Shown here piece after piece: positions 1-55,654 of a stretch of 55,654 nucleotides of DNA (the stretch's first letter is position 1; each line of letters begins with the position of its first letter). This stretch comes from an uncultured bacterium (lineage in GTDB: Bacteria > Patescibacteriota > Patescibacteriia > UBA1558 > GWA2-36-10). The position numbers and the translations under genes were made by a program. The notes below the pieces were generated by a model, which was not told where the DNA came from, made no database searches, and was given only the letters and a program-made list of their open reading frames with translations. The stretch lies in assembly GCA_903855135.1 (NCBI GenBank), contig CAINYB010000014.1, positions 1 through 55,654 on the forward strand. The letters are read 5' to 3'.

Positions 1-1
1 A

Positions 2-295
2 GTGAAGACTTTAAATGATAATACAGATTGTTACAGTGGCTCTAAAGTTGGTGATTGTTTGATTTTATATAAAGGTAAGACTTATGCTACTCGTAATAAT
101 ACTTATGATGAAATTTTATTATTTGATAGTTCTGTTTATTTAGATGCTAATCAAGTTAATGAATTTTATTTTGAAAGAATATCTGGCTGGTTATCTACTA
201 CGACTGGCGAATTAACTGAACAAGCTTTAGTTTTGACTAGTAATATCGGTACACAAACCATTGTTAGCACTACGCCAGTTGGCTTAGTGTATTAA
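2..295 (+). CDS. Partial pseudopilin-like protein, C-terminal end
   Basis: This is the 3' end of a gene that begins upstream of the window. The open frame runs in from the left edge and stops at TAA (293-295). The visible 97 residues have no hydrophobic prepilin N-terminus and are Thr/Ser/Asn-rich, with two cysteines (in DCYSG and GDCLI) and beta-strand-like alternation typical of a minor pseudopilin globular domain. Assignment rests mainly on context: the next three genes are prepilins or PilX-like proteins in the same direction with 11 bases or fewer between them, so they probably share one operon. The GTG at position 2 is unlikely to be the real start because the pilin helix would then be missing. 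Confidence 0.55.
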   Translation: MKTLNDNTDCYSGSKVGDCLILYKGKTYATRNNTYDEILLFDSSVYLDANQVNEFYFERISGWLSTTTGELTEQALVLTSNIGTQTIVSTTPVGLVY

Positions 296-306
296 ATTAA
301 AAATAT

Positions 307-2343
307 ATGTTTAAAATAAAAAAAATTCAAGGTTTTAGTTTAGTTGAGCTTATTGTAGCGATTGGCATTTTTAGTGTCTTGGCTTCTGGCGTGACTTATG
401 TAGTGACTAATAGTTACAGTAATTTTTACGGAGTTGGTGATAAACAAAAAATTGCTGAATTTGCTCAAGAGGGTCTAGAAGCGGCTCGTAAAATAAAAGA
501 CGATTCTTGGTCTTATTTTATCGCTAACGTCGGATCAAATAAAGGTGTATCAAAAAATGCTAGTGGTGTGTGGGAATTTTCTGGTAGCTCTAATATTTCT
601 GGTGATTTAACCAGGGTTATTTTATTATCCAATGTCAGTCGTGACAGCCAAAGTAATATTATAGAATCAGGTGGCACTGATGATCCGCTGACAAAAAAAG
701 TGACGGTCACAGTTTCCGGCACTGGCATTAGTGATTATGTCATCAGTACTTATTTAACCAATTGGGGGGATAAATACTGGACACAAACTGACTGGTCTGG
801 TGGTGTGGGTGCACAATATTGGTCTAGTAGCACTCAAGCCTATACCTCTACTACCATGGACGGCATTTCTACAGCTGGGGCTTTAAAATTACAATATACA
901 CCAGGAGCAGATACTTGGAATTGGCAAGATTTGACAGATTATGCTTCTACTACATTTACTGGCGGGGCTTATGATACAGCTATTGATGATGTTAACGGAC
1001 ATTTATACTTTACAGGTAGTTCTTCTAGTATTTACAAGTATAATATTAGTGGAATCAGAACTCCAGTTTTTTCTGCACCAACAGGTTTAACTGTTCAGGC
1101 TGGTAGAGCAGCTGCCTTAAATCCAGTTTATCCACATTTATACATCGGTGGCAACACAGGGGTTATCCAAACAGTGAGTACGAGTACTTTTTCTGTCACA
1201 AGGACTTATACACCGGCTACTAATTTAAGCTGGCTTTATTCTATAGTGGTTAATGCAGCTGGCAATCATATGTATGCGGCTGGTGCACAGGGTGCAGTAT
1301 TTAGTTTGGATATTGATTCTGCTGGTAGGTTGACTTGCGTAAATTGTACAAAATGGTGTGACTCAGTAAAATATCCTGGGTGCACGCCAAATTTAGATAT
1401 GCCACAAAAGTTTGCTAATAATGATACGATTAGTGCTATGTGGCTTGATGAAGCAAATGATAAATTATATTTTGTTAGTGATGACCCAACTTATTCTGTT
1501 CAATATCTTAGGGTTTCTAATCCAGCGAGTTTAACAGCGGGGGATTATCGTTATAGCTATTCTCCAAATGTAAGAGAGCTAAAATATTTTGGTACTAACC
1601 CTTCTGGTCAAAGGCGTTTTTTAGTGGGTTCAGATAACAATTCGTCTGGCGATGAATTTTTTATTCTTGATGACACTGGTTTAGCCTTTTCTAAAGTCGC
1701 TGGTTTGGATTTAAGCGCTAGCGCTGGTAAGGCAGTATATATAAAAGATATTGCCTATACAAATAATAACCAGGCTTTTGTGGTTGGTGCTGATTCTGAT
1801 AGTGCACCTTATGTTTGGTTGTGGGTGATTAATGGTATAACTGGCTTAGCAACCCCAAGCCTTTCAGCTGCACCTACAAACAATACTACTTATGGTAATA
1901 GTACTCTTTATTATCATCCTATGGCTTATAGCAATACTTATGGTGGTATATTTGCGGGCTGGACCTATAATGGCTCGGCTACTGCTAGAGCAACTTTTAT
2001 AGAACAACAGCTTGTTCCCGGGGTAGGTGTATATACTGCGTCTGGTAATTTAGTTTCTTCTAGCTTTGATTTAGGTTCAGCTGATAAAGATTTACATACT
2101 TTAACAGTAAATCAAAATATTCCTTCTGGCTGTAGTATTAATATTACTTTTTCCGCTGCTGATAATAGCTCTTTTACAGGAGCTACGACTCAAGTATTTA
2201 CTAGTACAGCCTCTACTTATACTACAGCTTTTAATACTAATATGAGTGGCCAAAGATGGCTTAAGTACCAAGTAGATATGGTTAATTGCAATAGTAACAC
2301 AGAAACACCGACACTCTATGATTTGAAATTAAGTTATCGTTAA
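307..2343 (+). CDS. Large minor prepilin with propeller-like ectodomain
   Basis: The N-terminus carries a class III prepilin signal: a short basic leader, Gly9/Phe10 cleavage site, Glu at mature position 5 (GFSLVELIVAIG) and a following hydrophobic helix. Prepilin peptidase should process it and the protein should enter a type IV pilus or pseudopilus. At 678 residues it is several times longer than an ordinary pilin. The middle (about residues 220-560) has repeated short motifs such as HLYFTGSSS, HLYIGGNTG, HMYAAGAQG and KLYFVSDDP, which look like blades of a beta-propeller. The C-terminus (about 610-678) resembles a small beta-sandwich. It is followed without a gap by another prepilin. A role as a pilus-tip or adhesin subunit is inferred from the large exposed domain. 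Confidence 0.75.
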   Translation: MFKIKKIQGFSLVELIVAIGIFSVLASGVTYVVTNSYSNFYGVGDKQKIAEFAQEGLEAARKIKDDSWSYFIANVGSNKGVSKNASGVWEFSGSSNISGDLTRVILLSNVSRDSQSNIIESGGTDDPLTKKVTVTVSGTGISDYVISTYLTNWGDKYWTQTDWSGGVGAQYWSSSTQAYTSTTMDGISTAGALKLQYTPGADTWNWQDLTDYASTTFTGGAYDTAIDDVNGHLYFTGSSSSIYKYNISGIRTPVFSAPTGLTVQAGRAAALNPVYPHLYIGGNTGVIQTVSTSTFSVTRTYTPATNLSWLYSIVVNAAGNHMYAAGAQGAVFSLDIDSAGRLTCVNCTKWCDSVKYPGCTPNLDMPQKFANNDTISAMWLDEANDKLYFVSDDPTYSVQYLRVSNPASLTAGDYRYSYSPNVRELKYFGTNPSGQRRFLVGSDNNSSGDEFFILDDTGLAFSKVAGLDLSASAGKAVYIKDIAYTNNNQAFVVGADSDSAPYVWLWVINGITGLATPSLSAAPTNNTTYGNSTLYYHPMAYSNTYGGIFAGWTYNGSATARATFIEQQLVPGVGVYTASGNLVSSSFDLGSADKDLHTLTVNQNIPSGCSINITFSAADNSSFTGATTQVFTSTASTYTTAFNTNMSGQRWLKYQVDMVNCNSNTETPTLYDLKLSYR

Positions 2344-3630
2344 ATGTTAATAAAAAAACAAAGACAGAAATTAGCAGGTTTTTCTTTAGTAGAGACAATT
2401 ATCTATTTAGCGATTGTTGGTATTTTGTTAGTGGCAGTTTTAAATTTTCATTTTTCTTTATCAGGTACGAGCGCGAAATTATGGGCTAAAATTAATGTCT
2501 CTGAAAATCGTCGCTTTGTTTTGCAAACCATTGATTATTTAGCTCGTAATGCCACTGGTTTATTAAAAGATGTGAATGGTGACTGCACAACTTCTAGCAC
2601 TTTAGCTTTTTATTTTGATGATGATACTTATCTACCTGGTACTTGTGTCAGTTCTGGCGGAGGAGTGAAAATTACCAGTGAGAGTAATAGAGTAAAATTA
2701 ACTTGCTATTCAAATATTACGAATAATGGACAATATAATGCTTGTGATGCTACAGCTGGTAATAGCTATTGGCTTAGCTCGCCAGATGTTAGTTTATCTG
2801 GCCAAGGTTTATTTTTTGCAACAACGACTGCTACTTCTACTGCTGGCACGATGATGAATATAGAGGCTAATTTGACATTAATAAATATTTCGAATAATCA
2901 AACTGAATTATTAGCTACTTCCACTGCTACTTCGACTATTACTTTAAAAAATCAACAGCCAGATGCTCTAGTTGCTTGGTGGCGATTAAATGACATTGGC
3001 GACGCTGCTACAGACAGTAAAAATAATTATGATGCTAGCACTTGTCGTGGTTTATCCAGTCAGCAAACTGCTCTAGTAAACTCGTCTGTTTATGCGGTAG
3101 ATTTTGAAAATGATGATGGTGCGAATTGTGCTATTGATGATGCAGACGGCTTAAATGTTTCTGGACAGTTTACTTTGAGTGCTTGGGTCAAGCCAGAATC
3201 TTTTGTCGCCGGAAACTATGATTATATTATTGCTAAACATGATCCTACTACCGCTCATCAAGGTTATGCTATGTGGATCAGAAATAATAATTTATCTTGT
3301 GGTATTTGTGATAACTCTTCTTGTGTGGAAAAAACAGAAACAATGGCACCTTTAGCTACTACTCATACCTATCATTTGGCTTGTACTTATAATCCAGATA
3401 CTGATCAAATGAAGCTTTATGTTTTTGAAGAAGGCATAGGAGGAGTAGGCACCACAACTAGCGCGATCACAGAAAATTTAGTTAATTATGATGGTGCTTT
3501 ATATTTAGGTGCCAATTCTGAGGGCATTTCATATTTTGACGGTGTTATTGATGAAGTAAGGCTTTATAGTCGAGCTTTATTAGATCAAGAGATTTGGGCC
3601 CTGCAATCACAAGGTGCAACTGCAAATTAA
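2344..3630 (+). CDS. Minor prepilin with C-terminal LamG-like lectin domain
   Basis: The N-terminus has a prepilin signal with Gly12/Phe13 and Glu17 (GFSLVETIIYLAIVG), then a hydrophobic helix. About residues 200-425 resemble a concanavalin A/LamG-like sandwich: the opening motif LVAWWRLND, the strand FTLSAWVKPES, the Cys-rich stretch CGICDNSSC and the closing motif GVIDEVRLYSRAL are characteristic of that fold. Such domains bind glycans or proteins on other surfaces. The start codon directly follows the previous stop, so translation is probably coupled. The combination of pilin stalk and lectin head suggests an attachment pilus, which is an inference. Confidence 0.8.
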   Translation: MLIKKQRQKLAGFSLVETIIYLAIVGILLVAVLNFHFSLSGTSAKLWAKINVSENRRFVLQTIDYLARNATGLLKDVNGDCTTSSTLAFYFDDDTYLPGTCVSSGGGVKITSESNRVKLTCYSNITNNGQYNACDATAGNSYWLSSPDVSLSGQGLFFATTTATSTAGTMMNIEANLTLINISNNQTELLATSTATSTITLKNQQPDALVAWWRLNDIGDAATDSKNNYDASTCRGLSSQQTALVNSSVYAVDFENDDGANCAIDDADGLNVSGQFTLSAWVKPESFVAGNYDYIIAKHDPTTAHQGYAMWIRNNNLSCGICDNSSCVEKTETMAPLATTHTYHLACTYNPDTDQMKLYVFEEGIGGVGTTTSAITENLVNYDGALYLGANSEGISYFDGVIDEVRLYSRALLDQEIWALQSQGATAN

Positions 3631-3633
3631 TTT

Positions 3634-5079
3634 ATGTTAAGAAAAATTTTACAATCTCAAGGTAGTATTGCTTTAATTCTAGTAATTATGATTACTAGTT
3701 TGACTTTGGTTTCTGCTGTGGCTTTGACCCTGGTAAATGTTTCGGAAAGAATGGCTAACTATCAGCTAGAAGAAAACGAAGATGTTTTAAATCAAAAACA
3801 AGCCTGTTTAGATGATGCTTTAGCGAGAATTAGTGCGAATAATTATGCGACCGGCACTTATGCTTTAGATCTTACGAATGTGCATTGTTATTACCAGATT
3901 TCTGAAACTGCCACAGGATTAAAAACTGTCACCACCACCGCCTCTAGTCTTTCTAGTGTTGGTGCTTGGAGCCAAAGCTTAAGGGCAATTGTGAATGTTT
4001 CTAGTACGCCCATTAGTATTAGCTCTTATCAAGATATTGTTGGTCCGACTTGGAATAACTCTGCTTGGTATCAAAGAATTAGAATTTCTGTCCAGCCAAA
4101 TAAAGTAGCTGGCGATTTATATAATTTTCCAGTTTATGTTAACTTAGCTGACTTGGGAGTAAATTTTTTTGATAATGTCCAAAGCGATGGTGGAGATATT
4201 GTCGTGACTCTAGGAGACGGTACTACCAAATTATTACGTGAATTAGTAGCGATTGACACTGGAGTCGCTGATACAGGCGAATTACATTTTTTAGCACCAT
4301 ATTTAAGCTCTTCTGTTGCTACTGATTTTTACATTTATTTTGCTAATGCCGTGGCTAATGAAACTAATGATGAGGGTATTTGGTCAAATTATCAAATGGT
4401 GCAACATCTCACTCAAAATCCAGCCGGCACTGCTCCTCAGATGCTTGATTCCACAATTAATAGTAAAGACGGAACATCGGGTGGTACTATGACTAGTGGT
4501 GATTTGGTGGACGGTAAAATGGGCAAGGCCTTGGATTTTGATGGCGTTGATGATTATGTTGTTGTGCCTTACTCTATGACGCAAACGCAGGCTACTTTTA
4601 GCACCTGGTTTTATCCACGTCAGTATGGTGGCGCTATTTGGCAAGAATTTCGGGGTCCGATGGGGCGTGATTTAAGCTGGCGCATTTATAATTTTACTTC
4701 CAGTGCCATTTATTTGGTCGTGTATAATGGCACGACTAATGTTGGTGGTAATACTGATGCTGGTGAGACGCCAGCTTTAGACGCCTGGTCGCAATTAACT
4801 TGGACTTTTGACGGTGTTAATAAAGTAGTTAAGATTTATCTAAATGGTGTATTAGTTAAGACATTAGAAAGCAGTTCTTTTCCTTCGCATTTGTATAATT
4901 ATGATAATACGATGTTTATCGGTCTAGGTGATCACACTGGGTATTATGAAATGGATGGCTTAAGTGACGAAGTTCGTTTTTCTGATAAATTAAGAGACAA
5001 CAGTTGGATAGCCACTGAATATAATAATCAATCAAGTGCTAGTACTTTTTATAGCACAAGTACTATAGAAGTGTTATAA
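3634..5079 (+). CDS. PilX-like pilus protein with DUF2341 and LamG domains
   Basis: A single hydrophobic N-terminal segment (about residues 12-35, GSIALILVIMITSLTL) without the Gly-Phe-x3-Glu motif resembles PilX/GspK-type minor components. Residues about 145-250 (opening WYQRIRISV, with FPVYVNL and FYIYFAN) match the DUF2341 pattern. Residues about 295-475 are a second LamG/concanavalin-like domain (DFDGVDDYVVVPYS, FSTWFYPR, GLSDEVRFSD). DUF2341 followed by LamG is a recurrent pairing in surface proteins. It is the third consecutive pilus-like subunit with a large ectodomain and starts three bases after its predecessor. Confidence 0.75.
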   Translation: MLRKILQSQGSIALILVIMITSLTLVSAVALTLVNVSERMANYQLEENEDVLNQKQACLDDALARISANNYATGTYALDLTNVHCYYQISETATGLKTVTTTASSLSSVGAWSQSLRAIVNVSSTPISISSYQDIVGPTWNNSAWYQRIRISVQPNKVAGDLYNFPVYVNLADLGVNFFDNVQSDGGDIVVTLGDGTTKLLRELVAIDTGVADTGELHFLAPYLSSSVATDFYIYFANAVANETNDEGIWSNYQMVQHLTQNPAGTAPQMLDSTINSKDGTSGGTMTSGDLVDGKMGKALDFDGVDDYVVVPYSMTQTQATFSTWFYPRQYGGAIWQEFRGPMGRDLSWRIYNFTSSAIYLVVYNGTTNVGGNTDAGETPALDAWSQLTWTFDGVNKVVKIYLNGVLVKTLESSSFPSHLYNYDNTMFIGLGDHTGYYEMDGLSDEVRFSDKLRDNSWIATEYNNQSSASTFYSTSTIEVL

Positions 5080-5086
5080 TGAACTT

Positions 5087-6826
5087 ATGTTTTTACGCAG
5101 TATCAACAATTTAACTTCCGAGCAAGTGATTGGTCTAGATATTTCTGATGCTTCCATGGAAGCAGTGATTTTGGAGCCCAAAAAAAAAGCTTGGCAAGTA
5201 TATTCTTATGCACGTTTTCGTTTGTCTCCTGGAGTGATAGAAAACGGTGAAATTTTACAGCCAGACAAGCTCAAAGAAGATTTGAAAAAAATGTTTACTT
5301 TGGGCAAGCCACATGCTATGCGCTCCAGTAGTGTATTATTATCTTTGCCGGACGCTAGAGTTTTTACTAGACTTTTGTCTTTACCAAAAAATTTAAGCAA
5401 AAAAGATTTGATTTTAGCAGCTCATAATAAAGCCGCTGAATATATTCCTGAAGATAAAGAGAATTTATTAGCCACTTTAAAAATTTTGGTTCCGCAAAAT
5501 GGTCAAAATGAAGTTTTTTATGCCGCTGCTCCCAAGGGTTTAGTGATGGAGTGGGTAAAATTACTTGAAGATTTGGGTCTAGATATTATTGGCTTTACTT
5601 TAGAGTCTATCAGTTCTTTTGCTGGTCTAGAGGATGCTTTAAAAAAAGAAGAGACATTATTATTAGATATTGGTGCGCGTCATACTAATGCTGTTATTTT
5701 TGATCATGAGGGCATTAGAGACTCGATCAATATCCCTATTGCGGGCAATCGTATTACTCATGCAATCTCAGAAAAATTAAATATTTCTCACACGCTAGCT
5801 GAAGACAAGAAAAAGAATATTGGCATGGATCCTGGCGTTGATCAAGGTCAAGTGATGTGGGTGATTCAGGGACAGATGCAGTCAGTGTCTGATGAATTAA
5901 AAAAATTCGTTAATTTTTATGAAGAATCACATGGTCGCCAAGTGAAAAAAATGATTTTAATCGGTGGTAGTGCACAGATGAAGGGTTTAGGAGATTATTT
6001 TGCGGGTAATTTAAATTTACCGCTTTTGCCAATGGCTAGTATTGTGCCAGCTAAGTTTTTACCAAAATATTTAGAGTCAGCTAAATATATCAATGCTTTT
6101 GGTTTAGCTAAATTATCTTTTGCTAAAAATTTAGATATTAGTTTTTATCAAACTGAAAGAGTGGATTTACAACAACGTGTCACTTGGAATAATTTTAATC
6201 TTTGGTTTAAAGTAATTATCAAAAATATAGCCTTTGCTTTTAGCTTATTAAAAAAATGGTATATTAGTGTACCTTTGGTTTTGTTGATTTTAGGTGGGGT
6301 ATTTTTTTGGCAACAAGATAATATTTTGAATCTTGGTAAAACTAGTAATCAGATTTTGAGCCAAGATATTGTCGTGAGTACAGAAAATTTAAATCAAGCT
6401 AATTTTATTCCTGCTCAAGAAAAAAAAGTAAACATTTTTCTCAAAATCAACACTACTGGTTTGGATTATTTAGCAGCTGAGCAAAGCATTAAACAACAAG
6501 CTATTACTAAGGCTATTGGTCAAGCGAGCCTTAACTTAGCAGCTAATAATTTTTTGATAGAAGAACCAGTAAAAATAAATATTGTTAATTTATCACCCAT
6601 TCAAACTGCATTTAAAACAGGAGATAGTTTGCAGATTTTGGCAGAGTATACTTTTTTATATTTTGATACTACTCCAGTGAAAAATATTTTATTAAGTAGT
6701 TTAGCTAGCAAAAAAGCTGCTAAAATTAGCCAAATGTCTATGCAGGATTTAGCGTTTGATAATGTCATTGTTGATCAGGCTAGTTCTAATGTGAGCTTAA
6801 AAGTAAGCGCAAGTTTTGTAAAATAG
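5087..6826 (+). CDS. pilM: PilM-like actin-fold ATPase fused to a PilN-like segment
   Basis: Residues about 1-350 form an actin/FtsA-like ATPase of the PilM type: phosphate-1 loop VIGLDISDASMEAV, phosphate-2 loop LLLDIGARHTNAV and adenosine motif MILIGGSAQMKG. PilM normally sits on the cytoplasmic side of the type IV pilus machine and binds PilN. Here the chain continues through a basic linker into one transmembrane segment (about 390-408, VPLVLLILGGVFFW) and about 170 further residues with a beta-rich pattern. It therefore reads like PilM joined to a PilN/PilO-type membrane subunit. At 579 residues it is far longer than classical PilM (about 350). It lies between the minor prepilins and the two pilins. 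Confidence 0.8.
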   Translation: MFLRSINNLTSEQVIGLDISDASMEAVILEPKKKAWQVYSYARFRLSPGVIENGEILQPDKLKEDLKKMFTLGKPHAMRSSSVLLSLPDARVFTRLLSLPKNLSKKDLILAAHNKAAEYIPEDKENLLATLKILVPQNGQNEVFYAAAPKGLVMEWVKLLEDLGLDIIGFTLESISSFAGLEDALKKEETLLLDIGARHTNAVIFDHEGIRDSINIPIAGNRITHAISEKLNISHTLAEDKKKNIGMDPGVDQGQVMWVIQGQMQSVSDELKKFVNFYEESHGRQVKKMILIGGSAQMKGLGDYFAGNLNLPLLPMASIVPAKFLPKYLESAKYINAFGLAKLSFAKNLDISFYQTERVDLQQRVTWNNFNLWFKVIIKNIAFAFSLLKKWYISVPLVLLILGGVFFWQQDNILNLGKTSNQILSQDIVVSTENLNQANFIPAQEKKVNIFLKINTTGLDYLAAEQSIKQQAITKAIGQASLNLAANNFLIEEPVKINIVNLSPIQTAFKTGDSLQILAEYTFLYFDTTPVKNILLSSLASKKAAKISQMSMQDLAFDNVIVDQASSNVSLKVSASFVK

Positions 6827-6835
6827 TTTTTGTTA

Positions 6836-6864
6836 TTGGCAGAACTTTAAAAAAATGGTATACT
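6836..6864 (+). promoter_or_regulatory. Promoter for the tandem pilin genes
   Basis: A -35 box TTGGCA (6836-6841), a 17-base spacer and a -10 box TATACT (6859-6864), with an extended TG at 6856-6857. The predicted start near 6871 gives a leader of about 50 bases before the first pilin ATG. Strong separate transcription of the two pilins fits their likely role as major subunits. Confidence 0.65.
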
Positions 6865-6921
6865 ATAAATATATTTAAATAGAAGCTCCTTGAAGCTCTC
6901 TTTAATTGGTTAATAAAAAAT

Positions 6922-7419
6922 ATGAAAAAATTTTTTAATCTCAAAGGTTTCACTTTGATCGAGTTGATCATCGTGATTGCGGTGATCGCTTTATTAGCGG
7001 CCGCAACATTTGTTGCTGTTGATCCGGCCAAGCGTATCGGTATGGCACGTGATACGCAACGTTGGGCTGATGTGACTGCTATAGCAGATGCTATTACGCA
7101 ATATGTAGCAGATAATGCTGGCACTTATCCTACTTCAACTGCTGTAGCAGGGACTTATTATGTTGTAATGGCCTCTAGTACAGTTGGTCTCTCTGGTTCA
7201 ACTTGCCAAAACGTATCAGAGGATTCTAATATGGGTGTACAGTTAGATTCGAGGTTAATACCAACTTATTTGCCTACAATGCCAGTTGATCCTAATGGTG
7301 TAGCGGATTCTGGTAAAAACACAGGCTATTATTTTATGAAAAATGCAGCCGGACGTACTATTATCGGTGCTTGCAAGGAAAGTGATTATGCCACTGCTTC
7401 TATTAAAGTGCAAAGATAA
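6922..7419 (+). CDS. Type IV pilin, probable major subunit (copy 1)
   Basis: The prepilin signal is canonical: Gly9/Phe10, mature Glu5 and a helix FTLIELIIVIAVIALLAAA. The conserved segment DPAKRIGMARDTQRW and the following helix DVTAIADAITQYV are typical of GspG-like pilins of Patescibacteria. The C-terminal half has a Cys pair (STCQN and GACKES) that may form a disulfide-bonded loop. At 165 residues it has ordinary pilin length. It is followed 14 bases later by a paralogue with the same architecture, and a terminator comes after the pair, so the two form one transcription unit from the promoter at 6836-6864. Confidence 0.9.
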   Translation: MKKFFNLKGFTLIELIIVIAVIALLAAATFVAVDPAKRIGMARDTQRWADVTAIADAITQYVADNAGTYPTSTAVAGTYYVVMASSTVGLSGSTCQNVSEDSNMGVQLDSRLIPTYLPTMPVDPNGVADSGKNTGYYFMKNAAGRTIIGACKESDYATASIKVQR

Positions 7420-7433
7420 AAATTATCTAACTT

Positions 7434-7943
7434 ATGAAAAGAAATTTTAACATCAAAGGTTTCACTTTGATTGAATTAATTGTTGTTGTAGCTATTATTA
7501 GTCTTTTGGCTGCTTCAGCATTTGTGGCTATTAATCCTGGTAAAAGAGTCGGTAACGCTTCAGATGCTAAAAGATGGTCAGATGTGACGGCGATTGCTGA
7601 TGCTATTTCTCATTATGCCGTAGATTATAACGGTGCTTTGCCTAGTGCAGTTAGTTCTGCTGCTGCTGGCACTACTTATTTGATTGCTGTTGCTGGAGAT
7701 GTGAGCGGTTCAACAAAACACTGTGATTCTTTAGACTCACCCCCTTATGCTAAAAGAGATATCTCTTCTGGTATTATACCAACATATATGCCTACAATGC
7801 CGATTGATCCAGATGTTACAACAAATCTTGCTAATACTAGTAGTACCTCTTATTATATAGTTAAAGATTCGGCTGGGCGCATTAAAATTGGAGCCTGCAA
7901 TGAAAGCGATTATGCCACGGTTTCAATTGTTGTGCAACGTTAA
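7434..7943 (+). CDS. Type IV pilin, probable major subunit (copy 2)
   Basis: A paralogue of the preceding pilin: the same signal (KGFTLIELIVVVAIISLLAA), the same NPGKRVGNASDAKRW and DVTAIADAISHYA helices, and the same C-terminal ending (KIGACNESDYATVSIVVQR against IIGACKESDYATASIKVQR). The central loop differs, with different length and a different first Cys context (STKHCDSL). Conserved ends with a variable middle imply tandem duplication followed by divergence of the exposed surface. The two products could be major and minor subunits of one fibre, or alternative fibres; the sequence does not decide. Confidence 0.9.
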   Translation: MKRNFNIKGFTLIELIVVVAIISLLAASAFVAINPGKRVGNASDAKRWSDVTAIADAISHYAVDYNGALPSAVSSAAAGTTYLIAVAGDVSGSTKHCDSLDSPPYAKRDISSGIIPTYMPTMPIDPDVTTNLANTSSTSYYIVKDSAGRIKIGACNESDYATVSIVVQR

Positions 7944-7960
7944 ATTAAGTTAAATTGAAT

Positions 7961-7990
7961 AAAAAGTCATCTTTTAGGGGTGGCTTTTTT
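7961..7990 (+). terminator. Intrinsic terminator after pilin pair
   Basis: An 11-bp stem, AAAAAGTCATC (7961-7971) with GGTGGCTTTTT (7979-7989), includes three G-U type pairs and a 7-base loop. The right arm itself provides the T-tract. It ends the pilin unit 18 bases after the stop codon. Confidence 0.8.
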
Positions 7991-8046
7991 GTTTGTTTTG
8001 GGTTATAATGGGCTTATATTATAATATTTTAATCATTGTAAATCTT

Positions 8047-9696
8047 ATGTCCAAAAAGAAATGGTATATTTTAGGAGGAGTCATTTTGCTGGTTTTGTTA
8101 GTTTTACCTCAATTTTTTAAGAAAAAAGTACCAACTTATACTACTGCCAAGGCAGCGGAACAGACTATCAAGCAAACAGTTGAAGTCACTGGTCAAGTAG
8201 AATCAGCCGATGATATTCAGTTGAATTTTAAAAATAGTGGTTTAGTGCGTGCAGTTAATGTCAAGGTGGGTGATAAAGTAAAGTCTGGTCAATTGCTAGC
8301 TGCTTTAAGAGCGGATAATGTTGGTGCGCAAATAGCAGATGCTCAAGCAGCTGTAGATATTGCTCAAAGTGAATTAGATAAATTATTAGCCGGTGCAAGC
8401 TCAGCTGATCTAAATATTACTCAAGAAGAAGTAAACAGTGCCAATTTAGCTTATCAGGCTGCTTTGACTGATTTAGTAGAGTTAGAAAGTACCAGAGATA
8501 GAGAATTAGCTAATTTAAAAGCAATAGCCATAAATTCCATTAATGAAAAGGTAAGCGTGGCTCAATATGCTTTAGACGTAGTTGAGGATGCTATTATTGA
8601 TAGTGATGCTGATTATTATTTGTACGTTTTTAATCAGACTACTTTTTCGACAGCCAAGGTAAATTACGCGATTGCTAAAAATAGTTTAGATAATTTTTAT
8701 GTGGTTTTAGGTAATAATCTAGATTTAAATAGTCAAGAAGTTTTATTGGCTACTTTAGATAACTTAGACAATGTTTTGAACCAGACCTTAGTTAGCGTCA
8801 ATACTGCTTTTGACACTATGTTAGTTACTATTGAAAATAGTAACTATACAAGCACTGTTATTTCTGGTTTTAAGACAAGTTTAAACACTCAGAGCACATC
8901 TTTAAGCTCTGCCATTTCTGCTGTGCAGACAGCTTCAGCGAATTTACGCACCAAAGATTTGTATTATCAAAATCAAATCGTCAGTTCGAATAATAGTATA
9001 CAAGCAGCTCAAAAAAATTTAGATTTAGCTAAGGCAAAACTTGCTTACAAAAAAGAGCCACCAAGAGATTTTCAGATTAGCGCTGCTCAGGCTAACGTCA
9101 GACGAGCGCAAGCAAATTTGAATCGCTATTATAGTGAGTTAGGCGATTCGATGATTAAAGCACCAGTAGATGGCACGGTGACAAAAGTCAATGTTGATCC
9201 GGGGGAAATTAGTTCCATGACCAATTTTGCTATTTCCATGATCGGTGTCAGTAATTTACAAATCGAAGTTGATGTGCCAGAATCTGACATTACTAAATTG
9301 GCCATTAATGATCCAGTGGAAATTACTTTAGATGCTTTTTCTAGTACCCAAAAATTTGCTGGTGTAGTGAGTTTTATTGACCCAGCAGCCACAGTGATTA
9401 ATGAAGTGATTTATTATAAAGTCAAAGTTTCTCTCAATGAACAAAATGAATTGATCAAATCAGGTATGACCGCTGACTTGTCTATTTTGGCTGAACAAAA
9501 AGATAAAGCTTTGGTTATCCCAGCTAGAGCAGTTGTATATAAAAATGATAAAGCTTATGTACAAGTTTTAGTAAATAATCAGCCACAAGAAAAGGAAGCA
9601 GAGGTTGGTCTAAAAGGTGATGATAGTTTAGTAGAGATTTTAAGTGGTTTACAAATAGGTGAAGAAGTAATTACTTTTACTACACCAGCAAAATAA
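8047..9696 (+). CDS. MacA-like periplasmic adaptor (HlyD family)
   Basis: Membrane-fusion protein for an ABC exporter. An N-terminal anchor (residues about 4-22, WYILGGVILLVLLVLP) is followed by a lipoyl/barrel-sandwich half (VKVGDKVKSGQLLAAL), a long alpha-helical hairpin (about 95-360), the second lipoyl half (IKAPVDGTVTKVNVDPGE) and a beta-barrel with GMTADLSI. The longer helical section than in E. coli MacA is notable. I start at ATG 8047; an upstream TTG frame at 7993 would overlap a TATAAT box at 8004-8009 and adds residues unlike a family N-terminus. It is followed at once by the ATPase and two permeases, forming a MacAB-like system. Confidence 0.88.
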   Translation: MSKKKWYILGGVILLVLLVLPQFFKKKVPTYTTAKAAEQTIKQTVEVTGQVESADDIQLNFKNSGLVRAVNVKVGDKVKSGQLLAALRADNVGAQIADAQAAVDIAQSELDKLLAGASSADLNITQEEVNSANLAYQAALTDLVELESTRDRELANLKAIAINSINEKVSVAQYALDVVEDAIIDSDADYYLYVFNQTTFSTAKVNYAIAKNSLDNFYVVLGNNLDLNSQEVLLATLDNLDNVLNQTLVSVNTAFDTMLVTIENSNYTSTVISGFKTSLNTQSTSLSSAISAVQTASANLRTKDLYYQNQIVSSNNSIQAAQKNLDLAKAKLAYKKEPPRDFQISAAQANVRRAQANLNRYYSELGDSMIKAPVDGTVTKVNVDPGEISSMTNFAISMIGVSNLQIEVDVPESDITKLAINDPVEITLDAFSSTQKFAGVVSFIDPAATVINEVIYYKVKVSLNEQNELIKSGMTADLSILAEQKDKALVIPARAVVYKNDKAYVQVLVNNQPQEKEAEVGLKGDDSLVEILSGLQIGEEVITFTTPAK

Positions 9697-9700
9697 AAAA

Positions 9701-10408
9701 ATGATCGAGCTAAAAAATGTTAATAAAGAATTTACCAATGGTGATAACACGACCATTGTCTTGCAAGATGTAAATTTTGTCATAGAGAGAGGTGAATTTG
9801 TGTCTATCATGGGTCCCTCTGGATCTGGTAAGTCTACTTTGATGCATATTTTGGGTTTCTTAGATACTTTAAGCACCGGTAAATATTTGTTTTTTGATAA
9901 AGATGTGAGCAAGCTATCAGAGGATGAGCTAGCAGTTTTGCGTAATAAAAGTGTGGGCTTTGTTTTTCAAAATTTTAATTTATTACCAAAAACTACGGTT
10001 TGGGAAAACGTGCGTTTGCCTTTACTGTATGCCGATAATAAACCAAACTTTGCCATCGTTGATCAAATGATTGAAAGTGTTGGCTTAGCACATCGTCGTA
10101 ATTATTTTTCTAATCAGTTATCTGGCGGAGAAAAACAGCGCGTCGCTATTGCTCGGGCTTTGGTGAATGCGCCAGACATTATTTTTGCTGATGAGCCGAC
10201 TGGTAATCTTGACTCAAAGTCAGGTTTGCAAGTGATGTCTATTTTGCAAAATTTAAACAACGAAGGTAAAACTATTATTTTGGTGACTCATGAAATCAAT
10301 ACCGCTGAGCATGCAAAACGCATTATTAAAATAAGAGATGGCAGAATTGTCGAAGATACAGATAAATTTGAGCGTAAATTAGCTGACAATTTGAAAGATC
10401 TAAAATAA
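9701..10408 (+). CDS. ABC transporter ATPase, MacB/LolD type
   Basis: A 235-residue ATP-binding subunit with Walker [11 protein letters not shown]-loop ([17 protein letters not shown]), signature LSGGEKQR, Walker [13 protein letters not shown] and H-loop [11 protein letters not shown]. The Q-loop sequence and the TGNLD motif place it in the MacB/LolD/FtsE branch, which works with FtsX-like permeases as a mechanotransmission pump and not as a classical transporter. It starts four bases after the adaptor stop and precedes two separate permease genes. Confidence 0.95.
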
Positions 10409-10410
10409 AA

Positions 10411-11649
10411 ATGAATTTATATAAATTTAAATACTCATTAAACCCGGTTCAGGTTTTGTGGCGCAACAAAACTAGAACTTTTTTAACTTCTTTAGGCATC
10501 ATTATTGGTATTGCTTCAGTGATTATCATCATTTCTGTGGGTGCTGGTGCCCAAAGTTTGATTTTAAATCAAATCAAAGGTATTGGTTCTGACTTACTTG
10601 GTATTTTACCTGGTGCTTCTGATGAAAGTGGTCGGCCAGCGGCGACGATGGGTGTGTCAGTCACGACTCTTACTTATGATGATGTCAAAGCCATGGCAAA
10701 ATTACCAGAGGTTTCTTATGCGACCGGCTATTCTCGTGGTGTCGGCACAGTCACTTGGCAAAATCGGACGACAGATACAAATTTTGTTGGCGTCACCAGC
10801 GATTATACTAAAGTAGAGGCTGCTGATGTGGTGAGTGGTCGTTTTTTTATTCCTGAAGAAGATTTAGGTGTCACAAAAACGGCGATTTTGGGCTGGCAAG
10901 TCAAAGAAGATTTGTTTGGAGACATCGATCCTTTGAATGCAAGCATCAAAATAAACAAAGAAACTTTTCATGTAGTAGGGGTGATGGAAAAAAGAGGTAC
11001 GGCCGGCTTTCAAAACCAAGATGATCAAGTATTTGTGCCGATAGAAACAGCGCAGAAATTATTATTAGGCGTAAATCATCTCGGATTTGCGCGAGCAAAG
11101 ATCGCTGATGGTGTAGATACTGCCATTGCTGAAGATGCAGTCAAATCTTTATTAAGAGAACGTCATGATATCACTGATCCAGCAGAAGATGATTTTACTG
11201 TTGGCACCTCTGAACAAGCAATTAGTAGTTTAAAAAGTATTACTGATGCTTTGAATTATTTTTTAGCAGCGGTGGCTGCTATTTCCCTTTTGGTCGGTGG
11301 CGTTGGCGTGATGAATATCATGTTTGTGGCGGTTTCCGAACGCACCAGAGAGATCGGTTTACGTAAAGCAATCGGTGCTAAGCCAAGTGATATTAGTTGG
11401 CAGTTTTTGCTAGAAGCTATGCTTTTGACTTCATTTGGTGGAGTGATCGGCATTTTATTTGGTATTTTATTTTCCTGGCTAGTTAGTCTGGTTGCTCAAG
11501 GTTTGGGCTATGATTGGGATTTTGTGGTTTCTGCTTTTTCCATTATTTTAGCTTTTGTGTTTATCGGTATAGTAGGTCTAGCTTTTGGCTGGTATCCCAG
11601 TCTGAAGGCTTCTAAGCTTAATCCAGTTGAAGCTTTGAGGTACGAATAA
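10411..11649 (+). CDS. MacB-like FtsX-family permease (1)
   Basis: A 412-residue permease with a MacB topology: one N-terminal transmembrane helix (FLTSLGIIIGIASVIIIISVG), a large extracytoplasmic domain of about 220 residues, and three C-terminal helices. The conserved FtsX-core segments GGVGVMNIMFVAVSERTREIGLRKAIGA and WYPSLKASKLNPVEALRYE are clear (split here as motifs of the TM2 exit loop and C-terminal tail). The ATPase domain that is fused in E. coli MacB is encoded separately upstream. It lies two bases from both neighbours, so the four genes are one operon. Confidence 0.92.
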   Translation: MNLYKFKYSLNPVQVLWRNKTRTFLTSLGIIIGIASVIIIISVGAGAQSLILNQIKGIGSDLLGILPGASDESGRPAATMGVSVTTLTYDDVKAMAKLPEVSYATGYSRGVGTVTWQNRTTDTNFVGVTSDYTKVEAADVVSGRFFIPEEDLGVTKTAILGWQVKEDLFGDIDPLNASIKINKETFHVVGVMEKRGTAGFQNQDDQVFVPIETAQKLLLGVNHLGFARAKIADGVDTAIAEDAVKSLLRERHDITDPAEDDFTVGTSEQAISSLKSITDALNYFLAAVAAISLLVGGVGVMNIMFVAVSERTREIGLRKAIGAKPSDISWQFLLEAMLLTSFGGVIGILFGILFSWLVSLVAQGLGYDWDFVVSAFSIILAFVFIGIVGLAFGWYPSLKASKLNPVEALRYE

Positions 11650-11651
11650 TT

Positions 11652-12899
11652 ATGCAATACAGAGAAGCTTTTAAAATCGCTATCAGGGCTTTAAAAATCA
11701 ACAAAGGTAGATCTTTGTTGACTATTTTAGGTATTGTGATTGGTATCGCTGCTGTTTTAGTAGTGATGTCAGCGGGAAATAGTATCCAAAAGTTTATTTT
11801 TGCGGAAATGGATAGTTTTGGTAGTGACTTAGTACAGACCGAAACTAAAGTGCCAAGCACTAAACATGCCTCTTCAGCCAATGCAACTGCTATGGTTCAA
11901 GGTGTGGTAATAACTAGTTTAAAATTAACCGACAAAGAAGCTATTTTAAAATTACCAAATATTAAAAAAAATTATGCCGCTTTTATCGGCCAAGAGATTT
12001 TGTCTTGGGACAATAAAATAAAAAGCTCCATGGTAATGGCAGCTAGCGCGGAAATGCTAGATATTGATGCCCTTGATATTGATACTGGTAGATTTTTTAC
12101 TGAAGAAGAAGATAATTCTTTAGACAGAGTAGTAGTCTTAGGTAGTAAGATGAAAGAAAAATTATTTGGTCAAAGCGAGGCCGTTGGACAGAACCTTAAA
12201 ATTCGTAAAACTAATTTTAAAGTAATCGGCGTCACTAAACCCGCTGGTGGTTCTTTGTTTTTTGATCGTGATCAAATAGTTTATATTCCTATTCAAACTG
12301 GGCAAAAATTATTATGGGGCATAGACCATGTCAGTATGATTGCTTCGCAGATGGAGGATCCGAGCAAAGACGCAGAAACTGTAGCTGATATAAATGCACT
12401 ATTGCGAGAGCGCCATGATATCACTGATCCAGACAAAGATGATTTTGCGGTTGCTTCTATGGATGATGCAAAAGACTTAATTAATACTATTTTTGGTGGC
12501 GTGCAGTTATTATTGATTGCTTTGGCTGGTATTTCTTTGGTAGTCGGTGGTGTTGGTATTATGAATATTATGTATGTTTCAGTGTCAGAGCGTACTTTTG
12601 AGATTGGTTTACGTAAAGCCTTGGGCGCAAAATACAAAGACATTATGCAACAGTTTTTGACGGAAGCTGTCGTTGTTACTTTTTTAGGCGGTTTAGTAGG
12701 GGTAATAGTAGGGATAATTTTAAATTATTTAGTATTTATTTTAGCTGATTCTAAAGGCTTTACCTGGGAATTATCATTACCATTTTCAGCTTTATTTACT
12801 TCACTTAGTTTTGCGGTTATTTTAGGGATTATTTTTGGTTTATTTCCGGCTCAAAAAGCAGCCACGCTGGAGCCAATTAACGCCTTGCGACAAGAATAA
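11652..12899 (+). CDS. MacB-like FtsX-family permease (2)
   Basis: Second permease of the operon, 415 residues, with the same layout: first helix LLTILGIVIGIAAVLVVMS, extracytoplasmic MacB domain, and three C-terminal helices bearing GGVGIMNIMYVSVSERT and FPAQKAATLEPINALRQE. It is clearly paralogous to the preceding gene (shared RERHDITDP segment in the external domain). Two permeases with one ATPase suggest a heterodimeric pump instead of the MacB homodimer, which is an inference. Substrates could be lipids, lipoproteins or peptides; nothing in the sequence fixes this. Confidence 0.92.
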   Translation: MQYREAFKIAIRALKINKGRSLLTILGIVIGIAAVLVVMSAGNSIQKFIFAEMDSFGSDLVQTETKVPSTKHASSANATAMVQGVVITSLKLTDKEAILKLPNIKKNYAAFIGQEILSWDNKIKSSMVMAASAEMLDIDALDIDTGRFFTEEEDNSLDRVVVLGSKMKEKLFGQSEAVGQNLKIRKTNFKVIGVTKPAGGSLFFDRDQIVYIPIQTGQKLLWGIDHVSMIASQMEDPSKDAETVADINALLRERHDITDPDKDDFAVASMDDAKDLINTIFGGVQLLLIALAGISLVVGGVGIMNIMYVSVSERTFEIGLRKALGAKYKDIMQQFLTEAVVVTFLGGLVGVIVGIILNYLVFILADSKGFTWELSLPFSALFTSLSFAVILGIIFGLFPAQKAATLEPINALRQE

Positions 12900-12933
12900 A
12901 TTTTTTTGGTTAATTTATTTAATATATTATTCA

Positions 12934-12960
12934 GAGCTCCCCCGCGTAGCGGGGGAGCTC
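12934..12960. repeat. GC-rich intergenic hairpin
   Basis: A perfect 12-bp inverted repeat, GAGCTCCCCCGC and GCGGGGGAGCTC, separated by GTA. It is not followed by a T-tract, so it is not a classical terminator, though it could act as a weak terminator or mRNA end protector for the upstream operon. It belongs to the CCCGC-NNN-GCGGG family found through the window. Confidence 0.85.
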
Positions 12961-13001
12961 ATGTAAATATTTCTCTAATGTTAGCCAATATTTAGCTATA
13001 T

Positions 13002-13028
13002 TTAGCACTCCTTGACTAGGAGTGCTAA
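13002..13028. promoter_or_regulatory. CIRCE operator (HrcA binding site)
   Basis: A perfect match to the CIRCE consensus: TTAGCACTC, nine bases, GAGTGCTAA. HrcA binds this site and represses the heat-shock operon. Here it covers the -35 box (TTGACT lies in the nine-base loop) and reaches the spacer of the hrcA promoter, so binding would directly exclude RNA polymerase. The first downstream gene is hrcA itself, giving autoregulation. Confidence 0.97.
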
Positions 13029-13040
13029 ATGCTTTATAAT
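13012..13040 (+). promoter_or_regulatory. Heat-shock operon promoter
   Basis: A -35 box TTGACT (13012-13017), exactly 17 bases of spacer, and -10 box TATAAT (13035-13040). Transcription should begin about seven bases after the -10 box, at or next to position 13047-13048, which is the A of the hrcA ATG. The mRNA would therefore be leaderless or nearly so. Confidence 0.9.
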
Positions 13041-13047
13041 ATTATTT

Positions 13048-13710
13048 ATGGATGAAAGAGCGCAAAAATTATTAAGAGCAATTATTGATTTTTATATCAA
13101 AAACGCTCACCCAGTCGGCTCCCAATTTTTAGCTGAACACGAAGACTTATTAGTCAGTTCCGCTACTATTCGTAATGAAATGTTGGCCCTGGAAAAACAA
13201 GGCTTTATTTTTCAGCCTCATACTTCAGCTGGTCGTATTCCTACTTTGGTTGGCTATCAATATTATTTAGATAATTTATTGAATATTGAGTCTTTGCCAG
13301 AAGCAGAAGAAAAAGAATTAAAAATCGCTTATAAAAAAGACACACGCGAATTAGCCAAAGTGTTAGCCGAAAAAACAAATTTAGCAGTGATTCTAGCCTT
13401 TGATGCCAATGATTTATATTTTACTGGTTTATTTAATCTTTTTTCTCAGCCAGAATTTGCAGATTACAAGATGATGCTTTCCATGAGTCAGGTGATTGAT
13501 TCTTTAGAAAAAGCCATGGCCAGTATTTTTTATCAAATAGATAAGCCAAAAATTTTATTAGGTGAAGACAATCCTTTTGCAGAAACTTGTTCGGTAGCAG
13601 TCACGCCATTAAATGGAGAACCAAAAAGATTGTTAGCTATTTTAGGGCCAGTGCGCATGGACTATAATCGCGTTTTAAGTTTATTAGCAAGTTTAGTTAA
13701 AATAAGTTAA
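13048..13710 (+). CDS. hrcA: Heat-inducible transcription repressor HrcA, short form
   Basis: The N-terminal winged helix is clear (ERAQKLLRAIIDFYIKNAHPVGS, then SSATIRNEMLALEKQGF and PHTSAGRIPT, the HrcA hallmark). A reduced GAF-like domain follows (ending AILGPVRMDYNRVLSLLASL). At 220 residues it is about 120 shorter than typical HrcA (about 340), and much of the inserted dimerisation domain appears to be missing. I start at ATG 13048: the longer frame from TTG 13012 begins inside CIRCE and upstream of the transcription start. It represses its own operon through the CIRCE site at 13002-13028. Confidence 0.93.
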   Translation: MDERAQKLLRAIIDFYIKNAHPVGSQFLAEHEDLLVSSATIRNEMLALEKQGFIFQPHTSAGRIPTLVGYQYYLDNLLNIESLPEAEEKELKIAYKKDTRELAKVLAEKTNLAVILAFDANDLYFTGLFNLFSQPEFADYKMMLSMSQVIDSLEKAMASIFYQIDKPKILLGEDNPFAETCSVAVTPLNGEPKRLLAILGPVRMDYNRVLSLLASLVKIS

Positions 13711-13713
13711 ATT

Positions 13714-14184
13714 ATGCCAAACAAAAAAATAGACGAAATAGAAAATTTAAAACAACAAGCTGCTGAAAATTTAGCTGGCTGGCAAAAAGCTTTAGCTGAT
13801 TATCAAAATTTGCAGAAAGAACACGAGAAAAAATTAAGTAACTTAAAAACATTTTTAAGCTTAGATATTGTTGGCCAACTTTTACCAATTTTTGATAATT
13901 ATAAAATTGCCTTAAACCATATTCCGGATACAGAAAAGCAACAAGCTTGGGCTATTGGCTTAGAGCATATTTTTAAACTGTGGGAGGTATTTTTAAATGA
14001 ACAAGGAGTAAAAGAAATAGAAGCTTTGGGCAAAAAATTTGACCCAGAATATCACGAAAGTATTGGTCAAGTAGAAAATAAAGCTTTAGCTGATCAAGAA
14101 ATCGTGGAAGTAAAGCAAATTGGTTATAGCTATCAAGATCAAGTGCTAAGGCCAACAAAAGTAATAATTAATAATTTAACATAA
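13714..14184 (+). CDS. grpE: Nucleotide exchange factor GrpE
   Basis: A 156-residue GrpE: an N-terminal coiled coil (about 5-50, rich in Lys, Glu and Gln, including LADYQNLQKEHEKKL), then the helical bundle with LLPIFDNYKIAL and GLEHIFKLWEVFLNEQGV, and the C-terminal beta-wing containing FDPEYHESIGQVEN and QIGYSYQDQVLRPTKVII. It catalyses ADP release from DnaK. It lies three bases after hrcA and shares its CIRCE-controlled promoter. Confidence 0.93.
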   Translation: MPNKKIDEIENLKQQAAENLAGWQKALADYQNLQKEHEKKLSNLKTFLSLDIVGQLLPIFDNYKIALNHIPDTEKQQAWAIGLEHIFKLWEVFLNEQGVKEIEALGKKFDPEYHESIGQVENKALADQEIVEVKQIGYSYQDQVLRPTKVIINNLT

Positions 14185-14210
14185 TTAATTTAAGAAAGGA
14201 GAACAAACAT

Positions 14211-14599
14211 ATGTCATTAATACCTTGGAGTCCATTTTTGGACACGTTTGAAAATTTGGAAAACACCAACTTTCTACCCGCTATTGATGTCTATGAAAAC
14301 AAAGACAATGTAGTGGTAGAAGCGACTTTAGCCGGTATCAAGCCAGCTAATATCAATATTTCTGTCAAAGATGATGTCTTTACCATCGAGGGTCAACGTG
14401 AAGAAACTTCAGAGATCGAAGAAAAAAATTATTATCGTAAAGAAGTACGTACTGGTTCATTTCATCGCTCTGTGATCTTGCCGGCTTCAGTGCAGGCTGA
14501 TAAATCAGAAGCAGTCTTTGAAAATGGTTTATTGAAAGTCACTTTGCCAAAAGAAGAAAGACAAAAAACTAAAAATATAAAAATTGAAATTAAAAAATA

Positions 14600-14600
<1 letters not shown>
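14211..14600 (+). CDS. Small heat-shock protein, Hsp20/alpha-crystallin family
   Basis: A 129-residue ATP-independent holdase. The alpha-crystallin domain runs from about residue 22 (LPAIDVYENKDNVVVEATL) through IKPANINISVKDDVFTIEG to the conserved AVFENGLLKVTLPK near the C-terminus. A clear ribosome-binding site (AAAGGAG, ending eight to ten bases before ATG 14211) is present, unlike most genes in this window, suggesting high translation within the heat-shock operon. It binds unfolding proteins and passes them to the DnaK system encoded alongside. Confidence 0.94.
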
Positions 14601-16835
<2,235 letters not shown>

Positions 16836-16847
16836 AATTTAATTTAA

Positions 16848-16870
16848 CCGCCCCCGCAACGCGGGGGCGG
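16848..16870. repeat. GC-rich intergenic hairpin between dnaK and dnaJ
   Basis: A perfect 10-bp inverted repeat, CCGCCCCCGC and GCGGGGGCGG, around AAC. It lies 13 bases after the dnaK stop and 12 before the dnaJ start. With no T-tract it may instead alter the ratio of dnaK to dnaJ transcripts by stabilising the dnaK 3' end. Confidence 0.85.
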
Positions 16871-16882
16871 CTTAAAATACAA

Positions 16883-17986
16883 ATGTCCAAAGATTATTAT
16901 AAAATTTTAGGCGTCAATAAATCAGCATCAGCTGATGAGATTAAAAAAGCTTTTCGTAAGCTTGCTCACGAGCATCATCCTGATAAAGCTGGCGGTAATG
17001 CGGAAAAGTTCAAAGAACTTAATGAAGCTTATCAAGTTTTAGGCGATAGCCAAAAACGTGCGCAGTATGATCAGTTTGGTAGCGCTTACAAAAATCAAGC
17101 CGGCGGTGGTGCTTATGGCAATCCTTTTGGGCAAGGTTTTGATTTTTCTGGTTTTTCTCAAAATGGTCAAGGCATGGATTTTGATTTAGGTGATATCTTT
17201 GGTAGTTTTTTTGGTGGTGCTGCCGGTGGTGGCAGACAAGCTTCACATCGTGGTAGTGATTTAGAATTAAATATCGAAATTACTTTGAAAGAAGCAGTTT
17301 TTGGCGTCAACAAAAAAGTCCAAGTAAAAAAACAAAACAAATGTGAAGTTTGTCATGGCAGTGGCGCGGAAAATAATGATTCTTTTATGCAATGTAATAC
17401 TTGCCAAGGTAGTGGCAAGATTATCACTACTATTTTAGGACAATTTCGTACGCAAACTATTTGTCCAGATTGCCAAGGCAAAGGTAAAAAAATAAAAAAT
17501 AAATGTGGTGCTTGTCATGGCCAGGGTCTAAAAACAGAAATAGAGGAATTAAATATCGAGATACCAGCCGGTATCGATGATGGTCAGTCAATCCGTATGT
17601 CTGGCAAGGGCGATGCGGGCCAAAGTAATGCTGCGGCTGGAGATTTGTATATCAACGTTTTTGTGACACCAGATAAATACTTACAAAGACAAGGTGATGA
17701 TTTATTGAGTGAAATCACTATTACTTTTACAGAGGCAGTTTTAGGAGGAGAAGAATTAGTAAAAACTATTGACGGTGAAGTAAAATTAAAGATTCCAGCT
17801 GGTACTAAAGCTGGCGAGCGTATCATTTTACGAGACAAAGGCGTACACAAGCTAAAAGGCCGTGGACGCGGCAATCAAGTGGTTTTGGTGAATATCGATG
17901 TACCGACTAATTTAAGCCGTAAACAAAGGCAATTATTAGAGGAATTAGATCAAGAATTTAAGACTAGTAAGAAGAAATGGTTCTAA
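16883..17986 (+). CDS. dnaJ: Chaperone DnaJ (Hsp40)
   Basis: A 367-residue class I DnaJ. The J domain (DYYKILGVNKSASADEIKKA, HPD motif in EHHPDKAGG) is followed by a Gly/Phe-rich region (about 75-125). The zinc-binding domain has four Cys-x2-Cys-x-Gly motifs (CEVCHGSG, CNTCQGSG, CPDCQGKG, CGACHGQG), and two beta-barrel substrate domains end the chain. It delivers clients to DnaK and stimulates its ATPase. It is the last gene of the heat-shock operon; no obvious intrinsic terminator follows before the tRNA promoter at 17996. Confidence 0.97.
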   Translation: MSKDYYKILGVNKSASADEIKKAFRKLAHEHHPDKAGGNAEKFKELNEAYQVLGDSQKRAQYDQFGSAYKNQAGGGAYGNPFGQGFDFSGFSQNGQGMDFDLGDIFGSFFGGAAGGGRQASHRGSDLELNIEITLKEAVFGVNKKVQVKKQNKCEVCHGSGAENNDSFMQCNTCQGSGKIITTILGQFRTQTICPDCQGKGKKIKNKCGACHGQGLKTEIEELNIEIPAGIDDGQSIRMSGKGDAGQSNAAAGDLYINVFVTPDKYLQRQGDDLLSEITITFTEAVLGGEELVKTIDGEVKLKIPAGTKAGERIILRDKGVHKLKGRGRGNQVVLVNIDVPTNLSRKQRQLLEELDQEFKTSKKKWF

Positions 17987-17995
17987 ATCGTTGCC

Positions 17996-18024
17996 TTGAC
18001 TAAACTTGAGCTTTAGTTTATAAT
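17996..18024 (+). promoter_or_regulatory. Strong promoter, tRNA-Thr region
   Basis: A -35 box TTGACT (17996-18001), 17-base spacer and -10 box TATAAT (18019-18024). The start is predicted near 18031, about 17 bases before the broken tRNA-Thr copy and about 200 bases before the intact gene at 18228. It probably evolved as the promoter of the tRNA whose remnant lies at 18048. Confidence 0.85.
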
Positions 18025-18047
18025 CTAGGCTGTTATTCAGGTAATAG

Positions 18048-18098
18048 GCCGAGATAGCTTCCCTCGACTTCGCTCGGGACTGGTGAGCTACAGTTTTG
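18048..18098 (+). pseudogene. Broken tRNA-Thr copy (5' half)
   Basis: Positions 18048-18059 equal the first 12 bases of the intact tRNA-Thr at 18228. They are followed by a 21-base insert (18060-18080) with a hairpin, then a stretch matching the end of the D arm and the 5' side of the anticodon stem-loop (AGCTACAGTTTTG, 18086-18098). The match then breaks off exactly after the second anticodon-loop G, where the repeat at 18101 begins; the next tRNA bases, TAAACTGT, reappear at 18197-18204 on the far side of the insertion. No T arm or 3' acceptor follows. It reads as a tRNA gene disrupted by two insertions. Confidence 0.75.
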
Positions 18099-18100
18099 CC

Positions 18101-18174
18101 ACCGCCCATTCGACTACGCTCTCTTCGAGTCTGAGCGACGAGGTCGTCAGACCTCGGAGTCGATGACAGGGCGG
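18101..18174 (+). repeat. Dispersed 74-bp repeat, copy 1
   Basis: About 74 bases that recur in reverse complement at 30291-30363, with one single-base indel and two adjacent substitutions near one end. The ends are themselves complementary (ACCGCCC and GGGCGG), and an internal hairpin CGAGGTC-GTCA-GACCTCG lies at 18139-18156. It is much richer in G+C than the surroundings and has no coding frame of note. It separates the two halves of a tRNA-Thr remnant. Confidence 0.9.
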
Positions 18175-18227
18175 GGTGTCGAGCTAAAGCTCTCCATAAA
18201 CTGTTAAAGGAAAAGTTTGAATATCAT

Positions 18228-18303
18228 GCCGAGATAGCTCAGTTGGTAGAGCTACAGTTTTGTAAACTGTGGGTCGCAGGTTCGAATCCTGTTCTCGGCT
18301 CCA
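18228..18303 (+). tRNA. tRNA-Thr (anticodon TGT)
   Basis: A complete cloverleaf: acceptor GCCGAGA with TCTCGGC, D arm GCTC-AGTTGGTA-GAGC, anticodon stem ACAGT/ACTGT with loop TTTGTAA (anticodon TGT, reading ACA), T arm GCAGG-TTCGAAT-CCTGT, discriminator T and an encoded CCA. The encoded CCA forms the first bases of the following foldback element (18302-18394). Transcription most likely comes from the promoter at 17996-18024 through the repeat. Confidence 0.97.
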
Positions 18304-18394
18304 CTCGATTCGCCTTTTGCTTCGCAAAAAGCTCACTCGTGGTCGCCGGTGCTTTTTAAGCACCTATGACCGTTTTCTTTTAGAGAATCGAGTG
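18302..18394. repeat. Nested foldback (cruciform-type) element A
   Basis: Outer arms CACTCGATTC (18302-18311) and GAATCGAGTG (18385-18394) are perfect complements. Inside are two further hairpins, CTTTTGC-TTC-GCAAAAAG and GGTGCTT-TTT-AAGCACC. The element has the same outline and several shared words (CACTCGA at the left end, CTCGTGG in the middle) as element B at 28005-28075. Its left end overlaps the CCA end of tRNA-Thr. Confidence 0.8.
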
Positions 18395-18396
18395 TC

Positions 18397-18460
18397 TTGC
18401 CATTCGGCCCTGAAGGGCTCAGGCCCTGAACGGGAGCGAGCGTAGCGAGTCGAAAGGCAA
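18397..18460. repeat. Second foldback element next to element A
   Basis: The arms TTGCCATTCG (18397-18406) and CGAAAGGCAA (18451-18460) pair except for one A-A mismatch. The interior holds GCCCTGAAGGGC and further G+C-rich short palindromes. No coding frame or T-tract is seen, so it is a structural repeat of unknown role between tRNA-Thr and the L33 gene. Confidence 0.65.
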
Positions 18461-18491
18461 ATAATTTAAATAAATTATTAATCATAATCAG

Positions 18492-18647
18492 ATGTCACAA
18501 GATTTTTTAGCTAAATTAGAATGTACTGTTTGTCACAACATTAATTACCATTCTCATCGCAATAAAAAGATTTTAAAAGAAAGATTGCAATTGAAGAAAC
18601 ACTGTACTAAATGTAAAAAACATACAGACCATAAAGAAACAAAATAA
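18492..18647 (+). CDS. rpmG: 50S ribosomal protein L33 (bL33)
   Basis: A 51-codon gene, ATG 18492 to TAA 18647. The product has the bL33 signature: a first zinc pair LECTVCHNINY, the Arg/Lys-rich KERLQLKKHCTKCKK carrying the second pair, and the ending HTDHKETK that is nearly invariant in the family. Both Cys-x2-Cys pairs are kept, so this is the zinc-binding form. Many bacteria place rpmG beside tRNA-Trp and secE-nusG; here tRNA-Thr precedes it and tRNA-Trp follows after one inserted gene. No clear ribosome-binding site precedes the start. Confidence 0.95.
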   Translation: MSQDFLAKLECTVCHNINYHSHRNKKILKERLQLKKHCTKCKKHTDHKETK

Positions 18648-18661
18648 TTGTTTTTCATATT

Positions 18662-18694
18662 GAACTATGTTATGATAACCATATAGCATAGTTC
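18662..18694. promoter_or_regulatory. Palindrome over promoter of the HTH gene, possible operator
   Basis: Perfect 8-bp arms GAACTATG (18662-18669) and CATAGTTC (18687-18694) flank a further TATG/CATA pair. A likely promoter overlaps it: TTGAAC at 18660-18665 and TATAGC at 18682-18687 with 16 bases between. The symmetrical site sits seven bases before the ATG of a gene encoding an HTH protein, so it could be an autoregulatory operator or a recognition site of its product. Confidence 0.5.
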
Positions 18695-18701
18695 GATTTT
18701 T

Positions 18702-19364
18702 ATGAATAAAAAAGAAAAAGCGGTTATTTTAAGAAAGCGTGGCCAATCATTAGCAGAAATAGCTGAAATTTTAAAAATTTCCAAAAGTACAGCTTCTTTA
18801 TGGTTAAAAAGCATTGGCATTTCTAAAGCTGGTAGATTACGTTTACAAAATAGGATTACAAAAGCCAGGGTTAAGGGTGGCCAGGTAAACCACGTAAAGA
18901 AATTAGGCGATATAGAAAAAATTACTGAGTTTAGTCAAAAATTGATTAAGAATTTAAAATTTTCAAAAATTGACTATAAAATATTTTGCGCACTTCTGTA
19001 TTGGTGTGAAGGAAGTAAAGGCGGTAATTCTGTACGTTTTATTAATTCTGATCCATATTTGATTAAAACTTTTTTATTATTTTTACGTCTTGGGTTTCAG
19101 ATTAGTGAAGATAAATTTAGGGTTTGTTTACATCTGCATAAATATCACAAAATAGAGGAAGAGATCAAATATTGGTCTAATATTACAGCAATACATGGCA
19201 GTAAATTTTTAAAAATTCATCAAAAAGCAAATACAGGGAAAAGACTAAAGGATAATTATCATGGTTGTGCTTCTATTCGTTATTATGATGTGTCAGTTTT
19301 GAATGAGATAAAAATTTTGTATAAATTATTATTTATAAATAATGGGGGAGTAATTCAGTGGTAG
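18702..19364 (+). CDS. HTH protein with LAGLIDADG-like (homing-endonuclease-like) core
   Basis: A 220-residue protein. The N-terminus is a resolvase-type helix-turn-helix (KAVILRKRGQSLAEIAEILK, ISKSTASLWLKS). The remainder has the pattern ALLYWCEGSKGGNSVRFINS followed by a DP and a helix (LIKTFLLFLRLGF), which resembles the half-LAGLIDADG fold of small HTH proteins common in Patescibacteria and Actinobacteria. I cannot confirm nuclease activity. Its last 21 bases overlap the 5' end of tRNA-Trp, and it separates rpmG from tRNA-Trp. Both facts suggest an inserted, possibly selfish, gene. Confidence 0.6.
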   Translation: MNKKEKAVILRKRGQSLAEIAEILKISKSTASLWLKSIGISKAGRLRLQNRITKARVKGGQVNHVKKLGDIEKITEFSQKLIKNLKFSKIDYKIFCALLYWCEGSKGGNSVRFINSDPYLIKTFLLFLRLGFQISEDKFRVCLHLHKYHKIEEEIKYWSNITAIHGSKFLKIHQKANTGKRLKDNYHGCASIRYYDVSVLNEIKILYKLLFINNGGVIQW

Positions 19365-19417
19365 AATGTTGGTCTCCAAAACCAATCACGAGGGTTCGAT
19401 TCCTTCCTCCCCTGCCA
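19344..19417 (+). tRNA. tRNA-Trp (anticodon CCA)
   Basis: A complete cloverleaf: acceptor GGGGGAG with CTCCCCT (first pair G-U), D arm ATTC-AGTGGTA-GAAT, anticodon stem TTGGT/ACCAA with loop CTCCAAA (anticodon CCA), T arm GAGGG-TTCGATT-CCTTC, discriminator G as expected for bacterial tRNA-Trp, and an encoded CCA. The 5' end lies inside the preceding coding sequence, so any promoter of its own must lie within that gene. Confidence 0.96.
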
Positions 19418-19481
19418 GTAAGTTTTTTATCGAGTGACCGAGACGCTGTCTGGTAACGATAATTGCTTACAAAAGAAAAAA

Positions 19482-19501
19482 CGCCATTTTGGCGCTTTTT
19501 T
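19482..19501 (+). terminator. Terminator after tRNA-Trp
   Basis: A stem CGCCA (19482-19486) with TGGCG (19490-19494) and loop TTT, preceded by A6 and followed by C and six T. It ends the tRNA-Thr/rpmG/tRNA-Trp stretch 65 bases after the tRNA. Confidence 0.8.
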
Positions 19502-19628
19502 GTTTGCTTAAATTTTAAATCAAAGAAACAATTTTATCTTTTAAAATTAATTTACTTTGAATAGAGGAAAGTAATTCTCTTTTTTCTAGGATACTACCTT
19601 ACGCTTACCACGTCGCACGTGGAGCAAA

Positions 19629-19652
19629 AAAGCAGTCCTTAGCGGCTGCTTT
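19629..19652 (-). terminator. Terminator of the HD-domain gene
   Basis: Complementary arms AAAGCAG (19629-19635) and CTGCTTT (19646-19652) with a 10-base loop and T-tracts on both strands. The loop contains the stop codon of the minus-strand gene, so terminator and coding sequence overlap; it could also stop plus-strand transcripts. A separate small hairpin, CCACGT-CGC-ACGTGG, lies at 19609-19623. Confidence 0.7.
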
Positions 19653-20193
19653 CTTTTTTTATTTCTAATAATAATTTTTGATGACGTTCTTTTAATTTTA
19701 CGAAAAGGTTTTCATGTTTTAATTTCGGTTCAGCAATCTTAATAAAATATTCTAATTTTTGAATCAAGATTTTTTCCATCTCAGGATTATTACCGAAACG
19801 ATAGTAATTACTATTATCTAAGATATCAGCACATTTAATCATTAGAGCTTCTTTACCAGCATATTTGGTTCTCTTAAACATTTCCTGGTATTGTTTTTTC
19901 TTGTCTTTAATTTTTGTTTTAAAAGAAACCGCAGATACTAAATTACTGATTTTTTTCCCAAATTTTTTTTCAAGATCTTTAATCGTTATTTTTGAGTCTT
20001 CTAATAAATCATGTAATGTTGCTGCAGCAATTGTCGTGGCAGGTGATCCGTTTTCTGCTAGCGAACAAGCTACTTTTAGGCTGTGAAAAATTACTGGCTT
20101 TTCATTAAAGCCACTTTTTGAATATTCAGTCATTAAAAAAATCATAGCATTTTCAATGATTTGACTGTCTTTTTTTGAGTATGCTTTTCCCAT
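19639..20193 (-). CDS. HD-domain hydrolase, SpoT/MESH1-like
   Basis: A 184-residue single-domain HD protein. Motifs are FHSLKVA (first His), TLHDLLEDS (His-Asp pair plus the Glu-Asp seen in (p)ppGpp hydrolases) and KCADILDN (last Asp). The order and spacing fit the hydrolase domain of RelA/SpoT or the small alarmone hydrolase MESH1, but the synthetase and regulatory domains are absent. I start at ATG 20193: the longer frame from GTG 20223 overlaps a -10 box TACAAT (20215-20220, minus strand). Specificity for (p)ppGpp is inferred, not shown. Confidence 0.8.
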   Translation of the reverse strand: MGKAYSKKDSQIIENAMIFLMTEYSKSGFNEKPVIFHSLKVACSLAENGSPATTIAAATLHDLLEDSKITIKDLEKKFGKKISNLVSAVSFKTKIKDKKKQYQEMFKRTKYAGKEALMIKCADILDNSNYYRFGNNPEMEKILIQKLEYFIKIAEPKLKHENLFVKLKERHQKLLLEIKKESSR

Positions 20194-20214
20194 AATTTTG
20201 TCTAAACAATTTAT

Positions 20215-20243
20215 ATTGTACACATTTTTAAGATAATTATCAA
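20215..20243 (-). promoter_or_regulatory. Promoter of the HD-domain gene
   Basis: On the minus strand, TTGATA (complement of 20238-20243), 17 bases, TACAAT (complement of 20215-20220). The start is predicted near 20208, about 15 bases before ATG 20193. It lies back to back with the promoter of the CofE-like operon. Confidence 0.7.
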
Positions 20244-20257
20244 TTTTTGATTAAAAA

Positions 20258-20286
20258 TTGACTAAAATGTCAATTTATGTTTATAT
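20258..20286 (+). promoter_or_regulatory. Promoter of the GC-rich CofE/MAT/HprK operon
   Basis: A -35 box TTGACT (20258-20263), 17 bases, and TTATAT (20281-20286), within a run of alternating T and A that offers other -10 choices. The leader of about 70 bases contains a small CCTC-TTGATT-GAGG hairpin. The promoter is AT-rich like the host genome although the genes it drives are GC-rich. Confidence 0.55.
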
Positions 20287-20364
20287 ATATCGAAATATAC
20301 CTCTTGATTGAGGGGTGTATGAACCTTAAAAAAACGAATGAAAAAATACGAAAGGAACAAGGTC

Positions 20365-21108
20365 ATGAAAAAGATTGAACTGATCGGCCTAGAGAATATC
20401 CCCTTGGTAAACAAGGGTGACGATTTGGGTCGGTTAATCATCAAGTCCGCTGTTGAACAGGGGATTGATTTTCGTCAGGGAGACATCGTCGCTGTTGCTC
20501 AGAAAATCGTTTCGAAAGCAGAGGGGCGAACCGTTGATTTGGCGATGATCGAACCATCTGTTCAGGCTCGTGAGCTTGCTGGTCAAACTGGTCGTGACCC
20601 TCGGCTCTGCCAGGTCTATTTGAATGAGTCGAGTGCTGTTCTGCGGATCAAGGGGCGAATGATTATTACGCGTCACAAGTTGGGATTTGAATGTTCCAGC
20701 GCGGGCGTAGATCGTTCAAATGTCGCTCCTCACGCAGCGGGCATCGTTGTGTTGTTGCCTGAAGATCCTGACGAAAGCGCTCGTAAAATTCGCCAGGCCA
20801 TTCGTGATCGTTTTAGAGTCACTGTCTCTGTGGTGATCACAGATTCACTTGGTCGTCATGATCGAGAAGGATCAATTGGTTTGGCGATTGGCGTGGCGGG
20901 GATTAGCCCCATAGAGGTCAGGCATCAACAAGATCTTTATGGCAATGAGGCTAAAACTGGCATTGCCATCGTTGATGAAGCATCAGCAGCAGCTTCCTTG
21001 ATCATGGGTCAGGCGGATGAGAATCTGCCGGTGGTCGTGGTCAGGGGCGTTCGCTATACCGTGGACGATCAAGCGTCAATCCAACAACTTCTGATTTTGG
21101 GAGACTGA
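20365..21108 (+). CDS. CofE-like glutamate ligase (F420-0:gamma-L-glutamyl ligase family)
   Basis: The 247-residue product follows the CofE/FbiB pattern from end to end: VNKGDDLGRLI, GDIVAVAQKIVSKAEGR, LGFECSSAGVDRSNV, LLPEDPDESARKIRQ, VVITDSLGRHDREG, AIGVAGISPIEV, and AIVDEASAAASLIMGQ. Known members attach glutamate to the phosphate-bearing cofactor F420-0 using GTP. No other F420 gene is visible, so the acceptor is unknown. I start at ATG 20365, preceded by GAAAGGA, rather than ATG 20338. G+C is far above the neighbours. It is first of three tightly packed genes, with a TGA stop two bases before the next ATG. Confidence 0.88.
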   Translation: MKKIELIGLENIPLVNKGDDLGRLIIKSAVEQGIDFRQGDIVAVAQKIVSKAEGRTVDLAMIEPSVQARELAGQTGRDPRLCQVYLNESSAVLRIKGRMIITRHKLGFECSSAGVDRSNVAPHAAGIVVLLPEDPDESARKIRQAIRDRFRVTVSVVITDSLGRHDREGSIGLAIGVAGISPIEVRHQQDLYGNEAKTGIAIVDEASAAASLIMGQADENLPVVVVRGVRYTVDDQASIQQLLILGD

Positions 21109-21110
21109 TC

Positions 21111-22337
21111 ATGAATTTCTTGACTTTGAACAGAGGTTGCTTGGATCCTAATGAGCAACCATTCGAGATCGTCGAAAGGAAGGGTTTGGGTCATCCCGAT
21201 TCTTTGGCCGACGGTCTGGCTGACGCTATTTCAATTGCCTATTCCAAATACTGTTTGGATAGGTTTGGTGTGGTGCCGCATCACAACTTGGACAAGGTCT
21301 ACATCGGTGGTGGGCATTTTCTGCGAGACTACGGTTCTCGGACGATGCTCGCGCCGATTCAGCTCATCGTGAATGGTCGGATCAGTAATTCGATGGATGG
21401 ATCGGAAATTGATGTTCAGAGTATTCAGCGTGAAGCTGCCTCTGAATTTCTCGCGCCTTTGATGCCGCATTTGGATGTCGAACAGCACCTGGAGATACAT
21501 CCGAATGCAACGCAACATACGCAACGGGATTTCTGGTTTTCTCCTCGATCACGAGAAGACCTTCACGAGTTGTCTCGTCTCAAGGCAAACGACACGTCTC
21601 TGTGCGTTGCTTATGCGCCTTTGTCTGTTTGCGAACTTTTAACCATTGTCTTAGAGCAAGCCTTCTGGAATGTTCAAGAAGATGGGGGTAGGGTTCCTCG
21701 TTGGACTGACATCGGGCAAGATATCAAAGTGATGGTTCTGCGTAACGGCAGACAGATTGATGTCACGGTTTGTGCGCCTTTCATGAGCAACTCCATGAGT
21801 TTTTATGAGTATTACCTCCAACGTGTATCCGAGACTGAGTCCTTGTTGCAACAACTCGCAGAGAGTGTCGTTGGCAACAAGTATCAGGTCAAGGTGGAGG
21901 TGAATACTGCGGGCCGTCTTTACATGCTTGGTGTGGGTAGCTGCATTGAGTGTGGTGAAGAAGGCATCGTTGGACGAGGCAATTCCTCTGGAGGTTTCAT
22001 CGCCGCTGGCAGGCCTCATTCCATGGAAGCTGCTTTCGGGAAGAATCCGGTCTATCACACTGGGCGTGTTCTGGGATATCTGACGCAGAAGTTGGCTTGG
22101 GCCATCTATCGTCAGACTGGCGTTCCCAATGTCATTCACGCCTTGACGATCAACGGTGGAGGCTTGGTTCCTCCGGATAGATTGGTGATTAGTACGGCTC
22201 AGGAAGTTTCTCGTACAGCGATCGCTGATATTGTTGAGCGAGAATTTCTGAACACTGATTACCTTTCTGAGGTTTTGCGAATGCCGGCGGTATTCAGAGC
22301 TCTGAATTTCGTCGCTCAAGATCTGCAAAGGAGGTGA
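21111..22337 (+). CDS. Archaeal-type S-adenosylmethionine synthetase
   Basis: A 408-residue member of the archaeal methionine adenosyltransferase family, not of bacterial MetK. Motifs include ERKGLGHPDSLADGLADAIS, HHNLDKVYIGGG, a central PHLDVEQHLEIHPN and the Gly-rich GRGNSSGGFIAAGRPHSMEA followed by FGKNPVYHTGRVLGYL. Such enzymes make S-adenosylmethionine from methionine and ATP. Length matches the family (about 400). A bacterial metK with its own riboswitch lies at 36615, so this is a second enzyme. Codons are GC-rich (32 G+C in the 60 bases 21181-21240 by hand count). It ends in TGA, overlapping the ribosome-binding site of the next gene. Confidence 0.9.
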   Translation: MNFLTLNRGCLDPNEQPFEIVERKGLGHPDSLADGLADAISIAYSKYCLDRFGVVPHHNLDKVYIGGGHFLRDYGSRTMLAPIQLIVNGRISNSMDGSEIDVQSIQREAASEFLAPLMPHLDVEQHLEIHPNATQHTQRDFWFSPRSREDLHELSRLKANDTSLCVAYAPLSVCELLTIVLEQAFWNVQEDGGRVPRWTDIGQDIKVMVLRNGRQIDVTVCAPFMSNSMSFYEYYLQRVSETESLLQQLAESVVGNKYQVKVEVNTAGRLYMLGVGSCIECGEEGIVGRGNSSGGFIAAGRPHSMEAAFGKNPVYHTGRVLGYLTQKLAWAIYRQTGVPNVIHALTINGGGLVPPDRLVISTAQEVSRTAIADIVEREFLNTDYLSEVLRMPAVFRALNFVAQDLQRR

Positions 22338-22342
22338 TTACA

Positions 22343-23278
22343 TTGGATCAATACAAGTGTGCCGTTATCTCTGGAGGAGTTTCGGTAAACTTCGCCAGTG
22401 ACATGCCACTTCTTGAACTGTTTAACCAATCTGGTTACACTAGGCATTTCCCGGATTTTCATTGCGTCGATCAGCACCTGTCAACACCCTATCTGGTTCA
22501 TTACCGAAACAGAGAAGAGATGACAGTCGAATACAGCGGATCGACAGCAATTCTGAACTTCCCTTGGGAATTGATGAGAAAGGGCGAAACGATTCTGTAT
22601 GCAGCCTATCCCTTTGTCGAACGTCAGTTGCAAGGACTCGGCATCGTAACGGCTCATGCTGCTGCAGTTACGTTTGGTCAGGATGGAATCATGATCATCG
22701 GTAAGATTGGTGCTGGTAAGACTTCTACTGCCATGGAATTGTGCAGGAAGCGTGGCGCCAAGCTCATTGCCAATGATTTGTGTTTGGTCGGTGGTGAAGA
22801 TGAATGTCGAATTGTGGGAGGAACGAAAGACTTCCATGTCCGACTGGAATCTGCTCGACGTAACCTACCTGATCTGGTTCCTTTTTTCTCTGAACGTCCT
22901 GGCCTCGATTCCTGGTCGAACAAGGTTGTCTTTGACCCAGTCAAACTTGGCATTCAACTGCAAGACGAACCCGTGCCCTTACGCAAGGTGGTGCTTGTTC
23001 ACGTTGATCAAAGCCAGAAACGTTTAACGGTTCAACCGAAGAGCGATTTGGTTTTGCGACTATTGTTGAACGAGAACTTCTCGCGTTACATCAGGTCCAC
23101 AACCACAACCTTACTGGGTGGTGATTCCTATGATCTTCTGGGGTACATTCCTTCGATGGATTCCCCAGAGCTTTTCGAGAGACGTAGAAGGCTCATCAAC
23201 CATATCCTCGTTGATGTGGGAGTAGTCTATGTTTCCGGTAAGGTGGAGGAAGTGGTCGATGCGGTTGCTCGACTTTAG
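22343..23278 (+). CDS. HprK-like P-loop kinase
   Basis: The segment GIMIIGKIGAGKTSTAMELC, then KRGAKLIANDLCLV, follows the P-loop and Asp-containing loop of HPr kinase/phosphorylase (family pattern GDSGIGKSETALEL, then LVADD). The first 110 residues do not resemble the HprK N-terminal domain, so it belongs to the looser HprK-like kinase group, some of which modify small molecules or peptides. I start at TTG 22343: an almost ideal ribosome-binding site, AAAGGAGGTGAT (22327-22338), sits eight bases upstream. The GTG at 22334 lies inside that site. It ends with TAG and is followed by a terminator. Its substrate is unknown; no HPr is encoded nearby. Confidence 0.78.
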   Translation: MDQYKCAVISGGVSVNFASDMPLLELFNQSGYTRHFPDFHCVDQHLSTPYLVHYRNREEMTVEYSGSTAILNFPWELMRKGETILYAAYPFVERQLQGLGIVTAHAAAVTFGQDGIMIIGKIGAGKTSTAMELCRKRGAKLIANDLCLVGGEDECRIVGGTKDFHVRLESARRNLPDLVPFFSERPGLDSWSNKVVFDPVKLGIQLQDEPVPLRKVVLVHVDQSQKRLTVQPKSDLVLRLLLNENFSRYIRSTTTTLLGGDSYDLLGYIPSMDSPELFERRRRLINHILVDVGVVYVSGKVEEVVDAVARL

Positions 23279-23305
23279 CCAAGATTGGCTTCATTCGTTG
23301 AAAAG

Positions 23306-23323
23306 TGTCCACAAACGTGGACA
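23306..23323. repeat. Short hairpin before the operon terminator
   Basis: Arms TGTCCAC (23306-23312) and GTGGACA (23317-23323) with a four-base loop, between the HprK-like stop codon and the terminator at 23326. It may strengthen termination or protect the mRNA end. Confidence 0.6.
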
Positions 23324-23325
23324 AG

Positions 23326-23357
23326 GACCGCGGTTGACAAAACTGCGGTCTTTTTTT
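23326..23357 (+). terminator. Terminator of the CofE/MAT/HprK operon
   Basis: A 10-bp stem, GACCGCGGTT (23326-23335) with AACTGCGGTC (23341-23350), one G-U pair and loop GACAA, followed by seven T. It is a textbook intrinsic terminator, and its right half is also the spacer of the next promoter. Confidence 0.9.
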
Positions 23358-23362
23358 ATAAT
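23334..23362 (+). promoter_or_regulatory. Consensus promoter embedded in terminator
   Basis: TTGACA (23334-23339), exactly 17 bases, TATAAT (23357-23362): a perfect sigma-70-type promoter. The -35 box lies at the top of the terminator hairpin and the -10 box begins with the last T of the T-tract. It drives the AT-rich operon starting at 23422, with a leader of about 50 bases. Confidence 0.9.
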
Positions 23363-23421
23363 TATACAAATTCATCATATAACATATTTTGGTCTAAATT
23401 AATCAGAATATAAATAAATAT

Positions 23422-24561
23422 ATGAAAGTGTGCGTTGGAATACCTTCCTACAATGAAGCGGATAGAATATCTTTTGTGGTTTCACAAATTGATAAAGGTT
23501 TGAAGTTGTTGCGTGAAAATTTTCCACAAATTAATGATTGTGTAATTTTGAATGCAGATAGTTGCAGTAGTGATGATACTATAAAGAGATTTAATAACAC
23601 AGACACTTTATTTATAAAAGATTCAGTTTTAACTAAGGGTGAACCAGGCAAGGGCAAGAACGTCCTTGCTATTTTAAAATACGCTTTAGAAAATTCTTGT
23701 GATGTGGTTCTGACTATTGATGCGGACTTAGAAAGTATTACGCCAGATTGGATGTTAAAATTTACGGAATTAGTAATAAACAAAAAAGCAGATTTTGTTT
23801 ATCCGGAATATAAACGTAACAGGTTTGAAGGTAGCACAACGAATCATCTGGCATATCCTTTAATTTATGCTCATTTTGGTAAAGACATTAGACAGCCAAT
23901 TGGTGGAGATTTTGCCATGAGTTCAGAATATGCTCAATACATATTAGAACAGCAAGTGCCAATAGACGCTTATAAGTTTGGTATAGATATTTTTTTATCT
24001 ATGAATGCGGCTAGTGGAGAATTTGTTGTTCAGGCTGCTTAATTAGGTAAGAAAATACATAAACCAAGTTTTCCAAGAATGAGAGAAATGTTTCCACAAG
24101 TTGCATCTGCTGCGCTGGAGACTTTACTTCTACATAAGAGATCTTTAAAATTTGATGACGTTGATAAATCAGATATTAATATAACAGATAAATCAATTTT
24201 TTCGCATTCTAAAGAAGCAAAAATGATCTTAGAAGAAGAGTTAGGTAAATGCTCTAAAGATTTTTTAAGTTCACTCAAATGGTTGGATGAGCGAACTTTA
24301 CTTAATTTACAAGCTATTTTACCAAAGAATCATTTGAAGTTTGATTCTAGTCATTGGGTTAATGTTTTAGGAGATTGGGTTTCTTTTGCTTCGAACAATT
24401 CAATAATGGATATGCAAAACTATTCTCAGGAACTTTTACCATTTTTTGTAATTAGAGCTGTAAACTTTTGGAATGAAAGTAAAAATAAAACAGCTAATTG
24501 GGTCGAAAATGAAATTCGTATGCAGGCTTTAGATTTAAAAAAATATTTTGATCATAAATAA
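23422..24561 (+). pseudogene. GT81-like glycosyltransferase interrupted by in-frame TAA
   Basis: Residues 1-206 have the pattern of glucosyl-3-phosphoglycerate/mannosylglycerate synthases: GIPSYNEADRI, LNADSCSSDDT, KGKNVLAILKYA, LTIDADLESITPDW, YPEYKRNRFEGSTTNHLAYP and IRQPIGGDFAMSS. A TAA at 24040-24042 then stops translation, but the same frame continues (LGKKIHKPSFPRMREMFPQV) for 173 codons with the expected family continuation, so one base change splits an otherwise intact gene of about 379 codons. A C-to-T change from CAA is the simplest explanation. The product may be lost, made by readthrough, or the stop may be a sequencing error. Family members make glycosylglycerate solutes or polysaccharide primers. 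Confidence 0.8.
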
Positions 24562-24563
24562 TT

Positions 24564-25421
24564 ATGTATTTTTCAGTTTTATTAGGAAATCCAGTTGAAC
24601 ATAGTATTTCTCCAAAATTATTTTCTCTTTTAGCAGATGATTTGGGGATTGAGTATGCTCACATAAAAATGAATGTTCCATCTAAAAATAAATTACCAGT
24701 ATTTTTGAACAGCTTAAAAAACATTGGTTGTTATGGAATTAATATAACTTTACCTTATAAAATAGCCATTATGGGCCATGTTGATGCTATTGAGAAAGAA
24801 GCTAAGCAAATGGGGGCGGTGAATGCTATTTATTTTAAGAATGGGAAATTTATTGGTTTTAATGCAGATGCTCCCGCTGCTTTAATGGCGATTGAAAAGA
24901 AATTGAAAACAATCACAGCTAGAGATAAAGTTTTAATTTTAGGTGCCGGTGGGGCTGGTAGAGCAATTGCTTTTGAGATCAGAAAAAGAACTTCTCATAT
25001 TATTATTGTAGATAAAGAAATTAAGAAGGCAAAGGAATTGTCTGACAATTTAGAGAAATCAAATAATATCTTATATAAGAAATTTAATAATAAAGATATA
25101 ATTTCTTTAATTAAAGATTCTGATTACATCATTAACGCTAGTCCAGTGGGCATGACTCCGAACATTGATGGTATTCCTGTAGATTTTTCTTCTATAAAAT
25201 CTCTAAAGGGTAAGTATTTTTTTGATGCAATATTCAATCCTTATGAAACTAAATTTTTAAAATTAGCAAAGAAAAAAGGAGCAATGACCTGTTCTGGTAT
25301 GTACATGATGATTTTCCAAGCAGCTTATGTTTTAGAAAAATGGATCAATAGAAAAGTTAAAATTAATGACTTGGAAAAAATTAATAGTATTTTGATAGAT
25401 TATTTAAAAAATCATGCATAA
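24564..25421 (+). CDS. aroE: Shikimate dehydrogenase-like protein (AroE family)
   Basis: A 285-residue AroE-type NADP oxidoreductase. The substrate domain keeps LGNPVEHSISPKLF (Ser-x-Ser variant SIS), GINITLPYKIAIMGHVD with the catalytic Lys, and GAVNAIYFKNGKFIGFNADA. The nucleotide domain has VLILGAGGAGRAIAFEI, then NASPVGMTPN and the C-terminal GMYMMIFQAAYVLEKW. It should reduce 3-dehydroshikimate or a related ketone. No other aromatic-pathway gene is in the window, and the next gene encodes a sugar-type isomerase/oxidoreductase, so a role in a specialised pathway is possible. The sequence is very AT-rich. It starts two bases after the preceding frame and overlaps the next gene by 8. Confidence 0.87.
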   Translation: MYFSVLLGNPVEHSISPKLFSLLADDLGIEYAHIKMNVPSKNKLPVFLNSLKNIGCYGINITLPYKIAIMGHVDAIEKEAKQMGAVNAIYFKNGKFIGFNADAPAALMAIEKKLKTITARDKVLILGAGGAGRAIAFEIRKRTSHIIIVDKEIKKAKELSDNLEKSNNILYKKFNNKDIISLIKDSDYIINASPVGMTPNIDGIPVDFSSIKSLKGKYFFDAIFNPYETKFLKLAKKKGAMTCSGMYMMIFQAAYVLEKWINRKVKINDLEKINSILIDYLKNHA

Positions 25422-27228
25422 AATTTCAATTATTAATGATGAAATTTCTCAAGACATCAATGATGTTATCAAATTTTGTAAAAATAATAATCTTGATGTC
25501 ATAGAATTAAGATCAATTAATGGTAAAAATTTAATTGACCATGATTTTACTTTTCTAAAAAAAATTGCCAAAAAACTTTTAGCAAATAACATAGATGTGA
25601 TCAGTATAGCATCGCCAATTCTGAAATGGAAAAATGAGAAAAAGCATACCATTACTAAAGATGTTAGAATGCATAATTTTTCCGGAAAGAGTACTAACTA
25701 TGAAAAAGTTTTTGAGATTTCGAAAGTATTTAACGCCAAGTATATTAGGATTTTTTCTTATCTCAAATATGATAATTTCAAAATTGATGATTTAGATAAA
25801 GATTTTGAACAATTAATTAGCTTAGCTAAAGAGTATAAAGTAAAATTATTGTTGGAGAATGAGCCAGTTTGTAATATAGACACAATTGATAAATTAGAAA
25901 AAGTTATTAAACGTTTTAATAATCCATATCTAAAAATTTTATTAGACATTGGAAATTTATATGAAATGGACTTTTCAGTGTCTAAATTGGATATTAGTAA
26001 AATTGTTGATTCCATTGAATATCTTCATATCAAGGATTTTTCAACAAAAGAAAAAATTTATAAGATTTTAGGAGAAGGGGACATAAATTACAAAAAACAT
26101 ATCTCTGATTTATTGGAATTATCTTCTAAAAAGAATTTTGTATTTTCTTTGGAGACTCATACTAAGGAAAATAAATATAAGAACTCTGAACAATCGTACA
26201 TAAATTTAAAAAAAATAATCAAAACAAAGAAAAATATAAAATATGGAATTATTGGCTGTGGTAGAGTTTTTGCTAAACACGCTAAATCTATAAAATATAC
26301 GGAAAATGCTTTTTTAGACGGAGTTTATGATATTGATAAAGTAAAATCAAAAAGTGCTGCAAAGGAATTTGATTGTAGTTTTTTTTCAGATTTAAATGAA
26401 TTGATAACTAACGTAGATGTTGTTAATATTTGTACCCCTCACAATACCCATGTTGGTTTGATTACATCTGTTTTAAAGGCAAACAAAAAATGTCTTTGTG
26501 AAAAACCGGTAGTATTAAATGACAAAGAATACAAAACAATTATTAAGATAAAAAATAGCAAAAAGAATTTATTTGTTGTTTACCAGAATAGATTTAATCA
26601 AGCCATTCAAAAAATTGATGAGCTGATTAAGAAGAATGCATTAGGAAAACCTTTGTACATTTTTGGCAATGTCCGTTGGTTTAGACCAATAGATTATTAT
26701 AAAAATAATTGGCAAGGCACAATTAAAAAAGAGGGTGGAATTTTATTTAATCAGGGTATACATTTGATTGATATCTTAATGCGTTTTGGCAAAATAAGTA
26801 ATCACAAGAACATTAAGATAAAAGATGCTGTAAAGAGAAAAATTTATCATAAAAAAATAGAAACTGAAGATATGTTTGTTTCTCATTTCGAAGCAAATAA
26901 GATTCTTTTTAATTTGGAAGTTACCGTTTCTTCTATTCCTGAAAATTTAGAGAGTTCTATTTTTATTATTTTTGAAAAAGGTTCGATTTTAGTATCTGGT
27001 GATGCGTTGAATGAGCTGAAATTTGTGAAAACTCCATATTTTTCCACGGATTCATTTGTCGAAAATATTCGTGATGTTTATGGTAATGGTCATAGAAAAT
27101 TAGTAGAGTCTCTTACAAATTATTTATTAAATAATACTGTGGATGATAAATTAACTCATTTTGAAGAAGCTTATCAAAGAGTAGCCTTTATTAATAAATT
27201 ATATGAACATGAAAAAACCAATCGTTAA
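25414..27228 (+). CDS. Fusion of TIM-barrel sugar isomerase and Gfo/Idh/MocA oxidoreductase
   Basis: A 604-residue two-domain protein. Residues about 1-270 form a xylose-isomerase-like barrel (AP-endonuclease-2 family) with metal-ligand candidates in LLLENEPV, ILLDIGN, YLHIKDF and FSLETHT. From about 275 an NAD-dependent Gfo/Idh/MocA domain begins: KYGIIGCGRVFAKHA (Rossmann loop), VNICTPHNTHV, LCEKPVVLND (the EKP motif) and GGILFNQGIHLIDIL (His of the catalytic site). Such halves normally occur as separate enzymes of inositol, sugar or dehydroshikimate metabolism. Fusion implies that they act in sequence on one substrate. The gene is very AT-rich (11 G+C in 60 bases at 25501-25560) and overlaps its neighbours at both ends. 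Confidence 0.85.
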   Translation: MHKISIINDEISQDINDVIKFCKNNNLDVIELRSINGKNLIDHDFTFLKKIAKKLLANNIDVISIASPILKWKNEKKHTITKDVRMHNFSGKSTNYEKVFEISKVFNAKYIRIFSYLKYDNFKIDDLDKDFEQLISLAKEYKVKLLLENEPVCNIDTIDKLEKVIKRFNNPYLKILLDIGNLYEMDFSVSKLDISKIVDSIEYLHIKDFSTKEKIYKILGEGDINYKKHISDLLELSSKKNFVFSLETHTKENKYKNSEQSYINLKKIIKTKKNIKYGIIGCGRVFAKHAKSIKYTENAFLDGVYDIDKVKSKSAAKEFDCSFFSDLNELITNVDVVNICTPHNTHVGLITSVLKANKKCLCEKPVVLNDKEYKTIIKIKNSKKNLFVVYQNRFNQAIQKIDELIKKNALGKPLYIFGNVRWFRPIDYYKNNWQGTIKKEGGILFNQGIHLIDILMRFGKISNHKNIKIKDAVKRKIYHKKIETEDMFVSHFEANKILFNLEVTVSSIPENLESSIFIIFEKGSILVSGDALNELKFVKTPYFSTDSFVENIRDVYGNGHRKLVESLTNYLLNNTVDDKLTHFEEAYQRVAFINKLYEHEKTNR

Positions 27229-27877
27229 AGTTTTGATACCAGGGATACCTTTAAAAACTAAATTTGGCGGTTTAGGTTATTGTAGTATTGTTTTGATAAT
27301 TGATGGCGATAAAAGAATATTATTCGATACAGGGCACTATAGTGTAAGGAACAATATATTAAAATATATTAAGTTGTACAAAATCAATACTTTATTTTTA
27401 TCACATTTACATTTTGATCATTGTTTAAATGCTGATTTATTTTCAGAGTTTAATATAGACATATATGTGCATCAAAAAGAATTAGATCGTTTGAAATCAA
27501 AGAAAATCTCTGATGTGTATACTTTTTATTTTTTTAATCAAATTGTTAAAAATAAAAAAATTAAAATTTTCAAGAAATCTTTTTATCTATCACCAAATGT
27601 TTTAGCGATTGAGACTCCTGGCCATACTTCTGGGCATTCTTCTCTTGTTGTTAATAATTTAAATAAGTCATTTATTATAGCCGGAGACGCTTTAAAAACT
27701 TATAAAGATTTTACATCTAAAACAAAAAAGAATGATAAAACAGCAGAGGATCAAGTGCAAATGAGAAGGACTTTAGAATATATAAAAGACAATTTTGATA
27801 TTATTATTCCAGGACATGATGTTATGATAGAAAATGGCAAAAGAGTCAAGTCTAATGCTGATTTTTTTGAGTTTTAA
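27203..27877 (+). CDS. Metallo-beta-lactamase-fold hydrolase
   Basis: A 224-residue protein with the diagnostic metal motif SHLHFDHC (His-x-His-x-Asp-His), a third ligand in TPGHTSGHSSL, Asp in IIAGDALKT and a last His in IIPGHDVMI. The order fits a two-metal hydrolase of the glyoxalase II/lactonase type. It overlaps the preceding gene by 26 bases and is last in the AT-rich operon. Hydrolysis of a lactone or thioester made by the upstream enzymes is possible but inferred. ATG 27209 is an alternative start. Confidence 0.87.
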   Translation: MNMKKPIVKVLIPGIPLKTKFGGLGYCSIVLIIDGDKRILFDTGHYSVRNNILKYIKLYKINTLFLSHLHFDHCLNADLFSEFNIDIYVHQKELDRLKSKKISDVYTFYFFNQIVKNKKIKIFKKSFYLSPNVLAIETPGHTSGHSSLVVNNLNKSFIIAGDALKTYKDFTSKTKKNDKTAEDQVQMRRTLEYIKDNFDIIIPGHDVMIENGKRVKSNADFFEF

Positions 27878-27888
27878 AACTCCTTTTT
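27869..27888 (+). terminator. Weak terminator overlapping the end of the hydrolase gene
   Basis: A 14-base perfect palindrome, GAGTTTTAAAACTC (27869-27882), contains the TAA stop and is followed by CTTTTTG. The stem is short and AT-rich, so termination may be partial. Confidence 0.45.
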
Positions 27889-27892
27889 GTAC

Positions 27893-27910
27893 TGTCGCAT
27901 TTGTCGCATT
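27893..27910. repeat. 9-bp tandem repeat
   Basis: TGTCGCATT occurs twice in direct succession. It lies in the gene-free stretch 27878-28202, which otherwise holds foldback element B and the protease promoter; no coding frame is seen there. Confidence 0.6.
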
Positions 27911-28004
27911 TTGACCTACTGAGATACTTAATTTTAGATTTATAAATCCATCTTAAAACCCTTGTAAACTTTGTTATATTTTGGTTCTAGACCGACTGAC
28001 ACTG

Positions 28005-28075
28005 CCACTCGACTCATCTCGCTTTAGCGAGATTCGCTCGTGGCCTTCGGCCGTGAGATTAAGTCGTTTTAGTGG
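28005..28075. repeat. Nested foldback element B
   Basis: Outer arms CCACTCGACT (28005-28014) pair with AGTCG (28062-28066) and AGTGG (28071-28075), the right arm being split by TTTT. Inside are ATCTCGCT-TT-AGCGAGAT (28016-28033) and GGCC-TTC-GGCC. It shares its left end, layout and the word CTCGTGG with element A at 18302-18394. The two copies bracket the accessory region. Confidence 0.75.
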
Positions 28076-28100
28076 AGAAAATATATAGTAAAGACAAATG

Positions 28101-28120
28101 CACCTTATTGGGTGTTTTTT
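28101..28120 (+). terminator. Possible weak terminator
   Basis: CACC (28101-28104) and GGTG (28111-28114) around a six-base loop, followed by six T. The stem is short, so it is only a candidate. Confidence 0.4.
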
Positions 28121-28162
28121 GTTTTGAAAAATTATATTTTAATATACAAACAATGTTTTAAG

Positions 28163-28171
28163 TGTTATAAT
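28163..28171 (+). promoter_or_regulatory. Extended -10 promoter of the serine protease gene
   Basis: TGTTATAAT: an extended -10 element, TG at 28163-28164 and TATAAT at 28166-28171. No good -35 box lies upstream. It is 32 bases before the ATG at 28203. The same extended form recurs at 46115-46123. Confidence 0.6.
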
Positions 28172-28202
28172 ATGTGTATATTAATATTTATTTCTAAAAT
28201 TT

Positions 28203-30224
28203 ATGCAAATGAAAAAGCAAAATACTATGTGGGTGATTACCCTGAGTGTTTTTTTGGTTATTATTTCAGTTGGTGCTTTCTGGCTTAATAAAGTAATAGC
28301 CGCTTCAGCTAAAGATACTCCCCATCAAGCAATTGTGAAGGTGAATACTTATACACTAGACAAGTATAATAATCTTTCTTTGTTTGCTAGTGGCTCTGGT
28401 ATTATTTTTGATGCCAGTGGTCTGGTTTTGACTAATTATCATGTGACGACGATAGAGGAAGAGTTTGATAATACCCAAAAGGAAACTTCATTTCAAATTT
28501 GTTTGACCCAAGATCCTAATCTAGAGCCCAATTGTAATTGGATCGGGCAATTAGTTGCTAAAGATAAAGATTTGGATGTGGCTATTTTACAAATTAAAAA
28601 ACAAAATAGCGATGCTTCAGTAGCAGAAGTTTTTCCTTATCTTGATTTAGACAAATTAAATGCTAGCGTCACTAACGATAAAATTACTGTTTTGGGCTAT
28701 CCTGGTATTGGCGACGAAACTATTACTATCACCGAAGGCATTATCAGTGGCAAAGTAAATAAATATAATAGTGATTGGTTAAAAACTGACGCTGTCATTT
28801 CCTTTGGTAGTTCTGGTGGAGCCGCTATTAATAAATATGGCTACGTCATCGGCTTGATCAGCCAGGCGCATTCTGATTTATTAGGTAGTCTTGGTTATTT
28901 GATAAACATATCTTCTTTACGTAATTGGATTGAAGCCAATAGGGCTAAAGTCAGCCAGCCAGCCTCTTTTGAAAATCGCATTTATGACATCTCCGCTAAA
29001 CAGAAGGCTATTAAAAATGTTAATACTTTCCAAAACGATAAACCCGCTTTTAGTATTACTAAGCCAGCTGATTGGGATTTTTCTTATAAAAATGAAAATT
29101 CTTTGCTGATAAATAAAAAAACTGATGATGATAGCGGTGCGGCCACTGTCGTAGTTTCACCATTTCCAATTTCAATGTCACCTGATTTTGTCATGACAGC
29201 TATTAAGAAAAAATTAGTTGATCTCGGTGCTTTATCTTTATTAAGTATTAATAAAGATGAGGATATAGTGATTAATGGTTTGACTGGCAAAAAAATTACC
29301 TTGTCTATAATGGGAGAAACGGAGAGTATTTATTATTTTGTTTTAGATAATTATCTTTTAGAAGTAAACTATGATTATGGCTATGCTGAAAAAGATAAAA
29401 CGATCATTGACGTGATAATTAATTCTTTAAGTGGTACAGCGGAGCAAGCTATTGCACCAGTATTGCAATACGAAAACAATAGTCCTAAATTTTATTTAAG
29501 CTCCACCCCAGATTGGCCGATCTTAGCGCTTAATACCAAAGAAGATGTAGCAGAGTTATATAATATCAGTGAGCCTAATTCATATATTAGTGTTGACGTC
29601 ACTAAACTGGATAGTTCACAAAAGGCTTTTAATAATGATGATTATTTGGCTTATATTAAGAGCATGATGGAAACAGTAAATTCAGCTGGAGCTATGCTGG
29701 ATATGAAGTTTGAGATTATAGAATCTAACGCTCATTATAAATTGAGTGATGAATTGACTGATACCGTGATGATTCATGGAAAAATTAGCAAACTAAGTAC
29801 CGGTGCAATTTTAGCTTTTGATACTGACTATAGCGTTCGTTCTGGTGATTATTATATTGATATTGATTTGTCGATGTTTACAGATGATGAGGCTAAATTT
29901 CAAACTGTGCTTACTAACACACAGCCTATCTTAGCTTCATTGTCATTGACTGGATTCAAAGATTTAAGTCCAAAGCCAACAGCAGAGGTAATAGCGGTAG
30001 CTACGACAACGCCAAGTTTATTGGCTAAAATCTGGGAGTATAAAATGTTTTTGTTAATAGCTTTGATTTTATTAATTGTTATTATTTTAGTGATAGTTTT
30101 ATTAAAGATAAGAGCAAAGCGTAAAGCGCAGGCTCTGGCAACAGCTCAAGCCGTGATCCCTCAAGCGGCGGTTATGCCAACAGTTACTGTTGATCAAAAT
30201 AATATTAATAACCAATTACAGTAA
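28203..30224 (+). CDS. Membrane-anchored trypsin-like serine protease
   Basis: A 673-residue protein. An N-terminal membrane segment (about 8-30) precedes a trypsin/HtrA-like domain with catalytic His in LVLTNYHVTT, Asp in KDKDLDVAILQI and Ser in FGSSGGAAINKYG. There is no PDZ domain; residues about 260-590 instead form two similar beta-rich segments (FSITKPADWDFSYKNE and FYLSSTPDWPILALN) of unknown family. A C-terminal helix (MFLLIALILLIVIILVIVLL) and a cytoplasmic Gln/Ala-rich tail end the chain. Two membrane anchors would hold the protease on the outer face. It is transcribed alone, from the extended -10 promoter to the terminator at 30235. Confidence 0.85.
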   Translation: MQMKKQNTMWVITLSVFLVIISVGAFWLNKVIAASAKDTPHQAIVKVNTYTLDKYNNLSLFASGSGIIFDASGLVLTNYHVTTIEEEFDNTQKETSFQICLTQDPNLEPNCNWIGQLVAKDKDLDVAILQIKKQNSDASVAEVFPYLDLDKLNASVTNDKITVLGYPGIGDETITITEGIISGKVNKYNSDWLKTDAVISFGSSGGAAINKYGYVIGLISQAHSDLLGSLGYLINISSLRNWIEANRAKVSQPASFENRIYDISAKQKAIKNVNTFQNDKPAFSITKPADWDFSYKNENSLLINKKTDDDSGAATVVVSPFPISMSPDFVMTAIKKKLVDLGALSLLSINKDEDIVINGLTGKKITLSIMGETESIYYFVLDNYLLEVNYDYGYAEKDKTIIDVIINSLSGTAEQAIAPVLQYENNSPKFYLSSTPDWPILALNTKEDVAELYNISEPNSYISVDVTKLDSSQKAFNNDDYLAYIKSMMETVNSAGAMLDMKFEIIESNAHYKLSDELTDTVMIHGKISKLSTGAILAFDTDYSVRSGDYYIDIDLSMFTDDEAKFQTVLTNTQPILASLSLTGFKDLSPKPTAEVIAVATTTPSLLAKIWEYKMFLLIALILLIVIILVIVLLKIRAKRKAQALATAQAVIPQAAVMPTVTVDQNNINNQLQ

Positions 30225-30234
30225 AATTTAATTT

Positions 30235-30264
30235 AAAACACCCCGGCATCCGCCGGGGTGTTTT
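30235..30264 (+). terminator. Terminator of the serine protease gene
   Basis: A perfect 13-bp stem, AAAACACCCCGGC (30235-30247) with GCCGGGGTGTTTT (30252-30264), around ATCC. It begins 10 bases after the stop codon and the right arm supplies the T-run. Confidence 0.9.
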
Positions 30265-30290
30265 GTGTAATAAATTTATCAAAAAGAAAA

Positions 30291-30363
30291 CCGCCCTGTC
30301 ATCGACTCCGAGGTCTGACGACCTCGTCGCTCAGACTCGAAGAGAGCAAAGTCGAAGGGCGGT
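30291..30363 (-). repeat. Dispersed 74-bp repeat, copy 2 (inverted)
   Basis: Reverse complement of the repeat at 18101-18174, with identical internal hairpin and only a single-base indel and two adjacent changes at the end nearest 30363. It lies between the protease terminator and the 3' end of the GC-rich minus-strand gene, 22 bases from that gene's stop. Confidence 0.9.
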
Positions 30364-30385
30364 GTAGTGTGACGAGAGCGAGGCG

Positions 30386-30685
30386 TCAGGTGCGCATTTT
30401 CTCCGCCGGAATGAAACGGCGCATGGTCGGCCAGACTTCACAATCTAGACCTAGGTTGAGTTTTTGTAGCTCAATCACAATGCTATCAGCTTCTTCAGTG
30501 TCAGTGGAAGAAACAGCGATGTAAGGAGCGTCGGTTTGCTCACCATCGGCATAAAAAGGAGCAATGTTGTGTGGCGTGATGATGCCGTCTTTCGTCAGCT
30601 TGAGGTTGTGCAGAGCTTCGCCTATGATTATGAAAGCGTGTTCACGCGTTTCATTGTCTGAAGTGAACACATGAATGTTCGGCAT
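30386..30685 (-). CDS. Hypothetical GC-rich 99-residue protein
   Basis: I do not recognise this protein. It is compact and mixed alpha/beta (MPNIHVFTSDNETREHAFII start, ADSIVIELQKLNLGLDCEVW near the end), with one Cys and no membrane segment. A strong ribosome-binding site, AGGAGG, ends five to six bases before the ATG, and the base composition is well above the neighbours. Both traits match the CofE/MAT/HprK operon and not the core. It ends in TGA. A promoter TTGACA (30745-30750, minus strand), 17 bases, TAATTT (30722-30727) precedes it. It may be a recent arrival associated with the repeat at 30291. Confidence 0.75.
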   Translation of the reverse strand: MPNIHVFTSDNETREHAFIIIGEALHNLKLTKDGIITPHNIAPFYADGEQTDAPYIAVSSTDTEEADSIVIELQKLNLGLDCEVWPTMRRFIPAEKMRT

Positions 30686-30721
30686 GCTATCCTCCTGTGG
30701 GTTTGAATGATTTTCATAGCA

Positions 30722-30750
30722 AAATTACTATATAATATTAATTTTGTCAA
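30722..30750 (-). promoter_or_regulatory. Promoter of the 99-residue protein gene
   Basis: On the minus strand, TTGACA (30745-30750), 17 bases, and TAATTT (30722-30727). The start would be near 30715, about 30 bases before the ATG at 30685. Confidence 0.5.
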
Positions 30751-30771
30751 TATTATCAAATAATCCAGTAT

Positions 30772-30796
30772 AATACCCCCGCGGAGCGGGGGTATT
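30772..30796. repeat. GC-rich intergenic hairpin
   Basis: A perfect 11-bp inverted repeat, AATACCCCCGC and GCGGGGGTATT, around GGA. It lies between the divergent promoters of the 99-residue protein gene and typA, so it cannot be a terminator for either. Confidence 0.85.
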
Positions 30797-30831
30797 AACT
30801 AAAGAATATTTATCTTAAAAATGAGTTTATC

Positions 30832-30860
30832 TTGACAAAAATTGAATTTTCCCGTATAAT
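30832..30860 (+). promoter_or_regulatory. typA promoter
   Basis: TTGACA (30832-30837), 17 bases, TATAAT (30855-30860): perfect consensus. The leader to ATG 30884 is about 17 bases and has no ribosome-binding site. Confidence 0.9.
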
Positions 30861-30883
30861 TTTGGACTATAAAACATTATTAT

Positions 30884-32665
30884 ATGGAAATTAGAAATAT
30901 TGCTATTATTGCGCACGTCGACCACGGTAAAACTGCTATTACTGATGCTTTGTTGCGTCAAACTGGTATGATCAAAGACGCTAACAAAAGTATGGATTCT
31001 AATGCCTTAGAACAAGAGCGTGGTATAACTATTTATGCCAAAAATGCTTCTTTTTTTTATAAAGACACCAAGATAAATATCGTTGATACTCCAGGTCACG
31101 CTGATTTTGGTTCTGAAGTTGAGCGTGTCTTGCGTTCTATTGATTCTGTTATTTTAGTAGTGGATGCTCAAGAAGGTCCCATGCCACAGACTAAATTTGT
31201 CTTGAAAAAGTCTTTAGATCTAGGTTTGAAGCCAATCGTGGTGATTAATAAAATCGATAAACCAGCTGCCAGAATTCCTGAAGTAGAAGAAATGATTTTA
31301 GAATTATTTATGGACTTGGGCGCCAATGATGAACAATTAAATTTTACGACAGTTTATTCTATTGGCATTAAAGGTATTGCTAAAAAATACATGGAAGACG
31401 AGTCAGATAATCTTGATCCATTATTGGAAACTATTTTAGAGCACGTCACTCCCGCCGAGCAAGACACTACTAAAGCTTTACGCATGCAACCATTTAATCT
31501 TGGCTACGATGATTATTTAGGTCGTTTAGCTATTGGTCGTATTTATGAGGGTGTGATCAAGAAAAACCAAAAAGTTTTTGTGAAAAATAATGCTGGTGCA
31601 GTTCGCATAGGCAGTATTACTAAAATTTATACTTTTTCTGGTTTTGAAAGAGTGGAGATAGAGCAAGCTGAAGCTGGTGATTTAGTGATGATCGCTGGAA
31701 TTTCCAATATCGATATCGGCGAAACTATTTGTGAAAATGAAACCCAAGAGGCTTTGCCGGCCATTCATGTTGATGAGCCAACGATTGCTATGCACTTGTT
31801 AGTCAATAATTCTCCTTTTTCCGGGCAGGATGGTAAATTGGTGACTAATAGTCAGATTAAAGAAAGATTAAAAAAAGAATTAGAAATTAATGTGGGTTTA
31901 AAGATTGATTTTTCTTCTTCAGAATATTATCGTATTTATGGTCGTGGTGAAATGCATATCTCTATTTTATTAGAAACTATGCGTCGTGAAGGCTATGAAT
32001 TCCAAGTTTCCCAACCACATGCTATTATTAAAGATATTGCCGGTAAAAAGCACGAGCCTTTTGAGGAAGTCACCATCGATGTGCCAAGTGAAGCTGCTGG
32101 CATCGTGATCGACAAAATGTCTCGTCGTAAAGGCTTGATGACTAAGATTCAGACTGAAGCAATGACACGCTTGATTTTTGAAATTCCTACTAGAGGTTTA
32201 TTAGGCTACAGGGGTGAATTTATTGTTGATACTCGCGGTGAAGGTATTATGGCTTCACAAGGGCTTGGTTTCAAACCTTATGTTGGTCATATGGATCATA
32301 AAAATACTGGTTCAATGGTTTCGATGGCGACTGGTAAAGCTTTAGCTTTTTCTTTATACAATTTACAAACCAGAGGCCAGCTATATATCGGACCAAACAT
32401 TGAAGTTTATGAAGGTATGGTGATCGGTAACACTGCTAAAGGTGAAGAAATGGTAGTCAATCCTATCAAAGGTAAGCAATTAACCAATATGCGTGCTTCT
32501 GGTACCGATGATGCGATTAATTTAGTCGCTCCGATTGAGATCACGATTGAACGTGGTTTAGAGATTATGGCTGATGATGAATATTTAGAAATTACTCCTC
32601 ACAATGTCCGTTTGCGTAAACAAGTTTTAAGGGAAGTAGACAGAGTTAAAAGTCGTAGAAAATAA
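30884..32665 (+). CDS. typA: Ribosome-associated GTPase TypA/BipA
   Basis: A 593-residue translational GTPase. G1 AHVDHGKTA, G2 with RGITIYAKNASF, G3 VDTPGHADFG, G4 VINKIDKPAA are all present, followed by the beta-barrel, two alpha/beta EF-G-like domains and the TypA-specific C-terminal domain (GEEMVVNPIKGKQLTNMRAS, then a Lys/Arg-rich end, RVKSRRK). Length is normal. It binds ribosomes in place of EF-G and assists 50S assembly and stress adaptation. It is followed two bases later by rlmN, another ribosome-related gene, from the promoter at 30832. Confidence 0.97.
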   Translation: MEIRNIAIIAHVDHGKTAITDALLRQTGMIKDANKSMDSNALEQERGITIYAKNASFFYKDTKINIVDTPGHADFGSEVERVLRSIDSVILVVDAQEGPMPQTKFVLKKSLDLGLKPIVVINKIDKPAARIPEVEEMILELFMDLGANDEQLNFTTVYSIGIKGIAKKYMEDESDNLDPLLETILEHVTPAEQDTTKALRMQPFNLGYDDYLGRLAIGRIYEGVIKKNQKVFVKNNAGAVRIGSITKIYTFSGFERVEIEQAEAGDLVMIAGISNIDIGETICENETQEALPAIHVDEPTIAMHLLVNNSPFSGQDGKLVTNSQIKERLKKELEINVGLKIDFSSSEYYRIYGRGEMHISILLETMRREGYEFQVSQPHAIIKDIAGKKHEPFEEVTIDVPSEAAGIVIDKMSRRKGLMTKIQTEAMTRLIFEIPTRGLLGYRGEFIVDTRGEGIMASQGLGFKPYVGHMDHKNTGSMVSMATGKALAFSLYNLQTRGQLYIGPNIEVYEGMVIGNTAKGEEMVVNPIKGKQLTNMRASGTDDAINLVAPIEITIERGLEIMADDEYLEITPHNVRLRKQVLREVDRVKSRRK

Positions 32666-32667
32666 AG

Positions 32668-33669
32668 ATGAATTTAGATAATCTATACAAAGTATTAAAA
32701 GATGAGCCTAAGTTTCGTTTGAGTCAGGCTCAAGTTGCAATTTGGCAAAATTTAGTGAGTGACTGGTCCCAAGTCACTACTTTTCCGGCTGCTTTAAAAG
32801 AAAAATTAAATGAAGTTTGTCCTTTGCAGATCGAAGCTGATGTCCATGTCGCTAAAAAAGAAAATAGCACCAAAGCTTTAATTACTTTAGAAGATGGTGC
32901 TAAAATAGAAACTGTTTTATTATCTCACGCTGATGGTCGTCAAACTGTCTGTGTTTCTTCACAGGTCGGCTGTCCTTTGGGTTGTAAGTTTTGTGCGACT
33001 GGTACTTTGGGTTTGACTCGTGATTTGAACTACAATGAGATTTTGATGCAGGTTTTGTTTTTTGCGAGAATATTAAAAAAAGAAAACTCCCGAGTTTCTA
33101 ATGTTGTCTTTATGGGCATGGGCGAGCCATTTTTAAACTATGACAATGTCTGGAAAGCAGTCAAGTATCTCAATGATAAACAAGCTTTAAATATCGGGGC
33201 TAGAAAAATATCTATTTCTACTTCTGGTATTGTGCCAGGCATTGAAAAGCTCGCTAAAGAAAAATTGCAAGTGAATCTCGCTATTTCTTTGCATGCCTCA
33301 AATGATAAGTTACGCAGTGAGCTGATGCGTATCAACAAAAGATTTCCTTTGGCTCAAGTTTTAAAAACCGTGGATGATTATATCAAACAAACTGGTCGTA
33401 AGGTAATGTTTGAATATTTGATGCTCAGGGGTGTCAATGATAGCTTACAGCACGCTGAAGAATTAAGTCGTTTGATGGCCAAACATCTTTATATGGTGAA
33501 TTTGATACCATATAATCCGACTGGAGTTTTTAAGCCATCAGATAGAAGGACGATAGACAGTTTCCGTCGTTATTTAGAGCAAGCTGGCGTCGAAGTGAGT
33601 CAACGATTTACTTATGGTCAAGATATTGATGCTGCTTGTGGCCAATTAGCCAATAAAGCCAGCAAATAA
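32668..33669 (+). CDS. rlmN: 23S rRNA adenine-2503 methyltransferase RlmN
   Basis: A 333-residue radical-SAM enzyme that methylates carbon 2 of A2503 in 23S rRNA (and A37 of some tRNAs). The iron-sulfur motif is QVGCPLGCKFCATGTLG (Cys-x3-Cys-x2-Cys); other family motifs are VFMGMGEPFLNYDNV, ISTSGIVPGI and LAISLHASND. The resolving Cys that carries the methyl group is present near the C-terminus (DIDAACGQLA). It uses S-adenosylmethionine, so it depends on metK or the second synthetase. It forms an operon with typA and ends in a terminator. Confidence 0.97.
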   Translation: MNLDNLYKVLKDEPKFRLSQAQVAIWQNLVSDWSQVTTFPAALKEKLNEVCPLQIEADVHVAKKENSTKALITLEDGAKIETVLLSHADGRQTVCVSSQVGCPLGCKFCATGTLGLTRDLNYNEILMQVLFFARILKKENSRVSNVVFMGMGEPFLNYDNVWKAVKYLNDKQALNIGARKISISTSGIVPGIEKLAKEKLQVNLAISLHASNDKLRSELMRINKRFPLAQVLKTVDDYIKQTGRKVMFEYLMLRGVNDSLQHAEELSRLMAKHLYMVNLIPYNPTGVFKPSDRRTIDSFRRYLEQAGVEVSQRFTYGQDIDAACGQLANKASK

Positions 33670-33698
33670 AAACAAGGTTGTCCGGATCTTGTTTTTTT
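33668..33698 (+). terminator. Terminator of typA-rlmN
   Basis: Arms AAAAACAAG (33668-33676) and CTTGTTTTT (33688-33696) around an 11-base loop; the right arm runs into the T-tract. The left arm starts inside the rlmN stop codon. Confidence 0.8.
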
Positions 33699-33728
33699 GT
33701 TAAGCTAAATATATAAAGCAGTTTCGCG

Positions 33729-33771
33729 TATCCCCGCTAGTTTACTCCGTACTTGATACGGGGCGGGGATA
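33729..33771. repeat. Long-loop GC-rich inverted repeat
   Basis: TATCCCCGC and GCGGGGATA arms surround a loop that contains an inner CCGTA/TACGG pair. It is followed 22 bases later by another hairpin of the same family. Confidence 0.7.
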
Positions 33772-33793
33772 AGGTATCTTGAATAGAGTATAA

Positions 33794-33818
33794 ATTCCCC
33801 CGCCTTCGGCGGGGGAAT
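33794..33818. repeat. GC-rich intergenic hairpin
   Basis: A perfect 11-bp inverted repeat, ATTCCCCCGCC and GGCGGGGGAAT, around TTC. It ends 23 bases before the start codon of the HD-GYP-like gene. Confidence 0.85.
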
Positions 33819-33841
33819 AGGTAGTGTTAAATAATAACTTT

Positions 33842-34729
33842 ATGGAATTTAGACCAGAGCTAGAAAAAAGCGAAAAAAATCCAAAACAGGAAGTAGAACA
33901 AGCCTTTGCTGATTTTGAGATTGACCTTGAAGGTATAGACGCTAGTGTTTTAGAGCGCTTGATAGAAATACATAGTGAAGAAGACTCGCATTTTTATGAT
34001 GCAATTGAAATGGCGAAAATGCTTGATAAAAATTGGGAGCATTTAGGTTTAGAAGCTACAGACAAGAAGAAAATGTTAGTTTGCGCTTTATTACATGATG
34101 TTGGTAAGGCTGGTCCAGAAAAAGCATCACCAGAAGCGCGTCAGCTTTGTTTGTGGTTATTTCACAAACAACACCATGTACAAAGTGAGATTGACCTTAG
34201 AGAGCTAAAAGTAATGGATTTTATTAATACCAGTGATTATCCTGATCCAAGCCGAGCCAGAAGTTTATTAACTGCTAAAGATGGTTTGAATATTGTAAAT
34301 TTGGATAATTTAACGATGATTGATTTTTGGCGCATGCATGTTGATTGGACTTATGATATTTTGTCTCAACATTTGAGTCCAGAAGTAGACGAAAAAGTAG
34401 TCGTGATTGCCGCTTCTCATCATTTATTGGATGGTAAAAATCCAGCTGAATTAGCAGAGGATGAAATTCCCGAAGAATCACAGTGGTTAGAAGTGACAGA
34501 AGAGTATCAAGTTTTAACTTTGGTAGATAAATATCAAGCCTTTCGTCAGCGTAGCGCTGTGTCTCATGAAGAAGCTATTGCTTTTTTATTAGCGATGATT
34601 GAAAAAAGTAAATTAAGCGATATTTTAAGAGATAGCTATCGAAAAATTGTGGCTAAGTTTTCAGAAACAGGTTTTATAGCTAATTTTCAAGCTGCTCATG
34701 AAGAAGTACAAGCTAAATATCACGCTTAA
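33842..34729 (+). CDS. HD-GYP-like metal-dependent hydrolase
   Basis: A 295-residue protein with the HD-superfamily pattern: ALLHDVGKAG (His-Asp), MHVDWTYDIL (His), AASHHLLDGKNP (paired His as in HD-GYP proteins) and LVDKYQAFRQ (Asp). The GYP tripeptide itself is not seen, so cyclic-di-GMP hydrolysis is not assured; it may act on another phosphodiester. The N-terminal 40 residues are acidic and probably flexible. I start at ATG 33842 and not at the upstream TTG 33824. It is transcribed alone between two hairpins and the next promoter at 34737. Confidence 0.75.
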   Translation: MEFRPELEKSEKNPKQEVEQAFADFEIDLEGIDASVLERLIEIHSEEDSHFYDAIEMAKMLDKNWEHLGLEATDKKKMLVCALLHDVGKAGPEKASPEARQLCLWLFHKQHHVQSEIDLRELKVMDFINTSDYPDPSRARSLLTAKDGLNIVNLDNLTMIDFWRMHVDWTYDILSQHLSPEVDEKVVVIAASHHLLDGKNPAELAEDEIPEESQWLEVTEEYQVLTLVDKYQAFRQRSAVSHEEAIAFLLAMIEKSKLSDILRDSYRKIVAKFSETGFIANFQAAHEEVQAKYHA

Positions 34730-34736
34730 ATCTTTA

Positions 34737-34765
34737 TTGACAAAAATACGTTTTTATGCTATTAT
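34737..34765 (+). promoter_or_regulatory. Promoter of the fibronectin-type surface protein
   Basis: TTGACA (34737-34742), 17 bases, TATTAT (34760-34765). Transcription should start near 34772, which excludes the ATG at 34756 and supports 34807 as the real start. Confidence 0.8.
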
Positions 34766-34806
34766 TACATAATTTAGTGGCGAAAAAGCCCATAAATTAT
34801 AAGCAT

Positions 34807-36336
34807 ATGAATAAAATATTGTTTAATTTTAGCCAAAAATTAACTATTACATCTTTAGTGATAAAGGTAGCTTTTTTGTCTGTTTTAGTCTTTTCTTTAC
34901 CACAAAGCGTCAAAGCGACTGAATCTTTAGAGATTTATAATATCGAGATGTCAGTTGACGAAGGTGTGGCGGTGATTTCTTGGCGTACCAATATTAATGC
35001 CACTGGTCGTATTGACTATGGCTTGACCACTGAATACGGTCTTTATATTGATGATACTTCAGCTGACTCTCGTCAACACGAAGTGCATTTAGCTGGTTTA
35101 GAGCGTGATGTGCGCTATCACTTTATGTTGACTTCTCAAGCCAACGGTGAAACTGTTTATACTTATGATAGTATTTTTGATACCGAAGACTTTAGTGATG
35201 GAGAAGCTCCTGTTCTTAGCCGTATCAATCGTCCCTATACTACTGGTACCAGAGTAGTTTTACAATGGGAAACTGATGAGTTGGCTACTTGTAAAGTGTA
35301 TTATGGTACTACTACAGAGTATGGCAAAACTAAAAGTATTTCTGGTAAAAAAGAAATTTTTCAAATCATTATAGATAAATTAGAGCCAGATACTGAATAT
35401 TATTATAAAGTTGAAGCCAAAGATAAATACGGTAACACCAGTTCCAAAATTAATAGTTTCAGAACTTTAGTTAACGATGAAGAAGATAGAGAAGTTTTAG
35501 CTGTTTCTCGTATCACACCGATCACTAATAATGATGAAGGTATTTCTTATACCGCTACTGATGTCACTTGGCGTGCCAATAAATTATCTTCTGGTACCGT
35601 TTATTATGGCACCTCCCCAGATAGATTAAATAAAAAAGTAAATACTGAAAATACTTGGTTGAAAATTGACCAAAGTGTTCATTTGACTAAATTAAAATCA
35701 GATACTTTGTATTATTTCCGTATCGAAGCTAAAGATATTTTTGGTAAAAAAGTAAAATCGCCAATCTTTAGTTTTAAAACTAAATACTTAGCAACGGAAA
35801 TCAAGCCAGCTAGTGTCAATGTCAAAAAATTGTATACTAAAGCTTCAGGTTTATTTAAAACTACCGGTAATCAAATCTTTGCTATTTTGAATAACCAAAA
35901 ATACCGTATTTCAAATTCCGAGATTTTGAAACGTTATGGATATTCTACTAAAAATATTAAAACAACTACTCCGCAAGCTTTAGCTAATATCAAAGACGCT
36001 AAACTTATCAAAGACGCGGTGACGAATAAAGTCTATTATTTGGCTAAAAAAGGTCCAGACAAATATTTAAAACTTTCTATACCAAATCCAACAGTGTTTA
36101 GTTCATATAAAGCCAATAAATGGAGTGATATAGTGACAGTGGCTAGTGAGGATTTAGCTAATTACAATGATGTAAAATTAGTAAAAACTAAAAACAGCAA
36201 AGCTGTCTATTTATTAGTTGGTGGTGTGAAAAAACCATTTACTTCAGCTAAAGAGTTTGAAAGTCAAGGCTATAAATGGTCAGATATTTTAGAAGTCAGT
36301 CAAACTCATTTAGATACTTATCAAACAGCTTCATAA
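34807..36336 (+). CDS. Secreted protein with fibronectin type III-like domains
   Basis: A 509-residue protein with a signal peptide (LTITSLVIKVAFLSVLVFS, likely cleaved near VKA-TES). Three related fibronectin III-like domains follow (about 40-130, 135-225, 228-330), each with the pattern of VISWRTNINATGRIDYG, VLQWETDELATCKVYYG and DVTWRANKLSSGTVYYG. They are followed by two or three repeats of a short domain (FKTTGNQIFAILNNQKYRIS and KAVYLLVGGVKKPFTSAKEF) also known from Patescibacteria surface proteins. No membrane anchor is visible at the C-terminus. An adhesive or wall-associated role is inferred. The start is chosen from the promoter position; the frame itself is open to 34756. Confidence 0.75.
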   Translation: MNKILFNFSQKLTITSLVIKVAFLSVLVFSLPQSVKATESLEIYNIEMSVDEGVAVISWRTNINATGRIDYGLTTEYGLYIDDTSADSRQHEVHLAGLERDVRYHFMLTSQANGETVYTYDSIFDTEDFSDGEAPVLSRINRPYTTGTRVVLQWETDELATCKVYYGTTTEYGKTKSISGKKEIFQIIIDKLEPDTEYYYKVEAKDKYGNTSSKINSFRTLVNDEEDREVLAVSRITPITNNDEGISYTATDVTWRANKLSSGTVYYGTSPDRLNKKVNTENTWLKIDQSVHLTKLKSDTLYYFRIEAKDIFGKKVKSPIFSFKTKYLATEIKPASVNVKKLYTKASGLFKTTGNQIFAILNNQKYRISNSEILKRYGYSTKNIKTTTPQALANIKDAKLIKDAVTNKVYYLAKKGPDKYLKLSIPNPTVFSSYKANKWSDIVTVASEDLANYNDVKLVKTKNSKAVYLLVGGVKKPFTSAKEFESQGYKWSDILEVSQTHLDTYQTAS

Positions 36337-36375
36337 AATTTATTTGATGCAAAAATTTTTTTAAATAAACAAGTT

Positions 36376-36410
36376 AAGACTAGCCCCGCGAAGCGGGGCT
36401 AGTCTTTTTT
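36376..36410 (+). terminator. Terminator built on a GC-rich hairpin
   Basis: A perfect 14-bp stem, AAGACTAGCCCCGC (36376-36389) with GCGGGGCTAGTCTT (36393-36406), loop GAA, then T-run. It is one of the few family members in this window with a proper T-tract. Confidence 0.92.
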
Positions 36411-36422
36411 TATTTTATATTG

Positions 36423-36428
36423 TATAAT
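36423..36428 (+). promoter_or_regulatory. -10 box of metK
   Basis: TATAAT at 36423-36428 places the start near 36435, about 12 bases before the SAM riboswitch. The -35 region overlaps the preceding terminator and shows no good box. Confidence 0.5.
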
Positions 36429-36446
36429 GCATTTACAATTAAATAA

Positions 36447-36608
36447 ATTATCAAGAGTGCGGTGAGAGTTTTGGCTCTGCGACCCGCCAGCAACCATCTT
36501 TTTATAAAGAACGGTGCTAAATCCAACCCAAGCTTTTGGGGTAGATAATGAAGATCACATTAACTTTCCTTAAGATTTTGGGGAAAGATTTTTTAATTAT
36601 TAAGGAAA
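36447..36608 (+). promoter_or_regulatory. SAM-I type riboswitch with expression platform
   Basis: The aptamer follows the S-box plan: P1 ATTATC (36447-36452) with GATAAT (36544-36549), ATCAAGAG, a GAGAG/CTCTG hairpin region, CCGCCAGCAACC, then ACGGTGCTAAATCCAACCC. Downstream, CTTTCC (36564-36569) can pair with GGAAAG (36582-36587), followed by ATTTTTT, as a terminator. TTTCCTTAA (36565-36573) is also a perfect 9-base complement of TTAAGGAAA (36600-36608), which carries the metK ribosome-binding site. It should reduce metK expression when S-adenosylmethionine is abundant. Confidence 0.9.
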
Positions 36609-36614
36609 AATTTT

Positions 36615-37622
36615 ATGCTCAAAACAGCAGAAAATGTATCTTGGGGACACCCAGATAAAGTGTGTGATCAAATTTCTGACGCTATTTTAGATGAGTGTCT
36701 CAAGCAAGATCCAAATAGTCGTGTAGCTGTCGAAACTATGGGTGGCCATGGTAAGCTTTTTATTTTAGGCGAAGTGACAACTTACGCCGACTTTGATCCA
36801 GAAAAAATCGCAAGAGAAGTTTATCGAGAAATTGGCTATGAAGACGAGTTAGAGATCAAAGCTTATTTAGTGAAGCAAAGTTCAGACATTGCTCAAGGTG
36901 TTGATCTCGGTGGTGCCGGTGACCAAGGCATCATGGTCGGCTATGCAACTAATGAGACAACAGAGCTTTTGCCTTTAGAACATGTTTTAGCTACTAAACT
37001 CATTCGTCATTTAGAGGAGCTGAGAGCAGACAAAAATAATCAACTGGCGCAATTTTTATTACCAGACGCTAAAGCGCAAGTGACGCTTGATGGAGAGAAA
37101 ATAAAAACTGTAGTTTTATCTACTCAACATCGTGATAATATCAGCACAGAAGTTTTGCGTGATTTAGTGATCAAAGAAGTGATTAAGCCGATTATTCCAG
37201 CTTATGAGCAAGTGTTTATCAATCCAACTGGCATTTTTTTACAAGGTGGCTTTAGTGCGGATACTGGTTTGACTGGTCGTAAAATCACTGCTGATAATTA
37301 TGGTCCACAAATCCCAGTCGGTGGGGGAGCTTTTTCTGGCAAAGATGCAAGCAAAGTCGATCGCTCGGCCGCCTATATGGCGAGGTTTTTAGCCGTTGAA
37401 TATTTAAAGAAATATCAAGCCAAAGAAGTGCTAGTAAAACTCGCTTATGCTATCGGCAAAAAGGAGCCAGTAATGTCTACAGCCATGGTAGATAACAAGC
37501 TGATAGAAATCACAGGGTATGATTTATCTCCGCAAGGCATTGTTGATTTTTTACATTTGAAAGAGCCACAATTTAAAAATCGTGCTCGTTTTGGTTTTTT
37601 TCAAGATTTTTTAATAACTTAA
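36615..37622 (+). CDS. metK: S-adenosylmethionine synthetase, bacterial type
   Basis: A 335-residue bacterial MetK making S-adenosylmethionine from methionine and ATP. Motifs are SWGHPDKVCDQISDAILDE, GAGDQGIMVGYA (the ATP-binding hexapeptide region) and GGGAFSGKDASKVDRSAAY (the phosphate-binding loop). It is about 50 residues shorter than E. coli MetK but covers all three domains. A ribosome-binding site AAGGA sits nine bases upstream and is part of the riboswitch platform. A second, archaeal-type enzyme is encoded at 21111, without a riboswitch. Confidence 0.96.
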   Translation: MLKTAENVSWGHPDKVCDQISDAILDECLKQDPNSRVAVETMGGHGKLFILGEVTTYADFDPEKIAREVYREIGYEDELEIKAYLVKQSSDIAQGVDLGGAGDQGIMVGYATNETTELLPLEHVLATKLIRHLEELRADKNNQLAQFLLPDAKAQVTLDGEKIKTVVLSTQHRDNISTEVLRDLVIKEVIKPIIPAYEQVFINPTGIFLQGGFSADTGLTGRKITADNYGPQIPVGGGAFSGKDASKVDRSAAYMARFLAVEYLKKYQAKEVLVKLAYAIGKKEPVMSTAMVDNKLIEITGYDLSPQGIVDFLHLKEPQFKNRARFGFFQDFLIT

Positions 37623-37792
37623 TATTTTAGCTAATATTAGCCAATATTTTTTTATACAAAATAAACTATTTGACAGACTGATAATTTTAGTTCTATGCTT
37701 TCTTTGATTTTGCTAGGGAATATTCACAAAAGATCAAAAATGTGCTAGTATATTAAGGTAATTATTAATAATTAATAAGTAAAAGAAACAAT

Positions 37793-38074
37793 ATGGGAAA
37801 AATGACAAAAACAGAAATGCTTTCAGCCTTGTCAGAAGTGACAGGTTTGAGCAAAAAAGATGTCAAAACTTTGTTAGACGCCATGACTGAAATGGCTTAT
37901 AAAGAAGTTAAAAAGAGTGGCGAATTTTCTTTAGCAGGACTTGGTAAATTAGTTAAAGTTAATCGCAAAGCCAGAGAAGGCCGCAATCCAGCCACTGGTG
38001 AAACTATTAAGATCCCAGCTAAAACTGTTGTTAAATTCCGTGTAGCTAAAGCTGCTAAAGAAGCAGTCTTGTAA
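37793..38074 (+). CDS. hup: HU-family DNA-binding protein
   Basis: A 93-residue HU/IHF-type protein: helices MTKTEMLSALSEVTGLSKKD and LLDAMTEMAYKEVKK, strand motif FSLAGLGKLVKVNRKAR, the DNA-arm motif GRNPATGETIKIPAKTVVKF, and the C-terminal helix RVAKAAKEAVL. It binds DNA without strong sequence preference and bends it. The 170 bases upstream are AT-rich and contain AGTATATTAAGG near 37745, a plausible -10 region; no firm -35 box is visible. Confidence 0.95.
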   Translation: MGKMTKTEMLSALSEVTGLSKKDVKTLLDAMTEMAYKEVKKSGEFSLAGLGKLVKVNRKAREGRNPATGETIKIPAKTVVKFRVAKAAKEAVL

Positions 38075-38117
38075 AAATTGTCACCCTCGCATAAGCGGGG
38101 GTTGATTCTTATTTCTA

Positions 38118-38148
38118 AAAAACACCCTAGATTATTCAGGGTGTTTTT
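38118..38148. terminator. Bidirectional terminator between HU and minus-strand gene
   Basis: A perfect 11-bp stem, AAAAACACCCT (38118-38128) with AGGGTGTTTTT (38138-38148), loop of nine bases. T-tracts are present on both strands, and the genes on either side converge, so it can serve both. Confidence 0.9.
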
Positions 38149-38162
38149 GTTTAGATCATTTT

Positions 38163-40268
38163 TTATCTCTTATATAAAAAAACTGTGTTTTTGCCGACAG
38201 TGAAATAGCTATCAGCATTTTCCTTGGCCTGTGTAATGGCAGATTTGGCGCTGTGCCAGTAGTTTGGCACCACAAAGTATAAACGACCAACTTGCGCTTT
38301 ATCCATTGCTCTGGTGGCTGTTTCTTTATCAGCCTTAGTTTCTATCATGCTTAAAAATTCTTGATAGATATTTTCATTGCCAACGGGCATGGAGTAATAA
38401 AAATTATTTTGATAATAATGTTTAAAGCCGTATTTATCGATAGCAGCGGCACCAAGCATTTGATTAGCCAAAACTATATAGCTTTCATCGCCAGCACTTT
38501 CTGCTATCAAAACTACAGTTTCTAGATCATCGGCCGTGACATTGAAGCTTTGGCTGTTTTTATATCTATCATAGAGAGGATAGCTAAAATAGGTACTAGT
38601 CAAAATAATAATGACACTGACAGTAATTAAGAAAATTTTATTTGGATGTAAGAGTGGTTTTTTTAAGCTGGTGCGCCAAGCAAAAAACCAAGTAGTTAAA
38701 AGTAGAGGAATACTGCTTAATTTAAATAACAAAATAATTCTTAATAAATAATCATTTTGTTGATAATCTATTTGTTCACTAAAAGAAATAAAGAGCAAAG
38801 CAATGAGATAATTTAAAGCTAAAAAGCTTAATAGTAAATAATGCTTAGTGAAAAATAGATATTTATGTTTTTTAAAGATTAAGTAAGCCGATAAAATAAA
38901 GAAAATAGTAAAGATTAAGTCAGCATTTTGACCTAAATTATGCGCAAAATCTAAGGCAAAATTATAGCTTTGTGCCCAATGTAATTTTGGCCAAGTAATT
39001 TGTGGTACATGTAAGCTAAAAATATTAGTCCACGATTTTTGAGCTAAATATTGATAAAGTGCAAAAAATAAAGGTAAACTGATAGTAGCACTTAAATATA
39101 TGCCAAGATTACCGATTTTTTTAGTAAGCGGACTAAATTTAGTTTTTTCCCACCATAAAAATAAGACTAAAATAAAACTGGAAATACCACCCAAAGGATG
39201 AATAGTTAGGAGTGCGAGGCTAAAAAAAGTAGCAAATGGCAAGTAGCGTCGATTTTTTTGCAAAAGTGGGAGTAAAAAAATAAAAACAGCTGATAATAAA
39301 AAAGCTAAATTTTGCGGCGTAGTCATGATGGCAAAATTAAAGCCAAAGATAATGCTGATTAAAATACTGCTCAAAGTTATTTTAGTTGACCACTTGAGAC
39401 CGTATTTTAAGCCATAGTATAAAGTATATGGCCAAAGTAGAGCAAAGCTGACTGGCACTAAATATTGATTGATTTTGACTAAAGATATTTGCCACAAGTC
39501 ACTTAAAAATAAAGTCCAGGCATATTGGCCGATATATAAAAATAAATGTGGTTTTAAAGTGCCAGTGTCTTTGATGACTTGCAAAGCACTTTGATGTAAA
39601 AATTGATCATAGCCAAAACCCAAAGGATAAAGTAATAAAGCGATGCTACTGATGACAAAAAAATGTAAGCTAACTAAAAATAAAGTTTTTTGGCTTTTTT
39701 GACTTTGTAAAATCCAGGTAATTAATAAAATAGAAGCAATACTTAATAAAATCCAAAATTTATAGCTTAATAATTCCCAGGGTGAGCGAATGAGCCCGGT
39801 GCTCGCTTTTTTAGTGACATACCAGAGCATTAATAAGTCTGTCCAAAGGATAGCGAGCGGAATAATTATTTTTGGTAGTTTGCGTAAAGACCAAGTGCTA
39901 AAGTCTAAATTTGGCAGAAAATAATGATTGATAGTTTTTTTCCAGGAGCTAAATTCCGTGGTGATGGTCACTATAGCCAGTGAGCTCAAGAAAGTCCAAA
40001 TATTTATTAGCCAAAAGTGATAAAATAGGCTATAAATTAAACTAAAAGTAAAGAGGATGCTTAAAAAGCCAAAAATGTTTTTTAAACTGCCAGGTACAAA
40101 GTCAAACCAGGTGTCACCAATTTTTTTAGCATTAAAAGCTAGCCAGAATATGCCAGCAATTAAACCTAAAATTGGCCAGTGTAAATACTGCCAATTAGTT
40201 ATAATCACAGCCAAAAGGATGGCTTGCCAGGCAAAATGTTGTTGGCGGCTAAAAGTAATCATTGCCAT
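38163..40268 (-). CDS. Large multi-pass membrane protein, possible GT-C-type
   Basis: A 701-residue protein with roughly a dozen or more hydrophobic helices up to about residue 570 and a soluble C-terminal domain of about 130 residues (FNVTADDLETVVLIAESAGD onward). The layout, with aromatic-rich membrane helices and a small exterior domain, resembles GT-C glycosyltransferases and similar envelope-polymer proteins, but I see no definite catalytic motif. I start at ATG 40268 (MAMITFSRQQHFAW); ATG 40262 is two codons later, and the longer frame to 40337 would run into the divergent gene. It stands beside the envelope genes to the right, so an envelope role is likely. Confidence 0.65.
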   Translation of the reverse strand: MAMITFSRQQHFAWQAILLAVIITNWQYLHWPILGLIAGIFWLAFNAKKIGDTWFDFVPGSLKNIFGFLSILFTFSLIYSLFYHFWLINIWTFLSSLAIVTITTEFSSWKKTINHYFLPNLDFSTWSLRKLPKIIIPLAILWTDLLMLWYVTKKASTGLIRSPWELLSYKFWILLSIASILLITWILQSQKSQKTLFLVSLHFFVISSIALLLYPLGFGYDQFLHQSALQVIKDTGTLKPHLFLYIGQYAWTLFLSDLWQISLVKINQYLVPVSFALLWPYTLYYGLKYGLKWSTKITLSSILISIIFGFNFAIMTTPQNLAFLLSAVFIFLLPLLQKNRRYLPFATFFSLALLTIHPLGGISSFILVLFLWWEKTKFSPLTKKIGNLGIYLSATISLPLFFALYQYLAQKSWTNIFSLHVPQITWPKLHWAQSYNFALDFAHNLGQNADLIFTIFFILSAYLIFKKHKYLFFTKHYLLLSFLALNYLIALLFISFSEQIDYQQNDYLLRIILLFKLSSIPLLLTTWFFAWRTSLKKPLLHPNKIFLITVSVIIILTSTYFSYPLYDRYKNSQSFNVTADDLETVVLIAESAGDESYIVLANQMLGAAAIDKYGFKHYYQNNFYYSMPVGNENIYQEFLSMIETKADKETATRAMDKAQVGRLYFVVPNYWHSAKSAITQAKENADSYFTVGKNTVFLYKR

Positions 40269-40307
40269 CAGTTTAACATAATTTCCGTTTTTTGTTAAAA
40301 TATAGCT

Positions 40308-40808
40308 ATGGGATTCACAGCACAGCAAATTAGGCACTATTTTTTTTATTTTTGGTTATTTTTAGCCATTATCTTATTATTCTTTTTATTAAACCAAAAC
40401 ATTAAGCTTGGGGACAAATGGTCTTATGATTTGGATTTAAGTCAAGTCAATACCAGGGATTGGTATGGAGCGTATCCAGAAACCAGAACAACTTATATAA
40501 AAGACAAGTATTTACAGGTTTTAGCTGAGCCATTATATTGGCAGATTTATTTACCCAAAAAATATAAAACTGTTTTGTGGCGAGCCAAAATCATCAATAC
40601 TAATCAACAGCCAGTTTCGATTGGTTTAAAACAAGCAGATGGTTCTTGGGAGATGCAAGAAGTAAAAACTGATCAATTTACTTTAGAGTTTGCTTTAAAA
40701 AATGCCTTAATTAAAAATAATCGCTTAGAATTTATCATGTCTTTACCGGAAATATCTACTGATAAGCAGATATTTATAGAAAATATAAATTTAGAGTTTA
40801 ATAAATAA
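40308..40808 (+). CDS. Single-pass membrane protein, unknown function
   Basis: A 166-residue protein that I do not recognise. A hydrophobic segment (about residues 12-31, FYFWLFLAIILLFFLLNQ) is followed by a beta-rich outer domain with KLGDKWSYDLDLSQVNTRDW and LYWQIYLPKKYKTVLWRAKI. That pattern resembles a carbohydrate-binding jelly roll. It is divergent from the large membrane protein and the two share a 39-base intergenic region, suggesting joint regulation. A TAAAAT box at 40295-40300 would place the transcript start within a base or two of the ATG. Confidence 0.65.
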   Translation: MGFTAQQIRHYFFYFWLFLAIILLFFLLNQNIKLGDKWSYDLDLSQVNTRDWYGAYPETRTTYIKDKYLQVLAEPLYWQIYLPKKYKTVLWRAKIINTNQQPVSIGLKQADGSWEMQEVKTDQFTLEFALKNALIKNNRLEFIMSLPEISTDKQIFIENINLEFNK

Positions 40809-40825
40809 ACCTATGCTAAAATTCC

Positions 40826-40842
40826 CTCCCGCAACGCGGGAG
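40826..40842. repeat. GC-rich intergenic hairpin
   Basis: CTCCCGC-AAC-GCGGGAG, a perfect 7-bp stem, 17 bases after the preceding stop codon. No T-tract follows. Confidence 0.8.
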
Positions 40843-40879
40843 CATATGAGTGACTTTAGGAGAGTGCGCTAGCTATTTT

Positions 40880-40896
40880 CGCCCGCGCAGCGGGCG
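40880..40896. repeat. GC-rich intergenic hairpin
   Basis: CGCCCGC-GCA-GCGGGCG, a perfect 7-bp stem, 21 bases before a small membrane-protein gene and 37 bases after another member of the same family. Confidence 0.8.
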
Positions 40897-40917
40897 GATA
40901 ATAAGAAGTAAGTATTT

Positions 40918-41091
40918 ATGCAAAACTATAAATTAATCATCAAAGATTTCTTTAAAGTCGCTTTATGGCTCTGGGTAGTTTTAGTTTTGTTAGAGATTTT
41001 ATTTCCGGGAGCGATTAATCGCTTTTTAAATTTAGAATTATATTTTTACTTGCTAGTAATATTTTTTATTATAATGCGTTTTGTGGTATAA
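40918..41091 (+). CDS. Small two-helix membrane protein
   Basis: A 57-codon frame, ATG 40918 to TAA 41091, too short to be recognised by family. It starts with a short polar segment (MQNYKLIIKDFFK), then two hydrophobic helices (VALWLWVVLVLLEILFPGAI and LYFYLLVIFFIIMRFVV) joined by a short polar loop. This is a plausible integral protein of the small-membrane-protein type. Its stop codon overlaps the extended -10 promoter of the next unit. The frame could be fortuitous, but its composition matches real membrane genes here. Confidence 0.55.
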   Translation: MQNYKLIIKDFFKVALWLWVVLVLLEILFPGAINRFLNLELYFYLLVIFFIIMRFVV

Positions 41092-41092
41092 T
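41084..41092 (+). promoter_or_regulatory. Extended -10 promoter
   Basis: TGGTATAAT: TG at 41084-41085 and TATAAT at 41087-41092. The transcript would begin near 41099, about 50 bases before the small basic gene at 41151. Confidence 0.65.
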
Positions 41093-41150
41093 AAAGTTGT
41101 CAAGAAATTATTGGGGGATAATATGGAGCAAAAGAGTAAATAAAACAAAA

Positions 41151-41228
41151 ATGAACAAAAAGAAAAAAGTTGCTCGTAAAAAACACCGTAAATTAAGAGG
41201 CAAAGAAATTTTATTTGTCCGTTATTAA
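41151..41228 (+). CDS. Very small basic protein, 25 residues
   Basis: A 25-codon frame, ATG 41151 to TAA 41228, encoding a strongly basic peptide (MNKKKKVARKKHRKLRGKE, then ILFVRY). The Lys/Arg-rich pattern resembles the tiny ribosome- or RNA-associated peptides of bacteria (bTHX or mS38-like), which I cannot confirm. The next gene starts four bases after its stop, so it would be translationally coupled to it and could act as a leader peptide. Confidence 0.45.
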   Translation: MNKKKKVARKKHRKLRGKEILFVRY

Positions 41229-41232
41229 TATT

Positions 41233-42558
41233 ATGACGATAAATAAAAATAAAATGTATGTAGTGACAGTTGATATGGGCTACGGTCATCAACGCGCTGC
41301 TCATCCATTGGCACCAGCTGCTCAAAATGGCATTATTAACGCTAATCATTATCAGGGTATTAGCAGAAAAGAGGAAAAATCTTGGAGTGGTGGGCGTAAA
41401 TGGTATGAAATAATTTCTCGTTTCAAAGACGTGCCGATTTTAGGTGATTTTGTTTTCTCTATGATGGATGATTTTCAAAAAATTGAGCCTTTTTATCCAC
41501 GTCGTGATTTATCTAAAAACTCTAGCCAACAAAAATATTTTTTTAAACAAGTTAAACGTGGTTTGGGAAAAAATTTGATTGAACAATTAAATCGCAAGCC
41601 TTTGCCATTGGTGACTAGTTTTTTTGTACCAGCTTATTTTGCGGAATATCACGGCTATAAAGGGCCTATTTATTGTATTGTTTGTGATGCGGATGTGGCT
41701 CGTGCTTGGGCACCATATTATCCAAAAACTAGTCGCGCTATTTATCTAGCGCCAAACAAAAGAGTCAAAGAACGTTTATTGCTTTATGGTGTAAAAGAAA
41801 AAAATATTTATGTGACGGGTTTTCCTTTACCGAAAGATAATATTGGTGGCCCAGGTCAAGTAATATTAAAAAAAGACTTAAAACATCGTTTATTTAATCT
41901 TGATCCCCGTGGTATTTACCGTAAAAAATACGCTAAGCTAATTGAGGATTATTTATGCCCAGTTAAAGAAATTAAACACAATAATCATCCTTTGACTATC
42001 ACTTTTGCGGTTGGTGGCGCTGGTGCGCAAAGAGAAATTGGCGAAACTTTATTAAGAGTTTTAGCTAAAAAAATAAAAGCCAATAAATTAAATTTAAATT
42101 TAGTGGCTGGCACCAGAAATGATGTGTATTTATTTTTTCAACAAGCAGTCAAAAAATATTGTCTCAATAAATGTTCTAATGTAAAAATTATTTACGCGGA
42201 AAGTAAATATAATTATTTTAAACTTTTTAATGAAGCTTTAAGAACTTCTGATATCTTGTGGACTAAGCCATCAGAACTTACTTTTTATTGTGGTTTAGGT
42301 TTGCCGATTATTATGTCCACACCAGTTGGCTCCCAAGAAAATTATAATCGTGATTGGCTTTTGAGTATTGGTGCTGGTGTAGACTCTCAAGATCCAGAAT
42401 ATGCTGATGAATGGTTGTTTGATTGGCTAGATTCTGGCTGGCTAGCGGAAAGTGCTATGCATGGTTTTTTGGATGCGCCAAAAATGGGCACCTACCATAT
42501 AGAAAATATTGTTTTAAATAATAAAATTCAAGAAATAGAGGACATTCATTTGTTATAA
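41233..42558 (+). CDS. GT-B glycosyltransferase, MurG/MGDG-synthase-like
   Basis: A 441-residue protein. Near the N-terminus, TVDMGYGHQRAAHPLA matches the GxGH motif of MGDG-synthase and MurG-type enzymes; the C-terminal donor domain has ITFAVGGAGAQREIGETLL, SDILWTKPSELTFYCGLGLP and PVGSQENYNRDWL, which are typical of UDP-sugar binding. It probably adds a sugar to a lipid acceptor at the cytoplasmic membrane face. I start at ATG 41233 rather than the TTG at 41215, which lies inside the preceding small frame. Confidence 0.75.
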   Translation: MTINKNKMYVVTVDMGYGHQRAAHPLAPAAQNGIINANHYQGISRKEEKSWSGGRKWYEIISRFKDVPILGDFVFSMMDDFQKIEPFYPRRDLSKNSSQQKYFFKQVKRGLGKNLIEQLNRKPLPLVTSFFVPAYFAEYHGYKGPIYCIVCDADVARAWAPYYPKTSRAIYLAPNKRVKERLLLYGVKEKNIYVTGFPLPKDNIGGPGQVILKKDLKHRLFNLDPRGIYRKKYAKLIEDYLCPVKEIKHNNHPLTITFAVGGAGAQREIGETLLRVLAKKIKANKLNLNLVAGTRNDVYLFFQQAVKKYCLNKCSNVKIIYAESKYNYFKLFNEALRTSDILWTKPSELTFYCGLGLPIIMSTPVGSQENYNRDWLLSIGAGVDSQDPEYADEWLFDWLDSGWLAESAMHGFLDAPKMGTYHIENIVLNNKIQEIEDIHLL

Positions 42559-42561
42559 AAT

Positions 42562-43896
42562 ATGAAAATTACAAACTTTACTATCAATTTATATAAAAGT
42601 ATCAAAGAACCATTGCAATTTTCTCCGCAACTGGTAAATATTTTGATCGGTCAAAATAATTGTGGTAAAAGTAATATTTTATACGCGATAGATTATTTAT
42701 TTGATGTTCGTGGTGTCTCGAATGTTTTAGCTTATTTTAAAGCTGATATCAAAGTTGAATTAGAATTTACTCAAGAAGAAAAAAATCAATGGTCTTTACC
42801 GGACATCAAAGCAACTTTATCTTTACAAAATGAACAGCGTAAATTAATTTTTCCACAAAAAACTATCAATTATCAGGGTAGTTTGAGAAATTTTTTAGCT
42901 AAAAAAATTAAGCACTTAAATTATGAGGCTTTTAATGATTTGACTAATTTAGATAAAGATTGGCAAAGTTTTTTGAAATACCCGAAAGCGGTCAAATTAT
43001 TTACCGCCAATCTAAATAAGCATTTTCCTAAAATAAAACTATCTAATGACGCTTTAGAGTTGGATTATGACAAAGCTGCTATCAAAGAGGGTAAACGTAA
43101 TGCCACTATTGATCATTTAGGCTCTGGTTTTAGGCGAGTCTTTGCTACTTTGCTTTATATTTTTCATCCTGAATATGAACTAGTGATTATCGATGAGCCA
43201 GAAACGCATCTTCATCCAGTGATGGTAAAAAAATTGTTATGGGCTATGCAAAATAGCCAGTTTGGACAAGTATTTTTTACTACACATTCGCCACTATTTA
43301 TTAATTCTGTCACTTTAAATCAATTATTACGAGTGATAAAAGATGATAAGAGTACCAGAGCTTTTGGTTTGCCGATGCAAAAACAGCGCTACAGCTATCA
43401 ACGTTTGATGCAAGAGTTAGATGCTGATAACACCGAGATGTTATTTGCTGATACTGTTATTTTGGTCGAAGGTGTATCAGATCGTATTTTACTACGAGCT
43501 TTGATTGATAGATTTTATACCGGTGATAAAGATGTTAAAGTTGTACAAACACACGGCAAAGGTAACGTGGGCTTATATATTGATTTATTAAAAATTTTTA
43601 AAATTAATTATTTAGTTTTATTAGACAAAGATATTTTGACTTATCAGTTAGATAATGTTTTGCAACATTTAGAAATAAAATTAAAAAGTCGTGGTTTTAC
43701 ACAGATGATCGCAGAATTAAAAAGTTATCATATTTTTGTCTTGCCAAGTGGTGCTATCGAAAGTCATTATCCAAAAAAATATCAAACCAATGACAGTAAA
43801 CCACTGAATGCTATCAATGCCGGTAGCTTGATCACTGATTATGATTTTGCTAGTAACACTATGGCACCTCTGCGAGAAATTATTGATAATATATAA
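42562..43896 (+). CDS. OLD-family ATPase/nuclease
   Basis: A 444-residue protein with an SMC-type ATPase: Walker A LIGQNNCGKSNILYAI, signature DHLGSGFRRV, Walker B LVIIDEPETHLHPVM and the H-loop FFTTHSPLF. From about residue 300 a TOPRIM domain follows (VILVEGVSDRILLRALI, then LVLLDKDILTY). ATPase plus TOPRIM is the layout of the OLD nucleases, which act in DNA repair or phage defence. It lies three bases after the glycosyltransferase gene, an unexpected partner. A Gabija-type partner helicase is not visible beside it. Confidence 0.88.
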   Translation: MKITNFTINLYKSIKEPLQFSPQLVNILIGQNNCGKSNILYAIDYLFDVRGVSNVLAYFKADIKVELEFTQEEKNQWSLPDIKATLSLQNEQRKLIFPQKTINYQGSLRNFLAKKIKHLNYEAFNDLTNLDKDWQSFLKYPKAVKLFTANLNKHFPKIKLSNDALELDYDKAAIKEGKRNATIDHLGSGFRRVFATLLYIFHPEYELVIIDEPETHLHPVMVKKLLWAMQNSQFGQVFFTTHSPLFINSVTLNQLLRVIKDDKSTRAFGLPMQKQRYSYQRLMQELDADNTEMLFADTVILVEGVSDRILLRALIDRFYTGDKDVKVVQTHGKGNVGLYIDLLKIFKINYLVLLDKDILTYQLDNVLQHLEIKLKSRGFTQMIAELKSYHIFVLPSGAIESHYPKKYQTNDSKPLNAINAGSLITDYDFASNTMAPLREIIDNI

Positions 43897-43911
43897 ATAA
43901 CAAGAAGCATA

Positions 43912-43936
43912 TTTCCTCCCGCGCAGCGGGAGGAAA
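43912..43936. repeat. GC-rich intergenic hairpin
   Basis: A perfect 11-bp stem, TTTCCTCCCGC and GCGGGAGGAAA, around GCA. It is the first of three hairpins in the 152 bases between the OLD-like gene and the transporter. Confidence 0.85.
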
Positions 43937-43963
43937 ACCGGGTACTTGAAGTTAATTTAATCA

Positions 43964-43980
43964 CTCCCGCGCCGCGGGAG
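43964..43980. repeat. GC-rich intergenic hairpin
   Basis: CTCCCGC-GCC-GCGGGAG, 27 bases after the previous hairpin and with the same arm core. Confidence 0.8.
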
Positions 43981-44006
43981 GAAAATGAGAGCTTTTAAAT
44001 TTAATC

Positions 44007-44025
44007 ACCCTCGCAAGACGAGGGT
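44007..44025. repeat. GC-rich intergenic hairpin
   Basis: ACCCTCG (44007-44013) and CGAGGGT (44019-44025) around CAAGA, 24 bases before the transporter start codon. The loop is longer and the core differs from CCCGC. Confidence 0.7.
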
Positions 44026-44048
44026 AGTATAAAAAATAAAATAATTTT

Positions 44049-44981
44049 ATGAATTGGTTAGTTGTTGCGATTTTTGCCTATCTTATTTTAGCACTAGTAA
44101 ATTTAGCGGATAAATTTTTGTTAGATAAGATAGTCCCAAGTGCCAAAACTTATACTTTTTTAGTGAGCGTCTTAGGTTTGATAGTATTAGTGGTTGCGCC
44201 ATGGGCCTTACATTGGCCAGGGATTTATTGGTTGATAGTAAATTTATTGGTTGGTGCTATTTTCCCTTTCGCACTATTACTTTTGTATCGGGCTTTAAAA
44301 TTAGGTGACACTTCAAAAATTATTCCCTTGATCGGTGGGGCAATTCCGATTTTTACTATTGCTTTATCGATTTTATTTTTAGGTGATAGTTTTTCTTTAC
44401 GCCAGTGGTTGGCGATTGTTTTGTTGATTTGCGGCACAGTGTTAATGGCTCTGATGCCCGCTGGACATAGTCTTTGGAGCCAGATGATGCTTTGGTTTGG
44501 TTTGGCTAAAGTAAAAAATAGAGAAGCTATCATGACAGCGATTGGTGCTGGTTTATTATTTGCTCTATTTTTCGTAGGAACTAAATATACTTATCAAGCA
44601 CAAGAGTTTTTAAGTGCTTTTATTTGGGTAAGAATTGGTACTTTTTTAGCTGGCTTAGCCTTGTTGCTACCAAAAGAGCAAAGGCACGAGATTTTCCATG
44701 GCTTGAGAAAAATTCATGGTGGCAAGGGATTTCTATTGTTTGCGAATCAAGCGATTGCCGCTATCGGATTTTTATTACAAAATTATGCCATCTTTTTAGG
44801 TTCAGTCGCTCTAGTCAATGCTTTACAGGGCGTGCAATATGCCTTTTTGTTGGTATTAGGAGCTTTGATTTCAGTCTTTTATCCAAATTTATTAAAAGAA
44901 AATATCTCTACCAAAGTTATTATCCAAAAATTTTTAGCTGTTATTTTGATTAGTATTGGTTTATATTTTCTAGCTTTTTAG
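44049..44981 (+). CDS. EamA/DMT-superfamily transporter
   Basis: A 310-residue protein with about ten hydrophobic helices in two related halves of five, the layout of EamA transporters. The half-specific motif IPLIGGAIPIFTIALSILFLGD of the first half is clear, and the second half has a comparable VNALQGVQYAFLLVLGALIS. It should move a small metabolite, drug or lipid precursor across the membrane; which one cannot be seen. It is followed one base later by a secreted glycoside-hydrolase-like gene, so the two are co-expressed. Confidence 0.85.
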   Translation: MNWLVVAIFAYLILALVNLADKFLLDKIVPSAKTYTFLVSVLGLIVLVVAPWALHWPGIYWLIVNLLVGAIFPFALLLLYRALKLGDTSKIIPLIGGAIPIFTIALSILFLGDSFSLRQWLAIVLLICGTVLMALMPAGHSLWSQMMLWFGLAKVKNREAIMTAIGAGLLFALFFVGTKYTYQAQEFLSAFIWVRIGTFLAGLALLLPKEQRHEIFHGLRKIHGGKGFLLFANQAIAAIGFLLQNYAIFLGSVALVNALQGVQYAFLLVLGALISVFYPNLLKENISTKVIIQKFLAVILISIGLYFLAF

Positions 44982-44982
44982 T

Positions 44983-46008
44983 ATGATATTTTTTATTAAA
45001 AAACATTGGAAGATTATTTTATTAATAATTTTTTTATTTTTTGTTTTTTATTTATTTAAATTTGCTAAACACTATCCAGCTAACATTAATCTACAATCAA
45101 ATCCAGATTTGTGGGGCGTTACTTTTTCTACTAAGTTTTCTAAATATTTAGCGCTAGATATTAATGACTTGTATGCTGCTATTTTGGATGATTTGCAAGT
45201 AAAACAAATTCGTTTATCTATTTATTGGGATGAAATTGAGAGCAAAGAAGGAGAGTATGATTTTTCTCAATATGATTATTTATTAGCCGAGGGTGCTAAA
45301 AGAAAAGTAAAATTTATTTTAAATATCGGTTATCGTTTACCACGTTGGCCAGAGTGTCATGCACCAAAATGGGTCATGGCTAAAAAAAATGATGAAGTGC
45401 AAACTGAAACTTTGAAAATGTTGGCTACCATCGTGAAGCGTTATCAAGATCGACCAGAGGTTATTGCCTGGCAAGTGGAAAATGAGCCTTTAGTAAATTG
45501 GTTTGGTGAATGTCCAAAATCTGATTTGGGTTTTTTGCAAAGCGAAGTAGCTTTAGTGAAAAAATTAGATAGCAGGCCAGTGATTATTTCGGCTTCTGGA
45601 GAATTAAGTACTTGGTCTAGAGAAGCTAAAGTTGGTGATATTTTAGCAACTACTGTTTATCGCGTGGTTTGGAATCCTATATTTAAATATTCTCGTTATC
45701 CTATTCCAAGTGGTTTTTATGCTTGGAAAGCAAAAAGATTAAATAAATTAGGTGATAAGATGATATTGAGCGAACTACAAGCCGAACCTTGGGTGCCAGC
45801 TAATCCTAAAAACCCTAATTTTTCTATGATTGATTTATCAAAAAAACAAATTGATGCTTCGATGAGCGTGAAACAATTTAAAGCAAATTTGCAATATGCT
45901 CAAGATATTGGTTTTAGTAAAAACTATCTTTGGGGAGTGGAGTGGTGGTATTGGCAAAAAATTCACAGTCAGCCAGAGTATTGGGAAATCGCCAAAACTT
46001 TGTTTTAA
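44983..46008 (+). CDS. Membrane-anchored glycoside hydrolase-like protein (TIM barrel)
   Basis: A 341-residue protein with an N-terminal anchor (about 9-28, WKIILLIIFLFFVFYLFKF) and a TIM-barrel domain like clan GH-A enzymes (GH5/GH42-like). Conserved features are RLSIYWDEIESKEGEYDFSQ after the first strands, AWQVENEPLVNW (general acid Glu after Asn) and MILSELQAEPW (nucleophile Glu). Both catalytic Glu residues appear present. Anchored outside the membrane, it could trim surface or host-derived glycans. It is coupled to the EamA transporter upstream. Confidence 0.78.
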   Translation: MIFFIKKHWKIILLIIFLFFVFYLFKFAKHYPANINLQSNPDLWGVTFSTKFSKYLALDINDLYAAILDDLQVKQIRLSIYWDEIESKEGEYDFSQYDYLLAEGAKRKVKFILNIGYRLPRWPECHAPKWVMAKKNDEVQTETLKMLATIVKRYQDRPEVIAWQVENEPLVNWFGECPKSDLGFLQSEVALVKKLDSRPVIISASGELSTWSREAKVGDILATTVYRVVWNPIFKYSRYPIPSGFYAWKAKRLNKLGDKMILSELQAEPWVPANPKNPNFSMIDLSKKQIDASMSVKQFKANLQYAQDIGFSKNYLWGVEWWYWQKIHSQPEYWEIAKTLF

Positions 46009-46041
46009 AAATAAAGCAGATGACACTAATATAATTCTGGA

Positions 46042-46058
46042 GTCCCGCGAAGCGGGAC
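46042..46058. repeat. GC-rich intergenic hairpin
   Basis: GTCCCGC-GAA-GCGGGAC, a perfect 7-bp stem, 33 bases after the hydrolase stop codon. Confidence 0.8.
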
Positions 46059-46068
46059 GATAGATATC

Positions 46069-46092
46069 AAATCTGCCCGTCAGGGCAGATTT
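46069..46092 (+). terminator. Terminator-like hairpin after glycoside hydrolase
   Basis: A perfect 10-bp stem, AAATCTGCCC (46069-46078) with GGGCAGATTT (46083-46092), around GTCA, then CTTGTATTTTT. The T-rich tail is imperfect, but this is the best terminator candidate for the transporter/hydrolase unit. Confidence 0.7.
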
Positions 46093-46093
46093 C

Positions 46094-46123
46094 TTGTATT
46101 TTTATGTGCCTTTATGTTATAAT
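46094..46123 (+). promoter_or_regulatory. Promoter of the subtilase gene
   Basis: TTGTAT (46094-46099), 18 bases, TATAAT (46118-46123), with extended TG at 46115-46116. The start is near 46130, leaving about 29 bases to the GTG start codon. Confidence 0.65.
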
Positions 46124-46158
46124 TTAAGCAAATTAATTAAAAATTAAACTAAAATTTC

Positions 46159-48180
46159 GTGTTTAAAAAAATAATTTCTTCTTTTTTGTTTGTTAGCTTT
46201 TTGCTTATTTTTCCTCATAATTTATTGGCTTTTAGTCAGACTTACCAGCCACAAGAGGCGAGTATGGGTTTTCAACGCTATTTTGATACTATAAATTTAA
46301 GTCCGACTTGGTCCGATGAGATAAAAGTCAATAAAGAAGTGGTAGTAGCTGTTTTAGACTCCGGCATGGATCTCGACCACATTGACTTATTAGCTAATCT
46401 TTGGGTAAATAGCGAAGAAATAGCTTTTAATAACCAGGACGATGATAACAATAGCTATATCGATGATATAAATGGCTGGGATTTTATCGATAGTGATAAT
46501 TCACCACAGCCAAATTTTTCTACTAATTATGATCGGACAGCGGTCAATCACGGCACAGTCATTGCTGGTATTATTGCTGCAGGCAAAAATAACCTTGGCC
46601 TTTTAGGCATTGCACCCCAAGTCAAGATTATGCCTTTGCGTATTTTAGATGATTATGGTCAAGGTAATACTTTGGTTTTAGCACAAGCGATTAATTATGC
46701 GGTAGAAAATGGTGCTGATGTGGTTAACCTTAGTTTAGTGGGCCGTGCTTATGATGATGTGTTAAAAGAGGCAATCGAAAATGCTTATGATCATGGAGTG
46801 ATGATCGTAGCTGCTTCTGGTAATGAGGAAGTAAATGGTATTGATTTAAACACTGATCCACGCTATCCAGTCTGTGAGGTGGATGAAATAAATCGGGTTT
46901 TAGGTGTGGCCGCTTTAGATGAAAGTAAAAATTTGGCTGATTTTTCAAATTTTGGTTCAAACTGTATCGATATTTCCGCACCAGGAGCAAATTTTTACGC
47001 TACAGTTTTTCATGACGCTCGTTTTAATGAGTTTAGCCAATATTACAGCAGTGGCTGGTCTGGTACTTCGGTAGCGGCACCAGTAGTGACAGCAACCGCG
47101 GCTTTGATTAAACAACAGTTTCCCCAATTTAGACCTAATGAAATTTATCAACTTATAAAACAAAGTGCTAAAAGTTTAAGTGCAAACAGTAACGCGGTTG
47201 ATTTGGGTGCTGGTTTGATTGATGTCGGGGCGGCTTTAAATCTAGCGCAAAGTCAAGCTTCGGCCACGCGTAATATTATTTTAGCTCCAGATAAAGGATT
47301 AAAACCAGAAATTAAAATTTTAAATGACAAAGGCCAAGAAGAGTCTAAGTGGTTGGTCTATAATGCTAAATTCACCGGTGGTGTCAATCTCGCTATCGGT
47401 GATGTCAATGGCGACGGTGTCAAAGAAATCATCACCGCTCCTAAAGCTGGTGGAGGGCCACATGTCAGAATTTTTAATAGAGATGGCGTAGTGTTGTCAG
47501 AATTCATGGCTTATAATGCTAAATTCACCGGTGGTGTCAATCTAGCGGTCAGTGATATGGATGGTGATGGTAAAGATGAGATTATCACCGCACCTTTGAG
47601 TAATGGTGGGCCACATGTCAGAATTTTTGACTGGCAAGGTAATTTACGCCAACAATTTTTTGCTTATGAAGATAAATTCACTGGCGGTGTCAATCTCGCC
47701 GTCGGTGATCTTGATCAAGATGGAAAAAATGAAATAGTCACTGCCCCAGCTGCTAAGCATAGCCCAGAAATAAAAACTTGGAATTTTTCTGCGCAAAAAT
47801 TAAGCAGCTTTTTAGCTTACGATGCGAAAATGCTAGATGGTGTCAAAATTAGCGTCGGTGACGCTAATGCTGATGACTGGCAAGAAATCGTCACTGCTCC
47901 CTCGGCTAATCAGAAAATGGACATCAAACTTTTTAGCAGCAAAGGGCGTGTTAAGGGTCAATTTTTAGCCTATAATAGCCAATTTAAGGCTGGCGCGGAA
48001 CTGGTAGTGGCTGATCTGTCCGGAGACTCTTGGCCGGAAATTTTGACTTTAGCCCATAAAGGTTCAGTGGCGATCTTAAAAGTTTATGATTATTTAGGTT
48101 TAGAAAAAGATAGTTTTTATTTAAGTGGCACTAATGATAAAAACGGTTATCAGTTTGGTATTTTAGCTTATTCATTATAA
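46159..48180 (+). CDS. Secreted subtilisin-like protease with FG-GAP repeats
   Basis: A 673-residue protein that starts with GTG and a signal peptide (KKIISSFLFVSFLLIFPHN). The S8 domain has Asp in VAVLDSGMDLDHIDL, His in VNHGTVIAGIIAA and Ser in WSGTSVAAPVV. After about residue 370 come five or six beta-propeller-type FG-GAP repeats, several with the Ca-binding pattern GDVNGDGVKEIITAP, GDLDQDGKNEIVTAP or GDANADDWQEIVTAP. No C-terminal anchor or sortase motif is visible, so it is likely secreted or held by non-covalent contacts. Repeats 1 and 2 are almost identical at DNA level near 47359 and 47509. Confidence 0.9.
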   Translation: MFKKIISSFLFVSFLLIFPHNLLAFSQTYQPQEASMGFQRYFDTINLSPTWSDEIKVNKEVVVAVLDSGMDLDHIDLLANLWVNSEEIAFNNQDDDNNSYIDDINGWDFIDSDNSPQPNFSTNYDRTAVNHGTVIAGIIAAGKNNLGLLGIAPQVKIMPLRILDDYGQGNTLVLAQAINYAVENGADVVNLSLVGRAYDDVLKEAIENAYDHGVMIVAASGNEEVNGIDLNTDPRYPVCEVDEINRVLGVAALDESKNLADFSNFGSNCIDISAPGANFYATVFHDARFNEFSQYYSSGWSGTSVAAPVVTATAALIKQQFPQFRPNEIYQLIKQSAKSLSANSNAVDLGAGLIDVGAALNLAQSQASATRNIILAPDKGLKPEIKILNDKGQEESKWLVYNAKFTGGVNLAIGDVNGDGVKEIITAPKAGGGPHVRIFNRDGVVLSEFMAYNAKFTGGVNLAVSDMDGDGKDEIITAPLSNGGPHVRIFDWQGNLRQQFFAYEDKFTGGVNLAVGDLDQDGKNEIVTAPAAKHSPEIKTWNFSAQKLSSFLAYDAKMLDGVKISVGDANADDWQEIVTAPSANQKMDIKLFSSKGRVKGQFLAYNSQFKAGAELVVADLSGDSWPEILTLAHKGSVAILKVYDYLGLEKDSFYLSGTNDKNGYQFGILAYSL

Positions 48181-48216
48181 AAAGACAGAGATATAAAACC
48201 CTAGTATTTCCCTGAT

Positions 48217-48232
48217 CCCCGCGTACGCGGGG
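48217..48232. repeat. GC-rich palindrome
   Basis: The 16-base perfect palindrome CCCCGCGTACGCGGGG, followed by AAGGCGGGG, which could form an alternative pairing. It lies 37 bases after the subtilase stop and just before a GtrA-like gene. Confidence 0.8.
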
Positions 48233-48260
48233 AAGGCGGGGAAGTATCCAGAATTATTAT

Positions 48261-48680
48261 ATGTATACTTTGGAACAATTTAGAGTAAATTTAAAAAAAT
48301 ATCCTATTATTAAACAGTTTATTAAGTTTGGTTTAATTGGTGTTTTAAATACTCTTATTGATTTGTTGGCTTATATTTTTTTTACGCGTATTTTATTTTG
48401 GCATTATTTAATAGCAGCTTTTTTAGCATTTGTGATTGCTGCTAGTTTTAGTTTTATTTTAAATAGTTATTGGACCTTTGAAGTCTTACAAGATAAATTT
48501 AAACAAAGATATGCAAAATTTTTTTTGGTGGCTTTAGGTGGTTTATGTTTAACGGAATTATTTTTGTATATTTTAGTAGATAAGTTTTTCTGGCATGACT
48601 TGTGGGCAAAAATTTTGACCGTATTGCTTGTAGTAAATTGGAATTTTTTCTTACAAAAATATTGGACTTTTAAAAAATAG
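48261..48680 (+). CDS. GtrA-like flippase/membrane protein
   Basis: A 139-residue protein with four hydrophobic helices. GLIGVLNTLIDLLAYIFFTR, then FSFILNSYWTFE and NWNFFLQKYWTFKK, are family hallmarks of GtrA. Members are thought to move polyprenyl-phosphate-linked sugars across the membrane, often beside a glycosyltransferase of the DPM1 type. Such a transferase follows after 10 bases, supporting the assignment. Confidence 0.88.
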   Translation: MYTLEQFRVNLKKYPIIKQFIKFGLIGVLNTLIDLLAYIFFTRILFWHYLIAAFLAFVIAASFSFILNSYWTFEVLQDKFKQRYAKFFLVALGGLCLTELFLYILVDKFFWHDLWAKILTVLLVVNWNFFLQKYWTFKK

Positions 48681-48690
48681 TAAAAATCAG

Positions 48691-49398
48691 ATGACAGAAA
48701 TCAGTGTAGTTATTCCTACTTACAATGAAGAAGCAAAAATCAGCGAGACCTTAAAATCAGTGCTGTCTTATTTATCCAAAAATTTTGCGAGTTTTGAAGT
48801 GATAGTAGTAGACGATGGCTCTTGTGACCATACTTTGCGAGAAGTAAAAAAATATGCAGAAGTAAAAATTTTAAAGAATTTAGTAAATCATGGTAAAGGC
48901 TATACAGTCAAAAAAGGTGTTTTAGCAAGCCAAGGTAAATTAATTTTATTTATGGATGCTGATAACTCGACAGATATTTCCGAATTAAAAAAATTACAGC
49001 CTTATAGCAATGATTTTCCCGTGGTGATCGCTTCACGAGCGATTGACCAGGCGCAAGTGCTAAAAAGACAAAATTTAATAAAAGTTTTTTTAGGTCGTCT
49101 AGGAAATAAACTCATCAAATATACTTTAGGTTTAAAGATTAATGATACGCAGTGTGGGTTTAAATTATTTCAAGCACAGACTAAGGGTTTATTTGAAAAA
49201 TTAACTATTAAGCGTTGGGGTTTTGATTTTGAATTGTTATTTTTAGCGAAAATATTTCATTATCCTGTAAAAGAAGTGCCAGTGACATGGTTTAATTATA
49301 CAGGATCTAGAGTCACTGGTATGGCTTATTTGCAGACTTTAGCACAAGTATTTCAGGTGAGAATAAATTATTTATTAAGTAAATATAAAGTAAACTAA
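48691..49398 (+). CDS. Family 2 glycosyltransferase, dolichyl-phosphate-mannose synthase-like
   Basis: A 235-residue GT-A enzyme: SVVIPTYNEEAKI, then EVIVVDDGSCDHTL, LVNHGKGYTVKKGV, LILFMDADNSTD (DxD) and the acceptor-region DTQCGFKLF. No membrane helices follow, so this is the single-domain form that charges polyprenyl phosphate with a sugar. It is paired with the GtrA-like gene. It starts the run of sugar-transfer genes continuing to the right edge. Confidence 0.9.
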   Translation: MTEISVVIPTYNEEAKISETLKSVLSYLSKNFASFEVIVVDDGSCDHTLREVKKYAEVKILKNLVNHGKGYTVKKGVLASQGKLILFMDADNSTDISELKKLQPYSNDFPVVIASRAIDQAQVLKRQNLIKVFLGRLGNKLIKYTLGLKINDTQCGFKLFQAQTKGLFEKLTIKRWGFDFELLFLAKIFHYPVKEVPVTWFNYTGSRVTGMAYLQTLAQVFQVRINYLLSKYKVN

Positions 49399-49407
49399 CT
49401 CTATGAT

Positions 49408-49428
49408 TTCTCCGCCTATGGCGGAGAA
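49408..49428. repeat. Intergenic hairpin, CTCCGCC type
   Basis: TTCTCCGCC (49408-49416) and GGCGGAGAA (49420-49428) around TAT, a perfect 9-bp stem, the first of four related palindromes in 49408-49556. Confidence 0.8.
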
Positions 49429-49462
49429 GAACAGAGTAAAGATTATAATTATTCCTCCGTTA

Positions 49463-49548
49463 GGCGGAGAAAAAGAGAGTAGATTTAATAATTATTTCGC
49501 CGTTAGGCGGAGAAAAAGAGAGTAGATTTAATAATTATTTCGCCGTTA
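49463..49548. repeat. Two tandem copies of a 43-bp unit
   Basis: The unit beginning GGCGGAGAAAAAGAGAGTAG and ending CGCCGTTA occurs twice without a difference, 49463-49505 and 49506-49548, and a third copy begins with GGCG at 49549 before breaking off. Each carries the CGCC-GTTA-GGCG hairpin at its junction. It shows recent tandem duplication of one of the intergenic hairpins. Confidence 0.92.
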
Positions 49549-49559
49549 GGCGAAAAAAG

Positions 49560-49565
49560 TATAAT
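49560..49565 (+). promoter_or_regulatory. -10 box with almost no leader
   Basis: TATAAT at 49560-49565 lies only nine bases before ATG 49575, so a transcript from it would have a leader of about three bases. No clear -35 box is visible within the repeat. Confidence 0.45.
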
Positions 49566-49574
49566 GAAAATTTT

Positions 49575-50600
49575 ATGAAAAACAGTATTTTAAATGAAAA
49601 CAAAAATATTTTAGTGCTCGGTGGGGCTGGTTTTATCGGCTCACATTTATGTGAGGTTTTAGTTAAGCAGGGGCACAATGTAGTTTGTGTAGATAATTTT
49701 GTTTCTTCCGATGTAGAAAATATCAAAGGTTTATTGGAGTTTCCAAATTTTGAATTTATTCGACACGATATAAACCAAGTTTTAGAACCAGAAACTTTAC
49801 CAGAATTAGTGAAATTTAAAGTAGAAGTATTTGGTTTTCATGAGATTTATAATTTTGCCTGCCCAACTTCAGCTAAAGAATATACTAAACTGCCAGTAGA
49901 AACAGCCACTTCAAATTCAGTGGGCGTGATCAATAGCTTGGAGCTAGCTCGCAAATATAAAGCAAAATACTTTTTAGCTTCTACATCTTCTGTCTATGGC
50001 CAAGCCCCAGTTGACTATAAGCCGGTAAAAGAAGATTATTATGGTTTATTAGATTTTTTAGGTCCGCGTGCTTGTTATAATGAAGGTAAAAGATTCGCTG
50101 AGACTTTAGTCACTACTTATCGAGATTTTTATAAATTAGATGTTCGTATTGCTCGTATTTTTTCTACTTATGGCCCACGTATGCTTGAGCACAGTGGTCG
50201 TAGAATTCCTGATTATATCCAAGAAGCTTTGAATAGTAATGAGGTAATGATTGCTGGTGATGAAAAATTATCTTATAGTTTTTGTTATATCACCGATATG
50301 GTACAAGGTATTTCAGCACTGATGAATTCGGATATCAAAGATCCAGTGAATCTAGGATCTGAACAAGTTTATACTTTAAAAGCTATTGCGGAAAAAATTA
50401 TTAAGCTACTTAATATTGAAGCGTCGATTAAACACAGGGAAGGTTTTGCTTATTTGAATCAACCAGCGATTCCAAATATTGATAAAGCAAAAACAGAATT
50501 GAATTGGTTTCCTTTGGTGCCGATAGAGCAGGGCTTGCAAGAGACTATCAATTATTTACGAGCAAAATCAATTTCTTATCAACCATTCTTAAATAAATAA
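49575..50600 (+). CDS. NAD-dependent sugar epimerase/decarboxylase, UXS-like
   Basis: A 341-residue extended SDR enzyme. The nucleotide loop is LVLGGAGFIGSHLCEVL; the active site has STSSVYG and Tyr/Lys in CYNEGKRFAET, which is close to the UDP-glucuronate decarboxylase (UXS) form YDEGKR. Other motifs are EIYNFACPTS and RIARIFSTYGPRM. It likely makes UDP-xylose or another nucleotide sugar, though UDP-glucose epimerase relatives cannot be excluded. It feeds the glycosyltransferases downstream. Confidence 0.82.
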   Translation: MKNSILNENKNILVLGGAGFIGSHLCEVLVKQGHNVVCVDNFVSSDVENIKGLLEFPNFEFIRHDINQVLEPETLPELVKFKVEVFGFHEIYNFACPTSAKEYTKLPVETATSNSVGVINSLELARKYKAKYFLASTSSVYGQAPVDYKPVKEDYYGLLDFLGPRACYNEGKRFAETLVTTYRDFYKLDVRIARIFSTYGPRMLEHSGRRIPDYIQEALNSNEVMIAGDEKLSYSFCYITDMVQGISALMNSDIKDPVNLGSEQVYTLKAIAEKIIKLLNIEASIKHREGFAYLNQPAIPNIDKAKTELNWFPLVPIEQGLQETINYLRAKSISYQPFLNK

Positions 50601-50606
50601 AATATC

Positions 50607-51521
50607 ATGAAGATTATTGTCACTGGTGGCGCTGGTTTTATTGGTTCAAATTTAGTTGATGCTTTAGTAAATGCTAATCATCAAGTTTTGATTTTAGATG
50701 ATTTAAGTACTGGCTTAAAAACAAATTTAAATTCACAGGCAAAATTTATTCAGCTCGATATAGCTGATGATAAGGTGTCTGATATTTTTTTAGATTTTAA
50801 AGCGGATATTGTTTATCATTTGGCCGCACAAAAAAATGTCAGAACTTCTTTATTGAATCCTAAAAAAGATGCGGAGACTAACATTTTAGGTTCGTTAAAT
50901 ATTTTATCAGCCGCTATTCAAAGTGAAGTTAAAAATTTTGTTTTTATTTCTACTGGTGGTGCAATTTATGGTGATACGGAGATCATTCCCACACCAGAAG
51001 ATCATCTAGAGCAGCCACTTTCTCCTTATGGTTTAGCAAAATTAACTTTTGAAAAATATCTAAAACTTTTAAGTGGCGATAAAATGAATTGGCAAATTTT
51101 ACGCTTAGCCAATGTCTATGGTCCACGTCAAGATCCACAAGGCGAAGCAGGAGTGATTGCTATTTTTTTAGATAATATTGTCAAAAATTTACCTCTAAAA
51201 ATAAATGGTGATGGTTTGCAAACTCGAGATTATGTTTATGTCAAAGATGTGGTTTCAGCGGCTATGAGTGTTTTAGATAAAAAGACAAATGGTTTGTACA
51301 ATATCGCTACTGCTAAAGAAATTTCTTTATTAGATTTAGTAGCGGATTTAAAAATTTTGAGTGCTAAAGAAATCATAGTCGAGCATCAACCAGCTATTAT
51401 CGGAGAAATACAGCGTAGTTGTTTGACTAGTTTGAAGGCTAAAGAAGATTTGTCTTGGACCGCAAAGTATGATTTAAAGACAGGCTTAAAAGAAACGTGG
51501 GATTGGTTTATCAATAAATAA
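50607..51521 (+). CDS. NAD-dependent nucleotide-sugar epimerase
   Basis: A 304-residue extended SDR protein: VTGGAGFIGSNLVDAL, DDLSTG after the second strand, the active site FISTGGAIYG and Tyr-x3-Lys in SPYGLAKLTFEKY, and ILRLANVYGPRQDP. This is the GalE/UDP-glucose 4-epimerase type; the exact sugar is uncertain. It begins six bases after the UXS-like gene and three bases before the next glycosyltransferase. Confidence 0.85.
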   Translation: MKIIVTGGAGFIGSNLVDALVNANHQVLILDDLSTGLKTNLNSQAKFIQLDIADDKVSDIFLDFKADIVYHLAAQKNVRTSLLNPKKDAETNILGSLNILSAAIQSEVKNFVFISTGGAIYGDTEIIPTPEDHLEQPLSPYGLAKLTFEKYLKLLSGDKMNWQILRLANVYGPRQDPQGEAGVIAIFLDNIVKNLPLKINGDGLQTRDYVYVKDVVSAAMSVLDKKTNGLYNIATAKEISLLDLVADLKILSAKEIIVEHQPAIIGEIQRSCLTSLKAKEDLSWTAKYDLKTGLKETWDWFINK

Positions 51522-51523
51522 AC

Positions 51524-52189
51524 ATGAAAATTTTCGTCATCATTCCAGCTTATAATGAGGCTAAAAATATCGGCAAAGTTTTGCAAGACTTGGCGGACTT
51601 AAAATATCAAGTAGTAGTAGTTGATGATGCTTCTCAAGATAAAACTAGTGAAATTGTTTTAAAATTTCCTAAAGTTGTTTTGTTGCGTCATCGCTTAAAT
51701 CGTTATCAAGGTGCCGCTTTAGAAACTGGTAATCAATATGCTTTAAAACATGGTGCTGACATCATCGTGCATTTTGACGCTGATGGCCAATTTTTAGTGT
51801 CTGATATCGCAGGAGTAATCAAGCCAATTATTGAAGATGATTACCAAGTAGTTTTAGGCTCTCGTTTTTTAGGTAAAAAATCAGAGTTGCCAAAGTTAAA
51901 AGAATATATATTTTTTCCTTTAGCAAGATTAGTAAACTATTTATTTTTTAATATCACCACCACTGATCCGCAAAGCGGTTTTCGGGCCTTTTCCAAAGAT
52001 GTAGCAGAAAAATTAAAAATAGAGCAAGATGGTATGGCTCATTGTAGTGAAATTTTAGCGAAAATTTTTCAGCATAAATTAAAAGTAAAAGAAGTGCCGA
52101 TCACTGTTTTGTATCATCATTTTGGTCAAAATTTTGGTGGTGGTTTAAAAATTATTAAAGATTTATTATTTAGTAAAATAAGCAAATGA
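51524..52189 (+). CDS. Family 2 glycosyltransferase
   Basis: A 221-residue GT-A enzyme: FVIIPAYNEAKNIGKVL, VVVVDDASQDKT, LRHRLNRYQGAALETGN, IVHFDADGQF (DxD) and TTDPQSGFRAFS. It resembles polyprenyl-phosphate sugar synthases without a membrane domain. The next gene encodes a small membrane protein that overlaps its stop codon by four bases; together they may form one two-part enzyme. Confidence 0.88.
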   Translation: MKIFVIIPAYNEAKNIGKVLQDLADLKYQVVVVDDASQDKTSEIVLKFPKVVLLRHRLNRYQGAALETGNQYALKHGADIIVHFDADGQFLVSDIAGVIKPIIEDDYQVVLGSRFLGKKSELPKLKEYIFFPLARLVNYLFFNITTTDPQSGFRAFSKDVAEKLKIEQDGMAHCSEILAKIFQHKLKVKEVPITVLYHHFGQNFGGGLKIIKDLLFSKISK

Positions 52190-52518
52190 TAGTTTTACAA
52201 ATTTTAGTCAGCATTTTTGTTTTGATAGTTTTAGGAAAATTATTTAAACAATGGCATAATGAGAAAATAACTTTGGCTAATTTTTTATTGTGGTGTTTAC
52301 TATGGCTAGCAGTTTTGCTAGTATTTTGGCAGCCAGACCTTACTTCTTATTTAGCCAATTTTTTAGGTATTGGCCGTGGTGCGGATTTGATAATTTATCT
52401 AGCAATTTTAGTGATAGTTTATTTAGTTTTTAGAGTTTTTGTGCGTTTACAAAAGTTAGAAAAAGATTTAACGAAATTAATCAGAGATGAAGCTATAAAA
52501 AATGCAGAAAAAAGATAA
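52186..52518 (+). CDS. Small membrane protein, DUF2304-like
   Basis: A 110-residue protein with three hydrophobic segments (ILVSIFVLIVLGKLF, FLLWCLLWLAVLLVFW and LIIYLAILVIVYLVF), a conserved-looking SYLANFLGIGRGADL loop and a charged C-terminal helix (LQKLEKDLTKLIRDEA). That is the DUF2304 plan; such proteins usually accompany family 2 glycosyltransferases, as here. It overlaps both neighbours (4 and 17 bases). Confidence 0.82.
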   Translation: MIVLQILVSIFVLIVLGKLFKQWHNEKITLANFLLWCLLWLAVLLVFWQPDLTSYLANFLGIGRGADLIIYLAILVIVYLVFRVFVRLQKLEKDLTKLIRDEAIKNAEKR

Positions 52519-53554
52519 AATTTTTATCATTATACCTAGCTATAACGGGGTAGATTATTTTCATAGTTTATTACCACAGCTAAAAAAAGAGCAATATCTA
52601 GATTTTGATTTAGAGATTGTAATTGTTGATGATGCCTCTAAAGATGATTCGGTAGAGTTTATCAAAAATAATTTTCCAGAATTTACTTTGTTGCAAAGTA
52701 AAATTAATTCTGGCTATGTGGGAGCAAATAATCTCGGTTATCAATATGCTCAAAAAGTAAAAGCAGATTTTATTTATTTATTAAACCAAGACACAGAGAT
52801 AGAGGCTGGTTTTTTACAGCCTTTATATAACTTTGCTAAAACACATAAATTTGGCACCTTACAATCAAAACTTAGACTTTATCCGGAAACAAATAAAATA
52901 AATACCTTGGGCAATGTCATTCATTTTTTGGGTTTTGGTTATGGCAGCAATGGTGGTAGTATAGATAAAAATGATCAAGAAATCATCAAAATAAATTATG
53001 CTTCGGGAGCAGGCGAGCTAGTTTCGATGAAAGCCTTAGCAGATTTAGGCTATCTATTTGACGAGACTATGTTTGCTTATCTAGAGGATTTAGATTTAGG
53101 CTGGTCATTAAAGCTTTTGGGCTATGATAATTATTTAGTGCCAGAGAGTGTGATTTATCACAAATACGAATTTTCTCGTAGCATGAAACAAGTTTATTGG
53201 TTTGAGCGTAACCGTTTGTGGGTTATGCTTAAAAATTATAAATTAGCCACTTTAGTGCTATTCTTTCCTGCTTGGTTTATTATGGAGTTTGGGCAATTAT
53301 ATTTTGCGTGGCGTAATAATTATTTAAAAAATAAAATAAAAGCCTATAAATGGATTTTTTCTAGCAAAGAATGGAGTATACTACTTGCTAAAAGAAAAAA
53401 TATTCAAGCTAAAAGAGTTATTGGTGATAGAGAGATTTTAGCTAATTTTTCGGGAAAGATTTTATTTCAAGCCTTAGCCTCACCTTTATTAAGCATTGCT
53501 AATATATTTTTTAATATATATTTTACTTTAATCCGTTATTTTATTTTTTGGTAA
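52502..53554 (+). CDS. Family 2 glycosyltransferase, rhamnosyltransferase-like
   Basis: A 350-residue enzyme: IFIIIPSYNGVDYF, then LEIVIVDDASKDDSV, INSGYVGANNLGYQYA, YLLNQDTEIEAGFL (DxD variant, Gln-Asp-Thr) and LEDLDLGWSLKLLGY. The GT2 fold is followed by a C-terminal membrane-associated helix region (KLATLVLFFPAWFIMEF). The N-x-D-T form in this position is common in rhamnosyltransferases of the WbbL type, which is a suggestion for its sugar. Confidence 0.85.
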   Translation: MQKKDKIFIIIPSYNGVDYFHSLLPQLKKEQYLDFDLEIVIVDDASKDDSVEFIKNNFPEFTLLQSKINSGYVGANNLGYQYAQKVKADFIYLLNQDTEIEAGFLQPLYNFAKTHKFGTLQSKLRLYPETNKINTLGNVIHFLGFGYGSNGGSIDKNDQEIIKINYASGAGELVSMKALADLGYLFDETMFAYLEDLDLGWSLKLLGYDNYLVPESVIYHKYEFSRSMKQVYWFERNRLWVMLKNYKLATLVLFFPAWFIMEFGQLYFAWRNNYLKNKIKAYKWIFSSKEWSILLAKRKNIQAKRVIGDREILANFSGKILFQALASPLLSIANIFFNIYFTLIRYFIFW

Positions 53555-53563
53555 GTATTTTTT

Positions 53564-54706
53564 ATGAAAATTGCAGAAGTCACTTCAACTTTTCCGCCCT
53601 ATAAAGGCGGTATGGGAAATGTCGCGTATTACAATGCTTGGTCTTTGGCAACTTTGGGTCATGATGTCACAGTTTTTACACCAAAGTATAAAAAAATAAA
53701 AAATCAAGAAGAATTACCTTTTCAGGTGAAGCGTTTGCGTCCTTGGTTTAGTTATGGTAATTCTGGTGTTTTGCCACAATTGTTATGGCAATTACCAAAG
53801 TTTGACATCGTACATTTGCATTATCCATTTTTTGGTGGAGCCGAAATTATTTATTTTTTGGACAAAATCAAAGATATTAAATTAGTTGTCACTTATCACA
53901 TGGATGTAGTAGGGGATGGACTGCTTGCTAAATTTTTTAAATGGCATACAAATTATGTTTTGCCAAAGATTTTAGATCGAGCTGATAAGATCATCGTCAC
54001 CTCTAAAGATTATGTAAAGTTTTCTAATATTAAAAATCGTTTGCATACAGATAGTGATAAATTTGTGGAAATTCCTTGTGGCGTAAATCATTTTTTATAT
54101 AAACCACGTCCACAAAAAAATGAATTATTACATAAATATGATTTGTATAATAAAGATGTGATTTTGTTTGTTGGCGCTCTAGATAAAGCTCATTATTTTA
54201 AAGGAGTGAATATTTTGATCCAAGCGATGCTAGAGTTTGCAGATTCAGATGATGTCAGATGTTTGATTGTTGGCGACGGTGATTTAAAAAGTACTTATCA
54301 GAGTTTAGTGGATAGTTTGGGCTTGGGTAAAAAGATTATTTTTGCTGGTTTTGTCCCGGATAATGAATTACCGAATCTTTTTAATATCGCTGATATGTTA
54401 GTTTTACCTTCGATAGATAAATCAGAAGCTTTTGGTATCGTCGCCCTAGAAGCGATGTCTTCTGGTTTGCCAGTCGTAGCGACCGATTTGCCTGGTGTGC
54501 GATCAGTGATAGATAAGAGAAAAACTGGTTTGTTAGCTAAGCCGGGTAATGTCGAGCAATTAGCCCAAATGATTAAATATTTATTAGATAATCCACGCAT
54601 CGCTAAACAGTATGGACAAAACGGTCGTGAAAAAGTTTTACAAAAATATACTTGGGATTCAGTTGGCTATAAGCTGGATCATTTGTTTAAAGCTTGTATA
54701 AAGTAA
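53564..54706 (+). CDS. Family 4 glycosyltransferase
   Basis: A 380-residue GT-B enzyme. N-terminal acceptor motifs are TSTFPPYKGGMGNVAYY and IVHLHYPFFGG; the C-terminal donor domain has LFVGALDKAHYFKGVNILIQ, LIVGDGDLKSTYQSL and the EX7E signature in SEAFGIVALEAMSSGLPVVA. It adds a nucleotide-sugar-derived residue to a glycan chain. The next gene starts immediately at its stop codon, so both are co-translated. Confidence 0.92.
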   Translation: MKIAEVTSTFPPYKGGMGNVAYYNAWSLATLGHDVTVFTPKYKKIKNQEELPFQVKRLRPWFSYGNSGVLPQLLWQLPKFDIVHLHYPFFGGAEIIYFLDKIKDIKLVVTYHMDVVGDGLLAKFFKWHTNYVLPKILDRADKIIVTSKDYVKFSNIKNRLHTDSDKFVEIPCGVNHFLYKPRPQKNELLHKYDLYNKDVILFVGALDKAHYFKGVNILIQAMLEFADSDDVRCLIVGDGDLKSTYQSLVDSLGLGKKIIFAGFVPDNELPNLFNIADMLVLPSIDKSEAFGIVALEAMSSGLPVVATDLPGVRSVIDKRKTGLLAKPGNVEQLAQMIKYLLDNPRIAKQYGQNGREKVLQKYTWDSVGYKLDHLFKACIK

Positions 54707-55654
54707 ATGAAAGTAGGAATTATTTCCAATTTATATCCACCTTTTGTTCGTGGGGGCGCAGAGGTGATTGCTAGTCTAGAAGCCAAGGGTTTAAAAGATG
54801 CCTGGCAGCACGTGTTTGTGATTAGCTCAAAGCCTTATCGAGGTCAATCTTCTTTGACTCCTAGCCAAAATGAAGAAGACGGTATTTTAGTTTATCGTTT
54901 TTTTCCTTTAAATATTTTTTATTATTTAAATGATTTTAAATATCCGAGCTTTATCCGTTTGCTTTGGCATTTTTTTGATATTTTTAATATTTTTTCTTAT
55001 TATCAAATTAAAAAAATATTAGAGGCAGAAAAACCTGATGCAATTATTACACATAATCTCATGGGCTTGGGTTTTTTATTACCACGTTTATTAAAAAAAT
55101 TAAAAATAAAACATTTACACACTTTACACGATTTGCAATTAGCCACACCGTCTGGTTTGATTTTATTTAAACAAGAAAATAGTTTTCAGCATACTTTTTT
55201 CAAAATGATTGGTTACGTCAAGCTAATGCGTTATTTATTTGCTTCACCAGATATTGTTATTTCACCTTCAAAATTTTTGATGAGCTACTATCAAAAGTTA
55301 GGATTTTTTCCTAAAAGTAAAAAAGTAGTTTTACCGAATCCAATTAAAAGTATTAAAACTTTAAAGAAAAAAGCTTCTTATAATTTAGAGCTATTATTTT
55401 TAGGACAAGTGCATAGTGCTAAAGGTATTTTGGAGCTGATCAAAAGTTTTAGAGATTTACCTTTGCCAGGCGTGAGGTTAAATATTATTGGTGTGGGTCC
55501 AGATTTAAATACAGCGAAAAAATTAGCTGGCGCTGATCCAAGAATTAGATTTTTTGGTTGGCTAGCCCATCATGAAATGTTACCGATTTTAAGTCGCATG
55601 GACGTTTTGCTAGTACCGTCATTGTGTTATGAAAATTCACCGACTGTTATTTAT
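54707..55654 (+). CDS. Family 4 glycosyltransferase, partial (continues beyond window)
   Basis: An open frame of 316 codons starts with ATG directly after the previous stop and runs off the right edge. The product has GT-B features: SNLYPPFVRGGAEVIASLEA at the N-terminus, THNLMGLGFLLPRLL, the second-domain LLFLGQVHSAKGILELIKSF, VGPDLNTAKKLAGADP and VLLVPSLCYENSPTV, the start of the EX7E region. The C-terminal residues are missing from the window. It is the last visible member of the glycan cluster. Confidence 0.92.
   Translation, partial: MKVGIISNLYPPFVRGGAEVIASLEAKGLKDAWQHVFVISSKPYRGQSSLTPSQNEEDGILVYRFFPLNIFYYLNDFKYPSFIRLLWHFFDIFNIFSYYQIKKILEAEKPDAIITHNLMGLGFLLPRLLKKLKIKHLHTLHDLQLATPSGLILFKQENSFQHTFFKMIGYVKLMRYLFASPDIVISPSKFLMSYYQKLGFFPKSKKVVLPNPIKSIKTLKKKASYNLELLFLGQVHSAKGILELIKSFRDLPLPGVRLNIIGVGPDLNTAKKLAGADPRIRFFGWLAHHEMLPILSRMDVLLVPSLCYENSPTVIY

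What the first reader, a model, noticed from the sequence alone, without database searches (positions are those of the whole stretch)
21111..22337. Archaeal-type SAM synthetase in a cell that already has riboswitch-controlled MetK
Motifs place 21111-22337 in the archaeal methionine adenosyltransferase family, while 36615-37622 is a bacterial MetK. A tiny genome keeping both suggests a dedicated supply of S-adenosylmethionine (or of an analogue) to the operon's pathway, escaping control by the metK riboswitch. No SAM riboswitch is visible upstream of 20365.
Basis: partly seen in the sequence, partly recalled or inferred. Interest (0 to 1): 0.75.

Follow-up and report, generated by a model that had tools for sequence, protein, structure and literature searches.

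The report
Altered SAM-synthetase relative in biosynthetic cassette
A tiny bacterium carries, besides its ordinary S-adenosylmethionine-making enzyme, an archaeal-type relative that belongs to a separate branch with one altered substrate contact and that travels with the same set of sugar-acid enzymes through very different bacteria, so it probably serves an undescribed metabolic pathway, perhaps attaching adenosine to something other than methionine.

Summary
In detail: 21111-22337 encodes an intact archaeal-type methionine adenosyltransferase (MAT), 36615-37622 a bacterial MetK behind an S-box riboswitch, and no riboswitch precedes the operon. Keeping both proves little, because 41% of sampled genomes of this phylum have MetK. 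What matters is the company the gene keeps. It lies in a cassette (HD_4, CofE-like, MAT, HprK-like, GPGS-like glycosyltransferase, AroE, TIM barrel-Gfo/Idh, MBL) that recurs, in many gene orders, in other Patescibacteria, on Streptomyces plasmids, in Salinispora, gut Bacilli, a cyanobacterium and an alphaproteobacterium. Its MATs form one clade (support 100/99). All 62 members have Glu where all 19 other MATs examined have Asp; in solved archaeal MATs that Asp binds the ribose and the methionine amino group. Adenosyl-side residues and most methionine-carboxylate ligands remain. No recognisable SAM-using enzyme belongs to the recurrent gene set. Best reading: a pathway-dedicated, diverged adenosyltransferase acting on a carboxylate-bearing acceptor other than methionine (about 0.42); a dedicated SAM supply is nearly as likely. 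The genome lacks CofD and chorismate synthase, so CofE and AroE are repurposed. The glycosyltransferase has an in-frame stop here, so this copy may be decaying. I found no published description of the cassette.

The parts
19639..20223 (-). HD_4 (RelA/SpoT-like HD hydrolase) protein, recurrent member of the cassette
   Evidence: PF13328, spoT_relA subfamily hit; homologues in 9 of 56 clade loci
20338..21108 (+). CofE-like (F420-0:glutamate ligase family) amide ligase
   Evidence: PF01996 and TIGR01916 above cut-off; only copy in the genome and no CofD found, so not F420 synthesis
21111..22337 (+). archaeal-type methionine adenosyltransferase of the Glu283 clade
21957..21959 (+). codon GAA for Glu283, where solved archaeal MATs have Asp contacting ribose and the methionine amine
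   Evidence: sequence; alignment with PDB chains; role of the Asp from PMC3853416
22334..23278 (+). HprK/PEPCK-fold P-loop kinase-like protein; the real start may be TTG 22343, after AGGAGGTGAT
   Evidence: AlphaFold and Foldseek
23323..23353 (+). intrinsic terminator after the HprK-like gene
23334..23362 (+). sigma-70-like promoter with a 12/12 consensus match, ahead of the second half of the cassette
   Evidence: pattern match only
23422..24561 (+). GPGS-like GT2 glycosyltransferase, interrupted by an in-frame TAA at 24040-24042
24564..25421 (+). AroE (shikimate dehydrogenase family)
   Evidence: TIGR00507 above cut-off; best solved match 1nvt; no chorismate synthase found in the genome
25414..27228 (+). 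fusion of a TIM-barrel epimerase/isomerase-like domain and a Gfo/Idh/MocA oxidoreductase
   Evidence: separate adjacent genes in Streptomyces
27203..27877 (+). metallo-beta-lactamase-fold hydrolase
   Evidence: homologues in 4 clade loci
36445..36551 (+). SAM (S-box) riboswitch
   Evidence: RF00162, 69.5 bits
36615..37622 (+). ordinary bacterial MetK
   Evidence: TIGR01034 above cut-off

Best explanation
The protein is not a second housekeeping SAM synthetase. It is the adenosyl-handling enzyme of a mobile biosynthetic cassette built around HprK-like, GPGS-like, CofE-like, AroE, TIM-barrel and Gfo/Idh proteins (shown: family membership, clade, cassette; about 0.9). Most likely it keeps the MAT chemistry (ATP binding, attack at C5', loss of triphosphate) but has been re-tooled at the amine contact (Asp to Glu283) to take a carboxylate-bearing acceptor other than methionine. 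The acceptor would be a hydroxy-acid or sugar-acid scaffold that the other enzymes make, glycosylate (GPGS-like), phosphorylate (HprK-like) and amidate (CofE-like), giving a 5'-adenosyl-linked nucleotide-like metabolite (inferred; about 0.42).
For: The cassette MATs form one clade against 19 others, 4 of them solved archaeal enzymes (100/99). Glu283 is fixed in the clade and Asp in the rest (62 to 19); it is the only fully fixed difference and lies at the residue that binds ribose and the methionine amine (PMC3853416). His28, Tyr271, Asp204 and mostly His57/Asn59 are kept, so adenosine binding and carboxylate recognition persist. Gut Bacilli also lose Asn160 (to Ala/Gly), the position of the engineered N159G variant of S. 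solfataricus MAT. HprK-like, GPGS-like and CofE-like neighbours occur at 51/62, 48/62 and 36/62 of the clade's loci and at 3/15, 0/15 and 0/15 of the Asp-type loci. The gene sets recur in many orders across phyla; the nine gene functions of the window recur in L111. No SAM-using family is in the recurrent set. The families GPGS, CofE and AroE act on hydroxy- or polyol-carboxylates; a lactate-racemase-family protein (L120) and a DHQ-synthase-like protein (L114) also occur beside it.
Against: Asp to Glu is conservative; the residue also serves the ribose, and the methionine-carboxylate ligands are kept, so methionine may still be the substrate. Some clade loci have a SAM-using gene nearby: a methyltransferase in L021 and L024, a radical SAM protein in L114. 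About 11 of 16 Patescibacteria-size genomes with the clade lack a detectable MetK. The product is unknown. The GPGS-like gene has an in-frame stop in the window.
Confidence: 0.42

Rival explanations
1. Dedicated SAM (or SAM-analogue) supply: the enzyme makes SAM for the cassette pathway, out of reach of the metK riboswitch; Glu283 only tunes kinetics or analogue choice.
For: Clear MAT family, catalytic residues kept; no riboswitch upstream; a few clade loci contain methyltransferase or radical SAM genes; SAM could itself be the scaffold for the CofE-like or GT enzymes.
Against: No SAM user in the recurrent gene set; fixed change exactly at the methionine-amine contact; cytosolic SAM is not compartmentalised, so private supply is hard in a tiny cell.
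Confidence: 0.38
2. Housekeeping or back-up MAT acquired from archaea, linked to the cassette by chance.
For: Many Patescibacteria lack MetK; about 11 of 16 with this clade have none.
Against: The cassette is retained across phyla in many orders; large actinobacterial hosts all have MetK; the MetK rate is close to the phylum base rate.
Confidence: 0.06
3. In this particular genome the cassette is decaying and the MAT is a relic, whatever its function elsewhere.
For: In-frame TAA 24040-24042 in the GPGS-like gene; compositional mosaic.
Against: MAT, CofE, HprK, AroE, TIM-Gfo and MBL reading frames are all intact; one stop in a metagenome-type assembly may be an error.
Confidence: 0.14

Closest known systems
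Archaeal methionine adenosyltransferase (PF01941; solved: M. jannaschii 7p82, P. furiosus 6s81, T. kodakarensis 4l4q, S. solfataricus 4hpv)
   Same: Fold, catalytic His, adenine-stacking Tyr, ribose Asp, His/Asn carboxylate ligands
   Different: Glu for the Asp at the methionine-amine/ribose contact; longer flexible loop with a WFxPR..DLP motif; separate clade; sits in a biosynthetic cassette
Other bacterial archaeal-type MATs (Streptomyces L018/L036, Megaera L019, Parageobacillus L039)
   Same: Same family, the longer loop in several of them, also beside sugar or cyclitol enzymes
   Different: Asp is kept; no GPGS-like or CofE-like neighbours
F420 biosynthesis CofE
   Same: The 20338-21108 protein passes TIGR01916
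   Different: No second CofE and no CofD found in this genome; gene neighbourhood is not F420
Thuringiensin (thu) pathway of Bacillus thuringiensis (PMC4147579, PMC6628457)
   Same: Its product joins adenosine at 5', glucose, a hexaric acid and phosphate, the kind of product a GT, kinase, sugar oxidoreductase and adenosyltransferase set could make
   Different: The thu gene list in PMC4147579 names no MAT, CofE-like or HprK-like gene; analogy only, sequences not compared here

Membership tests
Methionine adenosyltransferase, archaeal type | PF01941 above the gathering score | tested here: met
   254.5 bits against 27
Methionine adenosyltransferase, archaeal type | NCBIfam equivalog score for methionine adenosyltransferase (PRK04439 models) | tested here: not met
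   360.8 against 481 for the best model
Methionine adenosyltransferase, archaeal type | Catalytic His, stacking Tyr, ribose Asp201 (Tk) | tested here: met
   His28, Tyr271, Asp204 (roles PMC3853416)
Methionine adenosyltransferase, archaeal type | Methionine carboxylate ligands His62, Asn64, Asn161 (Tk) | tested here: met
   His57, Asn59, Asn160 in the window; Asn160 lost in gut Bacilli members
Methionine adenosyltransferase, archaeal type | Asp283 (Tk) binding ribose and the methionine amine | tested here: not met
   Glu in the window and in all 62 clade members; Asp in all 19 others
Methionine adenosyltransferase, archaeal type | Makes SAM from ATP and methionine | not testable with these tools
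   needs an enzyme assay
F420-0:glutamate ligase CofE | TIGR01916 above cut-off | tested here: met
   241.7 against 180.65
F420-0:glutamate ligase CofE | F420 pathway present (CofD) | tested here: not met
   no CofD match in the 96.6% complete genome
Shikimate dehydrogenase AroE | TIGR00507 above cut-off | tested here: met
   208.2 against 200.2; aligned to 1nvt
Shikimate dehydrogenase AroE | Serves chorismate synthesis | tested here: not met
   no chorismate synthase in the genome; the control found it in 14 of 14
HPr kinase/phosphorylase | PF07475 above the gathering score | tested here: not met
   29 against 33.3
HPr kinase/phosphorylase | PEPCK/HprK fold with Walker A | tested here: met
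   Foldseek PEPCK E=3e-10 and HprK E=1e-6; GxxGxGKT invariant
Thuringiensin pathway | Homology to thu genes | not tested
   only the published gene list was read

The most novel reading that the evidence does not exclude
The Glu283 clade is a class of adenosyltransferases that use ATP to put a 5'-deoxyadenosyl group on an acceptor other than methionine, for example a sugar-acid or hydroxy-acid, making an undescribed family of adenosyl-linked metabolites shared by Patescibacteria, actinobacteria and gut Bacilli.
Probability: 0.4. Interest if true: 0.88.

Novelty: new variant of a known kind. Interest (0 to 1): 0.72.

Why it matters
A widespread cassette that I could not find described, with one diagnostic residue that allows genome mining, suggests a hidden metabolite class made even by cells with 0.8-Mb genomes. 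If the MAT-like enzyme adenosylates something other than methionine, it would add a new reaction to one of the oldest enzyme families. Streptomyces and Salinispora strains that carry the cassette make the question testable at the bench.

Tried and rejected
Close-relative scan of genome contigs with the MAT alone found nothing, and the HprK alignment was too diverse to scan with. A degenerate DNA pattern for the Glu motif worked instead. Phage records have no homologue. In viral contigs the single pattern match (L097) showed none of the cassette families. Plasmid tblastn with the HprK-like protein found nothing. The idea that the E-type MAT replaces MetK was tested by the MetK base rate and not supported. 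F420 biosynthesis for CofE and aromatic synthesis for AroE were rejected because partner genes are missing. Literature searches found no description of the cassette; the library is open access only.

Full report
OBSERVATION. The 408-aa ORF at 21111-22337 is intact and belongs to PF01941 (254 bits, cut-off 27); the best NCBIfam models are archaeal-type methionine adenosyltransferases, though below their equivalog scores. AlphaFold plus Foldseek puts it on solved archaeal MATs (E=2e-38, TM 0.8-0.9). MetK at 36615-37622 passes TIGR01034 and has an S-box riboswitch at 36445-36551. Nothing riboswitch-like lies upstream of 20338. The archaeal-type gene is single-copy in the genome and rare around it: above cut-off in 2 of 91 relatives including itself, and in 11 of 380 genomes of the phylum.

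WHAT 'BOTH' MEANS. In 362 sampled genomes of the phylum 148 (41%) have a MetK match, 109 above cut-off. Among Patescibacteria-size genomes that carry this MAT clade I count about 5 of 16 with MetK, including the window (duplicates between collections merged by eye, one genome without a clear phylum). So having both is what chance would give. The large actinobacterial hosts all have MetK.

THE CASSETTE. Neighbours in the window are HD_4 (minus strand), CofE-like, MAT, HprK-like, GPGS-like GT2, AroE, a TIM-barrel/Gfo-Idh fusion and an MBL protein. Streptomyces plasmids carry TIM, Gfo, MAT, HprK-like, GPGS-like, CofE and AroE as one run of genes (NBC_01304; NBC_01601, which has one extra oxidoreductase gene; homology of the two 'hypothetical' genes). 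A haloarchaeal plasmid has TIM, Gfo, aroE, MAT and a GPGS-like gene. An uncultured alphaproteobacterium (L111) has homologues of all nine gene functions. Gene orders differ widely, which argues for selection on the set.

ONE CLADE, ONE RESIDUE. In T. kodakarensis MAT, Asp283 binds the ribose and the methionine amino group (PMC3853416; P. furiosus Asp280, PMC8727953). Four archaeal MATs taken from the PDB have Asp there; the window has Glu283 (codon 21957-21959). I scanned genome contigs for the DNA of G-E-(E/D)-G-(I/V/L/M)-V-G-R-G-N without using context: 56 stretches, all holding a MAT match. HprK-like is present in 45, GPGS-like in 42, CofE-like in 31, though these loci are mostly 8-kb or shorter cuts. 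With the other loci, 62 Glu-type and 15 non-PDB Asp-type MATs were compared: HprK 51/62 against 3/15, GPGS 48/62 against 0/15, CofE 36/62 against 0/15. The Fisher p-values there overstate the evidence, since the Glu type is one clade and so not independent; the Asp-type loci often had longer flanks, which works against the result. The tree puts all Glu-type rows on one side of a branch (100/99, 100% of bootstraps); its root is unknown. Glu283 is the only fixed difference between the groups. Adenosine-side residues are kept; the methionine-carboxylate ligands are kept in the window, but Asn160 is Ala or Gly in gut Bacilli and Ser in a few actinobacteria. 4ws9 (S. solfataricus N159G) has Gly at this very column. 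I recall that this variant was made to widen substrate range, but did not check the paper.

FUNCTION OF PARTNERS. CofE is the only copy in the genome and no CofD was found, so F420 is not made. AroE passes its model and aligns with the M. jannaschii enzyme through the substrate-binding motifs, but there is no chorismate synthase. The HprK-like protein misses the Pfam score yet folds like PEPCK/HprK with an invariant P-loop. By family knowledge GPGS acts on 3-phosphoglycerate, CofE on a phospholactate-type carboxylate and AroE on a cyclic polyol carboxylate; a lactate-racemase-family protein (L120) and a DHQ-synthase-like protein (L114) turn up beside other clade members. Together these suggest a hydroxy-acid or sugar-acid scaffold. 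That is inference.

MECHANISM. Shown: family, clade, residue change, cassette. Inferred: dedicated role (about 0.9), acceptor other than methionine (about 0.42). A dedicated SAM supply remains nearly as likely (0.38), because Asp to Glu is mild and carboxylate binding is kept. No SAM-using enzyme is in the recurrent set, though L021 and L024 have a methyltransferase nearby and L114 a radical SAM protein. The thuringiensin molecule (adenosine at 5', glucose, hexaric acid, phosphate; PMC4147579, PMC6628457) shows that such products exist, but its published gene list has no MAT, so this is an analogy only.

THIS COPY. The GPGS-like gene has an in-frame TAA at 24040-24042, at a column where homologues vary. 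GC at third positions is 0.48-0.51 in CofE/MAT/HprK, 0.20-0.23 in the other cassette genes and about 0.26-0.32 in host genes, so the cassette seems assembled from two sources. A terminator and a 12/12 promoter match separate the halves. In several relatives tRNA-Trp lies beside dnaJ, and MAT is missing there, so the cassette looks inserted at that locus.

LIMITS. Asp-type controls are few and not randomly drawn; most loci are cut at 8 kb; genome records are often metagenome bins; the paper library lacks subscription journals.

Noticed in passing
24040-24042: In-frame TAA splits the GPGS-like glycosyltransferase gene (23422-24561); the frame is otherwise open.
   Followed up: partly
20338-27877: GC3 mosaic: CofE/MAT/HprK about 0.5, the rest of the cassette about 0.2, host about 0.3.
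   Followed up: partly
18702-19364: HTH-domain protein between tRNA-Thr and tRNA-Trp whose 3' end overlaps the start of tRNA-Trp (19344); possibly part of a mobile element.
   Followed up: no
19344-20338: The cassette follows tRNA-Trp; in several relatives tRNA-Trp is next to dnaJ without the cassette.
   Followed up: partly
L114:3070-10988: Micromonospora variant: MAT, DHQ-synthase-like protein, CofE, unknown protein, radical SAM (B12-type), HprK, GPGS.
   Followed up: partly
L025, L026: Asp-type MAT with HprK-like, HAD and GT4 genes: a second, related cassette type in Patescibacteria.
   Followed up: no
L109, L121: Gut Bacilli and a Rickettsiales bin carry a compact GPGS-MAT-HprK-NUDIX version.
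   Followed up: partly
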